From an uncultured candidatus Porisulfidus sp. (lineage in GTDB: Bacteria > Pseudomonadota > Gammaproteobacteria > Poriferisulfidales > Poriferisulfidaceae), in assembly GCA_958431155.1 (NCBI GenBank), contig OY288106.1:967161-1031160 (forward strand): a stretch of DNA of 64,000 nucleotides, written 5' to 3'. This document shows, one piece after another, positions 1 through 64,000 of this stretch (position 1 is the stretch's first letter; every line of letters starts with the position of its first letter). The translations under genes were made by a program, and so were the position numbers. The notes beneath the pieces are model-generated. The model had not been told where the DNA came from, did no database searches, and saw only the letters and a list, made by a program, of their open reading frames with translations.

Positions 1-1
1 T

Positions 2-337
2 GCGCCGGAACATGGCGGACGCAACCTCGCCGCGCGCCCGATGGAAATGCTGCTGCTCGGCATGGGCGGATGCAGTGCATTCGATATAGTCGGCATGCTG
101 GAACGCGCCCGCCAGCCTCTGGACCGGCTGGAACTGGAAATCGAGGCTGATCGTGCCGAGGATATCCCGCAGGTATTCACCCGCATCCACATACTCTACC
201 GGGCGTTCGGCAATGGCCTGTCGGAAGCGCAGGTACGCCGGGCGATCGATCTCTCGGTCACCAAATACTGCTCCGCCTCCCTGATGCTCGGGGAGACCGC
301 CGAAATCACCTATGATCTGGAGTTGATAGAGAGCTGA
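2..337 (+). CDS. OsmC-family protein, YhfA-like (5' end outside window)
   Basis: The frame is open from the left edge, so the gene starts outside the window; 111 residues are visible. It has the two conserved OsmC cysteine regions, GGCSAFD near residue 24 and KYCSASLML near residue 91. The alternation of motifs resembles E. coli YhfA more than the organic peroxide reductase Ohr. OsmC-family proteins reduce peroxides with paired cysteines, but the substrate of the YhfA branch is not established. The stop overlaps the bioA start by one base (TGATG), so the two genes are probably cotranscribed. Family is secure; exact role is not. Confidence 0.8.
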   Translation, partial: APEHGGRNLAARPMEMLLLGMGGCSAFDIVGMLERARQPLDRLELEIEADRAEDIPQVFTRIHILYRAFGNGLSEAQVRRAIDLSVTKYCSASLMLGETAEITYDLELIES

Positions 338-1620
338 TGGGCACCCCGCCCGCATGGACTGCCCTAGACCCACGCCATCTGTGGCATCCGTACGCGCCTG
401 CCCCTGATTCTCTCCCGGCGCATCCGATCATCGGCAGCGAAGGCGTCCACCTGATACTGGCTGACGGACGTCGGCTGGTCGACGGAATGGCTTCCTGGTG
501 GTGCGCCATACACGGCTACCGGCACCCGAAGATGTTGCAGGCCCTGCATGAACAGGTCGATATCCTGCCGCATGTCATGTTCGGCGGATTGACCCACGAA
601 CCCGCTGCACGGCTGGCCGAACGGTTGGCTCAAATCTCTCCCGGCGACCTCAGCCGAGTCTTCTTCTGCGATTCCGGCTCTGTCTCGGTCGAGGTTGCCT
701 TGAAACTGGCCGTACAGTACTGGCAGGCGCGCGGAAACCCGGAGAAATGCCGCTTCCTTGCCCTGCGCGGAGGCTATCACGGCGATACTTTCACCGCCAT
801 GTCGGTCAGCGATCCGGACAACAGCCTGCACCATCGCTTCCGCAGCCTGCTGCCGCAGCAGTATTTCACACCGCGCCCACCGGACGCAGGTTGCAGCGCA
901 TCCGAACTGGAAGACGCCTGCGCGCGGTTCGAGGCCGACCTTGTTGCCCACCAGTTTGAACTTGCCGGAGTCGTGCTCGAGCCGGTGCTCCAAGGGGCCG
1001 GGGGATTCCACCACTACCCACCCGCGTTCCTGACGCAGGTCTCCGCCTTGTGCACCCGGCACGACACGCTCCTCATCGCCGATGAAATCGCGACTGGATT
1101 CGGGAGGACCGGAGCCATGTTCGCCTGTGAACATGCCGATGTCGTTCCAGACATCATGTGTCTCGGCAAGGCACTGACGGGCGGCATGCTCAGCCTGGCC
1201 GCCACGCTGACCCGCGAGGAAATCGCCAGTGTCATCAGCAAAGCCGGACCGTTCCTGCACGGCCCTACGTTCATGGCGAATCCGACAGCCTGCCGGACGG
1301 CGCTGGCCAGCCTGGATCTCTTGGAGTCCCGGAATTGGAAAGGCGAAGTGGCGGCAATCGAGGGAATCCTGCAACAGGAACTACTGCCGCTTCAGCCAGC
1401 AAAAGGCGTGGCAGGAGTCCGTGCATTCGGTGCGTTTGCCGTTGTCGAAACTTCTGAACCGGTGGATGTTCAGGCTTGGCAAGCGCTGGCCTTGCAGCAC
1501 AAGGTCTGGCTGCGGCCGTTCCAGAATTTCGTTTACCTGATGCCGCCTTTCATCATTCAGGAGCCGGAACTGATGCAGCTGACCGGCACCATTCAAGCCG
1601 GCGTGTCAGAACTACTGTAA
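337..1620 (+). CDS. bioA: adenosylmethionine-8-amino-7-oxononanoate aminotransferase
   Basis: This 427-residue class III PLP aminotransferase is of normal BioA length. It converts KAPA to DAPA in cytosolic biotin synthesis, using S-adenosylmethionine as amino donor. Visible features are the HLWHPY start typical of BioA, SWWCAIHGY, YHGDTF, LIADEIATGFGRTG with the PLP-binding Asp, and CLGKALTGG with the Schiff-base Lys near residue 278. The ATG overlaps the stop of the upstream OsmC-like gene. Biotin genes are scattered here: bioD lies about 25 kb away on the other strand, and bioB, bioF, bioC and bioH are not in the window. Confidence 0.95.
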   Translation: MGTPPAWTALDPRHLWHPYAPAPDSLPAHPIIGSEGVHLILADGRRLVDGMASWWCAIHGYRHPKMLQALHEQVDILPHVMFGGLTHEPAARLAERLAQISPGDLSRVFFCDSGSVSVEVALKLAVQYWQARGNPEKCRFLALRGGYHGDTFTAMSVSDPDNSLHHRFRSLLPQQYFTPRPPDAGCSASELEDACARFEADLVAHQFELAGVVLEPVLQGAGGFHHYPPAFLTQVSALCTRHDTLLIADEIATGFGRTGAMFACEHADVVPDIMCLGKALTGGMLSLAATLTREEIASVISKAGPFLHGPTFMANPTACRTALASLDLLESRNWKGEVAAIEGILQQELLPLQPAKGVAGVRAFGAFAVVETSEPVDVQAWQALALQHKVWLRPFQNFVYLMPPFIIQEPELMQLTGTIQAGVSELL

Positions 1621-1651
1621 AATCAATAGTCTTCTAGAACCAGGTTATTCA

Positions 1652-1852
1652 ATGGGAGCAAAATCATACACCGTCAAACGGGGCCGCAGTTTAGCGAACC
1701 GCAGTTCCAAACCTGTTTCAGAATCGTGGGCTGATCATGTAGTAGCGCGCAAGAAAACCTATCGCCTTGATGACATGCTGGCCCAAATAACACCTGAAAA
1801 CCGCCCCCCCGAACAATACATCGGCCCCTCTCGGGGTGCTGAAGAGTGGTAA
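1652..1852 (+). CDS. MazE-like antitoxin tail, orphan small protein
   Basis: A 66-residue protein whose last 30 residues match the C-terminal toxin-binding tail of MazE antitoxins: a hydrophobic Leu/Met segment, then ITPEN, then an acidic stretch ending in Trp, as in E. coli MazE. The first 35 residues are basic and do not look like the SpoVT/AbrB DNA-binding domain expected there. No mazF-sized frame follows; the 72 bases to rpoH are noncoding. It could be a degraded antitoxin or a stand-alone neutraliser of a MazF encoded elsewhere. The start has a weak AGG seven bases upstream. The tail match is seen; its function is inferred. Confidence 0.55.
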   Translation: MGAKSYTVKRGRSLANRSSKPVSESWADHVVARKKTYRLDDMLAQITPENRPPEQYIGPSRGAEEW

Positions 1853-1897
1853 GAAGATCTCGCCCCGGGTGGTGGGCGAAATTCTAGAAAAGTTGTC

Positions 1898-1912
1898 GCC
1901 CTTTTGGGCTTT
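1898..1912. terminator. weak hairpin between convergent genes
   Basis: A GCCC-TTTT-GGGC hairpin followed by TTT lies between the convergent MazE-like gene and rpoH. The stem is only four pairs, so activity as an intrinsic terminator is doubtful. A second short inverted repeat (CGCCC/GGGCG) lies just upstream at 1861-1878. Confidence 0.3.
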
Positions 1913-1924
1913 AAGGAGAGAAGG

Positions 1925-2776
1925 TTAAGCCAGCGCGCCGCGCAGCTTCTTCATTGCGGCGGCTTCGATCTGCCGAATCCGCTCACCTGAAACACCAAAC
2001 TCTTCCGCCAATTCCTGCAAGGTCCGCTTCGGCTCGGCAAGCCAACGCTGCTTCACGATCGACCGGCTACGTTCGTCCAACTCGGCCAAGGCTTCCTGCA
2101 ACCGTTCGCCACGAATCTGTGCGTAATCCTGCGCTTCCACTTGCGGGGCCGGATCGGCGCCGGGAGCTGGCAGGTACGACATCGGGGAACGAGGCGCTTC
2201 CTCGTCGTCGGAATCAATCTCAAGCGGCATGTCCGGCTGACTGAGGCGGGATTCCATATCCCGGACTTCACGGGCGGTCACGCCGAGGTCCTCCGCCACC
2301 GCGTTGACCTCGTCCTCGTTCATCCAGCCCAGCCGTTTCTTGGCCTTTCGCAGGTTGAAGAACAGTTTGCGCTGCGCCTTGGTCGTGGCCATCTTGACGA
2401 TGCGCCAGTTGCGCAGGACGTATTCATGGATTTCGGCGCGGATCCAGTGCACGGCGAAAGACACCAGCCGCACCCCGACCGCAGGGTCGAACCGCTTCAC
2501 CGCCTTCATCAGGCCGATGCTGCCTTCCTGGATCAGGTCCGCCAGCGGCAGGCCATAGCCGGAATAGCCGCGGGCCACGTGGATCACAAAGCGGAGGTTG
2601 TGCAACACCAGCTTGCGCGCCGCTTCCACATCGCCCTGCTCGCGCAGGCGCAATGCCAACTGGCGCTCCTCTTCGGCGCTCAGTACCGGCAGGCTGTAGG
2701 CCAGCTGGATATACTGATCCAGACTGCCCGCCGCAATCGACAGATTGTGGGCGTATTCCGAAGCCGCTTGTGCCAT
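1925..2776 (-). CDS. rpoH: RNA polymerase sigma-32 (heat shock sigma factor)
   Basis: A 283-residue group 3 sigma factor. Region 2 contains [32 protein letters not shown], the core-binding and -10 recognition segment. The RpoH box QRKLFFNLR near residue 136 separates it from RpoD and RpoS. Region 4 has [20 protein letters not shown], the -35-binding helix-turn-helix. It directs RNA polymerase to heat-shock promoters. In many gammaproteobacteria ftsYEX lies directly upstream, but here a 200-base divergent region leads to M16 peptidase genes. Confidence 0.96.
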
Positions 2777-2822
2777 CTATTTACTCCCGGAAAGGGGAAA
2801 TTTTCCCTGTCCGCAACCGGCT

Positions 2823-2851
2823 ATTTTAGCAAATTGGGGTGTTTTTGTCAC
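2823..2851 (-). promoter_or_regulatory. candidate sigma-70 promoter of rpoH
   Basis: On the minus strand GTGACA and TAAAAT, each five of six matches to consensus, are spaced by 17 bases about 45 bases upstream of the rpoH ATG. Found by eye; no transcription start is known. Confidence 0.45.
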
Positions 2852-2976
2852 CATTTCAAGTCCCCGCGCTTTCCGGAGCACGCTGATTTGACGAGTTAAT
2901 TTAACGAAAATTCCGTCTGGCTCAAGGCCTCGGCAATCATTTGGGGGCTGAATCCCGAATTTTTTGACTCTTTATA

Positions 2977-4344
2977 ATGCCTCGCATGATTTTCCGGCTG
3001 TCTTTCTTTTCCCTCCTCCTGTTGGCCTTCGCCCTGCCCAATGCGACGCTGGCGGAACCGTCCAAGGTCTTCACCCGAACCCTGGACAATGGGCTGAAGG
3101 TGTTGGTGCAGCCTGACACGCGGGCCCCGGTGGCCGTCCAGCAGCTCTGGTACGGCGTGGGCGCGGCCCACGAACCCCCGGGCCAGACCGGCATCAGCCA
3201 CGTACTGGAACACATGATGTTCCGAGGAACCGAGCGCTTCCCCGGGGAGTCATTCAGTCACACCATCTCCTCTCTCGGCGGGCGCGACAACGCCTTCACC
3301 GGCCGCGACTATACGGCGTACTATCAGATTCTCGGTCGCGACCAACTCGCCATCGCAATGGAAATGGAAGCGGACCGAATGCAGAACCTGCTCCTGGCCG
3401 AGGCCGATCTCCAAAAAGAACTGGAAGTCGTAAAAGAGGAGCGCCGCCTGCGCACCGAGGATCGACCCGAGGCCTCTGCCTTCGAGCAGTTGCAAGCAAC
3501 CGCATTCCAGAACCATCCGTACGGTCAGCCGGTGATCGGCTGGATGAGCGATATCTCACAAATAGACCAGAAACAGCTGCGCGATTGGCACCGGCGCTGG
3601 TACGCGCCCAACAATGCGAACCTGGTGGTGGTCGGCGACGTGGACCCGGAGCAAATCTTCGAGATGGCCGAGGAGCACTTCGGTGCCATCCCCCGCCATG
3701 AGATCACGCCGGCACCAAGACGCCAAGAGCCGGTGCAGAAGGGCACGCGCAACGTCTCCTTGCACATTCCCGCCCAGACCGAATACCTGCTCATCGGCTA
3801 CAAGACTCCCGTCATGGCGCAACTGCCCAAGAAGCAGCGCTGGGAAGCCTATGCGCTGTCCATGCTGACCTCGATCCTGGACGGTGGCAATGCCTCGCGA
3901 CTTCCCAAGCGGCTAGTTCGAGATCGAAAAATCGCCGCCAGCGCCAGCGCTTCCTACTCCCTGTACAGCGCCCTCAACAGCCTGCTTGTCCTCGATGCCA
4001 CGCCAAACCCAGGGCATACGGCCGAAGAGATGGAGCAGGCGTTGCTTGCGGAAATCGCCGAGCTTCAGGCGCAACCCGTGAGCGAAACCGAACTGCAACG
4101 CGCCCGCGCGCAGGTCATCGCGCATATGATCTACGCGCAGGACTCCCTGCGCCACCGCGCCTACATGATTGGCATGCTCGAAACAAACGGCCTCGGTTGG
4201 GAGGTCGAGCAACAGTTGGTCGACGGCTATCAGGCGGTCACCGCCGCACAAGTGCAGGAGGTCGCCCAGCGCTACCTGACCGATTACACCCGCACCACGG
4301 TCACCATACACCCCCTCAATGTAGCCAAGGTCCCGGCTCCTTGA
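2977..4344 (+). CDS. M16 family zinc peptidase, catalytically active type, secreted
   Basis: A 455-residue pitrilysin-family (M16B) protease. It has an N-terminal signal peptide (hydrophobic to about residue 24, ANATLA-like cleavage), the inverted zinc motif HVLEH at residues 75-79, and the downstream acidic helix with QKELEVVKEE that supplies the third zinc ligand. It is followed two bases later by a second M16 gene lacking the zinc motif, so the pair probably forms a heterodimeric periplasmic peptidase. Start is uncertain: an in-frame ATG at 2986 also gives a good signal peptide, and a perfect TATAAT overlaps the first ATG. Substrate unknown. Confidence 0.9.
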   Translation: MPRMIFRLSFFSLLLLAFALPNATLAEPSKVFTRTLDNGLKVLVQPDTRAPVAVQQLWYGVGAAHEPPGQTGISHVLEHMMFRGTERFPGESFSHTISSLGGRDNAFTGRDYTAYYQILGRDQLAIAMEMEADRMQNLLLAEADLQKELEVVKEERRLRTEDRPEASAFEQLQATAFQNHPYGQPVIGWMSDISQIDQKQLRDWHRRWYAPNNANLVVVGDVDPEQIFEMAEEHFGAIPRHEITPAPRRQEPVQKGTRNVSLHIPAQTEYLLIGYKTPVMAQLPKKQRWEAYALSMLTSILDGGNASRLPKRLVRDRKIAASASASYSLYSALNSLLVLDATPNPGHTAEEMEQALLAEIAELQAQPVSETELQRARAQVIAHMIYAQDSLRHRAYMIGMLETNGLGWEVEQQLVDGYQAVTAAQVQEVAQRYLTDYTRTTVTIHPLNVAKVPAP

Positions 4345-4346
4345 CG

Positions 4347-5654
4347 ATGATCCGAATTCTGGCTGCCAGCCTTCTGGCCTTCGCCATCAGCGCGCAGGCA
4401 CAGACGGGTCCTCGCATCGAGCACTGGCGCAGCAACAGCGGGACCCCGGTGTTTTTCATCGCCGCCCCGCAGATTCCCATGCTGGACATCCAGGTCGTGC
4501 TGGATGCCGGCAACAGCCGCGATGGCGCGCTTCCGGGCCTGTCTCAGATCACCCATTCCCTGCTCAACACCGGTGCGGGAGACCTGGATGCAGATGCCAT
4601 CGCCCAGCAGTTCGAGGATGTCGGTGCCGCCTACAATGCCGAAGTCCTGCTGGACCGATCCAAGGTATCCTTGAGAACCTTGGTGGATCCCGAATGGCGC
4701 GAGCAGGCCCTGGCCACGTTCACCATGGTGCTCGGAAAACCCAAGTTTCCGGAAACTCAACTGGAGCGCCGTCGGCAACAGATGCAGGTCGCGCTCAAGA
4801 AACTCGAAGAAAATCCCGGCGCAATTGCGAAGCAGGCCTTCTACCAAGCCGTTTACCCGGGTCATTCCTATTCCTCGCCCATAGTGGGAACCGAAGATTC
4901 CCTCGCCGCCATCACCCGGGACGATATCGAAGGATTCTATCGAACTTTCTTTGCCTCGGGTGGCGCCATCGTGGCGATGGTGGGTGCGATCGGCCGCACA
5001 GAGGCCGAAGCGATCGCAAACCGCATAACCCAGGCACTGCCCCAAGGCCCGGCACCGAACCCGCTGCCGCCACCCTCCGCGGTGACCGAAGCCAAAACCG
5101 TAGTTATCCCGCACCCGTCCGAACAGGCTCATGTATTGATCGGCCAGCAGGGCGTCGCGCGCGGTGAGGCATTTCATTTCCCCCTGTACCTCGGCAACTA
5201 CACCCTCGGCGGCGGCGGATTCTCTTCGCGCCTGATGCAGGAAATCCGCAATAACCGGGGTCTCGCCTATTCCGTCTACAGTTACTTCTTTCCGTTGCGG
5301 CACCGCGGGCCTTTTCGACTGGGATTCCAGACACAGAAAAGCCAAGTCGATCAGGCCTTGGAGGCCGCTTATGCGGAACTCCGGCGTTTCTTGGCCGACG
5401 GACCGACCGAGAAAGAACTTGAGCATAGCCAAAACAGCATGGTACTGGGGTTCCCCCTGCGGATTGCGAACAACGCCAGCATGATCGACTATCTGTCGAT
5501 GATCGGCTACTACCGCCTGCCTCTGGACTACCTGGATACCTGGACGGACCGGATCAGTGCCATCAGTCACGAACAGATTGTCACGGCATTCCAAGGCAGG
5601 CTGGATCCCGACCAAATGATCACGGTGATTGTCGGTGGCCAAAGCCAGCCCTAA
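4347..5654 (+). CDS. M16 family peptidase, inactive partner subunit, secreted
   Basis: A 435-residue M16B homologue with a signal peptide (MIRILAASLLAFAISAQA). The HxxEH position reads HSLLN, so zinc binding is lost. The C-terminal substrate-binding signature is kept (GGGGFSSRLMQEIRNNRGLAYS), with the Arg/Tyr pair that completes the active site of the partner in mitochondrial MPP-like heterodimers. It starts two bases after the active subunit and overlaps rsmD at its end. The division of labour between subunits is inferred from family knowledge. A longer in-frame start at 4197 is rejected because it lies inside the previous gene. Confidence 0.88.
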   Translation: MIRILAASLLAFAISAQAQTGPRIEHWRSNSGTPVFFIAAPQIPMLDIQVVLDAGNSRDGALPGLSQITHSLLNTGAGDLDADAIAQQFEDVGAAYNAEVLLDRSKVSLRTLVDPEWREQALATFTMVLGKPKFPETQLERRRQQMQVALKKLEENPGAIAKQAFYQAVYPGHSYSSPIVGTEDSLAAITRDDIEGFYRTFFASGGAIVAMVGAIGRTEAEAIANRITQALPQGPAPNPLPPPSAVTEAKTVVIPHPSEQAHVLIGQQGVARGEAFHFPLYLGNYTLGGGGFSSRLMQEIRNNRGLAYSVYSYFFPLRHRGPFRLGFQTQKSQVDQALEAAYAELRRFLADGPTEKELEHSQNSMVLGFPLRIANNASMIDYLSMIGYYRLPLDYLDTWTDRISAISHEQIVTAFQGRLDPDQMITVIVGGQSQP

Positions 5655-6252
5655 GGGCCAGCCGCCACAACGAGTCCGCATCATCGCCGGCATCTGGCGC
5701 GGCCGTTATCTCCAGGTTCCTCCCTACCCTTCGGTGAGACCGACCCCGGCCCGGGTGCGCGAGACGGTGTTCAACTGGCTGGCCGGAAGCATTGAAGGGG
5801 CTGAATGCATCGACCTCTTCGCCGGCAGCGGCGCATTGGGCTTTGAGGCCGCCTCGCGCGGAGCCCGGCAGGTTACGCTGGTCGACCGCGAGCGCGGCGT
5901 CGTGAAATGCCTGCGCCAGGAAACGGAAAAATTCTCCGCTGCGCAGATCGAAGTCGTAAACGCCCGGGCACTGAGTTACATCGATTGCCTGCGCGGTCCC
6001 GTCGACATCCTGTTCCTCGACCCGCCATTCGCGCGGAGCACCGAATTGCTCGAAAAAACCTGCGCCCGCCTTGCCGCATCGCGGGCCCTGAAGGAATCCA
6101 GCCTCGTCTATGTCGAATCCCCTGCCAATTGGGTGGCGCGAGTCCCCGCCCGCTGGACCCCGCTCAAGTCCAAGCAGGCCGGGCAGATCGGCTACCACTT
6201 GTTCGCGGCGCGCCCCTACGTCTCCCCTGAGCCTCCAATTCTCCCCGCGTAG
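5635..6252 (+). CDS. rsmD: 16S rRNA (guanine(966)-N(2))-methyltransferase
   Basis: About 205 residues, typical for RsmD. It methylates G966 of 16S rRNA with S-adenosylmethionine. The N-terminus has RVRIIAGIWRGRYLQVP and RPTPARVRETVFNWL, both RsmD signatures. The SAM-binding motif is DLFAGSGALGFEA and the catalytic N-methyltransferase motif is DILFLDPPF. No ATG is available near the start: GTG at 5635 and TTG at 5629 are both possible and lie inside the end of the M16 gene, implying translational coupling. The order M16-M16-rsmD-coaD is conserved in gammaproteobacteria. Confidence 0.92.
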   Translation: MAKASPKGQPPQRVRIIAGIWRGRYLQVPPYPSVRPTPARVRETVFNWLAGSIEGAECIDLFAGSGALGFEAASRGARQVTLVDRERGVVKCLRQETEKFSAAQIEVVNARALSYIDCLRGPVDILFLDPPFARSTELLEKTCARLAASRALKESSLVYVESPANWVARVPARWTPLKSKQAGQIGYHLFAARPYVSPEPPILPA

Positions 6253-6284
6253 TTCTACAATAGCCGTATACAGCCCGTAGACCC

Positions 6285-6773
6285 ATGGCTCATTGCGCTA
6301 TCTACCCCGGGACCTTCGATCCCATCACGTTCGGTCACATCGACCTGGCCCAACGCGCGTTGCGCCTGTTCGACCGGCTGATCGTCGCCATCGGGACCGA
6401 TTCCGCCAAACAACCCACGTTCACAGTGGAAGAACGCGTCAGGATGGCACAGTTGTCCTTTGCCGATTTGGACGACAAGATAGAAGTCGCTCCTTTTGAC
6501 GGCCTGCTGGTCGATTTCGCCCGAACCATGGGAGCCCAGGCCATCATTCGAGGGTTGCGTGCCGTGTCGGATTTCGAATACGAGTTCCAGCTCGCCACCA
6601 TGAACCGGCAATTGGCGCCGGACCTGGAATCCATCTTCCTGACGCCCGCCAAGGAATACGCGTTCATTTCGTCGTCACTGGTCAAGGAAGTGGCCATGCT
6701 GGGCGGGGACGTCGCGCATTTCGTACCCAAAAAAATCGAGCAGATGCTGATCTTGAAACTCCGGCAGGCATAA
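6285..6773 (+). CDS. coaD: phosphopantetheine adenylyltransferase
   Basis: A 162-residue protein of standard CoaD length. It transfers AMP from ATP to 4'-phosphopantetheine in CoA synthesis. Visible motifs are the nucleotidyltransferase [12 protein letters not shown] at the start (T/HxGH), [14 protein letters not shown] in the middle and [13 protein letters not shown] near the C-terminus, all diagnostic. It follows rsmD by 32 bases. A TACAAT just upstream could be a -10 element, but no matching -35 is obvious. Confidence 0.96.
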
Positions 6774-6815
6774 GCCCGCACACGAAAAACTCCGGCTCGA
6801 CACGAACCTGTCCCC

Positions 6816-8483
6816 ATGAAGCGGCCACCTCTGTTGCTCTGTCTGCTTTGCCTGTTCGGCAGCCCCGCGACGGCTGATACCAGTCCTCCAGGGCATGCCC
6901 TTGCCTCCGCACATCCGGCCGCGACCAAAGCCGGTCTTGAGGTTCTCAATGACGGCGGCAATGCATTTGATGCGGCGATCGCGGTCTCGGCGGTCCTCGG
7001 GGTGGTGGAGCCCTACGGCTCGGGGCTGGGTGGAGGCGGATTCTTCCTGCTTCACGACAGCGCTCGCAACTACACCACGATGCTGGACGCTCGCGAGCGG
7101 GCGCCGCTGGCCGCCCACCGCGATCTGTACCTCGATGCAGATGGAAACGTGGACCGCGACCGGGCGCTCAACGGCCCCCTGGCCGCAGGCATCCCCGGAA
7201 TCGCCGCTGCGTGGGGACACCTTGCGAAGCATTACGGGCAACTGCCGTTGACACGCACACTCGAACCCGCCATCCGCCATGCCCGGGACGGAGTGCCGCT
7301 CAATCCAAAACTGGAACGGGCCATGACCGCCCGTGCAGAGGCTTTTCTGCGTTATCCGGCTTCCTCGATCTTCGCGCCGGACTCTCCTGCCCTATCGTCC
7401 GGCAAACGGGTCGTCCAAACCGATCTGGCCTCGACCCTGAACTTGCTGGCCGAACAAGGTGCGCAGGCTTTTTACCGCGGCTCGCTGGCGGAAACCCTGG
7501 TGGCGGAAGTCCGAGACAACGGTGGCATATGGTCGCGTCAGGATCTCGAACAATACCGGGTGGTGGAACGGGAGCCGATTACGATCCAGTGGCGAGATGC
7601 CGAAATTGTCACCGTGGCGCCGCCCTCCGCCACCGGCGTCATGCTGGCACAGATCTTCCATATGCTGGGCGACGACTGGCTCGACGGAAGCGATCGTGAC
7701 GACCGCACTCATCGCCTGATCGAAGCCTTGCGCCGGGCCTACCTGGAACGCGCCAGGCACCTGGGCGACCCCGACTACGTGGACGTGCCGCTACAGCGGT
7801 TGACCAGCATGGAATATGCCCGGAAATTGATGGAAGACTTCGACCCGGAACGCGCCACTCGTTCAAACAGCCTCTACGCGGCCGAACCCGAAGTCGGACA
7901 TACCACGCACTTCAGCATTCTGGACCGGGACGGCAACTGGGTCAGCGCCACCCTGTCCATCAACGGCCTGTTCGGCTCCGGATTCGTCGTGCCCGGCACC
8001 GGGGTCCTTCTGAACAACGAGATGGACGATTTCTCCGCCAAGCCCGGCGCCCCGAATCTATACGGTCTCGTCGGCAGCGAAGCCAACGCCATCGCGCCCG
8101 GAAAACGCATGCTGTCCTCCATGGCGCCAACTGCTGTATACCACGCCAACACGTTGGCCCTGCTTGGGACTCCCGGCGGCAGCCGGATCACCACGATGGT
8201 GATGCAGGGAATCCTACAGTTCCTGCAGGGCGCCGGCGCTGAATCCCTCGTCACCAGCCCACGGCTACACCACCAGGCTCTGCCGGACAAGGTCTTTACC
8301 GAGCCCGACATGGTGGTTGATCGGGAGCGACTCGAGGCCAAGGGGCATATTTTTGAGGTTACGGAACCATGGGGCAACATGCAGGTGGTGGTGTGGAACA
8401 CCCATGAAGTCCGGTTGGATGCCGCATCCGACCCCCGGGGCATCGGATCTGCGAAAGTAGAAGCGCTGTATGCCAGCGACTGA
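6816..8483 (+). CDS. ggt: gamma-glutamyltransferase (glutathione hydrolase proenzyme)
   Basis: A 555-residue N-terminal-nucleophile enzyme with a signal peptide, so periplasmic. It cleaves the gamma-glutamyl bond of glutathione. The precursor should self-cleave before Thr 363 in HTTHFS, creating the small subunit. Other family motifs are ASAHPAATKAGLEVLNDGGNAFDAAIA near the mature N-terminus, GSGLGGGGFF, LNNEMDDFS and the oxyanion segment KRMLSSMAPT. It follows coaD by 42 bases on the same strand and may be independently expressed. Confidence 0.93.
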   Translation: MKRPPLLLCLLCLFGSPATADTSPPGHALASAHPAATKAGLEVLNDGGNAFDAAIAVSAVLGVVEPYGSGLGGGGFFLLHDSARNYTTMLDARERAPLAAHRDLYLDADGNVDRDRALNGPLAAGIPGIAAAWGHLAKHYGQLPLTRTLEPAIRHARDGVPLNPKLERAMTARAEAFLRYPASSIFAPDSPALSSGKRVVQTDLASTLNLLAEQGAQAFYRGSLAETLVAEVRDNGGIWSRQDLEQYRVVEREPITIQWRDAEIVTVAPPSATGVMLAQIFHMLGDDWLDGSDRDDRTHRLIEALRRAYLERARHLGDPDYVDVPLQRLTSMEYARKLMEDFDPERATRSNSLYAAEPEVGHTTHFSILDRDGNWVSATLSINGLFGSGFVVPGTGVLLNNEMDDFSAKPGAPNLYGLVGSEANAIAPGKRMLSSMAPTAVYHANTLALLGTPGGSRITTMVMQGILQFLQGAGAESLVTSPRLHHQALPDKVFTEPDMVVDRERLEAKGHIFEVTEPWGNMQVVVWNTHEVRLDAASDPRGIGSAKVEALYASD

Positions 8484-8620
8484 GATGCCATCGCAACTGT
8501 CCTCCAGGGTCCCGGGGGCAGGTTATACTAGCCATTCTTCCAAAACCGGCCGGTCCTGACGCGGGCAAACTCCCAAGATTCCTTCTTTTAACTGGAATGT
8601 CGCTGGAGATGAGGTGTTGA

Positions 8621-9796
8621 ATGGACGACGACAAACTCAAGAGCGCCAAAGTCAAGATCCTGGTTGTCGATGACGAAGTGGATCTGGAGCAACTCATGCT
8701 GCAACAAATGCGCAGAGAGATCCGGCACGGGCGCTATACCTTCGAATTCGCGCACAACGGCGCGGAAGCTCTGGAACGCCTGCGCGAGGATAATGACTTC
8801 GACATCGTACTGTCCGACATCAACATGCCGGTGATGGACGGATTGACGATGCTGGAGCAAATTCCGGACATCAACCCCAACATCCGCGCCGTGATGGTTT
8901 CCGCCTATGGCGACATGGACAACATCCGGACCGCGATGAATCGCGGTGCGTTTGATTTCGTAACCAAGCCGATTGACTTCGCGGATCTAAAGGTGACGGT
9001 GGAACGTACCATCGAAAACCTGATGCTGTGGCGCGAGGCATTGAGTTCGCGCGACAAGCTCGTCGCAGTCCAGCACGAGTTGAGCGTGGCGCAATCGATG
9101 CAACAGAACATTCTTCCGCACACCTTTCCGCACACCGAGAATTGCGACGTCTACGCCCATATGATCGCGGCCCGCTCCGTGGGCGGCGATTTTTACGACA
9201 TTTACGATCTTGGCAATGGTCGACTGGGCATCGTCATTGCCGACGTGTCGGACAAGGGTGTCCCTGCTGCCATGTTCATGATGGCCAGCCGTACGCTGTT
9301 GAAAGCCTGCGCGTTTTGCTCCGTCTCTCCCTCCCAGGTTCTGGGACAGGTGAACCAGATGCTGTCCGAGAACAACGACGCCATGACCTTCGTGACCCTG
9401 CTGTACGGCATTTACGACCCTGGAACAAGGGATTTCGTCTATTCGAACGCCGGTCACAACTTCCCCATTGTCGTCCGCCCGGGGCCATCGGTGGGACTGC
9501 TGGAATCTACCGGCGGGATTGCGCTCGGCATCGAAGGAGATTTCCCGTTCCGGGAAGAAACCACTACCCTTGAGCCAGGCTCTATGGTCGTGCTGTATAC
9601 CGATGGAGTGTCAGAGGCGGAAAAGGAAGATGGCGAAATGTTCGAGATGGATAGATTTTCCCAGATTTTCAAAGAGAATTCATTCGAAAGCGCCGAACAG
9701 GCCACGGAGGCAGTATTCAATGGTGTCAAGGATTTCGTCGGAGACAGCCCGCAATCCGACGACATCACTTGCCTCATCTTAAAGATCCCGGAATAA
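8621..9796 (+). CDS. response regulator with PP2C-type (RsbU/SpoIIE) phosphatase output
   Basis: A 391-residue fusion. Residues 12-130 form a receiver domain (ILVVDDE, phospho-acceptor Asp 66 in SDINMPVMDG, Lys in VTKPID). A short helix with QHELSVAQSMQQNILP links it to a PPM/SpoIIE-type Ser/Thr phosphatase domain (SVGGDFYD, VIADVSDKGVPAAMFM, NAGHNFP, SDDITCLIL) that carries the metal-binding aspartates. RsbU-type phosphatases dephosphorylate STAS anti-sigma antagonists. Three STAS genes and an RsbW-like kinase lie within 6 kb, so this is the likely effector of the local partner-switching pathway. Its phosphodonor is probably the histidine kinase three genes downstream. Confidence 0.92.
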   Translation: MDDDKLKSAKVKILVVDDEVDLEQLMLQQMRREIRHGRYTFEFAHNGAEALERLREDNDFDIVLSDINMPVMDGLTMLEQIPDINPNIRAVMVSAYGDMDNIRTAMNRGAFDFVTKPIDFADLKVTVERTIENLMLWREALSSRDKLVAVQHELSVAQSMQQNILPHTFPHTENCDVYAHMIAARSVGGDFYDIYDLGNGRLGIVIADVSDKGVPAAMFMMASRTLLKACAFCSVSPSQVLGQVNQMLSENNDAMTFVTLLYGIYDPGTRDFVYSNAGHNFPIVVRPGPSVGLLESTGGIALGIEGDFPFREETTTLEPGSMVVLYTDGVSEAEKEDGEMFEMDRFSQIFKENSFESAEQATEAVFNGVKDFVGDSPQSDDITCLILKIPE

Positions 9797-10230
9797 TGGG
9801 CAAGGTCGAGAAAATGGAGGCCTCCCGCACTCTGATCCTTTCCAACCGGATCGAGGAAATTCGGACGATCGAGAATTTTTTGACCGAATTCTCCGAACAA
9901 CAAAATTTGCCCCCCGAAGTGCTGTTTCAAATCCAACTCTCGCTGGAGGAGATCTTTACCAATGTCGTCAGTTACGGGTACGATGACGACGCGGAGCACG
10001 AGATCGAGATCGTGCTTTCTAAAAACGAGGGGACCGTGACGGTCGAGATGGTAGACGACGGCCGCCCCTTTGACCCGTTGCAGGACGCGCCGGAAGTGGA
10101 TGCGGAAAGCGCGCTTGGAGAACGCAGGATCGGCGGTTTGGGAATTGCATTGACAAAGACCATGATGACGGACTTGCGCTACCACCGGGACGATGGCCGA
10201 AATCATCTGGTCATGATCAAGGATGTCTAG
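9796..10230 (+). CDS. RsbW-like anti-sigma factor / serine kinase (HATPase_c_2)
   Basis: A 144-residue GHKL ATPase domain without a dimerisation domain. The N box is LSLEEIFTNVVSYGY, the G1 region is VDDGRPFDP and the G2 region is GGLGIALTKTM. In partner-switching systems such proteins phosphorylate STAS antagonists and bind a sigma factor or another target. The ATG overlaps the stop of the phosphatase gene by one base, which decides the start over an upstream in-frame TTG at 9769. No sigma factor lies beside it, so its target is unknown. Confidence 0.88.
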   Translation: MGKVEKMEASRTLILSNRIEEIRTIENFLTEFSEQQNLPPEVLFQIQLSLEEIFTNVVSYGYDDDAEHEIEIVLSKNEGTVTVEMVDDGRPFDPLQDAPEVDAESALGERRIGGLGIALTKTMMTDLRYHRDDGRNHLVMIKDV

Positions 10231-11443
10231 CGACGTGCCGACCTTGCGAGGGCTTCTCCCCAAATACATGTCCGTAGTTCTCGGAACTGCGATGCTGGCT
10301 AATACGGCATTCGGCGAGAACGAGCAGGGATCACTCGGTGCATCTGCCACGCCCGGAGTCTTCGAGGACCGGATCCTGTTCGGGCAATCCGCCGCCTTTG
10401 AAGGCCCGGCCAAGGAACTCGGCAGAAGCATGCAGGCTGGCATCCTGGCCGCATTCAAGGAAATCAACGACCAAGGAGGCATCCATGGGCGCCGCCTTGA
10501 GCTACGGTCCCTGAATGATTCCTACGAACCGGATGCGGCGATCGCCAATACCCGGCAACTAGTCAAGGACGGTGTCTTTGCGCTGATCGGCGCAGTCGGC
10601 ACCCCGACTTCCCGGGCAGTGGTGCCGCTCACGAAAGAATATCGCATCCCCTACATGGCTCCCATGACTGGGGCGGAATACTTGCGGGACAGTGCGCATC
10701 ACACTATCATCAACCTTCGCGCTTCGTACTTTCAGGAAACTGAAGAGATGGTGCAGCGGCTGACCGTCGACCTCGGAATCAAGCGCATCGCCATTCTTTA
10801 CCAGGACGATTCATTTGGCCGCGCTGGCATGCAGGGCGTTCTTCGCGCCCTTGAGAAGCGCAAACTTTTCACTATCGGCGCTGCAGTGTTCTCTCGCAAC
10901 ACCACTGCGGTCAAGACGGCGCTTCTGGATCTTCGAGCGGTCGAACCGGAGGCTGTAATTATCGTCGGCCCCTACGAACCAACTGCGACATTCATCAAAT
11001 GGGCGCACCGCCTCGGCATGGATCCCGTCTTTATGACACTGTCCTTTGTCGGCAGCAATGCCTTGGCGGAGGAGTTGGGAGCCGGAGGGGCCGGAGTCCT
11101 GGTCACACAAGTCGTGCCTTTCCCGACAGGCGACACGGTGCCGGTCTCTGCGTCGTACCGCGCCGCACTGAAGGCATACGATCCCTCAATAATCCCTGGG
11201 TTTATTTCGTTTGAGGGCTATTTGGCGGGCCGTCTCGCCATTTATGCCCTGCAACATTGTGGCAAGCAGGTGGAGCGTGATTGCATTCATTCGGCGCTGC
11301 GAAGTGGCAAGGACATTGATCTGGATGGGTTCACCCTGCGATTCAGCAGGCATGACAACCAAGGTTCGGACAGAGTGTTTCTGACGGCTATCGGCCCCGA
11401 TGGTCAATACATGCCACTCACTACCTTGCCCCCTCGGCTATAA
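10223..11443 (+). CDS. periplasmic branched-chain-amino-acid-type binding protein (Peripla_BP_6)
   Basis: A 406-residue type I periplasmic binding protein. An N-terminal signal segment ends near residue 32 (SVVLGTAMLANTAFG). The mature part starts with ILFGQSAAFEGPAKELGRSMQAGILAAFKEINDQGGIHGRRLELRS, the LivK/Amt-type opening. No ABC permease or ATPase genes are present. The gene is embedded between signalling genes, overlapping the RsbW-like gene by 8 bases and preceding a kinase by 33. It is therefore likely a ligand sensor for the kinase, as TorT is for TorS. The ligand is unknown. Confidence 0.87.
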   Translation: MSSDVPTLRGLLPKYMSVVLGTAMLANTAFGENEQGSLGASATPGVFEDRILFGQSAAFEGPAKELGRSMQAGILAAFKEINDQGGIHGRRLELRSLNDSYEPDAAIANTRQLVKDGVFALIGAVGTPTSRAVVPLTKEYRIPYMAPMTGAEYLRDSAHHTIINLRASYFQETEEMVQRLTVDLGIKRIAILYQDDSFGRAGMQGVLRALEKRKLFTIGAAVFSRNTTAVKTALLDLRAVEPEAVIIVGPYEPTATFIKWAHRLGMDPVFMTLSFVGSNALAEELGAGGAGVLVTQVVPFPTGDTVPVSASYRAALKAYDPSIIPGFISFEGYLAGRLAIYALQHCGKQVERDCIHSALRSGKDIDLDGFTLRFSRHDNQGSDRVFLTAIGPDGQYMPLTTLPPRL

Positions 11444-11476
11444 AACCGAGGCTCGGTACAACCCGTAAAGTCAAAA

Positions 11477-13714
11477 ATGTTTCGCGGATTCCCGAAAATC
11501 TGGAACCAGATCTCGACGCAGCTCCATACCAGTTTTGGGGGCGCCGTGGTGTTGATCGTTGCCATTAGCGTCCTCACCATATTCGTTCTCAACCATATTA
11601 GGGCCATTCAGTACAACATCAGTGAAAAGAGCATGCCCGAAATGCAGTCGGCGTTCGCCGTCGCCCAGCAAACGGCCACGCTCGTCGCTGCTGCCCCCCA
11701 GCTCGCGACCGCGACTACGTTAAAGCAGTTTGAGGATGTTGTCGTATCGGTGGGTGCACAAGAAAGGGCTTTCGAAGCCGGGCTGTCGGCCATGTTGGAG
11801 AGGCACGAGGACGATGAAATTACACGGCGGATCCAAGTCGATGGTGCCGGCATTATTCGAGATGTCGAAAAAATAAAGGTACTTGTCCGGGAGCGGTTCG
11901 ATCTCCGTCGGCGCAGTGTCGAACTCAAAGAGGAACTACGCTCGGTGCACGATGAGTTAATGGTGATTCTGACCAACGAAATCGACAATCAGATGTTCTA
12001 CACCATAACGGGTTACTGGTCCCTTGATGGCAAGCAGGTGCCTCGTTCGGAACATTTCTCCGAATCGGAATTCCAGGCTTATCGCCACTTGGTCGAGCTT
12101 CGCGAAGCAGCGACGGTGACCACCCAACTGCTTGCGACAGCATTCACGGTCAGAGACGTTGCGCTGCTGCAACCGTTGCGAGAAGAATTCGATGCAACGG
12201 TCGGTCTCGCCAGTCGCTCTCTTGACTCCCTCTCAAAACATCCTGTGCATCGCGAGTTGTCCGAGTCTTTTTTGGATCTGCTCTCGATCGGCCGCCGGGA
12301 AGGCAACGGCTTTGATCTCCATGATCGAGAACTCGCCGTCGAGGACGAATTATCCTTCCTGCTCCACAACAGCCAGACCTTGGGAGTGGATATCGTGGCA
12401 ATGGTGGAGGACATTGTGGGCGAATACAGTCTGACTGCGCTGGAGATGGCCGAAAAAGCCACCGAGGTTACCAAGACGAGTTCAACGCTGTTGCTCATCA
12501 TCAACATTGTCAGTATCACCGGCGCGATCCTGATCGGATGGCTCTTCGTGGAACGGCGCCTGATCCGGCGTCTGGCCATTGTTTCTCGACAGATACAGCG
12601 CATCGCCGCCGGCAATCTGGAAATCCCCATTGAAGTGTCCGGCCGTGACGAGATTGGGGAATTGGCCAAGGCGCTTGAAGTGTTCCGGCAGAACGCACTG
12701 GAAGTGCAGCGTCTTAGCCTCGTCGAGCAGCTTGCCGACGAACTGAAAGAGATGTACCAAGACCTGGAGCAGGCGAATGAAAAACTGAAGAGCGCGCAAG
12801 ACCAGATCGTGATGCAGGAAAAGCTCGCTGCACTCGGTCAGTTGACAGCGGGAGTCGCGCACGAAATCAAGAACCCCATGAATTTCATTATGAACTTCGC
12901 CCAGGTTTCGAAAGACCTGCTGGAAGAATTGCTGGAAGAAGTGGCCAAGAACAAGCCGGGCGCGGAAGCCGAAGAGGAATACGATGCGGAGCTGGTCGAC
13001 GAAATTGCCGGAGACCTGACCGGGAATCTGGAACGCATCCACGAGCACGGCACGCGCGCCAATCGAATCGTGATGGACATGCTGAAGATGGGTCGGCACG
13101 ATTCCGGAGACTGGCAGGAGGCCGATATCGGCGTATTGCTAAACCAGCATGCCATGCTTGCGTTCCACAGCGCCCGCGCCACCGATCCGGACTTCCAGTT
13201 GGACATCCAGGAAGACTACGCGCCGGATGTCGACAAGATCCTGGTCAAACCCCAAGATCTTGGCCGGGTGTTCCTGAATCTGGTGACCAATGCGTGCTAC
13301 GCAACGGATGAAAAGCGGAAAGCCCTAGTAGCAGAAGGCGGTAGTACAGGGGCTTATCAGCCAACACTCCACCTAAGCACACAGTTAGTTGGAGACATTC
13401 TCGAAGTTCACGTTCGCGACAATGGCGATGGCATCCCCGAATCCGCGCTGAAGGAAATTTTCAACCCGTTCTTCACCACGAAGCCACCGGACAAGGGTAC
13501 GGGTCTCGGATTGTCGTTGTCCGGCGACATTGTTCGAGAACATGGCGGGGAGTTCCGCGTGGATACGAAAGAGGGTGAATATACCGACATGATTGTCTGT
13601 CTGCCACTCAAGCCTCCGGAAAGTCTGAACGAAACTCTGGAGGGAACCGAAGATGGCGCGCCGGAAGCCTCGGCGGACACCACGAAAGAGGACGCTTCTC
13701 AGGAAAGCGTCTAG
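11477..13714 (+). CDS. membrane sensor histidine kinase with long periplasmic helical domain
   Basis: A 745-residue kinase. Transmembrane segments lie near residues 18-40 and 335-357 and flank about 290 mostly helical periplasmic residues. A HAMP domain follows (IPIEVSGRDEIGELAKAL), then a coiled coil. The HisKA domain has His 462 in VAHEIKNPMN and an unusually acidic insertion in the dimerisation helices. The HATPase domain has VRDNGDGIPE, FFTTKPPDKGTGLGLS. No receiver domain is attached, so the receiver-PP2C protein upstream is the probable partner. The stop (TAG) interlocks with the stop of the convergent STAS gene in the palindrome CTAG at 13711-13714. Confidence 0.92.
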   Translation: MFRGFPKIWNQISTQLHTSFGGAVVLIVAISVLTIFVLNHIRAIQYNISEKSMPEMQSAFAVAQQTATLVAAAPQLATATTLKQFEDVVVSVGAQERAFEAGLSAMLERHEDDEITRRIQVDGAGIIRDVEKIKVLVRERFDLRRRSVELKEELRSVHDELMVILTNEIDNQMFYTITGYWSLDGKQVPRSEHFSESEFQAYRHLVELREAATVTTQLLATAFTVRDVALLQPLREEFDATVGLASRSLDSLSKHPVHRELSESFLDLLSIGRREGNGFDLHDRELAVEDELSFLLHNSQTLGVDIVAMVEDIVGEYSLTALEMAEKATEVTKTSSTLLLIINIVSITGAILIGWLFVERRLIRRLAIVSRQIQRIAAGNLEIPIEVSGRDEIGELAKALEVFRQNALEVQRLSLVEQLADELKEMYQDLEQANEKLKSAQDQIVMQEKLAALGQLTAGVAHEIKNPMNFIMNFAQVSKDLLEELLEEVAKNKPGAEAEEEYDAELVDEIAGDLTGNLERIHEHGTRANRIVMDMLKMGRHDSGDWQEADIGVLLNQHAMLAFHSARATDPDFQLDIQEDYAPDVDKILVKPQDLGRVFLNLVTNACYATDEKRKALVAEGGSTGAYQPTLHLSTQLVGDILEVHVRDNGDGIPESALKEIFNPFFTTKPPDKGTGLGLSLSGDIVREHGGEFRVDTKEGEYTDMIVCLPLKPPESLNETLEGTEDGAPEASADTTKEDASQESV

Positions 13715-14067
13715 CCTGTCACTGCGGAGACTGCCTCAGAAGGAGACTCGTAGACATCAATGACTTTGTCGAAACCGGCGGTCTTAACCATAGAACTCAC
13801 TGTTTCCGACAAAGAGCATATTGAGAATTTTCTACCTTTGGCATGAAGTATGCTTGCGATGATCAAAATTACACGCAATCCAGCACTGCTGATATAGGTC
13901 AGGGTTTCTAGATCCAAGATTACAGCGCCACCCTCGTAAGCCTTGACGCTTTGGTCAAGCCCGGCCTGGAACTCTTCCGCATTCAGGCCATTGATGTGAC
14001 CCGCCACATTTATCATGAGTGCGCTTTCGGTCTGGTGAACCTGAAGCTCAAAATGATGATCAGAAAT
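13711..14067 (-). CDS. STAS-domain anti-sigma factor antagonist, first copy (apparent ATT start)
   Basis: A 118-residue STAS protein. The SpoIIAA/RsbV phosphorylation loop is YISSAGLRVILI, preceded by ILDLETL. The first in-frame ATG at 14016 would remove the first strand. Homology to the second copy (ISxxxFEL versus ISETQFEL) extends 17 codons upstream to ATT at 14065-14067, which has AGGAG seven bases upstream. No ATG, GTG or TTG is available at that position, so AUU initiation is inferred. The protein is probably the substrate of the RsbW-like kinase and PP2C phosphatase encoded by the facing operon. Confidence 0.85.
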   Translation of the reverse strand: MSDHHFELQVHQTESALMINVAGHINGLNAEEFQAGLDQSVKAYEGGAVILDLETLTYISSAGLRVILIIASILHAKGRKFSICSLSETVSSMVKTAGFDKVIDVYESPSEAVSAVTG

Positions 14068-14171
14068 GGTGTCACTCCTCGCGAGAACTATTTTGAGTCA
14101 TAGTATACGGCTTCCGAAAACACAGGGAGGATCGCCGATCGAGTGAGAAACGAGAACCCGCCGCGCAACAC

Positions 14172-14534
14172 TTACCGCGTCACCGCGTCAATAGCCGAGG
14201 GACGGGACATGTAGACATCGATAATGTTGTCAAAGCCGGTAGTCTGGATGATTTCCAAGACAGAACTGGGCAAGGAGCAGAGTGCAAATCTCCTGCCCCG
14301 GCGACTCAATTCCTCGGCAACAAGCAGAATTGAGCGTAACCCCGCACTGCTGATGTAGGACAGGTCCTCAAGATCCAGAACGATGGCAGAACCGCCGTAT
14401 CCCTGAGTTTCTTGCTCCAGGCCGCCTCGAAATTCACGCGTGTTGATGCCGTCGACACGACCCACCACACTGATGACAAGTGTGCGTTCATGCTCTTCGG
14501 TCCTCAACTCGAACTGAGTCTCTGAAATCGCCAT
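14172..14534 (-). CDS. STAS-domain anti-sigma factor antagonist, second copy
   Basis: A 120-residue STAS protein with the same layout as its neighbours: ISETQFEL at the start, IVLDLEDLSYISSAGLRSILL around the phosphorylatable serine, and TTGFDNIIDVY at the C-terminal helix. It starts with a normal ATG two codons before the position where the neighbours have ATT, but no clear Shine-Dalgarno sequence precedes it. It is separated from the first copy by 104 bases. The three copies differ by many substitutions, so the duplications are old rather than recent. Confidence 0.9.
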   Translation of the reverse strand: MAISETQFELRTEEHERTLVISVVGRVDGINTREFRGGLEQETQGYGGSAIVLDLEDLSYISSAGLRSILLVAEELSRRGRRFALCSLPSSVLEIIQTTGFDNIIDVYMSRPSAIDAVTR

Positions 14535-14628
14535 GCGCCAGTGGAAGAATCAGATTTGAAAATATAGTACACCAAACGCCTCGGCACGGTCCAGCGGCCG
14601 GTCGGGCAGAAAAATATCCAAAATCTAT

Positions 14629-14988
14629 CTAGCCAGCTGTCGCCACGACCGCCACGGAGCGAGACTCGTGTATGTCGATAATCTTATCGAAACCAGTAAT
14701 CTGAATAATCTCCATAATGGGGTCAGGCAACGAACACATAGCGAACTTTATCTGTTTGCTCTTGAGAGTTTTTGCGATAAGCAAAATGGAGCGCAACCCG
14801 GCACTACTGATGTAGTGGAGGTTCTCAAGATCCAGAACGATGGCTTGACTGTCATTAGAACTTTCGGACTTCTGATCTAGGTTTTCTTGAAACTCCTGCG
14901 CGTTGACGCCGTCGATGCGGCCCACCACGCTGATCACAAGTGCCCCCTGAAGCTCTTCAGTCTGTAGCTCAAACTGATGGTCGGAAAT
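14629..14988 (-). CDS. STAS-domain anti-sigma factor antagonist, third copy (apparent ATT start)
   Basis: A 119-residue STAS protein with IVLDLENLHYISSAGLRSILL and ITGFDKIIDIHES. The first conventional start in frame is GTG at 14937, which would drop the first strand. The conserved ISDHQFEL segment reads upstream to ATT at 14986-14988, with GGAG seven bases before it, the same spacing as in the first copy. ATC and ACG immediately upstream are alternatives with poorer spacing. A sigma-70-like promoter lies at 15018-15045. The role is inferred from the family and from the facing RsbU/RsbW-like genes. Confidence 0.85.
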   Translation of the reverse strand: MSDHQFELQTEELQGALVISVVGRIDGVNAQEFQENLDQKSESSNDSQAIVLDLENLHYISSAGLRSILLIAKTLKSKQIKFAMCSLPDPIMEIIQITGFDKIIDIHESRSVAVVATAG

Positions 14989-15017
14989 GATCGTTCTCCA
15001 AAAACGGACAGGGCGCT

Positions 15018-15045
15018 ATTATAACAATTGAATACGGTTTACCAA
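15018..15045 (-). promoter_or_regulatory. candidate promoter of the STAS cluster
   Basis: On the minus strand TTGGTA and a perfect TATAAT are separated by 16 bases. The predicted start lies about 20 bases before the ATT start region of the third STAS copy. Pattern match only. Confidence 0.5.
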
Positions 15046-15543
15046 ATGACTTGGAAACGCCCCGATATCCAGGCTGAAAGAAAGGATGGCCCCGGTTGGT
15101 GTGACTGTGGGGTTCGCAGGCACCGTGATAGAATCTATTCGAAAACCGCTTTGGGGACAGATAGATGGGTCACGAGCGGGATCGGGAGGGGTTCTCGAAT
15201 ATTGATGAGTTGGCGGCGGTGCTGCGCAAGGAAGTCGCGGCGGTGCAGTCGGACCCACCTCAGGGCGGAGGGTGGATGCGTGCAAAACCCCACGGAAAAC
15301 CCGTTGCGACAAGGAATATCGCACCCAGTCAATGGCGAAAATCCTTAACCCCATCCCCCCAATCACCACACACACACAAGAGCCTCAGCGCCTCGGCTGG
15401 TGGGCTGGGCGGGTCTTGGGGCACTGCGTGTCCAGACTCAACAGCCCACAAAGCCAGATCAGGGGCTTCCTGCGCGGCTATTGTGCTATTTGCGGCTGCG
15501 CCTGTTGCACGCACTATAGTCGTCCGCTACCGCGGCCATTCAC
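15046..15543. other. noncoding or degraded stretch, nothing recognised
   Basis: About 500 bases between the STAS genes and the oxygenase gene. Open frames exist (for example from the ATG at 15165, beginning MGHERDREGFSNIDEL), but past the first 30 codons they become low-complexity Pro/Ser/His text, and none resembles a known family. A short CACACACACA run lies near 15369. It may hold the promoter of the oxygenase gene and perhaps the remains of an older gene. Confidence 0.5.
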
Positions 15544-16710
15544 GTGAACGAGATTCCATCCGCCTACATTGAAGGCCGAGCCAAGGCAGCAAGTATCGAC
15601 AAGCAGCGGGCCGAAATCTACGTCCGGCACACCCGGATCGGCGATCCCCCGATGGATGCGGCGGTGAACGACCTCGCTCCGCTGCCGCGAGAGCAGGCAT
15701 CACGGTTCATTGAGGCTGGAATGAATCAGAACGAGGATATCCTTCGCGATGCGCCACAATCGGTCCGCGAAATCTTTGCCGAGCCCGAGCCGGCATGGCT
15801 TGACCACGACGCCCTCAGACCGGGCATATGCGCCTTCCAGGCCAATGTCGTGAGCATCTTCGCCGCGTTCGTTGCTGGCACACTGATCGACGGTTTCTCG
15901 ACGCTAATCAGCGAATCCTTTTTGGAAACGGGGCGCGTCTTCGACGACGGAGTCAGGCGACTTAGGCAGAACAACCGCCACCAAGTGGAGATATTCTGGC
16001 CAGACGGACTGCGAGAACACAACGATGGCTGGAGGCTGTCAGTTCGAATCCGGTTCGTCCATGCGCAGGTTCGGCGTCTGCTGAGCCAATCCCCGACATG
16101 GGATTCCGAGGCGCACGGGATACCGGTCAGCAGCGCGCACATGGGATTCGCGCTGGCCTGCTTCTCGGCACGAACGCTGAAACACTCGACGACCTTGGGT
16201 GCCAACTATTCTGAGCAGGAGCGAGAGAGCTTCTGCGCCGTATGGCGCTATGCTGGGCATCTCATGGGGGTTCCCCATACGATTCTCTATACCGATGAGG
16301 AGGATGCTCTAAAGTGGTACGCCATCGGGATGGCTTGCGAGCCCGCACCCAGCGACAACGCGGTGATCATGGCGAATGCGCTCATCAATTCCGCACCCTT
16401 GGTCGCAGGAATCACGAACCCACGCGCCCGAGCGAAACTAGTCAAGAAGACCATCTATCCAGTCTCGCGCCTCTTGGTCGGGGATGAACTCGCGGACCAG
16501 TTGCATTTTCCGAAGCACGGGACACTCAAGATGCGGGACGCCCTGTTCAAGTTCCGTTTAAACAACACGCTTGTACATCTCTTTGATCGGCTGAAGGGTG
16601 GGGGCGGAACCAATATGGTTACAGCTTTCGGTGCGTCACTGTACGACAATGCGGGTCTGCGCTACGACCTGCCCGATCATGTGCATGCAGAGGACTCATC
16701 CTATTGGTAA
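15544..16710 (+). CDS. MpaB/latex-clearing-type haem oxygenase family protein (DUF2236)
   Basis: A 388-residue protein of the DUF2236 family, which includes fungal MpaB and the rubber oxygenase Lcp. The family signature is visible: R-x3-HAQVRRLL in the helix that contacts haem, followed by GIPVSSAHMGFALACFS and CAVWRYAGHLMGVP. Lcp and MpaB cleave C=C bonds in isoprenoid chains with a b-type haem. Whether this member acts on isoprenoids is unknown, though the genes 5-8 kb downstream make farnesyl diphosphate and squalene. The start is GTG. It has no clear signal peptide. Confidence 0.75.
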   Translation: MNEIPSAYIEGRAKAASIDKQRAEIYVRHTRIGDPPMDAAVNDLAPLPREQASRFIEAGMNQNEDILRDAPQSVREIFAEPEPAWLDHDALRPGICAFQANVVSIFAAFVAGTLIDGFSTLISESFLETGRVFDDGVRRLRQNNRHQVEIFWPDGLREHNDGWRLSVRIRFVHAQVRRLLSQSPTWDSEAHGIPVSSAHMGFALACFSARTLKHSTTLGANYSEQERESFCAVWRYAGHLMGVPHTILYTDEEDALKWYAIGMACEPAPSDNAVIMANALINSAPLVAGITNPRARAKLVKKTIYPVSRLLVGDELADQLHFPKHGTLKMRDALFKFRLNNTLVHLFDRLKGGGGTNMVTAFGASLYDNAGLRYDLPDHVHAEDSSYW

Positions 16711-17048
16711 TGGCCTTATATTCCCCGACCTCCGAGCCAATCGAGAGAAAGAGAGGACGCCAGGGTTCCCCGGCTTTGCCCCGTGCGACTGACTCGCAGA
16801 GGAACCGGGCCGGGTCGCCCTTAGAGTGTCCGCGGGGATGATTCGGTCTGTTTTCGGATAAGGAAAGGAGGTGGAGGGCACCGCTCCTCGGACGAACCGA
16901 AGCAGCCTAATATGATACGATGCCTGATCGAATACAGCAGTCGTCCTGGCAGGGAAGCGATCACCAGAATAGTCTCGCATCCGCATGCCTTCAAAACAGT
17001 TGATCCGTTGCCATTTCCCCTCTTAGCTCTACCGGAGATAACGCTCCA
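16711..17048. other. intergenic stretch, nothing recognised
   Basis: 338 bases between the oxygenase and the MMPL transporter. No convincing coding frame, RNA or strong inverted repeat was seen. An AGGAAAGGAGG near 16860 resembles a Shine-Dalgarno sequence but has no suitable frame after it. Confidence 0.5.
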
Positions 17049-19355
17049 GTGTTGCTAGACCGCTATATCACCTTCACCCTGAGCCATCGATGGCAGACCA
17101 TCGTGTTGGCCACACTGGCAATGCTTGCAATAACGGCGGGAGCCAGATTTGTCACCGTCACGAACGATTACAAGATGATGTTCGGCGAGGACAATCCGCA
17201 GCTCCTCGCGCTCGAGAACCTTGAAAGCACCTATTCTGAGTCCAATGCGGCACTTATCGCCATCGCGTCTCGAGAAGGTTCGGTTTTCAGTCGCCAAACA
17301 CTGGCTGCCATTGAAGAATTCACCGAGGTCGCGTGGCGCGCACCCTATTCCGTTCGGGTGGATTCACTCACCAATTATTTTCATAGCAGGGCATCTGGGG
17401 ACGACATCATCGTTGAGCCGCTTGTGGACGGCGCACAGTCATTGACTGATGCCGACCTGATTCAAATCAGGTCTGTCGCACTGGATGCGCCCGATATTGC
17501 CAGGCGCCTGATCTCTGATGACGAACGTGTAAGTGGACTGGCCATCAACTTCGCGCTGCCCGACGACAACCCCGGCCCCGCATGGCATGAAATAGCCGAT
17601 TACCTAGAAGCCGCCATCGCCCAAGCCCAAGCCAATCATCCTCATATCGATTACTACCTCACCGGCGACATCATCATGCACCCGGCCTTCGCCAAGGCCA
17701 CCGAGGTCGTTTTCGAGACCATCGGACCGTTAGTCCTGCTCATGCTCTTGGCCGTCACGGCTCTGCTCCTGCGTTCCCTATACGGAACCCTGGCGGTCGC
17801 CTGCCTAATCATATTTGTCACCAACACGGCTTTAGGGATAGCAGGCTGGCTCGAAACACAATTCACACCGGCCAGCAGCATTGTGCCAATCATCGTCATG
17901 ACGTTTGCGGTCGCGTATTCGATCCACATCGTGACCGCCACCTTGGGCGGCATGAGCCGTGGTTTAAGCAGAAGCAAGGCGATCACGGAAGCGGTTCGAA
18001 AAAATGCTTATCCGGTGTTTCTGACCACCATCACGACGATGATCGGTTTTCTAAGCCTGAATGCCTCGGAATCACCACCCTTTCGTGTCGTAGGGAACCT
18101 CGTCGCGGCGGGTTCATTTTTCACTTTTGTCTACGCCATGACTTTTCTCCCCGCAATGCTCTCGGTTCTGCCACTGCGTGCACGCCCTATTCCCACCGAG
18201 CGGGCTGGTTTTTTCGACCATCTCGGCATTTTTGTTGTGTCGCACCGCAAGGTTTTGCTTTGGTCTCTTCTTCTTGTCACCGTTGCTCTGGTCACTGGCA
18301 TTCCCCGCAACGAACCCGGCGACAACTGGACGAAATACTTTGATGAAAGCTATGAGTTCCGGCGAAATACCGATTTCGTCCTCGAAAATTTAACTGGCCT
18401 GGACAACTTGGAGTACTCACTCAAGGCAGGCTATGAAGGCGGCATCACTGATCCCGAATATCTGCGCTCAGTCGATGCTTTTGCCGAGTGGTTCCGGGAA
18501 CAGCCCAAAGTGTCATATGTACAAGCGTTTCCGGACATCATGAAGCGCTTGAACAAGAATATGCATGGCGACGCCCCGGCGTACTACCGCCTGCCCGATG
18601 ACCCCGAGCTTGCCGCGCAGTATTTATTGCTTTATGAGCTGTCTCTCCCGTTCGGCCGCGATCTCAATGACCGCATCGATGTCTCAAAATCGGCGACCCG
18701 AATGACCGTCGCACTACGGGGGTTATCTTCTTTGGAGCAACGCGAACTGGATGCGCGTGCTCAAGCGTGGCTTCGCGCCAATGCGCCAAGTCTGGTGACC
18801 GAGGCATCAGGACTCACCATGGTGTTCGCTCACCTTTCTGAGCGGAACATCAACAGCATGCTGTCCGGCACGCTAATCGCCATGGCCCTGATTTCATTCA
18901 TCTTAATCGGGGTCTTCAAAAGCGTCCGTATCGGGCTTATCAGCCTAGTGCCCAATTTCATACCGGCCGCCATGAGTTTCGGGCTGTGGGGCTATCTCGT
19001 TGGCAATGTCAGCCTCGCCGCCTCAGTCGTCACTGCGGTCGCCTTTGGCGTCATCGTAGACGATACCATCCATTTCCTTACCCGTTACCAGCAAGCCCGT
19101 CGCGAGGGCCTCCCTGCCTCAGAGGCTGTGCAATCTACGTTTCGTAAGGTCGGTCGGGCGTTATGGACAACGACCGGAATATTGTCGGCTGGTTTTTTGA
19201 TGTTCACTCTCTCTGGGTTTCAAAGCAGTTGGGTCCTTGGCGTCCTGATGACCATCACGATCGTCCTTGCGCTGCTTGCCGATTTTTTCCTCCTTCCCGC
19301 CCTGCTCATGGCCATGGACCGAAAATCCTGGAAGCAAGAGAAGATCCGAATTTAG
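17049..19355 (+). CDS. MMPL/RND-superfamily lipid-type transporter
   Basis: A 768-residue permease with the RND half-repeat layout: one transmembrane helix near residues 15-33, a periplasmic domain, five helices to about residue 380, then a second copy of the same arrangement. The TM4 motif equivalents include GVIVDDTIHFLTRY in the second half and VAYSIHIVTA in the first. HpnN and mycobacterial MMPL proteins of this class move lipids. Directly downstream are a LolA-like protein, a barrel protein, farnesyl diphosphate synthase and squalene synthase, so export of a squalene-derived lipid is a reasonable inference. The start is GTG. Confidence 0.87.
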   Translation: MLLDRYITFTLSHRWQTIVLATLAMLAITAGARFVTVTNDYKMMFGEDNPQLLALENLESTYSESNAALIAIASREGSVFSRQTLAAIEEFTEVAWRAPYSVRVDSLTNYFHSRASGDDIIVEPLVDGAQSLTDADLIQIRSVALDAPDIARRLISDDERVSGLAINFALPDDNPGPAWHEIADYLEAAIAQAQANHPHIDYYLTGDIIMHPAFAKATEVVFETIGPLVLLMLLAVTALLLRSLYGTLAVACLIIFVTNTALGIAGWLETQFTPASSIVPIIVMTFAVAYSIHIVTATLGGMSRGLSRSKAITEAVRKNAYPVFLTTITTMIGFLSLNASESPPFRVVGNLVAAGSFFTFVYAMTFLPAMLSVLPLRARPIPTERAGFFDHLGIFVVSHRKVLLWSLLLVTVALVTGIPRNEPGDNWTKYFDESYEFRRNTDFVLENLTGLDNLEYSLKAGYEGGITDPEYLRSVDAFAEWFREQPKVSYVQAFPDIMKRLNKNMHGDAPAYYRLPDDPELAAQYLLLYELSLPFGRDLNDRIDVSKSATRMTVALRGLSSLEQRELDARAQAWLRANAPSLVTEASGLTMVFAHLSERNINSMLSGTLIAMALISFILIGVFKSVRIGLISLVPNFIPAAMSFGLWGYLVGNVSLAASVVTAVAFGVIVDDTIHFLTRYQQARREGLPASEAVQSTFRKVGRALWTTTGILSAGFLMFTLSGFQSSWVLGVLMTITIVLALLADFFLLPALLMAMDRKSWKQEKIRI

Positions 19356-19622
19356 TTGTAGAGCAAGCTTGAAATTGGAATTCATGTTTTGTTTCACCCA
19401 CACTCTTCCCCAAATTTCAGTGTACGATAAAGGGGAAGCAAGTTGCCGGATGCTGGCCATGTCCTCCAGTCAAAACCGCACGACTGGTGGAGGTTCTCCG
19501 TGCCTCGTCCAGGCTCCACGTCTCAGTTCGGCACATGGAACACGCCGAGGTTGTAAAATCCCTCTGCCAGCCGCCCGGCTATTGCCTTTCAAGCGTGGAA
19601 TGTCATCAACCTCTACCTTCTC

Positions 19623-20450
19623 ATGAAAACGATTGACCACTATCTCGGGCAACATGCAGCTACGCTACTGTTCGCGTTTTGTATCAGCCTCCTGCTCGGC
19701 GGAAATCTCTCAATGCCTGCTCACGCGGAATCCGCCGAAGAAAAAGGACTAAGGATTGCGCGCGATGCCGATGCGAAGGAACACGGCTTCGGCAACTACA
19801 CTGCCCAGCAAACCATGGTGCTACGCAACAAGCATGGGCAGGAAAGCCACCGGAAACTCCGAGTAAAGATCCTTGAAGTGCTCGAAGACGGCAACAAAAG
19901 CCTATTCGTGTTCGACAATCCGCGGGATGTCCAAGGAACTGCTTTCCTGGTTCATACTCACAAGGAGGCTCCGGATGATCAGTGGCTCTATCTGCCGGCC
20001 CTGAAGCGCGTCAAGCGCATTAGTTCGTCGAATCGCTCCGGCTCTTTCATGGGCAGTGAATTTGCTTACGAAGACATGACGTCTCAAGAAGTCGAAAAAT
20101 TCACTTATCGGTACCTTCGCGACGAACCTTGTGGCGAGATGACGTGCTTTGTAGTAGAACGTATCCCCACCGAAAAGGGCTCGGGCTATCGGCGGCAGCT
20201 GGTTTGGTTTGACCAAGACGAGTTACGTGCCCAGCAAATACATTTTTATGATCGAAAAGACACGCACATGAAGACGCTGACTTTCCAAGAGTACACTCAG
20301 TATCTGGATCGGTTTTGGCGCTCCAGCCTAATGACGATGGTCAATCACGTCACCGGGAAAAGTACGACCATGACGTGGACAGATTTCCAATTCCAAACCA
20401 ACTTGAGCGATCGCGATTTCACTAAAACAGGATTAAAACGAGTGCGTTGA
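19623..20450 (+). CDS. LolA-like outer-membrane lipoprotein-sorting family protein
   Basis: A 275-residue periplasmic protein with a signal peptide ending near AHAESAEEKG. The fold signature is that of the lipoprotein-sorting/LolA-LolB superfamily: ADAKEHGFGNYTAQQTMVLRN at the start, a Phe-Asp-Asn-Pro strand, the WLYLPALKRVKRISSSNRSGSFMGSEFAYEDM core, and a Cys pair (CGEMTC). These proteins often travel with MMPL transporters and may carry a hydrophobic cargo across the periplasm. It ends in a TGATG overlap with the barrel gene, so the two are translationally coupled. Confidence 0.85.
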   Translation: MKTIDHYLGQHAATLLFAFCISLLLGGNLSMPAHAESAEEKGLRIARDADAKEHGFGNYTAQQTMVLRNKHGQESHRKLRVKILEVLEDGNKSLFVFDNPRDVQGTAFLVHTHKEAPDDQWLYLPALKRVKRISSSNRSGSFMGSEFAYEDMTSQEVEKFTYRYLRDEPCGEMTCFVVERIPTEKGSGYRRQLVWFDQDELRAQQIHFYDRKDTHMKTLTFQEYTQYLDRFWRSSLMTMVNHVTGKSTTMTWTDFQFQTNLSDRDFTKTGLKRVR

Positions 20451-21694
20451 TGCTGCACCGCAATGCGCTTTCCCGTATCGCGCCTATTGCCGTTTTGATT
20501 TCGGGCGCAATCTTCGATAGCAACGTATGTGCGGAATCCGATATTTTTTTTGATTTTTCCGGAAAGATCAGCATTGAAAACAGATGGTTCCCCCAAACGA
20601 ACCTCTACAAACATCAATCACACCATGCAAGCGGGTTTGTTTTTGAGCCGGAATTCTATTTTGAAAACGCCGAAGGCTGGAGTTTCAACCTCGTTCCATT
20701 CCTGCGATACGACAGCGCGGATTCACGCCGCACCCACGCCGACATCCGGGAAGCTTACTTCCTGCTTTTTGGTGAACTCGGTGACGACGAATGGGAGTTG
20801 CGCATCGGGGTCGACCGGGTGTTCTGGGGCGTCATCGAATCAAATCATTTGGTCGATATCATCAATCAAGTCGACGCCATCGAACACATAGACCTGGAGG
20901 TTGAGCTGGGCCAGTTGATGGCCCATGCCACTTGGTCGGGAGAATGGGGTGTGGCGGAATTATTTGTCCTACCGCATCATCGGGAACGTACATTTCCAAG
21001 CCGTGACGGCCGCCTGCGGAGCGAATTCATCGTGGATGAGGACCATCCGACTTACGAAAGTTCAGCCGAACAATGGCATGTAGATTTCGCACTTCGTTAC
21101 AGCCATAACTTCGGGCCCTTTGACATCGGCATTAGTGTATTCGACGGTACCAGCCGGGAGCCTGCCTACATCCCGCGCGGCGACTTAATTCTTGTTCCAC
21201 ACTATGAAAAGATCCGTCAATTCGGACTAGATGCGCAAATGACGCTGGATACCTGGATCTTCAAGTTGGAGGCCATCCGTCGCTCCGGCGCAAAAAATCT
21301 TAGCCTTGAGGAAGACGACTATGCTGCTTTCGTCGTCGGCATGGAATATACGTTTTATTCCGTATTTGACTCTTCAGCGGATTTCAGCGTGGTTGGCGAA
21401 TGGAATTACGACGAACGCGGCGAAGATGCGACCAACATATTTGACGATGATTTATTCTTTGCGATACGCTACGCTCTCAATGATATTCAAGATACAACTT
21501 TCTTCCTCAGTCTGATGCAAGACAGGGAACATTCGACAAATATTCTCTTCCTTGAATTTGACCGAAGGCTTTCCGACCAGTGGTCCATGAATCTAGAAGG
21601 GTTCCATTTAATCAATGCGGACGAGAAAGATGTGCAGATATATCCGATACGGCGCGACAGTTTCCTTGAGTTGCGCCTGAACTACAATTTCTAG
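20450..21694 (+). CDS. predicted outer-membrane beta-barrel protein
   Basis: A 414-residue protein with a signal peptide (ISGAIFDSNVCA). Alternating hydrophobic and polar strands run throughout, and it ends in LRLNYNF, the terminal Phe typical of outer-membrane barrels. No named family was recognised. It is third in an apparent operon after the MMPL permease and the LolA-like carrier, a position suggesting the outer-membrane end of a trans-envelope lipid route. The start ATG overlaps the upstream stop and is preferred to the TTG three bases earlier. Confidence 0.75.
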   Translation: MLHRNALSRIAPIAVLISGAIFDSNVCAESDIFFDFSGKISIENRWFPQTNLYKHQSHHASGFVFEPEFYFENAEGWSFNLVPFLRYDSADSRRTHADIREAYFLLFGELGDDEWELRIGVDRVFWGVIESNHLVDIINQVDAIEHIDLEVELGQLMAHATWSGEWGVAELFVLPHHRERTFPSRDGRLRSEFIVDEDHPTYESSAEQWHVDFALRYSHNFGPFDIGISVFDGTSREPAYIPRGDLILVPHYEKIRQFGLDAQMTLDTWIFKLEAIRRSGAKNLSLEEDDYAAFVVGMEYTFYSVFDSSADFSVVGEWNYDERGEDATNIFDDDLFFAIRYALNDIQDTTFFLSLMQDREHSTNILFLEFDRRLSDQWSMNLEGFHLINADEKDVQIYPIRRDSFLELRLNYNF

Positions 21695-21721
21695 TCAGTT
21701 TTTTAGGAGATAATCTTCAAG

Positions 21722-22630
21722 ATGAATCTAGCCGCGGAACTCGCCCCATTGCGACAACGGATCGTCGATCGGTTGGAGAAAGTCTTGCCGAAATCAGAGG
21801 CCCCACCTGAAAATCTGCATGCAGCCATGCGACACGGAGCGCTGGTTCCCGGCAAATGTGTTCGAGGATGCCTCGTGTATGCCTCCGGGCAGGCCTTGGG
21901 AATCGATTTAGAACGCCTCGACCGCTTGGCCTGTGCGCTGGAACTGGTGCATGCCTACTCCCTGGTACACGATGACCTGCCGTGCATGGACGACGACGAT
22001 ATCCGGAGGGGACGTCCTTCCTGTCATGCGGCTTACGGGGAAGCAACCGCCCTGCTGGCCGGCAATGCCCTGCTGCTTTGCGCCATCATCGAAGTCGCAG
22101 GCGATGAGAAATCGTCGGAGGCTCAGCGCAGCGCGGGAGTTGAACGATTGTGCGAAGCAGCAGGATCGTTCGGTATGGTGGGAGGACAACAAATGGATAT
22201 GGAATTGGAAAACATGACAGAGTGCCAAATCGACCTACTCAATGAGGTATATCGACTCAAGACCGGATGTCTGTTTCACGTTGCGGTCATGTTGCCGACA
22301 GAACTGGTGCAAGTCAGGCAGGAGCAAAGGAATGCGTTGGACGCGTATGGGAGGAAGATTGGCTTGGCCTTCCAGATACGAGACGACTTGGAAGACATGG
22401 AACAAGACGCTTTGCTTCCAGGTAACGGTACACGGCCGACCTATCCTGTTCTTCTCGGCGTCGAAGAAAGCCGAAAGCGGCTCTCTGACCTGGGGGCAGG
22501 AGCGCTGGAAGTGCTCGATGTGTTCGGAGACCAGGCCGACCTGTTGCGTTCGCTTGGTCAATGGCTCACTGCAGGCTCTGGGAATGGGAGTGGGGCTCGA
22601 GACACAAACTCGGAACTCCGTGCAACCTGA
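21722..22630 (+). CDS. ispA: farnesyl/geranyl diphosphate synthase (IspA type)
   Basis: A 302-residue short-chain trans-isoprenyl diphosphate synthase. The first Asp-rich motif is DDLPCMDDDD and the second is RDDLEDM. GGQQMDME and the chain-length region before the first motif look like bacterial farnesyl diphosphate synthase. It condenses isopentenyl diphosphate with dimethylallyl or geranyl diphosphate. It starts 27 bases after the barrel gene and is followed by squalene synthase, its natural consumer. Product length cannot be fixed by eye. Confidence 0.9.
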   Translation: MNLAAELAPLRQRIVDRLEKVLPKSEAPPENLHAAMRHGALVPGKCVRGCLVYASGQALGIDLERLDRLACALELVHAYSLVHDDLPCMDDDDIRRGRPSCHAAYGEATALLAGNALLLCAIIEVAGDEKSSEAQRSAGVERLCEAAGSFGMVGGQQMDMELENMTECQIDLLNEVYRLKTGCLFHVAVMLPTELVQVRQEQRNALDAYGRKIGLAFQIRDDLEDMEQDALLPGNGTRPTYPVLLGVEESRKRLSDLGAGALEVLDVFGDQADLLRSLGQWLTAGSGNGSGARDTNSELRAT

Positions 22631-22690
22631 AATGCCAAAGACATTAATAGTTAATCAAGGTCGCATTTAAAAAGCAGCGTCCCGGATCAG

Positions 22691-23764
22691 ATGTCGACTT
22701 CGACCCCAAGGGAATCAAAAGGCAGTGATAGTGATATCGCATACCAAGAAAAGATTTTGCAAGGTGTCTCCCGCACCTTCGCTCTTACCATTCCACGGCT
22801 CCCTGACCCATTGCGCGACGTGGTGGGCAATGCTTATCTCCTATGCCGCATTACGGACACTATTGAAGATGAACCCAATCTGTCCGCAGAACAAAAGCAA
22901 ATGTTTTCCGAGCGTTTTATTAAAGTCGTGGCTGGTCAAGAAGGCGCGGAGCCTTTCGCATCCGAACTCGGTGCATTGCTATCATCCTCGACCACGGAAG
23001 ACGAGAATGATCTGATCGACAATACCGACCGGGTCATTCGGATTACCCACGGATTTCGCCCCGCCCAGCGAAATTCCCTTGAACGCTGCGTGAAAATCAT
23101 GGCGCAAGGAATGTCTGAATTCCAGCAGAATGCGACGCCCGATGGCCTGAACGACCTCCCCGACCTCAATCGTTATTGTTATTACGTCGCGGGCGTAGTC
23201 GGCGAGATGTTGACCGAACTTTTTTGCGACTACTCCACGGAAATTAACAAACGACGCGAGGATTTGCTCACACTATCGGTCTCCTTCGGACAAGGGCTGC
23301 AGATGACCAATATCCTGAAGGATATGTGGGATGACCGCCGCCGCGGAGCATGTTGGCTGCCACGCGATGTTTTCCATGCAGCAGGCTACGATTTGGGCGC
23401 CCTGTCCACCGGGGAACCCAATCCCGCTTTCGTCAAGGGACTATTCGAACTCGTGGCGATTGCCCGGCATCACTTGGCGAATGCGTTGCGGTTCATCACC
23501 CTCATCCCGCGCCACGAGACCGGCATTCGCTTGCACTGCCTGTGGGCACTGGGAATGGCCGTCCTGACCCTACGCCGCATTCACGCGAGGCCCGCTTTCC
23601 GGAACGGGCAGGAAGTGAAAATCTCTCGCCGCAGCGTTTGGGCCGTTGCTATCGTCACTGGTGTCCTGGTTCGCTCGAACCTGGCCCTGAGGCTGCTTTT
23701 CAGGACGCTGACCTTCAGCCTCCCTCGTGTCAAAATGGGCTTTCTCGCACAAGCGCGGTCGTGA
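22691..23764 (+). CDS. squalene synthase (farnesyl-diphosphate farnesyltransferase)
   Basis: A 357-residue squalene/phytoene synthase family enzyme of the longer, eukaryote-like type also known in some methanotrophs. The first Mg-binding motif is DTIEDE (near residue 57), [17 protein letters not shown] is the central signature, and the second Asp motif is [11 protein letters not shown]-terminal hydrophobic stretch ([19 protein letters not shown]) may associate with membrane. It joins two farnesyl diphosphates to squalene. No squalene-hopene cyclase or squalene epoxidase is in the window, so the final lipid is unknown. Confidence 0.85.
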
Positions 23765-23924
23765 TTGATTTAATGAATGCGATCGGCATTTATAGGGATA
23801 GAAATTTTTTGGCCTTTCATAGTTTTAGCTGATCAGTTGCTGATTTTAGGATTGTTGTGCGCGTCGTGTTTGGTGTAAAATAGAGTTGTGGATTTGCCCG
23901 AGCAATAGGCGGTTCACAAAAGAA

Positions 23925-24905
23925 ATGATGAAAGTTGTCTTGGCTCAACCGCGCGGATTCTGCGCCGGGGTCGACCGTGCCATCACGATCGTCGAGAAGG
24001 CGCTGGACTTCTATAGCCCTCCAATCTACGTGCGGCACGAAATCGTCCATAACCGGCGGGTTGTAGAGAATCTCGAAGCGAAAGGCGTAAAGTTCGTGGA
24101 AGAAATTAAGCAGATACCGGACGGGGCGATCGCCGTGTTCAGTGCTCATGGCGTATCACAGGAAGTCGAACAAGATGCTTCGCAGCGTGGCCTGCAGTCC
24201 ATCGACGCCACCTGCCCCCTGGTTTCAAAAGTGCATAAAGAAGGGCAGCGCTATGCTGCCCAAGACTACGATGTCATCCTGATCGGGCATGAGAATCACC
24301 CCGAGGTCGAGGGGACTCTCGGCCAGATTTCGGGGCCGGTTCATCTGATCAGTGATGTGGAAGACGTGAAAGCACTGAAGGTTCGGGATCCCGAAAAAAT
24401 CGCCTATATCACGCAGACCACTTTGTCAGTCGACGACACCCGGGATATCATCGAAGCCCTGCGAGAGCGTTTTCCGGATATCGCTGGACCTGACATCAGG
24501 GACATCTGCTACGCCACCCAGAACCGCCAGGCTGCAGTGCGCGCTCTTGCGACCCAAGTGGATCTAATACTTGTGGTGGGGGCGAAAAATAGTTCTAATT
24601 CCAATCGCTTGTGCGAGGTCGGAAACGATAGTGGGGCACCGAGCTACTTGGTTGAAGACCCCGCGAAAATCGATCCCGAGTGGTTACGCGGAAAAGAGAC
24701 TGTCGGAATTACCGCCGGTGCCTCGACTCCCGAGGAATTAGTGCGGGAACTGATCAAGACGCTGCGGAAATATGCCGAGCTGGAAATTTCCACAATGGAC
24801 GGAATCGAGGAAAACGTACATTTCGCCCTTCCCTCTTCCCTGCAAAAGGTGGCCAAGGAAAGATTGGACGAGGCCCGGAAAACAATACACTCCGAAGCAG
24901 GATAG
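23925..24905 (+). CDS. ispH: 4-hydroxy-3-methylbut-2-enyl diphosphate reductase
   Basis: About 326 residues, normal for IspH, the last MEP-pathway enzyme. It reduces HMBPP to isopentenyl and dimethylallyl diphosphate with a [4Fe-4S] cluster. The cluster cysteines are in [15 protein letters not shown] and [22 protein letters not shown] and [11 protein letters not shown] are also characteristic. ATG codons at 23925 and 23928 are both possible; the long upstream extension to 23886 is unlikely. Its position after squalene synthase and near ispG groups late isoprenoid genes together. Confidence 0.95.
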
Positions 24906-24919
24906 AAAGGAAAGTCTTT

Positions 24920-25735
24920 TCAGTTTTGGCACTGCGGGCAGTAAAAGCTCGAACGTTGCCCGATCATTCGACTACGCACCGGCTCACCGCATCGGAAGCA
25001 TGCCTCCTCTGCACGCCCGTACACCTGAAGTTCCTGTGCAAAATAACCTGGCTCCCCTTCCACCTTCGTAAAATCTCTCAGCGTCGTCCCTCCTGCCTTT
25101 ATCGCCTGACCCAAAACCGTCTTTACAGCCTCGGCCAATCTCCGATAACGCCCCAAGCCAATCCGTCCTGCGGCGCGAACCGGGGAGATTCCAGCCTCAA
25201 ACAATGCTTCGCTGGCATAGATGTTGCCCAAGCCCGCCACTATTTTCGAGTCCATCAGGAAATTCTTGACGGCGCCGGAACGTCCCCGTGACCGAGCGTA
25301 CAGCCATTCTCCGCTGAATTCTTCTCCCAAGGGTTCGGGGCCAAGATTCTTCAGCAGCCGGTGCCGCAGCGGATCAGCGCGGGTCCAGTGCAGGCTGCCA
25401 AACCGCCGTGGATCTCGAAATCGCAGCGTAGTACCCCTCTTCAAGCAGACATCGACATGGTCGTGCGTGTCCGGCGTTGGAAGATTCTGGAGCACCCGCA
25501 GTGAGCCCGACATCCCCAAATGCCAGATCAAATGTCCGTCATCCAATTCGATCAGCAGGTACTTGGCTCGGCGACCGACCGTATGGACGCACTGATTCGC
25601 CACAGCACCCGGAAGTGTCCGGCTGATCGGCCAACGCAATTGTCGCTGCCGAATGATCATCCGCTCAATCTTCTCCCCGACCAAATGCGGCGTAATCCCG
25701 CGACGCACCGTCTCGACCTCCGGCAGTTCGGGCAT
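24920..25735 (-). CDS. mutM: formamidopyrimidine-DNA glycosylase
   Basis: A 271-residue Fpg protein, full length. It removes 8-oxoguanine from DNA and nicks the strand. It starts PELPEVETVRRGI, with the catalytic N-terminal Pro exposed after Met removal, has the intercalation and H2TH region (GLGNIYASEALFEAGISP), and ends in a four-Cys zinc finger (CFRCGEPV...FYCPQC). Its start overlaps the bioD stop by one base (TGATG), so the two share a transcript. It is convergent with ispH with only 14 bases between stops. Confidence 0.95.
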   Translation of the reverse strand: MPELPEVETVRRGITPHLVGEKIERMIIRQRQLRWPISRTLPGAVANQCVHTVGRRAKYLLIELDDGHLIWHLGMSGSLRVLQNLPTPDTHDHVDVCLKRGTTLRFRDPRRFGSLHWTRADPLRHRLLKNLGPEPLGEEFSGEWLYARSRGRSGAVKNFLMDSKIVAGLGNIYASEALFEAGISPVRAAGRIGLGRYRRLAEAVKTVLGQAIKAGGTTLRDFTKVEGEPGYFAQELQVYGRAEEACFRCGEPVRSRMIGQRSSFYCPQCQN

Positions 25736-26415
25736 CAGCAGCCAACCGGAGTTGTCATGAAGGTTGACATCAGGTGATGGGCCTGCTTTTCATCGAGCCA
25801 TTCCTCGTGTCGGGTCCGCCAGACCGGCACATCGCCGAGACGGTGTTCAAGGACACGAAAATTCCCGAAATCTTCGGTCCCCGGCTTCAATCGGTTGAGG
25901 ACGACGCCAGCCAAGTGGCAATGCGACTTTTGTACGGCTTCACAGGTCAGCAGGACCTGGTTGATTGCGCCCAACCGATCCTCGGCCACCACTAGAACTG
26001 GCAATCCCAATTCCGCGGCGAGTGCCTGGACATCCCCATCTTCGGCCAAAGGCGTTCTCCATCCCCCCGCACCTTCGACAACCAGCATCCCTTCTCGACG
26101 GCAGAAAGCAACCAAGTCCTGCAGCCGGATCTCCACTCCTTCCTGTCTCGCCGCCAGCATCGGTGCAACCGGAGTGCGCAGTTTGTGCCGCACGACCGGT
26201 TCTGACTCGGCCAGTTGCGCCGCCTCGCGCAGAGTCTCCGCATCCTGCGCCCGCAATGCCCCGCTGATTTCCACGCACCCTGACTCGACAGGTTTCAAGG
26301 GGTACACATCCGACCCCTGCCCACGCAGGTTGCGGATCAAGTGGGCCGCCGTCCAGGTCTTGCCGACTCCGGTATCGGTTCCCGTAACGAAAATGCCACG
26401 TAAATTGAATAACAT
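25735..26415 (-). CDS. bioD: dethiobiotin synthetase
   Basis: A 226-residue BioD that forms the ureido ring of dethiobiotin from DAPA, CO2 and ATP. It has the P-loop FVTGTDTGVGKTW at the N-terminus, KPVESGC, VEGAGGWRTPLAED and the LGAINQVLLTCEA segment. The start at 26415 (MLFNLRGIFVTG) is chosen by the P-loop position; the frame stays open far upstream through ispG, which is a shadow. It is divergent from ispG across 54 bases. Confidence 0.94.
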   Translation of the reverse strand: MLFNLRGIFVTGTDTGVGKTWTAAHLIRNLRGQGSDVYPLKPVESGCVEISGALRAQDAETLREAAQLAESEPVVRHKLRTPVAPMLAARQEGVEIRLQDLVAFCRREGMLVVEGAGGWRTPLAEDGDVQALAAELGLPVLVVAEDRLGAINQVLLTCEAVQKSHCHLAGVVLNRLKPGTEDFGNFRVLEHRLGDVPVWRTRHEEWLDEKQAHHLMSTFMTTPVGC

Positions 26416-26431
26416 CACATATAATTTTAAG

Positions 26432-26460
26432 TTGACCCGCAAAACCTCGCAAAATTTTAC
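26432..26460 (+). promoter_or_regulatory. candidate promoter of ispG
   Basis: TTGACC and TTTTAC separated by 17 bases, ending ten bases before the ispG ATG, in the 54-base gap shared with divergent bioD. The -10 match is only moderate. Confidence 0.3.
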
Positions 26461-26469
26461 GCGTATCTC

Positions 26470-27705
26470 ATGAACGGCTCGAATCCTGTCCTCTCTCCCC
26501 GCCGCAAATCTGTCGCAGTGCGCATCGGTTCGGTCACGCTCGGTGCCGGCCATCCCATTGCCGTACAGTCCATGACCGACACGCCAACCGCTGAGGTCGC
26601 GGCAACGGTTGCGCAGGTCGAGGCCCTGGCGCGTGCAGGCTCTGAACTGGTCCGGCTGACCGTCAATGACCGCGATGCGGCGGCGGCCGTCCCCCAGATT
26701 CGCGAACAACTGGAAGGACGCAACCTCACCGTACCATTGATTGGGGACTTCCACTACAACGGGCATAAACTCCTGGCGGAATTCCCGGAATGTGCCGAAG
26801 CGCTGGATAAATACCGCGTCAACCCGGGCAATGTCGGGCGTGGCAGTTCTCGCGATCCTCATTTCACACAATTCATCGAGCTCGCCTGCCGATACCAGAA
26901 GCCTGTGCGGATCGGCGTCAATTGGGGAAGCCTTGATGCAGCGTTGCTGACCGAATTGATGGACGAAAATGCCAAACTTGATTCTCCCCTGGACGCCGAT
27001 GCGGTTCAGCAGGAGGCGATGGTCCAGTCGGCGCTGCGAAGTGCCGCTCAAGCCGAGGAAATCGGCTTACCGCACGACGCCATCGTGCTGTCCTGCAAGA
27101 TGAGCCGGGTTTCTCTGGTCGTTCAGGTGTACACCGAATTAGCCCAGCATTGCGACTACCCGCTGCACCTGGGACTGACCGAAGCCGGCATGGGGACTCG
27201 AGCCATTGTTTCGACCAGTGCGGCGCTAGCCATGCTCCTAGAACGCGGAATCGGAGATACGTTGCGGGTTTCGCTGACGCCGGAGCCGGGCGGAGAGAGG
27301 ACCGAGGAGGTCCGGGTCGCCTGTGACCTACTGCAAAGCCTGAACCTGCGCCACTTCATGCCGGTCGTAACGGCCTGCCCCGGCTGCGGCCGAACCAGCA
27401 GCGACTATTTCCAGCGACTGGCTCAAGATATTGAACACTATATTGCCAAGCAGATGCCCCTATGGAAGAAGCAGTACCCGGGGGTCGAAAACCTCAACGT
27501 GGCGGTGATGGGCTGCGTCGTCAACGGCCCAGGTGAAAGCCGCCACGCCGATATCGGCATCAGCCTGCCCGGCTCCAACGAGAACCCGAGTGCCCCCGTC
27601 TATGTCGACGGTGAACGGGTTCGCACCCTGAGCGGAGAGCGTATCGCCGAAGAATTTCAGGAAATGCTGTGCGACTACGTGGAAAAGAGGTTTGCGTCCG
27701 TATAA
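26470..27705 (+). CDS. ispG: 4-hydroxy-3-methylbut-2-en-1-yl diphosphate synthase
   Basis: A 411-residue IspG, the penultimate MEP-pathway enzyme, which converts MEcPP to HMBPP. The TIM-barrel part has [14 protein letters not shown] and the [11 protein letters not shown] segment. The C-terminal [4Fe-4S] domain has CPGCGR and [16 protein letters not shown] with the cluster cysteines. It is somewhat longer than the E. coli enzyme, with extra residues between barrel and cluster domain. With ispH 2.5 kb away, the last two MEP enzymes and farnesyl and squalene synthases are all within 6 kb. Confidence 0.95.
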
Positions 27706-27737
27706 TCTGGTAGCCGAACGCGCGTTGCCTTCTTTTC

Positions 27738-28274
27738 ATGAGCATCCGAACCTTCGAGGGCCATACGCCCCGCATTGCCGATTCTGCCTACGTGGACGAA
27801 CAGGCCCTGGTAATCGGCGACGTGCATCTGGGCGACGACAGTTCGGTCTGGCCAATGACGGTCATTCGCGGCGATGTCAATTCGATCCGCATCGGGGCGC
27901 GGACCAACATTCAGGACGGCAGCATCGTACACGTCACACATGATTGCGAATACTCCCCCGGAGGTTATGCCGTCGCAATCGGGGATGAAGTGACGGTAGG
28001 CCACAGGGTCGTCGTTCACGCCTGCGAAATTGGTGATCGTTGTTTGATCGGAATGGGTTCCGTCATCCTGGATGGGGCGATCATTGGGCCTGACAGCATG
28101 ATTGGGGCCGGCTGTCTGGTCCCTCCCGGAAAACGTCTTGAAGGGGGATGCCTCTGGATCGGCAGCCCAGCCCGAAAACTTCGCGAGTTGAGCCCCGAGG
28201 AGCTTGAGTTCCTGCGGTATTCTGCGGCTCACTACGTAGACAACAAAAACCGTCACAAAGCTGATTGTTCCTAA
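27738..28274 (+). CDS. gamma-carbonic anhydrase family protein
   Basis: A 178-residue left-handed beta-helix protein of the YrdA/PaaY type. Hexapeptide repeats run from about residue 12 to 145. The zinc-ligand histidines are visible in IVHVTHD and VGHRVVVHACEI, and RGDVNSIRIG and NIQDGS are family signatures. Family members bind zinc, and some hydrate CO2; many have no proven activity. It lies 32 bases after ispG and 13 before the sulfhydrylase gene. Confidence 0.88.
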   Translation: MSIRTFEGHTPRIADSAYVDEQALVIGDVHLGDDSSVWPMTVIRGDVNSIRIGARTNIQDGSIVHVTHDCEYSPGGYAVAIGDEVTVGHRVVVHACEIGDRCLIGMGSVILDGAIIGPDSMIGAGCLVPPGKRLEGGCLWIGSPARKLRELSPEELEFLRYSAAHYVDNKNRHKADCS

Positions 28275-28287
28275 AAGGATCTGAAAC

Positions 28288-29583
28288 ATGAGCGAAACCA
28301 AACCTCAGGGCCTGCAAACCCGAGCCATCCATGCCGGCACTGCGCCGGATCCGGCCACCGGTGCCCGAGTCACTCCCATCCACCAGTCCGTCGCCTTCGT
28401 CTTTCGGGATGTCGAGCATGCCGCCAACCTGTTCAACCTGGATGAGGCCGGGTTTATCTATTCACGCCTGACCAATCCCACGGTCAACGCCCTGCAGGAC
28501 CGAATGGCTGACCTGGAAGGCGGGGTCGGCGCAGTCTGCACAGCGTCGGGTCATGCCGCACAGATGCTGGCCCTGTTCGGCTTGATGAGAACCGGCGATG
28601 AATTCGTCGCCTCCAACAAATTGTATGGCGGTTCCATCACCCAATTCGGGCATGCATTCACCCGTTTCGGCTGGAAAGTCGTGTTCGTCGACCCGGACGA
28701 TCCGGACAATGTTCGCCGGGCCTGCAACGAGCGCACCCGTGCCGTCTTCAGCGAAAGCCTGGCCAACCCCGGCGGCACGATGTGTGATGTTCAGGGGCTT
28801 GCCGATGCTGCACATGAAAATGGAGTTCCGCTGATCATCGACAACACGTTGGCCACGCCGGTGCTGTGCAACCCGATTGAACACGGCGCCGATCTGGTAG
28901 TTCACTCCACCACCAAATTCCTGTCTGGCCATGGCAATGCGATCGGCGGTGTGGTCATTGACTCCGGCAAGTTCGACTGGTCCACAAACGACCACTACCC
29001 TCACCTGACGGACCCCAATCCGGCCTATCATGGAATGTCATTCGTAGATAAATTCGGGGAACTCGCCTATGCCATCTATTCCATCGCGGTCAGCCTGCGC
29101 GACCTCGGCCCCACCATGTCGCCGATGAACGCCTACCTTACGCTGACCGGGATTGAAACCTTGCCGCTGCGAATGCGCCAGCACAACGATAACGCCCTGG
29201 CCGTCGCCCAGTGGCTGGAACAGCACCCGAAGGTCGAATGGGTGTCCTACGCGGGCCTGCCGTCCAGCCCCTATTACGAACTGGCTCAGCGCTATTGTTC
29301 CGGGGGTGCGGGTTCGGTCTTCACCTTTGGGGTGCATGGCGGTTACGAAAGCGGAGTGAAGGTGGTCGAAAGCGTGAAGTTGTTTTCGCATCTTGCCAAC
29401 ATCGGCGACACTCGCTCGCTGATCGTGCACCCCGCCTCCACCACGCATCGCCAGCTCAGCGACGAACAGAAGGCCGCTGCCAGCGCAGGTCCAGAAGTCA
29501 TCCGCTTATCCATCGGCATCGAGGATGTCGACGACATCATCGCCGACCTGGATCAGGCTTTGAACGCCATAACTGGAGAATAG
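28288..29583 (+). CDS. O-acyl-homoserine sulfhydrylase (Cys/Met metabolism PLP enzyme)
   Basis: A 431-residue PLP enzyme of the MetY/MetZ group. It has TRAIHAGTAPDPATGAR and PIHQSVAFVF at the start, YSRLTNPTVNALQDRMADLEGG, DNTLATPVLCNPIEHGADLVVHSTTKFLSGHGN with the PLP Lys, and HPASTTHRQLSDEQ near the end. It adds sulfide (or methanethiol) to activated homoserine. Acetyl versus succinyl substrate cannot be told by eye. AAGGA precedes the ATG. The methanethiol oxidase cluster lies 30 kb away, so any metabolic link is speculative. Confidence 0.9.
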   Translation: MSETKPQGLQTRAIHAGTAPDPATGARVTPIHQSVAFVFRDVEHAANLFNLDEAGFIYSRLTNPTVNALQDRMADLEGGVGAVCTASGHAAQMLALFGLMRTGDEFVASNKLYGGSITQFGHAFTRFGWKVVFVDPDDPDNVRRACNERTRAVFSESLANPGGTMCDVQGLADAAHENGVPLIIDNTLATPVLCNPIEHGADLVVHSTTKFLSGHGNAIGGVVIDSGKFDWSTNDHYPHLTDPNPAYHGMSFVDKFGELAYAIYSIAVSLRDLGPTMSPMNAYLTLTGIETLPLRMRQHNDNALAVAQWLEQHPKVEWVSYAGLPSSPYYELAQRYCSGGAGSVFTFGVHGGYESGVKVVESVKLFSHLANIGDTRSLIVHPASTTHRQLSDEQKAAASAGPEVIRLSIGIEDVDDIIADLDQALNAITGE

Positions 29584-29585
29584 AA

Positions 29586-29981
29586 ATGAACCCACAAGAA
29601 GTCATTGAAGCTTATTTCGCGGCTTGGGACGCACATGATTCTCAGGCCGTGATTGATCTGTACACGGAAGACGGCACATATCAAGACCCTGCAACTGGAG
29701 ACCCGCTTTCGGGGCAAGCGATCGGCGACTATGCCGATGGACTGTTCGCCGCCTTTCCCGACCTGAAACTGGAACTGATCTCCCAGGCGGAAACCAGCAT
29801 TGGCCAGATAGCCGTGCCGTGGTTGCTGTTCGGTACTCACCAGGGACCGCTAGGAGAGATGGAAGCGACCGGAAAATCCGTGGCGATACGGGGTTGCGAC
29901 TACATCGTGGTAGAAGACGGCAAACTGAAAACCGTGTACGGCACGTTCAGCCTTCAGGAGCTGATGGAACAATTGTCCTAG
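29586..29981 (+). CDS. SnoaL-like / NTF2-fold protein
   Basis: A 131-residue alpha+beta protein matching the SnoaL-like polyketide-cyclase family: VIEAYFAAWDAHDSQAVIDLYTEDGTYQDP at the start, then FAAFPDLKLEL and VPWLLFGTHQGPLGEMEATGKSVAIRGCDYIVVEDGKL. Such proteins are small cyclases, isomerases or stress proteins, and the substrate here is unknown. It starts two bases after the sulfhydrylase stop. The upstream frame extension through that gene is rejected. Confidence 0.78.
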   Translation: MNPQEVIEAYFAAWDAHDSQAVIDLYTEDGTYQDPATGDPLSGQAIGDYADGLFAAFPDLKLELISQAETSIGQIAVPWLLFGTHQGPLGEMEATGKSVAIRGCDYIVVEDGKLKTVYGTFSLQELMEQLS

Positions 29982-29985
29982 GTCT

Positions 29986-30183
29986 ATGCGTGTCACCGTC
30001 AACGGAGAAACCCACACCCTCCCCGATGAGACCACGGTCGAGGATCTGACCCGGCATTTGCACGTAGAGGGCCGCATCGCGCTGGAAATCAACTGCGAAG
30101 TTGTGCCGCGGTCCCGTTGGACGAGTCATGCCTTGTGCGATGGCGACGCCGTTGAAATCGTGCGGGCAATCGGAGGGGGCTGA
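29986..30183 (+). CDS. thiS: sulfur carrier protein ThiS
   Basis: A 65-residue ubiquitin-like protein ending in AIGGG, the C-terminal Gly-Gly that is thiocarboxylated to donate sulfur for the thiazole of thiamine. [12 protein letters not shown] and [13 protein letters not shown] are typical. It starts four bases after the SnoaL-like gene and is one base from thiG. No TPP riboswitch was seen upstream, so the thiamine genes here seem to ride on an upstream transcript. Confidence 0.9.
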
Positions 30184-30184
30184 A

Positions 30185-30967
30185 ATGGCCGGTGACCCGC
30201 TGGTGATTGCCGGGCGGTCTTATAATTCCCGCCTGCTGGTCGGTACCGGGAAATATCGGGACCTGGAGCAAACCCGCGATGCGGTCGAGGCATCGGGGGC
30301 GGAGATCGTGACCGTAGCTCTGCGCCGTACCAACATCGGCCAAGACCCAGACGCGCCAAACCTTCTGGATGTGCTGTCGCCGGACGACTACACCATTCTG
30401 CCGAACACCGCGGGCTGCTACAGTGCCGAAGACGCCATCCGGGTCTGCCGCCTGGCCCGCGAACTGTTGGGCGGGCATCGCTTGGTCAAGCTGGAAGTCC
30501 TGGGAGACAAACGTACCTTGTACCCGGACGTCGCACAAACCTTGTCTGCCGCCAAGACTCTGATCGCGGAAGGTTTTGAGGTAATGGTGTACACCAACGA
30601 CGACCCTGTCACCGCACGGCGTCTGGCGGAAATCGGCTGCATTGCCGTGATGCCGCTGGCCGCGCCGATCGGGTCGGGCCGGGGCATCCGAAACCCGGAC
30701 AACCTGAAGATCATTCTTGAAGAAGCCAGCACGCCGATACTGGTGGATGCCGGCGTCGGGATCGCTTCCGATGCTGCCATCGCAATGGAGCTCGGGTGCG
30801 ACGGTGTGCTGATGAATACGGCCATTGCCGAAGCGGGAGATCCCGTGCAGATGGCCCGAGCCATGCGCTTGGCCGTCGAGGCGGGACGGCTCGCCTGGCG
30901 TTCCGGACGCATGCCTGAGCGTCGCTTCGCCTCGAGTTCCAGCCCAACCGAAGGCACCCTGACGTGA
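30185..30967 (+). CDS. thiG: thiazole synthase
   Basis: A 260-residue TIM barrel that builds the thiazole phosphate of thiamine from deoxyxylulose phosphate, dehydroglycine and ThiS thiocarboxylate. Signatures include [39 protein letters not shown] with the Schiff-base Lys, [10 protein letters not shown] and [11 protein letters not shown]. Its start at 30185 follows thiS by one base; the earlier in-frame ATG at 30101 lies inside thiS. It overlaps trmB by four bases. Confidence 0.95.
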
Positions 30968-31653
30968 CCCGAGCCGCCGCCAAATCGCGGCGCCCGATCC
31001 GCTCATTCGTCCACCGTGCCCGTGGCCTCACAAAGGCCCGGGAAAAAGAATTCGCAGTCCTGTGGGAACGCTACGGCCGAACCATTCCGGAGCAGGAATT
31101 CCAGCCAGAGGCCTTATTTGACCAGTCTGGCCCGATTACGCTTGAGATCGGTTTCGGGCATGGCGAGGTGTTGCTGAATGAAGCTCAGGTCTGTACGCAA
31201 CACAACATCCTGGGCATTGAAGTGTATCGACCTGTGTTGTTTTCCGTGTTGAGAAAAGCCAATCAACTTGAAATCGATAATCTGCGAGTGGTTTCGGGGG
31301 ACGCGGCCGCGCTGTTGCCTCGATTCCCGGATGATTGCCTGCAACAGATCCGGATCCTGTTTCCCGACCCCTGGCCCAAGCGCCGCCACCAGAAACGCCG
31401 CCTGCTCCAGGACCGGTTTCTTGCCGAATGCGCCCGTTGCCTCGTGCCCGGTGGCCTCCTCCATCTGGCGACCGACTGGTCGGACTACGCGAGGCAGATC
31501 GAGCAGACTGTGGGAAAAACCGCGTGCTGGCGCATCGGATCCGACCTTCCGGATCGACCGGAAACGCATTTCGAGCAACGCGGCCGACGATTGGGACATG
31601 AAGTCTGGGAACGTGTTCTAGAGCTTAAATCTCTTGACACAAGCCAAGGCTGA
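30964..31653 (+). CDS. trmB: tRNA (guanine-N(7)-)-methyltransferase
   Basis: A 229-residue class I methyltransferase that makes m7G46 in tRNA. It has the TrmB opening [18 protein letters not shown], the SAM-binding [11 protein letters not shown], the [17 protein letters not shown] signature with catalytic residues, and the LATDWSDYA segment. The start is GTG in a GTGA overlap with thiG. The order thiS-thiG-trmB is common in gammaproteobacteria. Confidence 0.95.
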
Positions 31654-31671
31654 AGGCCAGCCTAAAAAACA

Positions 31672-31833
31672 TCAGTTGCTTTCACGTACCTTGAACCAGG
31701 TCCAGCCAGCCAGCGCCAGTAGCACCAACCATCCCCACGGGTAGGAAAACACTCCAGCCAGATACAGTCCGATCGTGGCACACCACGCCAATGCCAATAC
31801 CGCCAACACCATCAACCATTGATTCTTCTGCAT
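31672..31833 (-). CDS. small two-helix membrane protein, unknown function
   Basis: A 53-residue frame on the minus strand. It encodes two hydrophobic helices, roughly residues 5-26 and 31-46, separated by SYPWG and ended by a short basic tail (FKVRESN). The dense Leu/Ala/Trp composition argues for a real small membrane protein. It is convergent with trmB and divergent from the 67-residue gene at 31900. No family is recognised. Confidence 0.55.
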   Translation of the reverse strand: MQKNQWLMVLAVLALAWCATIGLYLAGVFSYPWGWLVLLALAGWTWFKVRESN

Positions 31834-31899
31834 CGCCGCCTGTACGCCTGCCCCGGATCATTGCTACAATAGCACGCCTCGAAACCACACCTATATGCC

Positions 31900-32103
31900 A
31901 TGAGCACGAAACAGGAAAAGATCGAGCAACTGCTGGAGATGCAACGTCGCTTCATCGCCCTTGACCGCGAAAAGGGCGTCGGTATGAATGAGTATTTCGT
32001 GCCAAACGAAGATTCGCAACTGCAAAATTACCGGCAGGACTATATGGACTGCGCCATGGAAGTCGTGAAGCTCGCGCACGAGGAGAAAGGTTCCAAAAAC
32101 TGA
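31900..32103 (+). CDS. small conserved-looking hypothetical protein
   Basis: A 67-residue soluble, helical, charged protein: KQEKIEQLLEMQRRFIALDRE, then a Gly/Asn/Tyr-rich middle, then YMDCAMEVVKLAHEEKGS. It has no signal peptide or transmembrane segment. A TACAAT lies about 34 bases upstream of its ATG. The coding pattern is convincing, but no function can be assigned. It converges with ppk2, with 14 bases between the stops. Confidence 0.65.
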   Translation: MSTKQEKIEQLLEMQRRFIALDREKGVGMNEYFVPNEDSQLQNYRQDYMDCAMEVVKLAHEEKGSKN

Positions 32104-32117
32104 ACCTCTGACGCCGA

Positions 32118-32933
32118 TTACGGCCTCTCTGTCTTTTCCTGGTCTCTGAACCGATACGCCGGCGGCGGACCCGGCGGCAGGGGCGGGCCTTGGTAATCGC
32201 CCGGTCCAGGCTTGGGCGGCAACTCTCCTGCAGGGGGTGTCAGGTCTTTGTAGTCGAACTCCGACAGCAGGTGATGGATGCAATTCAAGCGCGCCAACTC
32301 CTTGTTATTTGAGTCGATCACGGTCCAAGGTGCTCGCTCGGTATGACAGTGCTCAAACATCTGGTCTCGCGCACGCGTATAGTCCTCCCAGCGGAACCTG
32401 GCCTCCAGATCTATCGTGCTGAGTTTCCAGCGCTTGAGCGGGTCGTCCTGGCGTGCCTGAAAACGGCGTTCCTGCTCCTCATGGCTGATCGTGAACCAAT
32501 ACTTGATCAGTCTGATGCCGGAGTTGATCAGCATCTCTTCGAACCGGGGACAACTGATGAAAAATTCCTGCACTTCGGTCTCGGAGCAGAACTCCATCAC
32601 TGTTTCCACTCCAGCTCGGTTGTACCAGCTGCGGTCGAACAGCACCATCTCGCCAATCCGGGGCAGATGCGCGACATAGCGCTGGAAATACCATTGTCCC
32701 CGTTCGCGCTCGGTTGGCTTCGGTAGTGCCACCAGGCGTACGATGCGGGGATTCGTGTACTGCGTAATGCGGCGGATCACCCCGCCTTTCCCCGCCGCGT
32801 CGCGACCCTCGAACAACACAACGGCACGCAGACCCTGAGACTGGATCCAATACTGGAGCTTAATCAACTCGACTTGCAGGAGATGCAGTTCTCGCTGGTA
32901 ATTCTTCTCGCTGATCAGTTTGGGTTCAGACAT
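32118..32933 (-). CDS. ppk2: polyphosphate kinase 2 family protein
   Basis: A 271-residue PPK2. These P-loop kinases move phosphate between polyphosphate and nucleoside di- or triphosphates. Walker A is FEGRDAAGKGG near residue 46, Walker B is MVLFDRSWYNRAGVE, the lid region is HEEQERRFQARQDDPLKRWKLS, and the C-terminal YTRARDQMF is typical. The last 40 residues are Pro-rich. Start is ATG at 32933, which overlaps the dioxygenase stop by eight bases. Nucleotide preference is not evident. Confidence 0.93.
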   Translation of the reverse strand: MSEPKLISEKNYQRELHLLQVELIKLQYWIQSQGLRAVVLFEGRDAAGKGGVIRRITQYTNPRIVRLVALPKPTERERGQWYFQRYVAHLPRIGEMVLFDRSWYNRAGVETVMEFCSETEVQEFFISCPRFEEMLINSGIRLIKYWFTISHEEQERRFQARQDDPLKRWKLSTIDLEARFRWEDYTRARDQMFEHCHTERAPWTVIDSNNKELARLNCIHHLLSEFDYKDLTPPAGELPPKPGPGDYQGPPLPPGPPPAYRFRDQEKTERP

Positions 32934-33594
32934 CCGCCCACATCCGCAACAGCCGAGAATAAACCCAATCAAGTCTTATCAAGTCACTGTCCGCCGAATT
33001 CTGCTCCATCCTCTGCGATCGCAAAGCATCCAGAGTCTGAAGAATTTCGCGCTGCTGTTCGTCCCGAACCTGGCTCTGAATCCATAGCACGGCGATCCAC
33101 CGTTCGCCCGCCGTCACCTCATCGACCCGATGCAGGCGACCCGCGGGATACAGAACCGCATCCCCGGCCGGGTATCGAACGGCTTGCTCACCATAAGGGG
33201 TTTCCACCACCAGCGCCCCACCTTCATACTCCGAAGGGTCGCTCAAAAATACAGTGACCGCGAGGTCTGATCGGTAGCCGCCCTCGCCCATCACGGCATC
33301 ATCCGTATGCCAGCCGTAGTGCATTCCAGGCCGGTAGCGAGAGAAAACCGGATGGCTGATCCGCAATGGCAACGCGTGGCGCTGCACCATGGGGTGGCGT
33401 TGCAATGCTTGTGCAACGCAGAGTTCCAGAGGCTCTCGCTCGGAACGGGGCGCTTGAAATTCTTCATTTTGCTTGACCTCGCCCGCCAGTCGGCCCGTGC
33501 TGGCGCGACCGTCCGCGAAGGCGCCCTGGCGCAATCCTGCACGGATTTTTTCCAGTTCCTCGGAACTCAGGACTTCAGAAAGGCGAAGCAACAT
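32926..33594 (-). CDS. Fe(2+)/2-oxoglutarate-dependent PKHD-type hydroxylase (YbiX/PiuC family)
   Basis: A 222-residue PKHD hydroxylase. It has LRISHPVFSRYRPGMHYGWHTDDAVM with the iron-binding HxD, a distal His in GRLHRVDEV, and the 2-oxoglutarate-binding Arg in GERWIAVLWIQSQ. YbiX/PiuC genes usually accompany iron-siderophore uptake receptors, but none is present here. Start ATG at 33594 gives the conserved MLLRLSEVLS opening. A 16-base perfect palindrome lies in the 37-base gap to the divergent epimerase gene and may control it. Confidence 0.92.
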   Translation of the reverse strand: MLLRLSEVLSSEELEKIRAGLRQGAFADGRASTGRLAGEVKQNEEFQAPRSEREPLELCVAQALQRHPMVQRHALPLRISHPVFSRYRPGMHYGWHTDDAVMGEGGYRSDLAVTVFLSDPSEYEGGALVVETPYGEQAVRYPAGDAVLYPAGRLHRVDEVTAGERWIAVLWIQSQVRDEQQREILQTLDALRSQRMEQNSADSDLIRLDWVYSRLLRMWADV

Positions 33595-33613
33595 GGCAAG
33601 AAAATCCAATCCC

Positions 33614-33629
33614 TCTCATTATAATGAGA
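33614..33629. promoter_or_regulatory. 16-base perfect palindrome, candidate operator
   Basis: TCTCATTATAATGAGA is a perfect inverted repeat containing TATAAT, in the 37-base gap between the divergent PKHD hydroxylase and NDUFA9-like genes and only two bases before the latter's ATG. It has Fur/PerR-like character (ATTATAAT core) but does not match the full Fur 7-1-7 consensus. Iron regulation is inferred from the neighbour's family. Confidence 0.45.
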
Positions 33630-33631
33630 CG

Positions 33632-34522
33632 ATGGCTCGAATATGCGTTTTGGGAGGCACCGGTTTCGTCGGCCAGGTGCTGGTTAACCGTTTGGTGACA
33701 CAGGGTCATCAAGTGAGGGTTTTGACCCGGGAACGGTTTCGCCACCGCTCCCTGCTGGTATTCCCCACTTTGGACCTGGTGCAGACAAACGTTCATAAAG
33801 AACGATCCCTTGTGCGTCATATCGAAGGCATGGATGTCATCATCAACCTGGTCGGCATCCTCAACGAGTCCCGCGTCCGCCAGAAGACCTTCAAGGAGAC
33901 GCATATCAGACTGGCGCAGAAGCTTATGTCCGCCTGTCACACGCACGACATCCCGAGGCTACTACAAATGAGTGCGCTCGGCGCCGATCGCAATGCACGC
34001 AGCAACTATCTGCGCAGCAAAGCCGAGGCGGAAGCCGCACTGTTCCAGTTCAGCGGTGTCACCAAGGTCACGAGCTTTCGGCCTTCTCTGATCTTCGGCC
34101 CCGGCGACCATCTCATCGGCCGTTTCACTGCGCTGCTCCGTCTCGCACCGTATTTCTTCCCTCTGGGTTGTCCTAACACCCGCTTCGCCCCAGTCTATGT
34201 CGGTGATGTCGTCACACGCATGTGTGACTCTTTGAATGATCGGCAAACCTATTCGCAATCTATCAGCCTGTGTGGCCCGGATGTCTATACGCTGCAGGAA
34301 CTGATCGAATTGATCGCCGCGACGGCCAGCTTGAAGCGCCGGGTTGTCCCTCTGTCTCCTTTCATGTCACGGATGCAGGCGCGCATTCTGGGCCGCGTAC
34401 CCGGAAAACCTCTCACGATGGACAATTACTACAGCCTGCAAGTCGACAGCGTGTGCCCCGATGCGGACCCCTGCCCCACCCATCTAGAGCCGGTCTTGCG
34501 GGAGATGCTAGAGAAAAACTGA
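33632..34522 (+). CDS. NDUFA9-like atypical short-chain dehydrogenase (NAD(P)-binding)
   Basis: A 296-residue atypical SDR. The Rossmann motif GGTGFVGQVLVNRLV is at residues 8-22. VIINLVGIL, LLQMSALGAD and YLRSKAEAEAAL (YxxxK) match the complex I NDUFA9-like branch, as does FRPSLIFGPGDHLIGRF. In mitochondria NDUFA9 is an accessory complex I subunit; bacterial homologues may act on quinone or nucleotide-sugar metabolism. The ATG at 33632 is chosen over an in-frame upstream start inside the divergent gene. Confidence 0.85.
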   Translation: MARICVLGGTGFVGQVLVNRLVTQGHQVRVLTRERFRHRSLLVFPTLDLVQTNVHKERSLVRHIEGMDVIINLVGILNESRVRQKTFKETHIRLAQKLMSACHTHDIPRLLQMSALGADRNARSNYLRSKAEAEAALFQFSGVTKVTSFRPSLIFGPGDHLIGRFTALLRLAPYFFPLGCPNTRFAPVYVGDVVTRMCDSLNDRQTYSQSISLCGPDVYTLQELIELIAATASLKRRVVPLSPFMSRMQARILGRVPGKPLTMDNYYSLQVDSVCPDADPCPTHLEPVLREMLEKN

Positions 34523-34573
34523 CAGAATTCCCTCTCGGAGTATCCTGAGGAGAACGATAAAAATATATATAAT

Positions 34574-35011
34574 TTAAATATTTAAAACAAAAGTGACCGG
34601 TCCGTCGTTGATCAGGTAGACTTGCATATCCGCCCCGAACTCTCCGGTTTCTACCTGGCCGTATCGCTCCCGGCATTCTTCGCATAGATTTTCAAAAAGC
34701 ATGCGTCCGGCCTCTGGCGGCGCGGCGGAACTAAAACTTGCGCGCATTCCTTTGTCCGTATCAGCTGCAAGGGTAAATTGTGGCACCAGCAGCAACGCGC
34801 CTCCCGTATCAACCAGAGAGCGATTCATTTTCCCTTCTTCGTCGGCAAACAGGCGATAACCCAGAATCCGTTCAGCCATACGCCCGATTTGCGCTAGCGA
34901 ATCATCCTTGTGGAAACCGACCAGGACCAGGACCCCGGAACTGATGGCCGCCACGGTACGCTCGCCGATGTCGACTCGAGCCTCGGTTGTGCGTTGGAGC
35001 AGGGCGATCAT
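34574..35011 (-). CDS. dtd: D-aminoacyl-tRNA deacylase
   Basis: A 145-residue DTD that removes D-amino acids from mischarged tRNAs. It has MIALLQRTTEARV at the start, GVLVLVGFHKDD, LLLVPQFTLAADT with the catalytic Thr segment (SQFTL-like), and GADMQVYLINDGPVTF, the Gly-cisPro-equivalent region with NDGPVT. The start at 35011 excludes a 15-residue upstream extension. It is divergent from tRNA-Arg, with the tRNA promoter overlapping its 5' flank. Confidence 0.94.
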   Translation of the reverse strand: MIALLQRTTEARVDIGERTVAAISSGVLVLVGFHKDDSLAQIGRMAERILGYRLFADEEGKMNRSLVDTGGALLLVPQFTLAADTDKGMRASFSSAAPPEAGRMLFENLCEECRERYGQVETGEFGADMQVYLINDGPVTFVLNI

Positions 35012-35022
35012 GATCGGCTTGC

Positions 35023-35052
35023 TTGGCCGGAAGGTTGCAAAGGCACTATAAT
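35023..35052 (+). promoter_or_regulatory. candidate promoter of tRNA-Arg
   Basis: TTGGCC and a perfect TATAAT are separated by 18 bases. The TATAAT ends ten bases before the mature tRNA 5' end. Location and match quality fit a tRNA promoter. Confidence 0.55.
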
Positions 35053-35062
35053 CCATTTACAC

Positions 35063-35138
35063 GCGCCCGTGGCTCAGTGGATAGAGCACTGGCCTCCGGA
35101 GCCAGGGGTCGCAGGTTCGAATCCTGCCGGGCGCGCCA
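35063..35138 (+). tRNA. tRNA-Arg (anticodon CCG)
   Basis: A 76-base tRNA including encoded CCA. The acceptor stem GCGCCCG pairs with CGGGCGC, the D arm has GGCTCAGTGGATAGAGC, the anticodon stem is CTGGC/GCCAG around loop CTCCGGA giving anticodon CCG, and the T loop is GGTTCGAATCC. It stands alone between dtd and the LtaS-like gene. No repeat of its 3' end was found downstream, so there is no sign of integration at this site. Confidence 0.97.
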
Positions 35139-35141
35139 CTG

Positions 35142-35767
35142 TTGGCGAACAAAAATAATTAAGAATAGCTTGCAAATTTGCCAGTTTTTCGGCACTGTTT
35201 TAACTGAGATTTTCAGGAAAATTTCTGGGGAATTTCCCTAGGCCTTAGTCGCCGAAACCCCCAGGGCCTCAGCGTGATAGTTGTCCGGAGTGCGCAGCGT
35301 GAGTGGAAGTGCTTTTTGATGAATGACAGGCTCACGGAGAAGCAACGGTCGGAAACGACTACCCCAGGTTGCTGGCCGGGTTTTCCCGTGCCTGGAGGAA
35401 AATCCGGGAATTTTGTTGCCGGCTCTGGGAAACGAATTGGATTCGCCTTCGCCTGACGGAAGACAAATACTTCAGGGACGACTAGCTACGAATCTCGCGA
35501 TTCGGATGAGCAAATTAGGTAGAATTGTCTCGAAGAACGACAACCTGTCACTGTCGCGCAAGCGATGCGACATTCGCGGAGCGCTTGCGCATCTCCGCGT
35601 ATGCACGCTGGCGAATCTCGCGTGCCAGTATGGCGGATTACCGGCACTGCGAGTGAGCCTCGTGAGCCAACCTACACAAGATCAAGCCTGACGAACCTGC
35701 GCGGGCTTCGCGCCCGACGTAGTCGCGCGTGCGATTGACAGGAGAAGATCCAAGGAGAGGAGCCAAA
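35142..35767. other. 630-base intergenic region with several inverted repeats
   Basis: No open frame resembles a protein. The right half is rich in GCG-type inverted repeats. One pairs CGCGGAG with CTCCGCG around 35575-35600; another is a CGGGC/GCCCG hairpin near 35703-35717. TTGACA occurs at about 35736. The region probably carries the leader and promoter of the LtaS-like gene and may include a small structured RNA, but nothing specific is recognised. Confidence 0.4.
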
Positions 35768-38149
35768 ATGAGAAGCAACATACCATCGCTCGCGACGTTT
35801 TCAGGCTTTCTTCGGCACCACTCGTGGCTCGCGCTTGTCGTCTTCACCCTCGGTCCGGCTCTCATTCTGCGTGGTTTCCTGTTTTTTCTATACCCGCCGG
35901 AGTCAGTCTCACCATCGTGGCTGCTCGCTACGACCCGTGGGCTCGCGAGCGACACTGCGTTTTCCCTGACTCTCGCGCTCGTTCTTTACCGGCCGTTTTC
36001 GGGAAAGGCCACTGGCCCGCTAGTGGTTGGGATGCTCCTGAGTCTGCTCTACGCGGGGAACCATGAACATCTTCTCTACAACTACGCGCACGCGAACCTT
36101 GCCTTGGCTCAGTTGGGGCTCACGAAGGAGATATTGTTCGGGAATTTTCTGATTACTCCTGTGTTCGAGAAGGCGGCGATTGCATTCGCTTTCTCCTTTG
36201 CCGTGATATTCGGCATCTCGCTCATCATTCGGAAGCGGGAGGCAGCGAGAGTTACGTCCATCGCCAAGACTCGCGAGCTATCCAAGCTTCGCACAGGCGG
36301 GGCACACCGCAAGAGGCACAAAGGACGTAAAGGACGCAGGGGGCACACGGAGCGCACGGGTAGTCAAGACGAAAAAGAGGGTACAAACGACCGGGACCGG
36401 TTCCATACCGAGAGGCGATGGCGGGGGGCATGGATACTTCCTGGCATTCTGATCGCTTTTACCATTCTTCTGCCCCGGGCTCTCGATCATCCCGACTTCA
36501 CGCAAACTGGCGTCTGGGAGGCCAATCTCCGACACCTAATCGGGACGCTGCTTCCTCCCAAAATCAAACCACCGGTGCCTGGAGAGGCTGCGGAGGGCGC
36601 CGAGCAGTTTCATGCACATGATTTATCTGGCTCTCCTGTCATTTCCTTCCCCGGTAACCCTCGCGATGCCAGCGACCAACCGAATATTCTCCTTGTGCTG
36701 CTTGAAGGATGGGATCGGAACATATTGGAAGCTGGGTATACACCGAACCTCGGATCTCTAGTGGACCATAGCCTGTTCTTCCCGAACGTGATCGCACATC
36801 AAGTACAGACCCATCGGGGGTTCTATTCCATCCTGTGTGGCGACTACCCTAATTTGCTCCTGAAAGACGCGAAAGCCGACATCATCGGGGAATTCGGAAC
36901 CGCCCGCCACTGCCTGCCGGAAATTCTCGCGGAACAGGGATACCGGACGGTGTTCATGCAATCCGCAGACCTAGATTTTATGCGCAAGGACAGACTTGCC
37001 GCTGCCGCCGGATTCACTGAGATTTACGGCTCGGAACACTACGCCACGAGTGCGTCGCGCTCCCATTGGGGCGTGGATGATGGTACTCTCATGCAGGCTG
37101 CCCTCAAGAGAATCTCCCGGCTCTCAGACGGCTCCGCGCCATGGATGGTGACACTGCTTACCAGCGGGACACACCCCCCGTACTTCATGCCCAACGACTA
37201 CACAGAGCATTCTGGTGCCGAACCTCGGGAACGAGCGTTCCGATTCGCCGACAAAGTCACAGGTCAGTTGGTCGAGGCACTGCGCGCCAGTGGCCAGCTG
37301 GAAAACACCTGGGTTTTCATTCTTGCCGACGAGACATCCACGAAATACGATCGTAACGCGTCGGTCGGCTATACCGAATTCATGTCCGAATACTATCACC
37401 GGGCGAACGTCATCGTCCTTGCTCCCAGGCGCCCCAGCATGCGCCTTACAGGATTCTATGGATTCAAGGACATCATGATCAGTGTACTTGATCTTCTTGG
37501 CCCGGTGGATTCCGCCGTACGAGGGCGGAGCCTCTTCCGCGAGTATACGGATTCAGTTCCGATTCTCTATGCGAGCCTGTACACAGACCTTTTCTTCATT
37601 CGCGCGGACGAGGCCTTCACGATGTGCAGTCGAACGTTTGACGAATGCAGCGGCCTGCGCCGCAACGATGCGACAGGTCAACTCGTACACCACGAAGTCG
37701 ACCAGAATTTGGTGGTCGCCGCGCAGCGGTTTTCCCGGACCAACGACTTTGGCTACGAACGCATGGGGGAAGTCCACACCGTATTTGAAGAGCGAGGGAC
37801 CCTTTACAAAGAACCTAGCCGCCGGGTCATCGGCGATCGCCATGTGGACATGAAGCCTGGCGAACGCCTGGTGTGGCAAATTCTGCTGGCCGCCCCCGCA
37901 AGTAATCGGGGAAGCAGTATGGCCGAGATCCGCATCGTAGAGAGAAGTGCCAAACAGGTCATCAAAAGCTGGTTCACCAAAAGATGGACAATCGCGCCGG
38001 GAGAAAGTGTCCGATTCACCGAAGATCGCGTCTTTGAACAGAATGTGGTCGTTGTTACAGACCTGTTCTTGAAAAATCAGCGGGAAGATGGTGTTTACGT
38101 ACAAGAGGTGAGCCTCGTCAAATCGAAACCAGATGATGCGGACCGTTAG
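35768..38149 (+). CDS. LTA synthase/phosphoglycerol transferase-like membrane protein (alkaline phosphatase superfamily)
   Basis: A 793-residue protein. About five N-terminal membrane helices are followed by an extracytoplasmic sulfatase-fold domain from about residue 305. Metal and nucleophile positions compare with LtaS: Glu 313 in LLEGWD, Thr 348 in HQVQTHRGFYSILCG, and GTHPPY. The LtaS Asp-His pair reads Asp 521-Glu 522 (LADET), so one metal ligand is changed. A very basic linker (residues about 175-200) is encoded by an inserted repeat. AAGGAGAGG precedes the ATG at 35768. It may transfer phosphoglycerol or phosphoethanolamine, but the substrate is unknown. Confidence 0.75.
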   Translation: MRSNIPSLATFSGFLRHHSWLALVVFTLGPALILRGFLFFLYPPESVSPSWLLATTRGLASDTAFSLTLALVLYRPFSGKATGPLVVGMLLSLLYAGNHEHLLYNYAHANLALAQLGLTKEILFGNFLITPVFEKAAIAFAFSFAVIFGISLIIRKREAARVTSIAKTRELSKLRTGGAHRKRHKGRKGRRGHTERTGSQDEKEGTNDRDRFHTERRWRGAWILPGILIAFTILLPRALDHPDFTQTGVWEANLRHLIGTLLPPKIKPPVPGEAAEGAEQFHAHDLSGSPVISFPGNPRDASDQPNILLVLLEGWDRNILEAGYTPNLGSLVDHSLFFPNVIAHQVQTHRGFYSILCGDYPNLLLKDAKADIIGEFGTARHCLPEILAEQGYRTVFMQSADLDFMRKDRLAAAAGFTEIYGSEHYATSASRSHWGVDDGTLMQAALKRISRLSDGSAPWMVTLLTSGTHPPYFMPNDYTEHSGAEPRERAFRFADKVTGQLVEALRASGQLENTWVFILADETSTKYDRNASVGYTEFMSEYYHRANVIVLAPRRPSMRLTGFYGFKDIMISVLDLLGPVDSAVRGRSLFREYTDSVPILYASLYTDLFFIRADEAFTMCSRTFDECSGLRRNDATGQLVHHEVDQNLVVAAQRFSRTNDFGYERMGEVHTVFEERGTLYKEPSRRVIGDRHVDMKPGERLVWQILLAAPASNRGSSMAEIRIVERSAKQVIKSWFTKRWTIAPGESVRFTEDRVFEQNVVVVTDLFLKNQREDGVYVQEVSLVKSKPDDADR
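36291..36365 (+). repeat. CACCGC...AAGGACG-type repeat inside a coding region
   Basis: A purine-rich stretch made of imperfect copies of an AAAGGACG-like unit (CACACCGCAAGAGG, CACAAAGGACGTAAAGGACG, then GGGGGCACACGGAGCGCACG). It resembles intergenic CACCGCAGAGACGCAGAGG-type repeats found in many environmental bacteria. Here it is in frame and encodes a Lys/Arg/His/Gly-rich linker between the membrane and catalytic parts of the LtaS-like protein. Confidence 0.5.
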
Positions 38150-38380
38150 CCTCATTCCACTAACATGGAAGCTGGCACAAAGGCTCAGGTGCCTGCGGTT
38201 GATGATGACGCTGCAGGAGTCAAGCGGATGGTCAACGCACTCGCCCTTCCTAATTCGGGCAGGAGGACAGGTGCCAGTCGCGCCCCGCTGAGATTCCAAT
38301 ATGTTTCTAGCCCGCACACAAACTCCCATCGAACATAGTAGAATGGCCAAGCCAGCAGTGGCTCCATCCTTTCCCTCCCC

Positions 38381-38971
38381 ATGAGCGCCCGCACCGCCCG
38401 CATTCAGCGCAATACCCGTGAGACCCAGATCGAGGTCGACATCGATCTGGACGGGAGCGGCTGCGCGGAACTTGAGACGGGATTACCTTTTCTGGAGCAC
38501 ATGCTGGACCAAGTCGCCCGCCACGGCATGCTGGATCTTAGGGTTAAAGCCCAAGGCGATCTTTCCGTCGATGCGCACCATACCGTCGAAGACATCGGCA
38601 TCGTGCTCGGCCAAGCCGTGCGACAGGCGTTGGGCGACAAAGAGGCCATTCGCCGCTACGGTCACGCCTACGTCCCGCTGGACGAAGCGTTGTCACGCGT
38701 CGTCATCGATTTCTCCGGCCGCCCCGGCTTGAACTATCAGGTCGAGTACCCGCGTGCCCGGATACAGGACTTCGACGTGGACCTGGTGCACGAATTCTTC
38801 CAGGGATTCACCAACCACGCCATGGCCACGCTGCACATCGACGGCTTGCGCGGGAACAACGCCCACCACGTTGCCGAAACAGTGTTCAAGGCCTTCGGCC
38901 GCGCGGTGCGCATGGCCGTGGAGCAGGACCCACGGGAGACCGGGACCCCTTCGACTAAAGGCGTGCTATAG
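38381..38971 (+). CDS. hisB: imidazoleglycerol-phosphate dehydratase
   Basis: A 196-residue single-domain HisB that dehydrates imidazoleglycerol phosphate in histidine synthesis. It has two metal-binding repeats ([24 protein letters not shown] and [24 protein letters not shown]). It lacks the phosphatase domain of the enterobacterial fusion. It is first of a five-gene his cluster. A TAGAAT some 38 bases upstream may be part of its promoter. Confidence 0.96.
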
Positions 38972-38993
38972 CCGACATCCGTCCAGTTTCGCG

Positions 38994-39632
38994 ATGCAAA
39001 CCGTCGCCATCGTTGATTTCAGTTTCGGCAATCTGCGTTCCGTGCATAACGCGCTGCACAATTTGGCGGGTCCCGATGTGGACATTCGGATCGCAACCGA
39101 GCCCTCAGTTATAGAGCAAGCGGACCGGGTTGTCTTCCCGGGTCAGGGCGCAGCACGGCACTGCATGCTCGCACTGCGCCAGAAAGGTCTGGCCGATGTG
39201 GTCCTGAGAGCGGCCCGGGACCGGCCCTTTCTAGGAATCTGCATGGGCATGCAGGTCCTGATGGAATACAGCGAGGAGAACGACGGCGTCGATTGCCTGG
39301 GGCTGTTTTCCGGAAAGGTACGAGCTTTCGCACCGCATGTCGAACGCGGCAGCGGGTTCAAAATTCCGCACATGGGCTGGAGCCGCATCGAGCAAATCTC
39401 ACATCCGCTATGGGAGAATATCCCCGATCGAAGCCGTTTTTATTTCGTGCACAGTTACTACACGACCCCGCGCGACGAGAAAACCATCGCCGGGCGCACC
39501 GATTATGTATTGCCTTTTGCTTCGGTAATCGCGAAAGATCGGGTGTTCGCCATGCAGAGCCATCCCGAGAAGAGCGGAGAATATGGCTTGACGCTGTTGC
39601 GGAATTTCCTGCACTGGGACGGCCAGTGCTGA
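38994..39632 (+). CDS. hisH: imidazole glycerol phosphate synthase, glutaminase subunit
   Basis: A 212-residue class I glutamine amidotransferase. The nucleophile Cys is in GICMGMQ and the His/Glu of the triad in [19 protein letters not shown] and FPGQGAA are HisH signatures. It supplies ammonia to HisF. The start at 38994 excludes an in-frame extension into hisB. It lies 22 bases after hisB and 19 before hisA. Confidence 0.96.
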
Positions 39633-39651
39633 ACCGGAAACCAACCGTATT

Positions 39652-40380
39652 ATGCTGATCATTCCCGCCATCGATATCAAGGAAGGGCGGTGTGTGCGCC
39701 TGCGCCAGGGCCGGATGGACGACGAAACCGTCTTTTCGGATGACCCCGTCAGCGTAGCGCAGCGCTGGATCGATCAAGGCGCCCAGCGACTGCACATTGT
39801 GGACCTGGACGGTGCCCGCACGGGCCGGCCAGCCAATCTTCCGATCATCGAACAAATCGCGCAGAATCATCCGAAAGTTCCGATCCAGGTCGGCGGAGGC
39901 ATCCGGAGCGAGGAGACCATCCAGACCTACCTGGACATCGGCGTGCGCTACACCGTCATCGGCACCCGTGCGGTGCGCGAACCACACTTCATAGAGGAAC
40001 TGTGCCTGGAGTTTCCCGGCCACATCATTGTCGGCTTGGATGCCAAGGATGGCAAGGTGGCCACTGACGGATGGTCCAAACTGTCCCACCACGACGCCAT
40101 TGATCTGGCCCAGCACTTCGCCCAGGAGGGAGTCGCCTCCATCATTTTCACCGACATCAGCCGGGACGGCATGATGCAGGGCGTCAACGTGGAATCTACC
40201 GTCGCGCTGGCCCAGGCCCTCCCCATCCCCGTCATCGCTTCCGGCGGCGTCAGTACGCTGGAGGACCTAAAGGCCCTTCAAGCCGTTGCCGACGAAGGCA
40301 TCAGCGGCGCCATCATCGGGCGTGCCCTGTATGAAGGCAGCATCGACCTCAAGCAGGCACTGGCACTGACTTCCGGCTGA
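39652..40380 (+). CDS. hisA: ProFAR isomerase
   Basis: A 242-residue TIM barrel that isomerises ProFAR to PRFAR. It starts [17 protein letters not shown] with the catalytic Asp, has [27 protein letters not shown] with the second catalytic Asp, and [11 protein letters not shown]. The stop overlaps hisF by one base (TGATG). Confidence 0.96.
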
Positions 40381-41153
40381 TGGGCCTTGCCAAACGCATC
40401 ATCCCATGCCTGGATGTCGACGATGGCCGGGTTGTCAAGGGCGTGAAGTTCGTCGACATCCGGGATGCCGGTGACCCGGTCGAAATCGCCCGCCGCTACG
40501 ATCAGGAAGGCGCGGACGAAATCACGTTCCTGGACATCACGGCGAGCCATCACAACCGCGACACTACGGTCCACATGGTGGAGGCCGTGGCAGAGCAGGT
40601 ATTCATTCCCCTGACCGTCGGGGGAGGCATCCGGACTGTCGAGAACATCCGGACCCTGCTGTGCGCCGGTGCCGACAAGGTCGGCATCAACACGGCCGCC
40701 GTCACCAACCCGGAATTCGTGCGGGAAGCCAGCGGTACGGTTGGCAACCAGTGCATCGTCGTCGCTATCGACGCCAAACGGGTCAATGCGCCTGACGCGC
40801 CGCCACGATGGGATATCTTCACTCATGGCGGGCGCAAAGACACCGGAATCGACGCCTTGGAATGGGCGAAAAAGATGGAAGCGTACGGAGCCGGCGAGAT
40901 CCTCCTGACCAGCATGGACCGGGACGGGACCCGCGAAGGCTTCGACCTGGAACTGACCCGGGCCATGAGCGATGCGGTCGGCATTCCCGTGATTGCGTCG
41001 GGCGGAGTCGGCACCCTGCAGCATCTGGTGGATGGCGTCACCGAAGGCGGTGCCGATGCCGTACTCGCGGCCAGCATCTTCCACTTTCAGGAATATACTA
41101 TCGGCGAGGCCAAGCAGCACATGCAGCAGAACGGTATTGAGGTTCGCCTGTAA
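40380..41153 (+). CDS. hisF: imidazole glycerol phosphate synthase, cyclase subunit
   Basis: A 257-residue TIM barrel, partner of HisH. It has [61 protein letters not shown] and ASGGVG, all HisF signatures including both catalytic aspartates. It is followed after six bases by hisE; hisI, often between them, is absent. Confidence 0.97.
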
Positions 41154-41159
41154 ATCCCC

Positions 41160-41486
41160 ATGGACGAGACCACACGCATCCTGGAGCGGCTGATGGAAGT
41201 GCTTCGGCAGCGCCGCGACGAGGCCGATCCAGACAGTTCATACGTGGCCGCACTTTGCCGTGACGGGATACCCGCCATCACTGCCAAGATCACCGAAGAA
41301 GCCGCCGAGACGGTGGAGGCGGCCGAGGGTGACGCTGAACATCTAGTGCACGAAGTCGCAGACCTGTGGTTCCACAGCCTGGTCTTGCTGGCTGTACGCG
41401 ATCTTGATGCCCATGATGTTCTGGAGGAACTGCAGCGCCGTTTCGGAACTTCGGGACTGGAAGAAAAAACCCGACGCAACTCATGA
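41160..41486 (+). CDS. hisE: phosphoribosyl-ATP pyrophosphatase
   Basis: A 108-residue MazG-like all-alpha pyrophosphatase that removes pyrophosphate from PR-ATP. It has ITEEAAETVEAAEGD and LVHEVADLWFHSLVLLA with the metal-binding acidic residues. It stands alone, not fused to HisI. Its stop overlaps the start of the nucleosidase-like gene by four bases (ATGA). Confidence 0.94.
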   Translation: MDETTRILERLMEVLRQRRDEADPDSSYVAALCRDGIPAITAKITEEAAETVEAAEGDAEHLVHEVADLWFHSLVLLAVRDLDAHDVLEELQRRFGTSGLEEKTRRNS

Positions 41487-42418
41487 CGGCGTCCAAGTCT
41501 CGGGGGTTGGTCAGCAGTCTTGCTGGGGTGATGCTGGTGACGGCCAGCGTGAGCCCACCGACAGCCGCCTTCGCCATTCAGGACGACGTCCCCCGTATTG
41601 CCGTAGTCTCTGCCTACGCCCCGGAGATAGTAGTCCTGAAAGGTGAACTGGATCATGCCGTCGTACATTCGTTGAATGGCGTCGATTTTTCTGCTGGTCA
41701 ATTGGAAGGGCATGACGTCGTACTGTTTTTGAGCGGTGTCAGCATCGTCAATACGGCAATGACCGTGCAATTTGCCCTGGATCACTTCAACATCAGGCAA
41801 ATCGTGTTCTCCGGCATTGCCGGCGGAGTCGATCCCGCGCTGCGCATCGGCGATGTCGTGATCGCAGACCGTTGGGGACAATACCTCGAGTCGCTTTTTG
41901 CCCGAGAGGTTGAGGGTGGATGGGACAAACCGGAATTCTTCGAATACCCGTACGCAAACTTTGGAATGATGTTCCCGAGATCCGTCACCGTACAGCGGGC
42001 CGGCGCGGACGAGCCGGAAACCCGGTTCTGGTTCCAGGTCGATGAAGCCCTGCTGGCCTACGCCCGCCAGGCGATCTCCGATGTCGCCCTCAAGCACTGC
42101 ACGGCGGAGAACAATTGCCTTGAAAAGGTCCCGGAAATCGTCATCGGCGGCTCCGGCGTGTCGGGCGGGGCATTCATCGACAACGCGGATTTCCGCGACT
42201 ATACGTTCAGGACATTCGGCGCGCGCGTTTTGGATATGGGAAGCGCTGCCGCGGCTCATGTCGCCTACGCGAACGATGTCCCGTTCATAGCCATACGGAG
42301 CCTGTCCGACCTCGCGGGTGGCGGCATGGGCAAGAACGAGGTGGATATCTTCTACGGCCTCGCAGCGAACAATGCTGCTGAGGTCGTCAGGGCGCTGTTG
42401 CGTGCGATCCCCGAATAG
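41483..42418 (+). CDS. secreted MTA/SAH-nucleosidase-like protein (phosphorylase superfamily)
   Basis: A 311-residue protein with a signal peptide (about residues 1-31), unlike cytosolic Pfs. The fold signature is clear: RIAVVSAYAPEIVVL with the general-acid Glu, FSGIAGGVDPALRIGDVVIA, GGSGVSGGAFIDN, and IAIRSLSDLAG with the catalytic Asp. The ribose-binding Glu of MTAN (usually in VEMEA) reads LDMGS, so a key residue is missing. It is inserted between hisE and tatB, where tatA is usual. It is periplasmic by prediction; the substrate is unknown. Confidence 0.78.
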   Translation: MTASKSRGLVSSLAGVMLVTASVSPPTAAFAIQDDVPRIAVVSAYAPEIVVLKGELDHAVVHSLNGVDFSAGQLEGHDVVLFLSGVSIVNTAMTVQFALDHFNIRQIVFSGIAGGVDPALRIGDVVIADRWGQYLESLFAREVEGGWDKPEFFEYPYANFGMMFPRSVTVQRAGADEPETRFWFQVDEALLAYARQAISDVALKHCTAENNCLEKVPEIVIGGSGVSGGAFIDNADFRDYTFRTFGARVLDMGSAAAAHVAYANDVPFIAIRSLSDLAGGGMGKNEVDIFYGLAANNAAEVVRALLRAIPE

Positions 42419-42580
42419 CCCGAGCAGTAACGCCGGGCTCGCCTATCTGGACGATTTGAGGGCTTGTCGCGACCCGTTTGCATACCGGGCCTGCGCTAAA
42501 ATGCAATGACCTTCGCCCCGGAGAAATCGCGTATTACGAGCCTCCCAGGGCGCTGATTCCGTAATTTCGGGCCCTCGGCC

Positions 42581-42934
42581 ATGTTCGATTTTGGATTCTG
42601 GGAACTGATTCTGGTCATGATCGTCGGCCTGATCGTGATCGGCCCGAAGCGTCTGCCCCGAGTCGCCGCCCAAGTAGGCGAATGGCTGGGACGCATGCGG
42701 CACCTCGTGCACCAGTTCCGCCAAAGCGTCCAACAGGAACTGCAAGCCGAAGAGCTCAAGGAAGTCCTGCGCCAGCAACAAAACGAGATTCAGGAACTTC
42801 GCGGTATCGTCCAGAACCAGGCCGACCCCGATGCCCCCCTCGTCGAAGCGATCGAAAAGCAGCTCGAGGAGCGCTCCGACACCGAGTCGGACGCCCCCGA
42901 TCATGAGCCCACCCCGAAACGTGAAGAAAACTGA
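42581..42934 (+). CDS. tatB: Sec-independent protein translocase subunit TatB
   Basis: A 117-residue protein. It has one N-terminal helix (MFDFGFWELILVMIVGLIVIGPKRLP) with the hinge GPKRLP, then an amphipathic helix and a long charged coiled tail, as in TatB rather than TatA. With TatC it forms the receptor complex for twin-arginine precursors. The gene overlaps tatC by 32 bases. A TatA gene is not in the window. Confidence 0.9.
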   Translation: MFDFGFWELILVMIVGLIVIGPKRLPRVAAQVGEWLGRMRHLVHQFRQSVQQELQAEELKEVLRQQQNEIQELRGIVQNQADPDAPLVEAIEKQLEERSDTESDAPDHEPTPKREEN

Positions 42935-43769
42935 CCCGGAGCGGCCCTTTCTCAGCCACTTGGTCGAACTGCGCGACCGGCTATTGCGCGTTCTCCTGGT
43001 CGTCGGCATCGTGCTGGTAGCACTGCTGCCGTTCGCCAACACACTGTATACCTTGCTGGCCACTCCTCTACTCGACAGCCTCCCGGAAGGCCATACGATG
43101 GTCGCCATTGACGTGGCTTCGCCTTTCCTCGCTCCCTTCAAGTTGACCCTGTTGTTGGCATTGACAATTACCGTGCCGTACACCCTCTATCAAGCCTGGG
43201 CCTTCGCCGCCCCGGGACTGTACGGACATGAAAAGCGTCTGGCCGGTCCGGTGCTTCTGTCCAGCGTCGTCCTGTTCTATCTCGGCATGGTGTTCGCCTA
43301 TTTTGTGGTGTTCCCGCTGGTGTTCGGCTTCTTCGTCAGCACGGCACCGGAAGGCGTGGCGGTCATGACCGACATCAACCGCTTCCTGGACTTCGTGGTC
43401 AAACTCTTTTTGGCTTTCGGGGTTGCGTTCGAGGTCCCGATCATCACGGTCGCCATGGTCTCCATGGGAGTCACCACGCCCAAGCGCCTGCGCGAGGTCC
43501 GCCCTTATGTGATTGTGGGCGCATTCGTCATCGGCATGCTGCTGACACCACCGGACGTCATCTCCCAGACCCTGCTTGCCATCCCGGTATGGCTGCTGTA
43601 TGAGATTGGCATTCTCTTCTCGAAGATGGTGACGCCCAAACAAGACGAGACTTCCGAAGAAACCCGGTTTCGTCCCATGAGTGAAGAGGAAATGGACGCA
43701 GAACTCGACGCCGTGGAATCCACCGAAACTCCGAAACCGGCATCCTCCGACACGAAAACCAATGAGTGA
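42903..43769 (+). CDS. tatC: Sec-independent protein translocase subunit TatC
   Basis: A 288-residue protein with six predicted transmembrane helices. It has the TatC signatures FLSHLVELRDRLLR, SPFLAPFKLTLLLALTITVP, YQAWAFAAPGLYGHEKR, FGVAFEVPI and LTPPDVISQ. It recognises the twin-arginine signal. A 40-residue acidic C-terminal tail follows the last helix. The start at 42903 lies inside tatB, and the end overlaps gmk by eight bases, a compact coupled arrangement. Confidence 0.95.
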   Translation: MSPPRNVKKTDPERPFLSHLVELRDRLLRVLLVVGIVLVALLPFANTLYTLLATPLLDSLPEGHTMVAIDVASPFLAPFKLTLLLALTITVPYTLYQAWAFAAPGLYGHEKRLAGPVLLSSVVLFYLGMVFAYFVVFPLVFGFFVSTAPEGVAVMTDINRFLDFVVKLFLAFGVAFEVPIITVAMVSMGVTTPKRLREVRPYVIVGAFVIGMLLTPPDVISQTLLAIPVWLLYEIGILFSKMVTPKQDETSEETRFRPMSEEEMDAELDAVESTETPKPASSDTKTNE

Positions 43770-44370
43770 GGGCCGGTTGTTCATCGTGACGGCACCCTCT
43801 GGAGCCGGCAAGACTTCCCTGATCCGGGAACTCCTGAGCCGGGAGGAGCGCCTTGCGGTCAGCATCTCGCACACGACCCGGCCGATGCGCAAGGGGGAAG
43901 AAGACGGCGTGGATTATTACTTTGTCTCGCCTGAAGAATTCGAACAGATCAATGGACAGAATGGATTCCTGGAACGTGCAGAGGTGTTCGACCATCTGTA
44001 CGGGACCTCGCGCACGGAGGTCGAGCGGTTGCAAAGCGAAGGTCTCGACGTAATCCTTGAGATCGACTGGCAAGGCGCGCAACGGGTACGGCAGAAAATG
44101 CCCGAAGCTGTCAGCATTTTCATTCTCCCGCCCTCTCTTGCGGTCTTGGAGACACGCTTGCGCAATCGGGGCACGGACGACGATGGCGTCATCTCGCAAC
44201 GCCTGGCCCAGGCTCGGTCAGATATCCTGCACTGCCGGGATTTTGAGCACTGTGTAATCAACAATGACTTTGAAGAAGCAGTGGAGCAATTACGGTCTTT
44301 GATCCAAAATCCTAACCAGGCCGATGACAATCCTCGGCCCTGTCACGAACGGATTCTTGGAACATCCTGA
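43762..44370 (+). CDS. gmk: guanylate kinase
   Basis: A 202-residue P-loop kinase that converts GMP to GDP. It has FIVTAPSGAGKTSLI, the GMP-binding SISHTTRPMRKGEEDGVDYYF, ILEIDWQGAQRVR and LRNRGTDDDGVI. The start at 43762 gives the normal MSEGRLFIVT opening. In many gammaproteobacteria rpoZ and spoT follow; here the next genes are an opposing HTH fragment and an AbiE locus. Confidence 0.96.
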   Translation: MSEGRLFIVTAPSGAGKTSLIRELLSREERLAVSISHTTRPMRKGEEDGVDYYFVSPEEFEQINGQNGFLERAEVFDHLYGTSRTEVERLQSEGLDVILEIDWQGAQRVRQKMPEAVSIFILPPSLAVLETRLRNRGTDDDGVISQRLAQARSDILHCRDFEHCVINNDFEEAVEQLRSLIQNPNQADDNPRPCHERILGTS

Positions 44371-44426
44371 GTAGAATAAATGTAGCCGCTAGGGGTCGGA
44401 GGATATGCAATATGAAAAGACTACTT

Positions 44427-44699
44427 TCACATTGCGCATTCGGAATCAGGCAATATGTAGATTAACCCGCTGTAACGGATCAGATCCGCATATCCAACGT
44501 GATCTCTGAATACAGAGGACGAGGAGCAGCCTTGCCTTTCTAAACTTTTGTCCAGACGTACGAGGCCGTATTGCTCCGGGGTATGAAGCATTCTTGAAAG
44601 GTTTGATTTAGCCCATCCCGAAATTTCGGCTAGTTCTGTAAGTGATTCCGGTTCTCCCTCTGCGATTATCTTCAAAAGCTTTTGGTTCCGATCAGACAA
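44427..44699 (-). CDS. winged-HTH antitoxin/regulator-like protein, N-terminally truncated
   Basis: A 90-residue frame with a helix-turn-helix (LLKIIAEGEPESLTELAEISGWAKSNLSRMLHTPEQYGLVRL) resembling MarR-like or HVO_A0114-type regulators that pair with TumE-like toxins. The only usual start is TTG at 44699. Homologous-looking residues (SFAEVL) continue upstream to an in-frame TGA with no ATG, so the 5' end appears eroded. The C-terminal 30 residues do not look like the family. No toxin partner adjoins. Possibly a decaying remnant next to the AbiE locus. Confidence 0.4.
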   Translation of the reverse strand: MSDRNQKLLKIIAEGEPESLTELAEISGWAKSNLSRMLHTPEQYGLVRLDKSLERQGCSSSSVFRDHVGYADLIRYSGLIYILPDSECAM

Positions 44700-44738
44700 A
44701 ACCTCGGCAAAACTTTCGAGAGAAAGGAATCACACTTT

Positions 44739-45980
44739 TCATGTTGCACGCTCAAAGTTGGGCTGGCATTTCGCTGTGGGCGCGATACAGATTGGGCCAC
44801 TAGGTGTCAGCTCAATTTCAAAACGAGGGTTAAAGGTCTGCTTGGTAACGTGTGCCCCTTGAATCCGATCAATCCGATAACTACGGTGTTTGTCTTTATC
44901 CAGATTGTGGGCGTGGAGGACAATATCTCCGTTTTGGATTTTCCGGAGTGAATAAGGTTCGATGAGCCTCGTCGAGTCTTGATAGTCGAGTTCAACACAA
45001 AGCCGATTTGAAGCACCAAAACGAATGATTTCCAAACAGGATTGAGCAAATCCGGAGATTGGCAGCAACTGAGTGCGTACACGAATGACTTCCTCTTTTT
45101 GCGAACTAACATAGGCTGCAGGAATCCGTGGGACTATGCTCCCCTCCAGCCATCCAAAAAAGGCCGGTAGTTCATTCCAGAATGTCGCAATTGGTGGCAG
45201 GGCGGGCAACTGATGTTCCAGCATATGAGCCCAGCCACTTTCTAAGAGAGGTTGATGCGGCTCAAGTTGGTCGAAAGTGGGAAAGCCAATGCCTCTGAAA
45301 TCACATTTCTGGAGGAGTACGTCATGAAGCACGGCAGCATCAGGGCGCGATTCGGCTTTACGAAACAAGTTGATTACATCGTACAAGTCGCGAGGGCGCG
45401 CACGTTCAGCAAGTGCCCTAACCTTTTCACCGAACACTTCTTCATAGGCATAAGATCGGATGATAGTATCCCCATTGAGGGCATCACTGTAGGGATGGAA
45501 GACTTGGGCTGATATTGGCGGCAGCACCACAACCTCATCGGCTGTGAGATCAAGTTTGATCCGAGGCATACTCCGGCCCGGCGGCGATACCGGGCCTAGA
45601 TAACCTATCCGGCCTTCACAGCATTTGTTGCCGCGCGGGTTGTCATATATCTCGAATCGCTGGTAATCCGATGGCAATTCGATACCCGTCTGGTCATAAA
45701 CGAGGTCCCCAATCTCTGCAAAGACGGCCTTCAGAAAGTCTTCATGGATCTGAGAAGGATCGGTAAGCGTAAAATCAAGATCTTCCGAAAATCGGTACGT
45801 TTCGAAAAAGCATTTCTTCAGGCAGGTACCGCCTTTGAATATCCAACTTTCTCCGATCGCCTCATGCTTACGTATGCCCCAAAGTAGCCATCCGAGGACA
45901 TAATCTTTTTCGATGACGTGTGGATTCAGGCGTAGAACCGCTGCAGCATCAACAAGTTCACGTTTAGTGATCATGTGCAT
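44739..45980 (-). CDS. AbiEii-type nucleotidyltransferase toxin with C-terminal WYL-like domain
   Basis: A 413-residue AbiEii/AbiGii protein. The DNA-polymerase-beta-type nucleotidyltransferase core has FKGGTCLKKCF (residues 48-58) and RFSEDLDFTL (63-72), then the DLYDVINLF helix. Residues about 325-390 look like a WYL domain: LCVELDYQ, RLIEPYSL, GDIVLHAHNLD and RSYRIDRIQGA. AbiEii toxins transfer nucleotides to targets such as tRNA, and type IV antitoxins repress the operon rather than bind the toxin. It overlaps AbiEi by 17 bases. Base composition is AT-richer than the flanks. Confidence 0.85.
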   Translation of the reverse strand: MHMITKRELVDAAAVLRLNPHVIEKDYVLGWLLWGIRKHEAIGESWIFKGGTCLKKCFFETYRFSEDLDFTLTDPSQIHEDFLKAVFAEIGDLVYDQTGIELPSDYQRFEIYDNPRGNKCCEGRIGYLGPVSPPGRSMPRIKLDLTADEVVVLPPISAQVFHPYSDALNGDTIIRSYAYEEVFGEKVRALAERARPRDLYDVINLFRKAESRPDAAVLHDVLLQKCDFRGIGFPTFDQLEPHQPLLESGWAHMLEHQLPALPPIATFWNELPAFFGWLEGSIVPRIPAAYVSSQKEEVIRVRTQLLPISGFAQSCLEIIRFGASNRLCVELDYQDSTRLIEPYSLRKIQNGDIVLHAHNLDKDKHRSYRIDRIQGAHVTKQTFNPRFEIELTPSGPICIAPTAKCQPNFERAT

Positions 45981-46773
45981 GCCCCGGCGCCCAGCTAGCG
46001 GGAATTCGAAGATGCCATTTTGAGGCTAGACGAGGACACTCTAGCGCGGGATCAATTTTGGCATGACCTGTGGTTAAGCTCGCTTGACAAGCCTCAGACA
46101 AATTCGCTGTGCCGGAGCGTTTTTCGACGAGGAAACCAAGCCGCTTGAAAATCGCACCATTACCAAGTTTTCTGGCGTAGCCCAATAACACGTCGTCATT
46201 CCGGTCAGAACGTTTCAAGTAAGCATCCAAACAATCAACCGTATGTTGGATGCCTCCACCATTTGAGGGCTCGTCCAACATGTCGGCAATTGTGCGGTGG
46301 ATATCAGAAATCAGGATTTTTGACTGGCCACGCCAAACTGGCTCGGTGCCGAACAGTTTCCTCTCTTGGATATGGCGCAAAACAAACTGGGCTCCATGAC
46401 GTATTTGATGTTTTTCTCGCACAGTTCGTGTAGTCATGACCAAGGTTTGACGGAATATCTGCTCAGTAAGACCCCAATGTTCTGCAGCGGTCCATCCTCC
46501 CACGTAAGCAGGCGCGTAGAGAGCCGGAATCAGCACCCACGGATCATCCAGAACCTGTTCGCTTTCAAGTGAATCCAGTTGGGCCGGGGCGTATGTTCCA
46601 GGTCCAACGCGTCTCAACCAGGCTTGGCGAGTCCAGCGTGATAAGAGCTGTACCGCTTTTGGGCGTTCGATAGAAAGTATGGCAACGACGTCGTCGATAT
46701 GAATGAGATCACCAGTTTCCCGTAGGATCGTTGCAAGTCTACGCCGACTATGTGGAATAGGGGTCTTATCCAT
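45964..46773 (-). CDS. AbiEi-type antitoxin / transcriptional regulator
   Basis: A 269-residue AbiEi protein. The N-terminal winged helix has HIDDVVAILSIERPKAVQLLSRWTRQAWLRRVGPGTYAP. The C-terminal antitoxin domain includes YVGGWTAAEHWGL, QTLVMTTRTVREKHQ and SDIHRTIADMLDEPSNGGGIQHTVDCL. Known AbiEi proteins bind inverted repeats upstream of their own operon. A suitable AT-rich region with repeats lies just upstream. The gene is probably transferred with its toxin. Confidence 0.86.
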   Translation of the reverse strand: MDKTPIPHSRRRLATILRETGDLIHIDDVVAILSIERPKAVQLLSRWTRQAWLRRVGPGTYAPAQLDSLESEQVLDDPWVLIPALYAPAYVGGWTAAEHWGLTEQIFRQTLVMTTRTVREKHQIRHGAQFVLRHIQERKLFGTEPVWRGQSKILISDIHRTIADMLDEPSNGGGIQHTVDCLDAYLKRSDRNDDVLLGYARKLGNGAIFKRLGFLVEKRSGTANLSEACQASLTTGHAKIDPALECPRLASKWHLRIPASWAPGHAHDH

Positions 46774-46777
46774 GGAA

Positions 46778-46837
46778 ATAGTATATCATATCATCAAATA
46801 ATAACTATAAATGATATTTTTTACAGTTATAGTATAC
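46778..46837 (-). promoter_or_regulatory. AT-rich operator/promoter region of the abiE operon
   Basis: Immediately upstream of abiEi. It holds an inverted repeat ACTATAA (46804-46810) / TTATAGT (46827-46833) and a direct repeat ATAGTATAT (46778-46786) / ATAGTATAC (46829-46837), with TATACT-type -10 elements on the minus strand. The layout suits autorepression by AbiEi. The remaining bases to rluB (46838-46915) are AT-rich with nothing further recognised. Confidence 0.45.
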
Positions 46838-46915
46838 TTTATCTGGCCAGATTCCAGAACAAAAAACTAATGACAACAAGCGATTAGAATCAAGAAAGAC
46901 TTAAATATTCATGAT

Positions 46916-47653
46916 TTAAGCTTGGAAGGATTTCTTCAGAGTTTGAATCTCTCTTCTAGATAACTGTCGAGCCTCTCCCGCGGGATGGTCTCGACCCAAT
47001 GAGATCGACCCATATCCAATCCGGATCAGGCGGCCGACTTCCAGACCCACGGCCTGCCACATCCTCCGCACTGCGCGATTGCGTCCTTCACGCAACGCAA
47101 CCTCATACCAGCGATTGCTCCCTTGACCTCGCTTCTCGCGCACGTATTCGAACTTCGCAATTCCGTCTTCCAGTTCCACTCCGATCGTCAAGCGTTCCAG
47201 TTGCTCTTGGCTTGGCGTCCCACGAACCCGGGCCAAGTAACGCCGCTGCACCTGCCCGCTTGGATGCATCAGGCGATTTGCCAATTGCCCGTCGGTTGTC
47301 AACAGCAACAAGCCTGAAGTCTGGAAATCCAACCGCCCGACCGCAATCCAACGCCCATGCGAGGGTTCCGGCAAGTTGTCGAAAACCGTCGGGCGATCCT
47401 GCTCGTCGGATCGACTAGTGATCTGTCCTGCGGGCTTGTGGTAAGCCAGCACCCGGCAGGCTTCCGCACCTTCCGGAAGCGGTCGGCCATCGACCGTCAC
47501 CGCATCATCCGAAGCCGCCCGGTCTCCCAGCTTGGCAGGCTTGCCGTTGACCTGGACCCGCCCTGCCTCAATCCATGCCTCGGCTTGGCGGCGTGAGGCA
47601 AGCCCTGCCTGGGCAATCAGTTTTTGGAGGCGCTGCGGCGTATCGCCCGCCAC
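46916..47653 (-). CDS. rluB: 23S rRNA pseudouridine synthase B-type
   Basis: A 245-residue RsuA-family enzyme. It has an N-terminal S4 domain (RLQKLIAQAGLASRRQAEAWIEAGRVQVNG) and a catalytic domain with GRLDFQTSGLLLLTTDG carrying the catalytic Asp and the REGRNRAVRRM segment. It probably modifies U2605 of 23S rRNA. The start is GTG at 47653, one base after the scpB stop; a TTG extension inside scpB is rejected. Order scpA-scpB-rluB is widely conserved. Confidence 0.9.
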   Translation of the reverse strand: MAGDTPQRLQKLIAQAGLASRRQAEAWIEAGRVQVNGKPAKLGDRAASDDAVTVDGRPLPEGAEACRVLAYHKPAGQITSRSDEQDRPTVFDNLPEPSHGRWIAVGRLDFQTSGLLLLTTDGQLANRLMHPSGQVQRRYLARVRGTPSQEQLERLTIGVELEDGIAKFEYVREKRGQGSNRWYEVALREGRNRAVRRMWQAVGLEVGRLIRIGYGSISLGRDHPAGEARQLSRREIQTLKKSFQA

Positions 47654-47654
47654 T

Positions 47655-48317
47655 TCAGGCTGCTTCTTCCGGCAGGTCCGGTGGCAAGTCTTCTTCCGGG
47701 GATTCAGAGACCAGGGTATTCGCCGCAACCGACTCTGCGTCCGATTCGGGTTGAGGCATGCTTTGAATCTTCAACTGCGGGTCCACTTCCTCTTGCGCGC
47801 GAGGTTCAGGTAGCGGCGGCAACTCCTTCACGTTCTTCAGCCCGAAATAATCCAGGAATTCCCGCGTCGTCCCGTACAGCGCCGGACGGCCCGGCACCTG
47901 CTTGTAGCCCACCACGCGCACCCAATTGCGCTCGGTCAGCGTCTGCATGATGCTGGTGCTGGGTGCGACGCCGCGCACCTGCTCGATCTCACCACGCGTG
48001 ATCGGCTGCCGATAAACGATCAGCGCCAACGTCTCCATCAAAGCCTGAGAGTAACGCGGGGGGCGCTGTTCCCAGAGACGTCCGATTACCGCGGCATAGT
48101 CCTGGTCGATCTGATAGCGCCAGCCGCTGGCCACCCTGACTAGCGAGAAACTTCGTCCCGCGCACTCTCGTGAAAGTTCCTCCAAGACTTCCGATACTTC
48201 CCTGCGCGATGGGCGGTCGCGGCTGTCGAACAGTTTCAGCAATGTGTCCATGGACAACGGATCATCCGCCGCCATCAGTGCGGCCTGGACCGTATCCCGG
48301 ATTGTGGATTCAGGCAT
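47655..48317 (-). CDS. scpB: segregation and condensation protein B
   Basis: A 220-residue kleisin-interacting protein with two winged helices: residues 5-75 (STIRDTVQAALMAADDPLS) and 90-160 (YSQALMETLALIVYRQPITRGEIEQVRGV). The latter is the ScpB signature, followed by LYGTTREFLDYFGL. An acidic disordered tail ends the protein. It works with ScpA and SMC in chromosome compaction. It overlaps scpA by eight bases; start ATG at 48317. Confidence 0.93.
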   Translation of the reverse strand: MPESTIRDTVQAALMAADDPLSMDTLLKLFDSRDRPSRREVSEVLEELSRECAGRSFSLVRVASGWRYQIDQDYAAVIGRLWEQRPPRYSQALMETLALIVYRQPITRGEIEQVRGVAPSTSIMQTLTERNWVRVVGYKQVPGRPALYGTTREFLDYFGLKNVKELPPLPEPRAQEEVDPQLKIQSMPQPESDAESVAANTLVSESPEEDLPPDLPEEAA

Positions 48318-49146
48318 GGGCCGCCTCCTCGTCCGCCCCATGCAGACGCCGGAAAATGATAATCGGACCGTCGTATTCCTCCTGACGGTAGTCAATCATG
48401 CCCAACTTGAGTAACTCAAGAATCGCCAACAGGGTGACTGCCATGCCCGGCCGCCCTTCCTGTGCCGTGAACAAGCTCGTGAACAGGCAACTCTCACTGG
48501 AGTCGACCCGGTCCAAGATCTCCGACATTCGGTCCTGAACGGATAGCGATTCGGTTTCGATCTGGTGTGCCACGCTGTACTGAGCGCGCAGCAGCATGGC
48601 CTCCAGGGCCATCAGGAGATCCTGCATGCCGACCTTGGGCAGCGGGCGGGGTACCGACAGGTCCCGTGTATCCAGCGCGAATTCGAACACGTCTCGCTCC
48701 AGCCTCGGCAGGTTGTTGAGGCTTTCCGCGGCAACCTTGAAGCGTTCGTATTCCTGCAGGCGCCGAACCAGTTCGGCGCGCGGATCTTCTTCTTCGCCCT
48801 CTTCTTCCGGGACAGGCAGGAGCATACGGGATTTGATCTCGGCCAGCATCGCTGCCATCACCAGGTATTCGGAGGCCAACTCGAGTTTCAGCTCCTCCAT
48901 CAGGGAAATATGGTGCAGATACTGGCTGGTGATTTCCACCAGCGGCAGGTCGAGGATATCGAGATTCTGCCGGCGGATCAGGTACAGCAGGAGATCCAAG
49001 GGACCTTCAAAAGCATCCAGATAGACTTCCAGCGCCTCGGGGGGAATGTACAAATCTTCCGGCAGATCGACCACCGGCTCGCCATGCAACGTAGCCAGCG
49101 GCATTTCCCGCTGCACCGGAGGACTGTCGCGCCTCGGATCAGGCAT
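48310..49146 (-). CDS. scpA: segregation and condensation protein A
   Basis: A 278-residue kleisin. The N-terminal SMC-binding region is FEGPLDLLLYLIRRQNLDILDLPLVEI with the EYLVMAAMLAEIKSRMLLP helix. The C-terminal winged helix (VTLLAILELLKLGMIDYRQEE) contacts the other SMC head. It starts inside the last bases of trpS and belongs to the trpS-scpA-scpB-rluB run. Confidence 0.94.
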   Translation of the reverse strand: MPDPRRDSPPVQREMPLATLHGEPVVDLPEDLYIPPEALEVYLDAFEGPLDLLLYLIRRQNLDILDLPLVEITSQYLHHISLMEELKLELASEYLVMAAMLAEIKSRMLLPVPEEEGEEEDPRAELVRRLQEYERFKVAAESLNNLPRLERDVFEFALDTRDLSVPRPLPKVGMQDLLMALEAMLLRAQYSVAHQIETESLSVQDRMSEILDRVDSSESCLFTSLFTAQEGRPGMAVTLLAILELLKLGMIDYRQEEYDGPIIIFRRLHGADEEAAHA

Positions 49147-50353
49147 AGTCCAGTCCTATGGCCTCGCTGACATCTTCCAGCGTGTCGCGAGCGACATCGC
49201 GCGCGGCTTCGCAGCCTTCGTGAATCAGGGCGTTTACCCCCGTCCGGTCCGACAAATATTCCCTGGCATTGGCGCGGATTGGATCCAGCTCCGCCACCAT
49301 GGCATCGAGAAGCCGGCGCTTGCAGTCCGTGCAGCCGATGCCGGCGCTCCGACAGCCCTCCTCCACCCATTGGAGGGTCTGCGAGTCGGAATAGATCTTG
49401 TGCAGATCCCAGACCGGACATTTCTCCGGATCACCCGGATCGCTGCGCCGCTTGCGCGCCGGGTCCGTCATCATGCCCATCAGTTTTTTCTGGATGGCTT
49501 CCGGCTCCTCGCGCAAGCCCAGGGTGTTGTTGTAGGATTTGGACATCTTGCGGCCGTCCACTCCAGGGACTTTGGGAGCAGCCGTTAGATATTCCTTCGG
49601 TTCCGGCAGAATCATGCGCCATTCCCCTTCCAGGTAACCATCCAGACACTGCAAATCGCCAAGCGACATGCTCTGTTGCCCGCGCAGCATCTCGCGTGCC
49701 ACCTCCAAGGCTTGCGAATCGCCCTGCTCCTGAAAACGGCGACGGTATTCCCGGTACAGGCGCGCTTCGTTTCTCCCCAGGCGATCGATCAAGCCTTCCG
49801 CCCGCTTGGCGAAGCCCTGCTCCCGCCCGTACAGATGATTGAAGCGGCGGGCAACCTCGCGCGTGAACTCCACGTGTGCCGCCTGATCCTCGCCCACCGG
49901 CACCAGCTGCGCCTTGTACATCAGGATGTCGGCGGCCTGCAACAGGGGGTACCCCAGAAAACCGTACGTCGCCAGATCGCGGTCCGTCTGTTCCTGCATT
50001 TCCTTGTAGCTCGGCACCCGCTCAAGCCAGCTCAACGGCGTGAACATGGACAGCAGCAAGTGCAGTTCCGCATGTTCCGGGACCTGCGACTGCACAAACA
50101 GAGTCGAGGCTCCCGGGCTGACGCCGCAAGCCAGCCAGTCCACCACCATCTCCCAAACATGATCTCCCAACTCGGTCGTCTCGCCATAATGCGTGGTCAG
50201 CGCATGCCAGTCCGCCACGAAAAAGAAGCATTCCTGGCTGTGCTGGAGGTTCACCCAGTTCTTGATGACGCCGTGGTAGTGTCCCAAATGCAAGCGCCCG
50301 GTCGGACGCATGCCGGACACCACACGTTGGCCAGCGGGCAGGCCGCTTTCCAT
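49139..50353 (-). CDS. trpS: tryptophanyl-tRNA synthetase with putative [4Fe-4S] motif
   Basis: A 404-residue class I synthetase. The HIGH-type motif is HLGHYHG, the KMSKS motif is KMSKS near residue 240, and QADILMYKA and VGEDQAAHVEF bind tryptophan and ATP. A C-x21-C-x6-C-x2-C pattern (KCPVW ... EGC, IGC, TDC) resembles the [4Fe-4S] site described for Thermotoga maritima TrpRS, where it contacts the anticodon. The protein is longer than E. coli TrpS, with an insert of about 60 residues before KMSKS. Start ATG at 50353 overlaps the protease stop (TGATG). Confidence 0.93.
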   Translation of the reverse strand: MESGLPAGQRVVSGMRPTGRLHLGHYHGVIKNWVNLQHSQECFFFVADWHALTTHYGETTELGDHVWEMVVDWLACGVSPGASTLFVQSQVPEHAELHLLLSMFTPLSWLERVPSYKEMQEQTDRDLATYGFLGYPLLQAADILMYKAQLVPVGEDQAAHVEFTREVARRFNHLYGREQGFAKRAEGLIDRLGRNEARLYREYRRRFQEQGDSQALEVAREMLRGQQSMSLGDLQCLDGYLEGEWRMILPEPKEYLTAAPKVPGVDGRKMSKSYNNTLGLREEPEAIQKKLMGMMTDPARKRRSDPGDPEKCPVWDLHKIYSDSQTLQWVEEGCRSAGIGCTDCKRRLLDAMVAELDPIRANAREYLSDRTGVNALIHEGCEAARDVARDTLEDVSEAIGLDYA

Positions 50354-51003
50354 CAGGAACCCATCCAAGGAAGTCCGAAGAGTTGGTGGGCCGCGCCGAT
50401 GAACGCGATCAGCGGCTTGCCAATGAACCCGTACAAGGAACCCACCAGGAACAAGCCCAAGACCAGTATCAAGCCGTAACGCCCGAATTCCAGCCATTTC
50501 CTCCCCAGCTCCGGCGGCAGCCACCTGGCGAGCACGACCGAGCCATCCAAGGGAGGAATGGGAAGAAGGTTGAGCAACATCAGAACCGAATTGATCACGA
50601 TTCCAGCCTGTCCCATGGCGAACAGAATGATGCCAAATTCAGAATCAAGGGCCAAGCCCAACCGGGCGATTCCGGCCCAAGCGATCAGCATGAGGGCATT
50701 AGAGGCGGGACCTGCCACCGCAACCCAAGCCATGTCCTCGCGAGGCCGACGCAACCGGGAAGCATCGACCGGGACGGGCTTGGCCCAACCCATTGCCACC
50801 CCGAGAGACGCGACCATGGCCAAGGGCAACACGAGCGTCCCCAGCCAGTCAACATGTGGAAGCGGATTGAGCGTCAATCGACCGGCTTCGGCTGCCGTCG
50901 AGTCACCAAAACGATACGCCACCCAGCCGTGCGCAACCTCGTGCACGGTGATGCCCAGCAAAACAGGCACCGCCCAGATCGCCAGCGTCTGCGCTAATGA
51001 CAT
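50353..51003 (-). CDS. site-2 protease family (M50) membrane metalloprotease
   Basis: A 216-residue integral membrane protein with about five helices. The zinc motif HEVAH is near residue 28 in helix 1, NPLPHVDWLGTLVLPL follows, and LNLLPIPPLDGS, which supplies the third ligand region, is near residue 152. It lacks PDZ domains, so it is the short M50B type of unknown substrate. The ATG at 51003 is chosen; an upstream TTG has no support. It precedes trpS. Confidence 0.88.
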   Translation of the reverse strand: MSLAQTLAIWAVPVLLGITVHEVAHGWVAYRFGDSTAAEAGRLTLNPLPHVDWLGTLVLPLAMVASLGVAMGWAKPVPVDASRLRRPREDMAWVAVAGPASNALMLIAWAGIARLGLALDSEFGIILFAMGQAGIVINSVLMLLNLLPIPPLDGSVVLARWLPPELGRKWLEFGRYGLILVLGLFLVGSLYGFIGKPLIAFIGAAHQLFGLPWMGS

Positions 51004-51060
51004 GGCAGGCAAAACAGGCGCCAACCGGCAGAAAACAGGAGGTTGGACACGATGACAAAA

Positions 51061-51678
51061 TTATAGCAAGGGAAAGCTGCCGCCACCTTGGCGAATCACT
51101 TCCGGCACGTCGCCCATCAGGTCGACCACGGTGGTCGGTATGCTGGGACAAAACCCGCTGTCAATAATCAAGGACACCTGTCCTTTTAGCCGGTCGTACA
51201 GTGCGCCCGCCTCTACCGGGGGGTCCTCCAAGTCCGGCAGCATCAGGGTACAACTCATCAGGGGAGCGTTGTGTATCTCCAACAGGGCCTGAACCACCCG
51301 GTGGTCGGGAATTCGCAGACCGATGGTGCGGCGCTTCGGCTCCATCAGGCGCCGCGGCACTTCGCGGGTTGCTTCCAGGAGGAACGTGTACGGCCCCGGG
51401 GTATGAGCTTTCAGGATCCGGTACGCCGCATTGTCGATTCGGGCATACAGGGAAAGTTCTGAAAGATCCCGGCATACCAGCGTGAACGGATGCTTGGAAT
51501 CAAGGTCGCGCAGACGCCGTATCGTTTCCATCGACACCTTGTTCCCGACCGCGCAGCCGAACGCATAGCAGGAATCGGTCGGATAGACGAGCAGGCCCCC
51601 AGCACTCAGCATTTCCGCTGCCTGGCGGATCAAGCGCGGCTGGGGATTTTCCGGATGGATCGAGAAACGCTGGGTCAT
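51061..51678 (-). CDS. yciO: L-threonylcarbamoyladenylate synthase-like protein (YciO/Sua5 family)
   Basis: A 205-residue YrdC-domain protein. It has GGLLVYPTDSCYAFGCAVG at the active site, RRLRDLDSKHPFTLVC, HTPGPYTFLLEATREVPRR and RTIGLRIPDH. The LDSKHPF variant is of the YciO subgroup rather than TsaC, so a role in t6A is not certain. It is divergent from the septation protein across only 21 bases. Confidence 0.88.
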   Translation of the reverse strand: MTQRFSIHPENPQPRLIRQAAEMLSAGGLLVYPTDSCYAFGCAVGNKVSMETIRRLRDLDSKHPFTLVCRDLSELSLYARIDNAAYRILKAHTPGPYTFLLEATREVPRRLMEPKRRTIGLRIPDHRVVQALLEIHNAPLMSCTLMLPDLEDPPVEAGALYDRLKGQVSLIIDSGFCPSIPTTVVDLMGDVPEVIRQGGGSFPLL

Positions 51679-51699
51679 GGCTCCTATAATGGTAGCAGT

Positions 51700-52308
51700 A
51701 TGAAGTTGTTCGTTGAGTTATTGCCCATCACGATTTTCGTGGTGGCATATTTTTTCTACCCCGACTTGCCCGCTGCATGGATTGATGCGTTCTCCGACGC
51801 AACCCATCTGGAATTGACTGCCGGAGAGTCTGGGGACCGAATCTACTTTGCCACATCCGTACTGATCGCGACCATGCTGGTCCAATGCGGGATCCTGTGG
51901 ATGATGCGAGAATTGGGGGGCACGCACCTCGCTGCACTGGTCGTGGTCGTGGTCGCCGGCGGGCTGACCCTCCTCCTTAAAGACCCCCTGTTCATTAAAT
52001 GGAAGCCGACCGTATTCTACTGGGCGTTGGCGCTGGCGTTCTTCGCATCCAGCTATATCGGCTCCCGGACCCTGGTGGAGCGGATGTTCAGCAAGGCCTT
52101 GTCCCTGGACGATGTGCAGGTGTGGCGTCAACTGAATATCGCCTGGATCGGTTTTTTCCTAGTCTGCGGCGCTCTCAACCTATACGTGGCATATGGATTC
52201 TCTGAAGAGTTCTGGGTGCAGTTCAAGCTGTTCGGCCTGGCCTTGGGGCTGCCCATTTTGTTCCTGCTGGCCCAGGGAATCTACCTTACTCCACGGCTGA
52301 AAGACTGA
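51700..52308 (+). CDS. yciB: inner-membrane septation protein (YciB/IspZ family)
   Basis: A 202-residue protein with five to six transmembrane helices. It has the family opening MKLFVELLPITIFVVAYFF, IQ/VQ-rich helices, KWKPTVFYWALALAF, and LNIAWIGFFLVCGALNLYVAY. YciB proteins affect septation and envelope integrity. A perfect TATAAT at 51685-51690 lies ten bases before the ATG, so the transcript, if started there, would be nearly leaderless. Confidence 0.9.
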   Translation: MKLFVELLPITIFVVAYFFYPDLPAAWIDAFSDATHLELTAGESGDRIYFATSVLIATMLVQCGILWMMRELGGTHLAALVVVVVAGGLTLLLKDPLFIKWKPTVFYWALALAFFASSYIGSRTLVERMFSKALSLDDVQVWRQLNIAWIGFFLVCGALNLYVAYGFSEEFWVQFKLFGLALGLPILFLLAQGIYLTPRLKD

Positions 52309-52432
52309 AGCATATGAGACAAGAAAACGGGATATTGTCGTCCCGTTGTCGCTCACTGTGTCTTGATTTCATAAGATATTAAAAAATATTCCCTTATTTA
52401 TCAAATATATAAATGAATCCCCATTCTAGGGC

Positions 52433-52460
52433 TTGACATATATAAAAATATCCTTATATT
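52433..52460 (+). promoter_or_regulatory. strong sigma-70 promoter of a small transcription unit
   Basis: A perfect TTGACA at 52433-52438, a 16-base AT-rich spacer, and TATATT at 52455-52460. It is the best consensus promoter seen in the window and sits in the most AT-rich stretch (52360-52470). Predicted transcription starts near 52467 and would run about 255 bases to the terminator at 52723. Confidence 0.7.
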
Positions 52461-52516
52461 ATGAATTACTGGATGACTGCGCGGGGTGGTCATCGCGAAC
52501 ATTACCGGAGACACTC

Positions 52517-52603
52517 ATGGATATCATCGTCATCGACATTTTTGCCGCTGTGGCTATCTGGGCGACGGTCTTCACCGTAATGCGCCTGGGTTACCTGGAC
52601 TAA
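52517..52603 (+). CDS. 28-residue single-helix membrane peptide
   Basis: A 29-codon frame starting ATGGATATC, with GGAG eight bases upstream of the ATG. The peptide is MDIIVIDIFAAVAIWATVF followed by TVMRLGYLD, a single transmembrane helix with acidic and polar ends. The promoter, Shine-Dalgarno sequence, stop and terminator make it a credible gene. It is in the size class of accessory peptides such as CydX or KdpF but does not match one recognisably. Confidence 0.6.
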   Translation: MDIIVIDIFAAVAIWATVFTVMRLGYLD

Positions 52604-52627
52604 GCTTTCTTCCTCCAGTGAGGCTGA

Positions 52628-52649
52628 AACCGGACAGGGATGTCCGGTT
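52628..52649 (+). promoter_or_regulatory. hairpin presenting a CsrA/RsmA consensus site
   Basis: A nine-pair stem (AACCGGACA/TGTCCGGTT) closes a GGGA tetraloop. The bases ACAGGGATGT equal ten of ten positions of the core of the CsrA SELEX consensus (RUACARGGAUGU), with GGA in the loop as CsrA requires. Confidence 0.6.
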
Positions 52650-52653
52650 CAAA

Positions 52654-52673
52654 GGTCGACACGAATGTCGACC
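52654..52673 (+). repeat. second perfect hairpin, look-alike of the CsrA-type hairpin
   Basis: An eight-pair stem GGTCGACA/TGTCGACC with loop CGAA, five bases after the first hairpin. It keeps the ACA...TGT frame of the first hairpin, but the loop GGGA is replaced by CGAA, so the GGA needed for CsrA is missing. It may be structural or a decayed copy. Confidence 0.6.
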
Positions 52674-52686
52674 GCTCTCACTTTAT

Positions 52687-52723
52687 CCCGGCCATGAAAC
52701 CCTTCATGGTCGGGTCTTTTTTT
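52687..52723 (+). terminator. strong intrinsic terminator
   Basis: A twelve-pair stem (CCCGGCCATGAA with TTCATGGTCGGG, one G-T pair), a four-base loop ACCC, then TCTTTTTTT. It ends the small unit and its T-tract overlaps the stop codon of the convergent gene at 52722. Confidence 0.9.
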
Positions 52724-54089
52724 AAAACTCAATCGCCACAATGCTGACGGTGCCTGCTTTCTCGTTGGCAGTCGCCACATAGCGCACACCGTCCTGCTCG
52801 AAAGCAACAATCCCTTCCGGAGCCAGCTTGCCGTCTCCTTCGCCGCGCAGGGACAATATCTCTCTCACCTGTGGTGCACTCGGTTCCTCGAGGTCGACCA
52901 GCACCAGCGCATCCGCGCGCTCCAGTGCCACAATCGCCCAAGCCCTACTCTCTGCTTCAAACGTGATCACGCCCTCCGGCTCCGACCCTTTGTTGTCGCT
53001 TCGCCCGTCTGGATAAATTCCCGCGGCATGCGCTGCCTCGTCCAACTGGTTGCCGGTGTCACCGATTACTTCTGCGGCTACCAAGTCCACGACACTGAGC
53101 GTTCGCCCACCACCTGCCGGGCCTTGTCGGGTCTTGGAGGCTTTCGGGTCAGTGTCCCCTTCGTCCGCCGTCACCAAATACCGTCCGTCTGGAGTCACCG
53201 CAATCTGGTCCGGCTCCCGAAAGGCTCGCAGCGTCTCCGTGAACGAAACTCTCCCGTCATCGTCAAGATCCGCCATATGTTCAGTCACTCCCAAAGCGAT
53301 GATGCCGCGAACGGTCGCGCTTGCCGTGTCGACCACGGCTATCCCGTTGTTTTCCTGAAGGCTCACGTAAACCGTCGCTTCATCTGGAGCGAAAGCCGTG
53401 TATTCCGGCTCCAGGTGGGCTGGATCACCCGAATCGAATGGAATTTCCACTTCTTCGCCATCTATCTCGCGTTCCAGAAACCGGCCCGCATCCAAAGTCG
53501 TCAGGCCATGCCTCTGGGGGAGCGGTTTAAACCGAACTTCCCTCACAACCCCCTCCAGCAATCCTTCCGTCAAGTCGATCAACGTCACGCTTCCCGGGTG
53601 TGAGTGCCACTTCCCGCCTTCGGCCCAGTATTCTTCGGCTTCGTTCGCAACCGCCAGCCACTCCCCGGAAGGACTGAAGTGGACGTCATCCGGCCCATGG
53701 CCTGCCGCATATCGCGCCAGCACCTTGCCATGCAGGTCCAGCAGCTGGATTTCGCCCACCGAGCCGACCGGCCCGGCGACGGCCACCGCCAAAACATCCC
53801 GATCCGGGTGAAAAGCAACTGAATTAATGGTGTGGCTGTCCGGCAACTCCAAATCCAGCGCACGGATGTTCATGGGAAGGTTCGGTCTCGCCAGAGACAC
53901 CAGATCGATCTTTCCAGCCTCGCTGTTACTCACCGCGAGTGTGCGGGTTTTGGGTTGATAGGAAAGGATTTCGGTACCTTCCGGCTCGCTTGAGACCCAC
54001 GTCGCGACCAAAGACAGTTGGGGTTGCGTCGCATGGGCAGCCGACGACAATGCAAGCCATAAAATTGGAATTAGAATTCGGGATGTCAC
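52722..54089 (-). CDS. secreted beta-propeller protein of the choice-of-anchor I type
   Basis: A 455-residue exported protein (signal peptide about 20 residues). It has beta-propeller-like repeats (LSYQPKTRTLAVSNSEAGKIDLV, NSVAFHPDRDVLAVAV, DDVHFSPSGEWLAVANE, PDQIAVTPDGRYLVTADEGD) and LDDDGRVSF, which looks calcium binding. The phrase-like motifs SEPEGV and LAPEGIVAF are typical of choice-of-anchor I family proteins, some of which are annotated as phosphatase- or esterase-like. No catalytic assignment is justified. Its neighbours are porins. Confidence 0.72.
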   Translation of the reverse strand: MTSRILIPILWLALSSAAHATQPQLSLVATWVSSEPEGTEILSYQPKTRTLAVSNSEAGKIDLVSLARPNLPMNIRALDLELPDSHTINSVAFHPDRDVLAVAVAGPVGSVGEIQLLDLHGKVLARYAAGHGPDDVHFSPSGEWLAVANEAEEYWAEGGKWHSHPGSVTLIDLTEGLLEGVVREVRFKPLPQRHGLTTLDAGRFLEREIDGEEVEIPFDSGDPAHLEPEYTAFAPDEATVYVSLQENNGIAVVDTASATVRGIIALGVTEHMADLDDDGRVSFTETLRAFREPDQIAVTPDGRYLVTADEGDTDPKASKTRQGPAGGGRTLSVVDLVAAEVIGDTGNQLDEAAHAAGIYPDGRSDNKGSEPEGVITFEAESRAWAIVALERADALVLVDLEEPSAPQVREILSLRGEGDGKLAPEGIVAFEQDGVRYVATANEKAGTVSIVAIEF

Positions 54090-54300
54090 AGTGAAAATAC
54101 AAAAAGGAATAGTTGGAACAAACTGACTTTATTGTTCTTTTTTGTAGGAATTATGAATTGCGCTTAATGCCTTTCACAGAAAAGCAGCGATTTCTATCGT
54201 GCCACCAATGTATGCGCCTATACCGGCACCAACAGCACTCAGACCAATTTTGCCGATTGCTTCTTTTTTGTGCTCTCGAATAGATGCACTACTAGCACTA

Positions 54301-55338
54301 TTAAAACGATAGAGTACCCCGAAGAGTCAAACCGCCGTCATTGAGCGCCCGGAAGTCCTCTCCATTGCCTTCGACATAATCCAGTTCCAGAGCCAGCGTA
54401 GAGTCTGCGCGCCAATGTATTCCGAGTAGCATGGAATCAGAACCTCTCTCCAGGTTCTTCGCCTTGTCGGCAAGGTTCGCATAGCGCACCACCAGCTCCC
54501 AGATGCCCTCCTCGTCCCGTGGCTCGATGTGCGCCAGAAGGCCAGGCGCATAGCGGCTTTGCGTATGTTCGCCCGTAATTCTCCAGGCACCCCGAATATG
54601 GAAGCCGTCCGCATTCACTTTTGCCCGGTTGCGGAACGGCAATCCTTCTGCCCGCGCCTTGGATTCCAGGTACTGGGCCTGGATCGCGTAGGACTCCTGT
54701 GAATAGCCGATATCAAAAGCTAGGTGCCGACCGGACCCCTGCGATTCCAACTCCCCGCCATCCAGCATGTCGAAGGCCATATTCTCTCCCCAATTGCTAA
54801 AGGACTGGAATGACAGCCCAACATGCAGAAAGCTTCCATCTTCGAAGCGCGGCGCTACCATCAGCCGTGCCTGTACTTCCGTGGAATCCGCCACACCTGA
54901 ACTTTCATCGTACCCATGGACCTGTAGCGAGCCATACCAGGGAATCTCTTCGCCATGCACGAATCCGACGACCGCAGGCGCCTGAACGTCCTGATCCTGT
55001 CCACTGGAAAGACTGGCAAAGCGGCCCAACACCCCCTGCTCTATCATTCGGAACCAGCGGTCCCGCAACGAGCCGTCCAGCATCGCGGATGTCGAGGCCC
55101 ATGGGGAAGTGGCGGCTAGATCAAGGCCAATGTTGCTGTTTCGATCCGGAATTTCCGATCCGCTGCCTCGAAGCAATGCCGATTGGTTCAACTGACTCTG
55201 CATGCGCATCATCAATTCCTTCATGCGCGATCCTTCGTCCACCAGGCTGTCGATTTCATTTTCCGACAGTGCCTGCACCGGGGCGGCCAACAGCAGGCCA
55301 AGGCTTACACAGGCAAACTGAAATGCGAAGCGTGGCAT
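54301..55338 (-). CDS. outer-membrane porin-like protein, short N-terminal coiled coil
   Basis: A 345-residue protein with a signal peptide ending at PVQA. A short helical segment follows (ENEIDSLVDEGSRMKELMMRMQSQL), then alternating beta strands ending in LTLRGTLSF with terminal Phe. The layout matches the larger porin downstream on the same strand (coiled coil, barrel, and shared phrases such as SMLLGIHWRADSTLALELDYVEG versus ERMVLGVNWYVNKNVKFMLNYVDSE), so the two are paralogues. The ATG at 55338 is selected by the signal peptide. Confidence 0.78.
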   Translation of the reverse strand: MPRFAFQFACVSLGLLLAAPVQALSENEIDSLVDEGSRMKELMMRMQSQLNQSALLRGSGSEIPDRNSNIGLDLAATSPWASTSAMLDGSLRDRWFRMIEQGVLGRFASLSSGQDQDVQAPAVVGFVHGEEIPWYGSLQVHGYDESSGVADSTEVQARLMVAPRFEDGSFLHVGLSFQSFSNWGENMAFDMLDGGELESQGSGRHLAFDIGYSQESYAIQAQYLESKARAEGLPFRNRAKVNADGFHIRGAWRITGEHTQSRYAPGLLAHIEPRDEEGIWELVVRYANLADKAKNLERGSDSMLLGIHWRADSTLALELDYVEGNGEDFRALNDGGLTLRGTLSF

Positions 55339-55533
55339 GAGAGAACCGGACAGGTGCCCCGACTTGGACAGGAGACCCGATGAGGCTGGAAAGCGCAACT
55401 TGTCCAGAGTCCACCTCCTAATCTGGAATCCGCTCGAAAACGGATGCTTCTCGGTGATTGAGTTTGAGTTTAGCACACACAGCCGGTGAGACTGTCGGGC
55501 CAAATGCCGTGGCCAACATTTAGGAGACCCCAC

Positions 55534-55567
55534 AAAAAACCCGCCGCCCGGTTTCCCGAAGCGGCGG
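55534..55567 (-). terminator. intrinsic terminator of the larger porin gene
   Basis: On the minus strand CCGCCGC pairs with GCGGCGG around a GC-rich interior and is followed by GTTTTTTG. It lies 50 bases past the porin stop codon. Confidence 0.85.
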
Positions 55568-55582
55568 ATTTCAAGGAGTCCC

Positions 55583-55605
55583 GTCAGGACTCAAAGAGTC
55601 CTGAC
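55583..55605 (-). repeat. perfect 3'-UTR hairpin next to the porin stop
   Basis: A ten-pair perfect stem (GTCAGGACTC/GAGTCCTGAC) with a three-base loop sits 13 bases after the porin stop. A third copy of the stem half (GAGTCC at 55576-55581) could form an alternative, mutually exclusive hairpin. It may protect the mRNA 3' end or be a processed sRNA element. Confidence 0.6.
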
Positions 55606-55617
55606 ATCATAGACTGA

Positions 55618-57354
55618 TCAGAATACGTACTGGCCTCGCAGCGAGAACGCCTGGCCATCGTCGTTGTTGCACTTCTTGATCGAAAGATCTTCGGTTTCGC
55701 TGCTATCCATACCATCGACCAGTGCATAGCTCCGCGTGGACGTCGTGCAGCCATCAACTTCCGAATCCACATAGTTCAGCATGAACTTGACGTTCTTGTT
55801 GACGTACCAGTTCACACCCAGAACCATGCGTTCCAGATCAGCACTCAGACTTCTGCCAGGAATGTCGATGTCTGCATCTTCATAACGGGCAACCACTTCC
55901 CAAGCGCCGCCTTCGTTCTTTGGCTTAATAGCGGCAAACGCACCGGAGCCTCCCTTGTAGCCGCGGGTCTCACCCGTGAGAGTATATGCGGCCTGCAGGT
56001 AGAAACCATCCATCTCGATGTCGCAAGTGTTGCTGAAGCCATCCATCTCTTCTTCCCGCGTTACCTCGACAACGTCTTCCTCTTTAACTACTAAGTCACG
56101 TGTAGCATTCCCCTGTCCAGCAGCACCTATGTTGCCATATATGTCACCTTCCTCGAATTCAGCCAAAGCTTCCTCTGGTATCCCCAAATGAACTTCCGCA
56201 AATTTGGCTGGCTCGACAACACTATTATCATTTGGATCCAGGACTTCTTCAGCTGTCTGGATCGCCAAATATTTCCTTTTCCTTTCCTCAGTTTCTTCCG
56301 GAGTATAGATGCCGGAACCACAAGCGTTATTGTTGGTACCGTCAGACTCCACGTTCATGAATTCGCCCTGCAGCGAGAACGGGCCATTGACGTACGCGAG
56401 CTCTACACCGAACTGATCGATGTCGTCGGACTCGTGGCTGTTGGTTTCAAATGGCCGTCCCGTGGTGTGCACACCCATGCGGGTACGCATGCGGTGAGTG
56501 TTGCCCTTGTAGTCCACGGTGTAGAACGAAGCACCAGCGTGTATGAAAGAGTCGTCGCTTAACTTCGGCATGATGGAGAAACGGGCACCGACGCCGTAGA
56601 CATCACCGCCGTCATCTTCCTCAACCTCGTCATCGTAGACACCAACCACACCACTCATCGGCATGTCACCTTTGGTCGCAAAACCGACCGAGATACCGCC
56701 GAAATCAGGCTTGCCGATCACGGCGCCCGACAGTTCATTGATGATGGATCGCTCAATCGTCGAGATCCACTTGGAACTGGTGCGCTCTTCGAGCATACCC
56801 GGGCGCTTGTATTTACCCAGCATCGCGTACATCGGCTTGCTGGAATACTTCAGATAGCCGGTATCGACGCTCGCCCCTTCATCCTCGTGATCAATGTTGG
56901 TCGTGAACTTGTAGGACCAGTTCTTGCCAGACTTGCCGCTCAAGGTAATGCGAGACCGGCGGATCTCGTTTTCTTCCGCGTCTTCGCCATCCCAAAAGTC
57001 GTCATAGGAATCGTAGTCGTACATCAACCGTCCGCCAATCTTGAATTCGTTGCCCTTGCTGGATTTGACCTTGATACCCCCACCGGTCGTGGAAATAGTG
57101 ATGTCTTCCTTCTTGGACTTGACCATGCCGCCTTTCTTGTCGCCTTCTTTGGCTGCCTTCTTGGCCTGCTGCTGCATGGCGTTGGTCTTCATCATGACTT
57201 CCTGCAACTGTTCCTGCATCTGCATCAGCATCTGCTTCATTTCGGCATTTTCGCGTTTGAGGTGATTGATTTCCTCACCTGATGCCAAAGCAGATGCCGG
57301 CAATGCCATGGCCAGCGTTAGTGCAGCAGGAACTGCAAATCGTGATTTCCACAT
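55618..57354 (-). CDS. OprP/OprO-type porin with N-terminal coiled coil
   Basis: A 578-residue outer-membrane porin of the phosphate-selective (O/P) type. The signal peptide is MWKSRFAVPAALTLAMALPASALA. The coiled coil (residues 27-70, HLKRENAEMKQMLMQMQEQLQEV) probably forms a trimer stalk. The barrel starts with FKIGGRLMYDYDSY and ends in FSLRGQYVF. A long acidic insert (about residues 345-440, many Glu/Asp plus two Cys) is unusual and likely an external loop. The gene has a 230-base leader with an FNR-type box at its far end and its own terminator. Confidence 0.88.
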   Translation of the reverse strand: MWKSRFAVPAALTLAMALPASALASGEEINHLKRENAEMKQMLMQMQEQLQEVMMKTNAMQQQAKKAAKEGDKKGGMVKSKKEDITISTTGGGIKVKSSKGNEFKIGGRLMYDYDSYDDFWDGEDAEENEIRRSRITLSGKSGKNWSYKFTTNIDHEDEGASVDTGYLKYSSKPMYAMLGKYKRPGMLEERTSSKWISTIERSIINELSGAVIGKPDFGGISVGFATKGDMPMSGVVGVYDDEVEEDDGGDVYGVGARFSIMPKLSDDSFIHAGASFYTVDYKGNTHRMRTRMGVHTTGRPFETNSHESDDIDQFGVELAYVNGPFSLQGEFMNVESDGTNNNACGSGIYTPEETEERKRKYLAIQTAEEVLDPNDNSVVEPAKFAEVHLGIPEEALAEFEEGDIYGNIGAAGQGNATRDLVVKEEDVVEVTREEEMDGFSNTCDIEMDGFYLQAAYTLTGETRGYKGGSGAFAAIKPKNEGGAWEVVARYEDADIDIPGRSLSADLERMVLGVNWYVNKNVKFMLNYVDSEVDGCTTSTRSYALVDGMDSSETEDLSIKKCNNDDGQAFSLRGQYVF

Positions 57355-57583
57355 GATCGTGGGTGCCTCCTTTAAATATTTAGAGGTTAAGGGAAAAACC
57401 TAGCGGTTACGCTGGTGCGTACTCTAGGTAAAAAATATGACAGAAATATTGGCGGAAAATCGACAGTCTGTTGTTTTTTTCTTATTGGCTCAGATCTTCG
57501 TCCTGATCCTTGATCGCAATATTAAACTCGCCGATAGACCAGCTCAAGAACTACACTACAAATAAAGGTCAATCAAATATTTA

Positions 57584-57597
57584 TTGATTCACATCAA
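57584..57597. promoter_or_regulatory. perfect FNR/ANR-type box upstream of the porin
   Basis: TTGATTCACATCAA equals the TTGAT-N4-ATCAA consensus exactly (a Crp box would centre on TGTGA-N6-TCACA). It lies 230 bases before the OprP-type porin start and three bases past the 3' end of the NarL-type regulator. The intervening 57355-57583 is an AT-rich leader with no other clear element. Anaerobic or NO-responsive control of the porin is inferred. Confidence 0.6.
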
Positions 57598-57600
57598 CTA

Positions 57601-58278
57601 TTAATCCTCCCGATCTTCGGCCGATTTGCGGCTTCCCCAGCCATGCTCGACCGCGAGCACCGCCGCCGCCACCCGGGAAGTCACGCCAAGTTTGCGCAGG
57701 ATTGCTTTCACATGAACCTTGACCGTCCCTTCGGAAATGCCCAGGTTGTTTCCGATTCCACGATTGCTCAAGCCTTCGGCGAGCAAAGCCAGAATTTCGC
57801 TCTCGCGAGGAGTCAGAACGTCGAACGGGCCTTCCTCTCCCTCTGGCGGCTCCGGTTCGCGTCCCTGCACCACCCGTGCTAGTGCCGGGGTAAGACTCGG
57901 CGCCACGACAGTCTCGCCCGCGACGATAGAGCGTAGTGCCATCACCAAGGTGTCCGGCTCCATGTCCTTTAAAAGGTATCCGCTTGCTCCGGAACGCAGC
58001 GCCTCTATCAGATCCTGTTCCTCGTCACTTGTGGTCAACATCACCACCGGCGGACATTCCTCGTCTTCCTTCAGCTTCCGGAGTATTTCCAGCCCGCCGG
58101 TCTGCGGCAGGCGCAAATCCAGCAGAACAATCTCCGGGCGGCGCTCGGAAATTACCGCATATCCAGCCTCGGCATCCCCCACCGAATCCAGCACTTTCAA
58201 TCCATGGCGTTCCAGCAAGCCCTGCAGGCCTTCCCGGAACAGGGTGTGATCATCGATGATCGTGACCGTAAGCGTCAT
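57601..58278 (-). CDS. NarL/FixJ-family response regulator
   Basis: A 225-residue two-domain regulator. The receiver domain starts TVTIIDDHTLFREGL with the acidic pair, the phospho-acceptor Asp is in VLLDLRLPQTGG, and Lys is in YLLKDMEPD. The LuxR-type helix-turn-helix is LTPRESEILALLAEGLSNRGIGNNLGISEGTVKVHVKAILRKLGV. It is closest in layout to NarL/NarP. It overlaps the kinase gene by four bases. Targets might include the adjacent porin or the mtoX cluster, but no binding-site evidence was found. Confidence 0.92.
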   Translation of the reverse strand: MTLTVTIIDDHTLFREGLQGLLERHGLKVLDSVGDAEAGYAVISERRPEIVLLDLRLPQTGGLEILRKLKEDEECPPVVMLTTSDEEQDLIEALRSGASGYLLKDMEPDTLVMALRSIVAGETVVAPSLTPALARVVQGREPEPPEGEEGPFDVLTPRESEILALLAEGLSNRGIGNNLGISEGTVKVHVKAILRKLGVTSRVAAAVLAVEHGWGSRKSAEDRED

Positions 58279-59195
58279 GCTGCTTCCGCCTTCCGCGGCA
58301 TCGTGTCGAACTCCAACGCTACCCGTACGCCTTCCTCCGGTTCGCTCTCCACCCGAAGCCGGCCACCGATGCGCATCGCCCGGTCCTGCAGCAGGCTCAT
58401 CCCGATGTGGGCGCCTCCCCCTTCCCGCGGCGGGTTGGCAATCCCGACTCCGTCATCTTCCACCAGCACCCGGCAACGCCCGGTCTCCGCATCACCTGAA
58501 ATCAGGACCCGCACGGTACTTGCCTGGGCGTGCTTTCGCGCATTGGCCAAGGCTTCCTGCACAATGCGCACGATCTGCAACTCATGTTCGGCCGACAGTT
58601 TCAGGTCCCCCCACTGAGTCTGCAGTAGCACACGGACATCCGGACAGTCCCGACGAAAGCGCTCCACCGTTCGCTCAATCGCTGGCAGCAAGCCAGCCTC
58701 GCTGATCGGAACGCGGAAATGTGCGATCAGTTCACGCAACTCGATGTTGGCTTCTTCCAGACTCTCCTCGATTTTCTCAAGTTCCTGCCAGATCCGCTCC
58801 TCGTCGCCTCGATGCAGGGTCTCGTCCAGCACTCGCACCTGCATCTTGATCCCGGCCAAGGTCTGCGCTAAGGAATCATGCAATTCCCCGGACAACCGGG
58901 TGCGCTCCTTCATGGCGGTATAGTCGCTGAATTCCTGCAGTTGCTCCTCGGTATCCCGCGACAGAGTCTGAACCATTTCGGCAAGGACGTTCAGATCAGT
59001 TGCAAGTTCCACGAAATCTCCCTTCGGCGGCACCGGCACCCGCGCCGACAGTTCACCCCCGCGCATCCGGAATACCCACTGTCGAATGGCTTCATAGGGA
59101 ACCAGCCTGCGCCGGTACACCCAAGCCAAGAAAGCGACTGTTGCCGCCAAAAGCAGCCCGAATGCGATAAATCCTAATGAGTCCAACCCAGGCAT
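58275..59195 (-). CDS. NarX/NarQ-like sensor histidine kinase, lacking a periplasmic sensor
   Basis: A 306-residue HisKA_3 kinase. It has a single N-terminal helix (residues 6-26), a HAMP-like linker, the phosphoacceptor SGELHDSLAQTLAGIKMQV, and an ATPase domain with LVEDDGVGI and GAHIGMSLLQDRA. Unlike NarX or NarQ there is no periplasmic ligand domain, so it senses something in the membrane or cytoplasm, or needs a partner. It overlaps the HesB-like gene start by one base, which makes three cotranscribed genes. Confidence 0.9.
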   Translation of the reverse strand: MPGLDSLGFIAFGLLLAATVAFLAWVYRRRLVPYEAIRQWVFRMRGGELSARVPVPPKGDFVELATDLNVLAEMVQTLSRDTEEQLQEFSDYTAMKERTRLSGELHDSLAQTLAGIKMQVRVLDETLHRGDEERIWQELEKIEESLEEANIELRELIAHFRVPISEAGLLPAIERTVERFRRDCPDVRVLLQTQWGDLKLSAEHELQIVRIVQEALANARKHAQASTVRVLISGDAETGRCRVLVEDDGVGIANPPREGGGAHIGMSLLQDRAMRIGGRLRVESEPEEGVRVALEFDTMPRKAEAA

Positions 59196-59515
59196 TACTC
59201 TTTCGGTGGCACGTATGAGGGATCGTTGGGGTTGAGAAAAATGAACTGCTTCTTGCCTGGTTCAAGTTCCACGAAATCTACGGTCATGCCCCTCGCCAAA
59301 GCCAGGCTGTCAGCTCCGACCACCACAGGGACTTTGTGCTGCATGAATTTTTGGTCCCCTTCGCGACTTTCCACATCGAACCCCATCGCGTACTGGAGAT
59401 TGCCGTCTTCGAGCTTGCGCACGGCTAAGCGCAGGGCAATACCCTCCTCGTCTTCCGGCAACTGCTCCTGGATTTGGGTTGCTGCCTGTTCCGTTAGCGT
59501 CAAGAAATCTGGCAT
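59195..59515 (-). CDS. HesB/IscA-fold protein without cluster cysteines
   Basis: A 106-residue A-type iron-sulfur carrier homologue: LTLTEQAATQIQEQL at the start, then ALRLAVRKLEDGNLQYAMGFD, VPVVVGADSLALARGMTVDFVE and FIFLNPNDPSYVPP at the end. All three family cysteines are missing; the C-terminal CGCG site reads NDPSY. It cannot bind a cluster in the usual way. Encoded at the head of the kinase-regulator operon, it may be a regulatory or structural derivative. Confidence 0.82.
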   Translation of the reverse strand: MPDFLTLTEQAATQIQEQLPEDEEGIALRLAVRKLEDGNLQYAMGFDVESREGDQKFMQHKVPVVVGADSLALARGMTVDFVELEPGKKQFIFLNPNDPSYVPPKE

Positions 59516-59638
59516 GAAATGCCCATAGAAGCCGCATGTAGGATTTCCATGATACCGTGAGACTTGCCTTTGCGCCTACCTTGCCTTTTATTCACGTGCC
59601 GGAAACTCGAGAATTTGAGGTCAGGCTACCCTCAAAAC

Positions 59639-59666
59639 TTGACGCACAGCAGGATTCGTCCATAAT
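59639..59666 (+). promoter_or_regulatory. candidate promoter of mtoX
   Basis: TTGACG and CATAAT, each five of six to consensus, with a 16-base spacer. A 5'-UTR stem of seven pairs follows (GCCGCCG 59687-59693 with CGGCGGC 59702-59708) before the Shine-Dalgarno GAGGA at 59746. Confidence 0.5.
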
Positions 59667-59755
59667 TGGAGCAGGCAATTTAGGCGGCCGCCGGTTTAGT
59701 GCGGCGGCATGGTCCTGATGGCCAGCTAATAATTAAAAAACCCATGAGGAAACTT

Positions 59756-61099
59756 ATGAGAAAAACAACTTTTTGCACGAGCCTGGCAGTGGCAGCCGCG
59801 ATGGCATGGACCGTTCCGACACTGGCGGATGAAACCTGCATGTCGCCGTACATTGCCAAAATCCAAGGTCAAGAGGATTATGTCTATGTCTGGACCTTGG
59901 GCGTGGAAGGCATGGGGGACGAGCAAGACAAGCTGGTCACCATCGACACCAACCCCGAATCTCAAACCTTTGGCCAAGTGGTCAGCGTGCTGTCAGTCGG
60001 CGGACGCAATGAGGCACACCATTCCGGACTGAGCGACGACCGCCATTACCTGTGGGCCGGCGGACTGGACACGAACAAGATCTTTGTGTTCGACATCCAT
60101 TCCAACCCGCGGCAACCGAAGCTGCACAAGGTCATCACCGACTTCGTCGAGAAGACCGGCGGACTGGTTGGCCCGCATACGTTCTATGCCCTGCCTGGGC
60201 GGGTGATGATTTCGGCGCTGTCCAACAATGCCGATCACGGCGGACGCACCGGCCTCGCTGAATACAACAACGACGGCGAGTTCGTCGCGTCCCACTGGAT
60301 GCCGACGGACGAAGATCTGCGCGGCGCGGTCAAGACCGGCCAGCATGCTGACGGCTACGGCTACGACGTCCGCGTGAAGGCTGAAAGCAACGTGATGCTG
60401 ACTTCGTCCTTCACCGGCTGGTCCAATTACATGATGGACTTCGGCCAGATGCTGCAGGACAGTGCTGCCATGCAGCGCTTCGGCAACACCATGGTGGTGT
60501 GGGACATGCATGCCCGCACGCCGCTCAAGGTGCTGGACGTTCCGGGCGCCCCCCTGGAGATCCGCTGCGCTTGGGACCCGGATCACCGTTATTGCTTCAC
60601 CACCACAGCGCTGACCTCTCAGCTCTGGCTCCTGTACGAGGGTGAAGACGGTGAATGGCACGGCAAGGCCGTTGCCGATGTCGGAGTTCCTTCCGAGATT
60701 CCCCTGCCGGTCGACATTTCCATCACGGCTGACGACACGGGACTTTGGATCAACACCTTCATGGACGGCAAGACCCGCTTGTTCGACATTTCCGACCCGC
60801 ATGCGCCCAAGCAGGTTTTTGAGGAAGTGATCGGAAGCCAGGTCAACATGGTCTCCCAAAGCTGGGACGGCGATCGCGTTTACTTCTCCAGCTCCCTGCT
60901 GAACAACTGGGACAAGACTGGCGAGGCGGACGAGCAGTACGTCAAGCTTTACCACTGGGACGGCGAACAGCTCGCGCACCAGTGGACGGTTGATTTCTAC
61001 GCTGAGCAGTTGGGTCGTTCGCACCAGATGCGTTTCGGCGCTTACGCTCTATACGGGAAACGCCCGGATGCTGAAGTCAAGGTCTCCATGGCCGAATAA
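59756..61099 (+). CDS. mtoX: methanethiol oxidase (SBP56/SELENBP family), periplasmic
   Basis: A 447-residue SBP56-family protein with a signal peptide (cleavage near TLADETC). Family phrases include CMSPYIAKIQGQEDYVYVWTLG, DDRHYLWAGGLDTNKIFVFD, HTFYALPGRVMISALSN and FGNTMVVWDMHARTPLKVLDVPGAPLEIRCAWDP. Bacterial members (MtoX) are copper-dependent and oxidise methanethiol to formaldehyde, sulfide and peroxide. The genes after it (SCO1/SenC, di-haem peroxidase) match known mtoX clusters, which supports the call. The start at 59756 has GAGGA before it; ATG at 59744 is an alternative. Confidence 0.9.
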   Translation: MRKTTFCTSLAVAAAMAWTVPTLADETCMSPYIAKIQGQEDYVYVWTLGVEGMGDEQDKLVTIDTNPESQTFGQVVSVLSVGGRNEAHHSGLSDDRHYLWAGGLDTNKIFVFDIHSNPRQPKLHKVITDFVEKTGGLVGPHTFYALPGRVMISALSNNADHGGRTGLAEYNNDGEFVASHWMPTDEDLRGAVKTGQHADGYGYDVRVKAESNVMLTSSFTGWSNYMMDFGQMLQDSAAMQRFGNTMVVWDMHARTPLKVLDVPGAPLEIRCAWDPDHRYCFTTTALTSQLWLLYEGEDGEWHGKAVADVGVPSEIPLPVDISITADDTGLWINTFMDGKTRLFDISDPHAPKQVFEEVIGSQVNMVSQSWDGDRVYFSSSLLNNWDKTGEADEQYVKLYHWDGEQLAHQWTVDFYAEQLGRSHQMRFGAYALYGKRPDAEVKVSMAE

Positions 61100-61130
61100 C
61101 CTGTCGCGGCTCTAAGCCGAGCACACGTTG

Positions 61131-61163
61131 AAAGCCGCCCTGCCTGTCAGGGCGGCTTTTTTT
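61131..61163 (+). terminator. strong intrinsic terminator after mtoX
   Basis: A twelve-pair perfect stem (AAAGCCGCCCTG/CAGGGCGGCTTT) around CCTGT, running into seven T. It separates mtoX from the SCO1-peroxidase-thioredoxin genes and would allow mtoX to be expressed at a higher level than its maturation genes. Confidence 0.92.
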
Positions 61164-61216
61164 GGCCGCAGGAAGCTAACTCGGCAAACTTGGGTCGCTC
61201 CTATAAAATACTGGTG

Positions 61217-61909
61217 ATGAAACACTTAAACCGCATCCCCTCCCTGGCTTGGCTTGTCGCCCTGAGTCTGGTCTCGGCCGGACATGAAGCCGTGGCGCAA
61301 GATGACATCCTCGCACCCGGGTGGAAAAACCTGAGTTATACGCCCCCCGCCGTAGGCAGTTACCAGTTGCCCCCCATCACCGAAGCCTCGGACGGGACCG
61401 TGCTGCTTGAGGATGGCACGGAATCGAACTTGTTCGACCTGATGGGCGACCGTGTCGTGCTGTTCAGTTTCATCTACACCCGGTGCAACGACATCAACGG
61501 CTGTCCTCTTGCGAATGCGGTCTTCCATAAACTCCAGGCGAAACTTCAGGAACGCCCGGAAATAGCCCAAGCCACGCGGTTGTTGTCGATGTCTTTCGAC
61601 CCGGAGCGTGACACCCCCGAGGTCATGAAGGAATTTGGCCAGGGACTTGGCGGCAACGGTGTGGACTGGCAATTTCTCACCGCGCAAGACTACGATACCC
61701 TGCAACCGATCCTTGGCGATTATGGGCAGTACACCATACGCGAATACGATGAAAGCGGGGAATACACCGGGGATTTCGCCCATATGTTGCGGGTATTTCT
61801 GATTGATCGCGAATTGCGCATACGCAACATCTACAGTGTCGCATTCCTGCATGCCGACATCCTGATCAACGATTTGGAAACTCTCCTCCTGGAGTCTCCC
61901 TCCAGCTGA
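61217..61909 (+). CDS. SCO1/SenC-family copper chaperone with CX5C motif
   Basis: A 230-residue exported thioredoxin-fold protein. The copper site corresponds to Cys 90 and Cys 96 (TRCNDINGCPLA) and His 189 (GDFAHMLRVFLID). SFDPERDTPEVM is a SCO signature. Typical SCO proteins have CX3C, so the two-residue insertion is unusual. It probably delivers copper to MtoX. It begins 54 bases after the mtoX terminator; ATG at 61217 gives a good signal peptide ending AVA. Confidence 0.87.
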   Translation: MKHLNRIPSLAWLVALSLVSAGHEAVAQDDILAPGWKNLSYTPPAVGSYQLPPITEASDGTVLLEDGTESNLFDLMGDRVVLFSFIYTRCNDINGCPLANAVFHKLQAKLQERPEIAQATRLLSMSFDPERDTPEVMKEFGQGLGGNGVDWQFLTAQDYDTLQPILGDYGQYTIREYDESGEYTGDFAHMLRVFLIDRELRIRNIYSVAFLHADILINDLETLLLESPSS

Positions 61910-61917
61910 CCCCTGCC

Positions 61918-63282
61918 ATGCGCCGTTCGGCACGGATGCATTTCCGCACCTTTGCCGCAGTCCTTGTTTCCACAAGTTTCTGCGCAGCGGTCTTCGCGCA
62001 GACCAGTGGCGAACTTGATACCCAAAAGGATTTCGACGCCAGCCACACGCAGGGACCCGGAGATGTCAAGGAAGGTTATGAAAGCAAGGACTACCAGACC
62101 CGGTCGCGCAGCCTGCTGAAGCGACGTGGCGTCAAAAAGGACCTGATCCGCTTCGCACAAAATCCGCCGCTGGGCCTGCCGCCTGTGCCCATCCCGGCTG
62201 AGAATCCGCTGACCCGAGACAAGATCGACCTTGGCCGCAAACTGTTCTTCGACCGTCGCTTGTCGATCAACGACACCTTTGCCTGCGCCACCTGTCACAT
62301 ACCGGAGCAAGGCTTCACCAACAACGAAATGCGCACTGCGGTCGGTGTAGAAGGCCGCTCAGTGCTGCGCAATTCCCCCACGCTCTACAACGTCGCCTAC
62401 CTAATGCGGCTGTTTCTGGACGGGCGCGAGATCAGCCTGGAAAATCAGATCTGGCAACCCATCACTTCACACAACGAAATGGCTGCACCCTCAATCGGCT
62501 GGATCATCAACAAGATCCGCCGCATGCGCGACTACGAAGGCCTGTTCGAGAAAGCATTCAATGGTGCCGGACCGAACATCCTTACCATCGGCCAGGCACT
62601 GGCCAGCTATCAGCGCACCCTGCTGGCAGCCAATTCTCCGTTCGATCGCTGGTACTTCGGGAACCAGACCGACGCAGTCGACGAATCCGTCAAGCGAGGC
62701 TTCGGAGTTTTTTCCGGCAAGGGCCGGTGCATCGCGTGCCACACCATGCAGAAGGAACACGCCCTGTTCACCGACCAGAAATTCCACAACACGGGCCTGG
62801 GGTTCTTGGTTTCGTTCAGCAAGGACTCCGAGAAAACTTCCAAAACCACCCGCGTACAGCTCGCGCCCGGTGTATTCGTAGACGTCTCAAACGAGAAGAT
62901 TGAAGCGGTCTCCCAGCAGAAACTGCCGAACGACCTCGGCCTGTACCGGGTCACCGAAAACCCGAATGATCGCTGGCGATTCCGAACTCAGAGTCTGCGC
63001 AACGTTGCGCTGACCGCGCCATACATGCATAACGGCAAGTTCGACACCCTCCGGGAGGTGATTGATTTCTACGATCGCGGCGGTGTTCCAAACGAGCTTC
63101 TGTCCCCCCTGATTTTCCCGCTCAATCTCAGCGCACAAGAGAAACAGGATCTGGAAGCATTCCTGCTCTCCCTGACCGGCAGCACCATCCCGGAGATCGT
63201 GGCCGACGCCTTTGCCGCACCGATCGGCGACCTGAGCCTGGAAGATCCCAATTGGGCACACGAGGAAACCCTGGGTTATTGA
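61918..63282 (+). CDS. di-haem cytochrome c peroxidase / MauG-like protein
   Basis: A 454-residue periplasmic protein with two c-type haem sites, CATCH at residues 123-127 and CIACH at 271-275. LGRKLFFDRRLSINDTFACATCH, RNSPTLYNVAY and the C-terminal RTQSLRNVALTAPYMHNGKFDTLREVIDFYDRGG are CcpA/MauG signatures. In methanethiol oxidase clusters MauG-like proteins are thought to mature the enzyme or to remove peroxide. It starts eight bases after the SCO gene and is followed two bases later by a thioredoxin-like gene. Confidence 0.92.
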   Translation: MRRSARMHFRTFAAVLVSTSFCAAVFAQTSGELDTQKDFDASHTQGPGDVKEGYESKDYQTRSRSLLKRRGVKKDLIRFAQNPPLGLPPVPIPAENPLTRDKIDLGRKLFFDRRLSINDTFACATCHIPEQGFTNNEMRTAVGVEGRSVLRNSPTLYNVAYLMRLFLDGREISLENQIWQPITSHNEMAAPSIGWIINKIRRMRDYEGLFEKAFNGAGPNILTIGQALASYQRTLLAANSPFDRWYFGNQTDAVDESVKRGFGVFSGKGRCIACHTMQKEHALFTDQKFHNTGLGFLVSFSKDSEKTSKTTRVQLAPGVFVDVSNEKIEAVSQQKLPNDLGLYRVTENPNDRWRFRTQSLRNVALTAPYMHNGKFDTLREVIDFYDRGGVPNELLSPLIFPLNLSAQEKQDLEAFLLSLTGSTIPEIVADAFAAPIGDLSLEDPNWAHEETLGY

Positions 63283-63283
63283 C

Positions 63284-63787
63284 ATGAACCGCTTTTTCGC
63301 TCTGCTGCTCGGCAGTGCGCTCGCCTTGGGTGCGGCAGGCTGCAGCGACGACCCTGAATTGATGGAGGAGGCATCCGGAAAACCGGCTCCCGACTTCGTG
63401 CTTCCGGACCTGGACGGCCAGCCTTGGCAGTTGAGTCAGGCCCGTGGCCAGGTGTTGCTGATCAATTTCTGGGCCACCTGGTGCGCGCCATGCCGGCGCG
63501 AGATGCCCGCGCTGGCCCGACTCCATGAAACTCTAGCTGGTGAAAATTTTCAAGTTGTCGGCATCCATGTCGGCCCTAGTGCGGAAATCAAGCGCTTCCT
63601 GGTAGAGACTCCCGTCGGTTTTCCCATCCTGATTGATGCGGAGTTGGCTCTCGAGGATTGGAACGTCCCGATGCTGCCCGCAACGTTCCTGATTGATGCA
63701 GAAGGGCATGCCCGTTACTGGGCGGTCGGTGAACGGGAATGGGATTCGCCAGAGGCGATAGAGTTTTTCTCTGCGGCCCTCAACTGA
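63284..63787 (+). CDS. TlpA/ResA-like thiol-disulfide protein, probable lipoprotein
   Basis: A 167-residue envelope thioredoxin. The signal sequence ends in LGAAGC, a probable lipobox, placing it on a membrane facing the periplasm. The redox motif is WCAPC with Cys 67 and Cys 70 in INFWATWCAPCRREMPAL, and the cis-Pro is in MLPATFLID. It likely keeps the SCO cysteines or cytochrome c haem-site cysteines reduced. It is the last gene of the SCO-peroxidase-TlpA run. Confidence 0.88.
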   Translation: MNRFFALLLGSALALGAAGCSDDPELMEEASGKPAPDFVLPDLDGQPWQLSQARGQVLLINFWATWCAPCRREMPALARLHETLAGENFQVVGIHVGPSAEIKRFLVETPVGFPILIDAELALEDWNVPMLPATFLIDAEGHARYWAVGEREWDSPEAIEFFSAALN

Positions 63788-63820
63788 CGCCCAGCACCAC
63801 CTGAAAACCTGCTTGGCAGG

Positions 63821-64000
63821 TCAACGGCCCTCCTTTTCCAGTAAAGCCTGCGTCAAATCCAGAGCCTGTCGGTTCTGCCACACGTCGTGCACCCTGAAGA
63901 TTCGTGCCCCCGCGCAGAGGCCCCAACCCGTCGTCACCACAGTCGCCGGCACTCTTTGACCCGGGTCGGAAGCACCGGAAATCTCGCCCATGAATCGCTT
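63821..64000 (-). CDS. folP: dihydropteroate synthase, C-terminal part (runs off the right edge)
   Basis: The minus-strand frame is open to the window edge; 59 residues plus stop are visible. DPGQRVPATVVTTGWGLCAGARIFRVHDVWQNRQAL matches the end of the FolP TIM barrel, including the RxH (RVHD) that binds pterin diphosphate. It makes dihydropteroate in folate synthesis. It converges with the TlpA-like gene. A small ACCTGC/GCAGGT hairpin lies between the stops. Confidence 0.85.
   Translation of the reverse strand, partial: KRFMGEISGASDPGQRVPATVVTTGWGLCAGARIFRVHDVWQNRQALDLTQALLEKEGR

Follow-up and report, generated by a model that had tools for sequence, protein, structure and literature searches.

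Probable AUU start codons in two paralogous STAS genes of a sponge-symbiont partner switch

Conserved AUU start codons outside infC are, to our knowledge, confined to a handful of genes. Gene callers accept only ATG, GTG and TTG starts and are therefore expected to truncate STAS proteins that begin at AUU. The infC and pcnB genes of E. coli and cvfC1 of S. aureus start with AUU, and S. aureus ccpN starts with AUA (PMC13009471, PMC5472188). In S. aureus reporters, initiation at AUU reaches about 10% of the level seen with AUG (PMC13009471). A non-canonical infC start is the usual signature of IF3 self-control, and IF3 also represses initiation at the GTC start codon of Streptomyces sigR, so that there is less of the sigma factor than of its antagonist (PMC5472188). 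Start codons also matter in partner-switching systems: in Listeria, rsbW is translated less when it starts with ATT, and SigB activity changes (PMC13068326), and work with RsbV and RsbW of B. subtilis indicates that such switches respond sharply to the STAS:kinase ratio (PMC8073009). AUU starts are thus already known, as is a sigma switch controlled by IF3, and the STAS genes c1 and c3 described here would be new members. Our search of open papers for STAS genes with an ATT start returned nothing relevant.

The window, by which we mean the whole 64,000-nucleotide stretch of DNA that was analyzed, belongs to a genome of 1.59 Mb from the genus Candidatus Porisulfidus, which oxidises sulfur in sponges. 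It carries three STAS genes in series on the minus strand, in the order c3, c2, c1 (Table 1). Direct reading of the sequence gives ATT (14988-14986) as the c3 start codon, followed by TCC GAC CAT CAG TTT GAG CTA (SDHQFEL), and the frame ends at TAG (14631-14629). The N-terminal peptide predicted from the AUU start is (M)SDHQFELQTEELQGALVISVVGR. The spacer between GGAG and ATT is AACGATC (14995-14989) in c3 and TGACACC in c1, where the codons after ATT are TCT GAT CAT CAT and the protein begins SDHHFEL. An earlier note on this DNA had reported GGAG, seven bases, ATT and SDHQFEL in the third STAS copy, and its coordinates and letters are correct. In both c1 and c3, in-frame ATG, GTG and TTG codons are absent from the upstream in-frame stop to codon 17. 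The c2 gene opens with ATG GCG ATT, so that ATT persists as its third codon, and no Shine-Dalgarno match (GGAG, GAGG or AGGA) was found 5' of its ATG.

Table 1. Positions of the partner-switch genes and of the c3 and c1 initiation signals in the window.
Feature	Position	Strand	Basis
Response regulator receiver and SpoIIE-type phosphatase fusion (RsbU-type)	8621..9796	+	Pfam
RsbW-type serine kinase (HATPase_c_2), likely partner of the STAS proteins	9769..10230	+	Pfam 2.4e-28
Periplasmic ligand-binding protein (Peripla_BP_6), probable sensor partner	10223..11443	+	Pfam
HAMP sensor histidine kinase, TorS-type sensor domain, transcribed convergently to the STAS genes	11477..13714	+	Pfam
STAS gene c1, start ATT 14067-14065	13711..14067	-	Pfam STAS 1.9e-17, five ATT orthologues
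Shine-Dalgarno GGAG of c1 (inside GAGGAG), 7 nt 5' of ATT	14075..14078	-	
STAS gene c2, ATG start	14172..14534	-	Pfam, direct reading
STAS gene c3, 119 codons and stop	14629..14988	-	Pfam STAS 4.2e-21, five ATT orthologues, AlphaFold pLDDT 92
GTG, alternative c3 start, rejected (codon 17 after ATT)	14935..14937	-	Missing in other four species
Shine-Dalgarno GGAG of c3, 7 nt 5' of ATT	14996..14999	-	Direct reading
Promoter-like TTGGTA-16-TATAAT with extended -10 TG, adjoining the c3 leader	15018..15045	-	

The STAS domain (PF01740) spans the whole c3 protein, and Foldseek matched its predicted structure to SpoIIAA and RsbV (E ~1e-9, TM 0.75-0.83). The phosphorylatable Ser of the conserved SSAGL loop was found in every row of the STAS alignment. 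These proteins resemble RsbV, SpoIIAA and TM1442 in fold and over nearly the full length of the sequence, but differ in forming a paralogue triplet, in carrying AUU in two of its three members, and in that no sigma factor was identified here.

Five Candidatus Porisulfidus genomes, including that of the window's species (G000), contain both c3 and c1; a sixth genome of the genus (76% complete) has one other STAS gene. ATT occupies the aligned start in all ten orthologues (5/5 for c3 and 5/5 for c1). Its presence in separately assembled genomes excludes a sequencing error, which the earlier note had called unlikely. Invariance of ATT alone is weak support, because about half of the remaining conserved Ile columns are equally invariant (7 of 14 for c3, 3 of 5 for c1). 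The GGAG-N6-8-ATT arrangement is not rare either, with 19 occurrences in the window versus ~25 expected by chance; it stands out because in 10/10 orthologues it coincides precisely with the boundary of conserved coding sequence. Codons 2-17 of c3 have 1, 0 and 7 variable sites at codon positions 1, 2 and 3 across the five species, and therefore evolve as coding sequence. GGAG is kept in every c3 orthologue at a spacing of 6-7 nt, and across c3 and c1 together it stands 6-7 nt from ATT in 9/10. The identical seven-base layout that the earlier note saw in the first and third copies is present in the window but is not general, since three of the five c3 orthologues have a spacing of 6, and G004 c1 (L016) has lost GGAG while retaining ATT. 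Given this loss, translation of G004 c1 may be very weak.

Like infC, pcnB and sigR, the two genes have no usable ATG, GTG or TTG where the coding region begins, have a start codon that is conserved across species, and place a correctly spaced Shine-Dalgarno sequence before a near-cognate codon (in nine of ten orthologues). We consider it very likely from these sequence features that translation of c3 and c1 begins at AUU.

A scan of public genomes recovered STAS genes ~58-64% identical from other sponge-associated bacteria. At the homologous position, ATT is found in L048 and L049 and TTG in L102 and L103, each with GGAG 6-8 nt 5'. In L053, which is labelled Dadabacteria, an in-frame stop is followed immediately by TTG at this position, and L011, of the same genus, has ATG there, in both cases again with GGAG 6-8 nt 5'. 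A second STAS paralogue from the same gammaproteobacterial family again carries ATT (L106, spacing 8; L109, spacing 7). In c2 and most Dadabacteria STAS genes, ATG lies two codons upstream of the position. The earlier suggestion that related STAS genes be surveyed for AUU was thus rewarded, both within the genus and in two more lineages from other sponge Gammaproteobacteria. On the protein tree, ATT falls on four lineages (c3, c1, G020/G021 a and G022/G023 b), and the well-supported branches require at least two start-codon changes. The second AUU in a diverged paralogue, which had been taken as an independent occurrence, is real, but its independence is not proven because c1 and c3 are paralogues, and AUU may either have been inherited from a common ancestor, with losses in some lineages, or have arisen repeatedly. 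In a class-wide search of 369 genomes, all STAS matches were distant.

The reading that we favor, and regard as fairly probable in its entirety, is that translation of c3 and c1 from AUU is low and IF3-dependent, such that the STAS antagonists are held below the kinase. According to this model, c3 and c1 would be RsbV/SpoIIAA-type STAS proteins translated from AUU, and a short leader (~25 nt, based on the promoter-like site) would present GGAG 6-7 nt 5' of that codon. Ordinary fMet-tRNA with its CAU anticodon would read AUU through an imperfect match, and IF3 would reject much of this initiation, making STAS protein levels low and IF3-dependent; c2 would instead use AUG without a good Shine-Dalgarno sequence. 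Low dosage would keep the antagonists below the nearby RsbW-type kinase, which is presumed to be in excess, and therefore the switch would stay off until the phosphatase acts. Signals would pass from the TorS-type histidine kinase to the response regulator-SpoIIE phosphatase, then to the STAS proteins and finally to the kinase. The component of this model that concerns low c1 and c3 dosage with IF3 sensitivity is drawn by analogy, and we rate it somewhat better than even.

Several described systems inform the analogy. As in sigR, a component of a sigma/anti-sigma switch has a near-cognate start that is conserved in the genus, but in sigR this component is the sigma factor itself, its start codon is GUC and experiments established the control by IF3, whereas here it is an anti-anti-sigma-type STAS protein with AUU and IF3 enters by analogy. 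The genes share with infC, pcnB and cvfC1 a conserved chromosomal AUU start with a Shine-Dalgarno sequence and, again by analogy, low initiation; they differ in gene family and in that two paralogues of one switch carry AUU. The Listeria rsbW mutants with ATG changed to ATT or ATA, in which rsbW dosage and output were altered (PMC13068326), also place such a start in a partner-switching gene. Those, however, are selected mutants of the kinase, whereas AUU is the conserved state of the antagonist here.

The AUU start probably limits the amount of the two STAS proteins and makes their synthesis depend on IF3. AUU is found in two paralogues of one signalling switch and recurs at the homologous site of STAS genes in other symbionts. 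A broader proposal is that AUU is a control device that one clade of sponge-symbiont STAS proteins has retained and that couples the partner switch to IF3, such that a drop in IF3 activity would raise c1 and c3, but not c2, and flip the switch without a phosphatase signal; we view this as unlikely. The natural series of AUU, UUG and AUG at one homologous position offers a way to ask whether rare starts serve as dosage control.

The main rival to the IF3 and dosage reading is that the AUU start is a neutral relic, in which an ancestral AUG was lost, a strong Shine-Dalgarno sequence compensates and IF3 has no regulatory use. This would fit with relatives that carry AUU, UUG or AUG at the position while the Shine-Dalgarno sequence is unchanged, and with c2, which has AUG yet lacks a Shine-Dalgarno sequence. 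We nevertheless find it somewhat unlikely, because all five species have kept AUU in each paralogue, and it also occurs in two more STAS lineages, even though one base change would give AUG, and because changes from AUG to AUU are very rare (1 of 61,358; PMC5622118).

A different objection is that translation begins at another non-canonical codon upstream, with ATT read as an internal Ile. ATC and ACG, which had been put forward earlier as alternatives, are in frame just upstream of the c3 ATT in G000, and ATG occupies the position of the ACG in Dadabacteria. Each of the two is lost in at least one species, however: the codons before the c3 ATT read ACG ATC, CCG ACC, CCA ACC or ACG ATA across the genus, with ATC replaced by ACC or ATA and ACG by CCG or CCA. 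The corresponding codons before the c1 ATT are GAC ACC, AGG ATC, AGG ACC or GAT ACC. In addition, ATC and ACG are only 1-4 nt from GGAG, which is too close, and the in-frame stop of L053 lies directly 5' of the TTG at the ATT position. The promoter-like sequence upstream of c3 is present in 5/5 orthologues, though such a site was found once versus 0.9 expected in shuffles, and it implies a c3 leader of ~25 nt, which would leave no room for an upstream start. We consider an upstream non-canonical start very unlikely.

Initiation at GTG 14937 (or, in c1, at the ATG of codon 17), which would yield a short STAS protein and leave AUU untranslated or a chance occurrence, is extremely improbable: this GTG is the first canonical in-frame codon of c3 in the window and the c1 ATG is common to four of the five species, but the GTG is found in G000 only, the earliest in-frame ATG, GTG or TTG of G004 c3 is codon 51, G004 c1 lacks the codon-17 ATG, the first 16 c3 codons show the variation pattern of a coding region, and a GTG start would remove residues 6-13, the first STAS strand in the AlphaFold prediction (pLDDT 92), which therefore needs the AUU start. 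Evidence for this GTG, named earlier as what would overturn the AUU assignment, was sought and not found, and the expectation that the shorter protein would lack its first strand agrees with the fold prediction.

The AUU start of c3 was also evaluated against its own genome. We screened 384 kb of this genome against 400 kb of G001, of which about half aligned, and scored 196 conserved genes. Among these, c3 was the one clear case: in the two species alike, conserved coding sequence opens at a shared non-canonical codon preceded by a Shine-Dalgarno sequence, and the codons after ATT differ at neither first nor second positions. The c1 gene was missed because its lower identity fell below the screen's filter, and it was judged by direct alignment. 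Five other codon places passed the coarse filters, but in stretches that look like a neighboring gene's frame or boundary noise. Further genes from the screen that lacked a shared start close to the boundary gave, by eye, the impression of overlap with the adjacent gene or of boundary noise. Genome-wide loose start selection was rejected, with c3 the only convincing case in 196 genes and pcnB using ATG. A variant initiator tRNA was likewise rejected: only one sequence matched tRNA-fMet of E. coli, at 96% identity, and its anticodon is CAT. Nor was a conserved leader hairpin over the Shine-Dalgarno sequence and AUU retained as a candidate; G000 c3 pairs the Shine-Dalgarno sequence with AUUUCC (z -1.65), and the other species differ.

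The infC gene of the genus (G000:C1:213787-214290, L040; orthologues L025-L043) has GGAGG as its Shine-Dalgarno sequence. Judged from this sequence and the alignment, infC appears to start with ATC here, whereas the sister family of the order appears to use ATT; starts of this kind are those expected under IF3 self-control and speak for the reading that we favor. Unlike the AUU-initiated pcnB of E. coli, pcnB of the genus starts with ATG. The G002 pcnB (L131) has one TGA inside the frame, possibly an assembly error because the G002 genome is fragmented (210 contigs).

The RsbW-type kinase and the SpoIIE-type phosphatase are both encoded near the STAS genes. The kinase reading frame was called from TTG (9769), within the last part of the SpoIIE gene. 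The true start is likely the in-frame ATG 9796, which would overlap the SpoIIE stop codon and suggests coupled translation. A histidine kinase adjoins the STAS genes also in L048 (the other gammaproteobacterial family) and L050 (Dadabacteria), and the binding protein is near them in Dadabacteria as well. The combination of sensor kinase and convergent STAS genes (8621-14988 in the window) recurs in L048, L056, L057 and L050, together with parts of the flanking order (binding protein and MMPL transporter in L050). This arrangement suggests that the locus was transferred between symbionts, namely sponge Gammaproteobacteria and MAGs labelled Dadabacteria. In L054, a 6.3 kb Dadabacteria sequence, the STAS N-terminal codons ATG GTC ATT CAA AAC AAT CAA GTT AAG occur at two places, which likely reflects a duplication.
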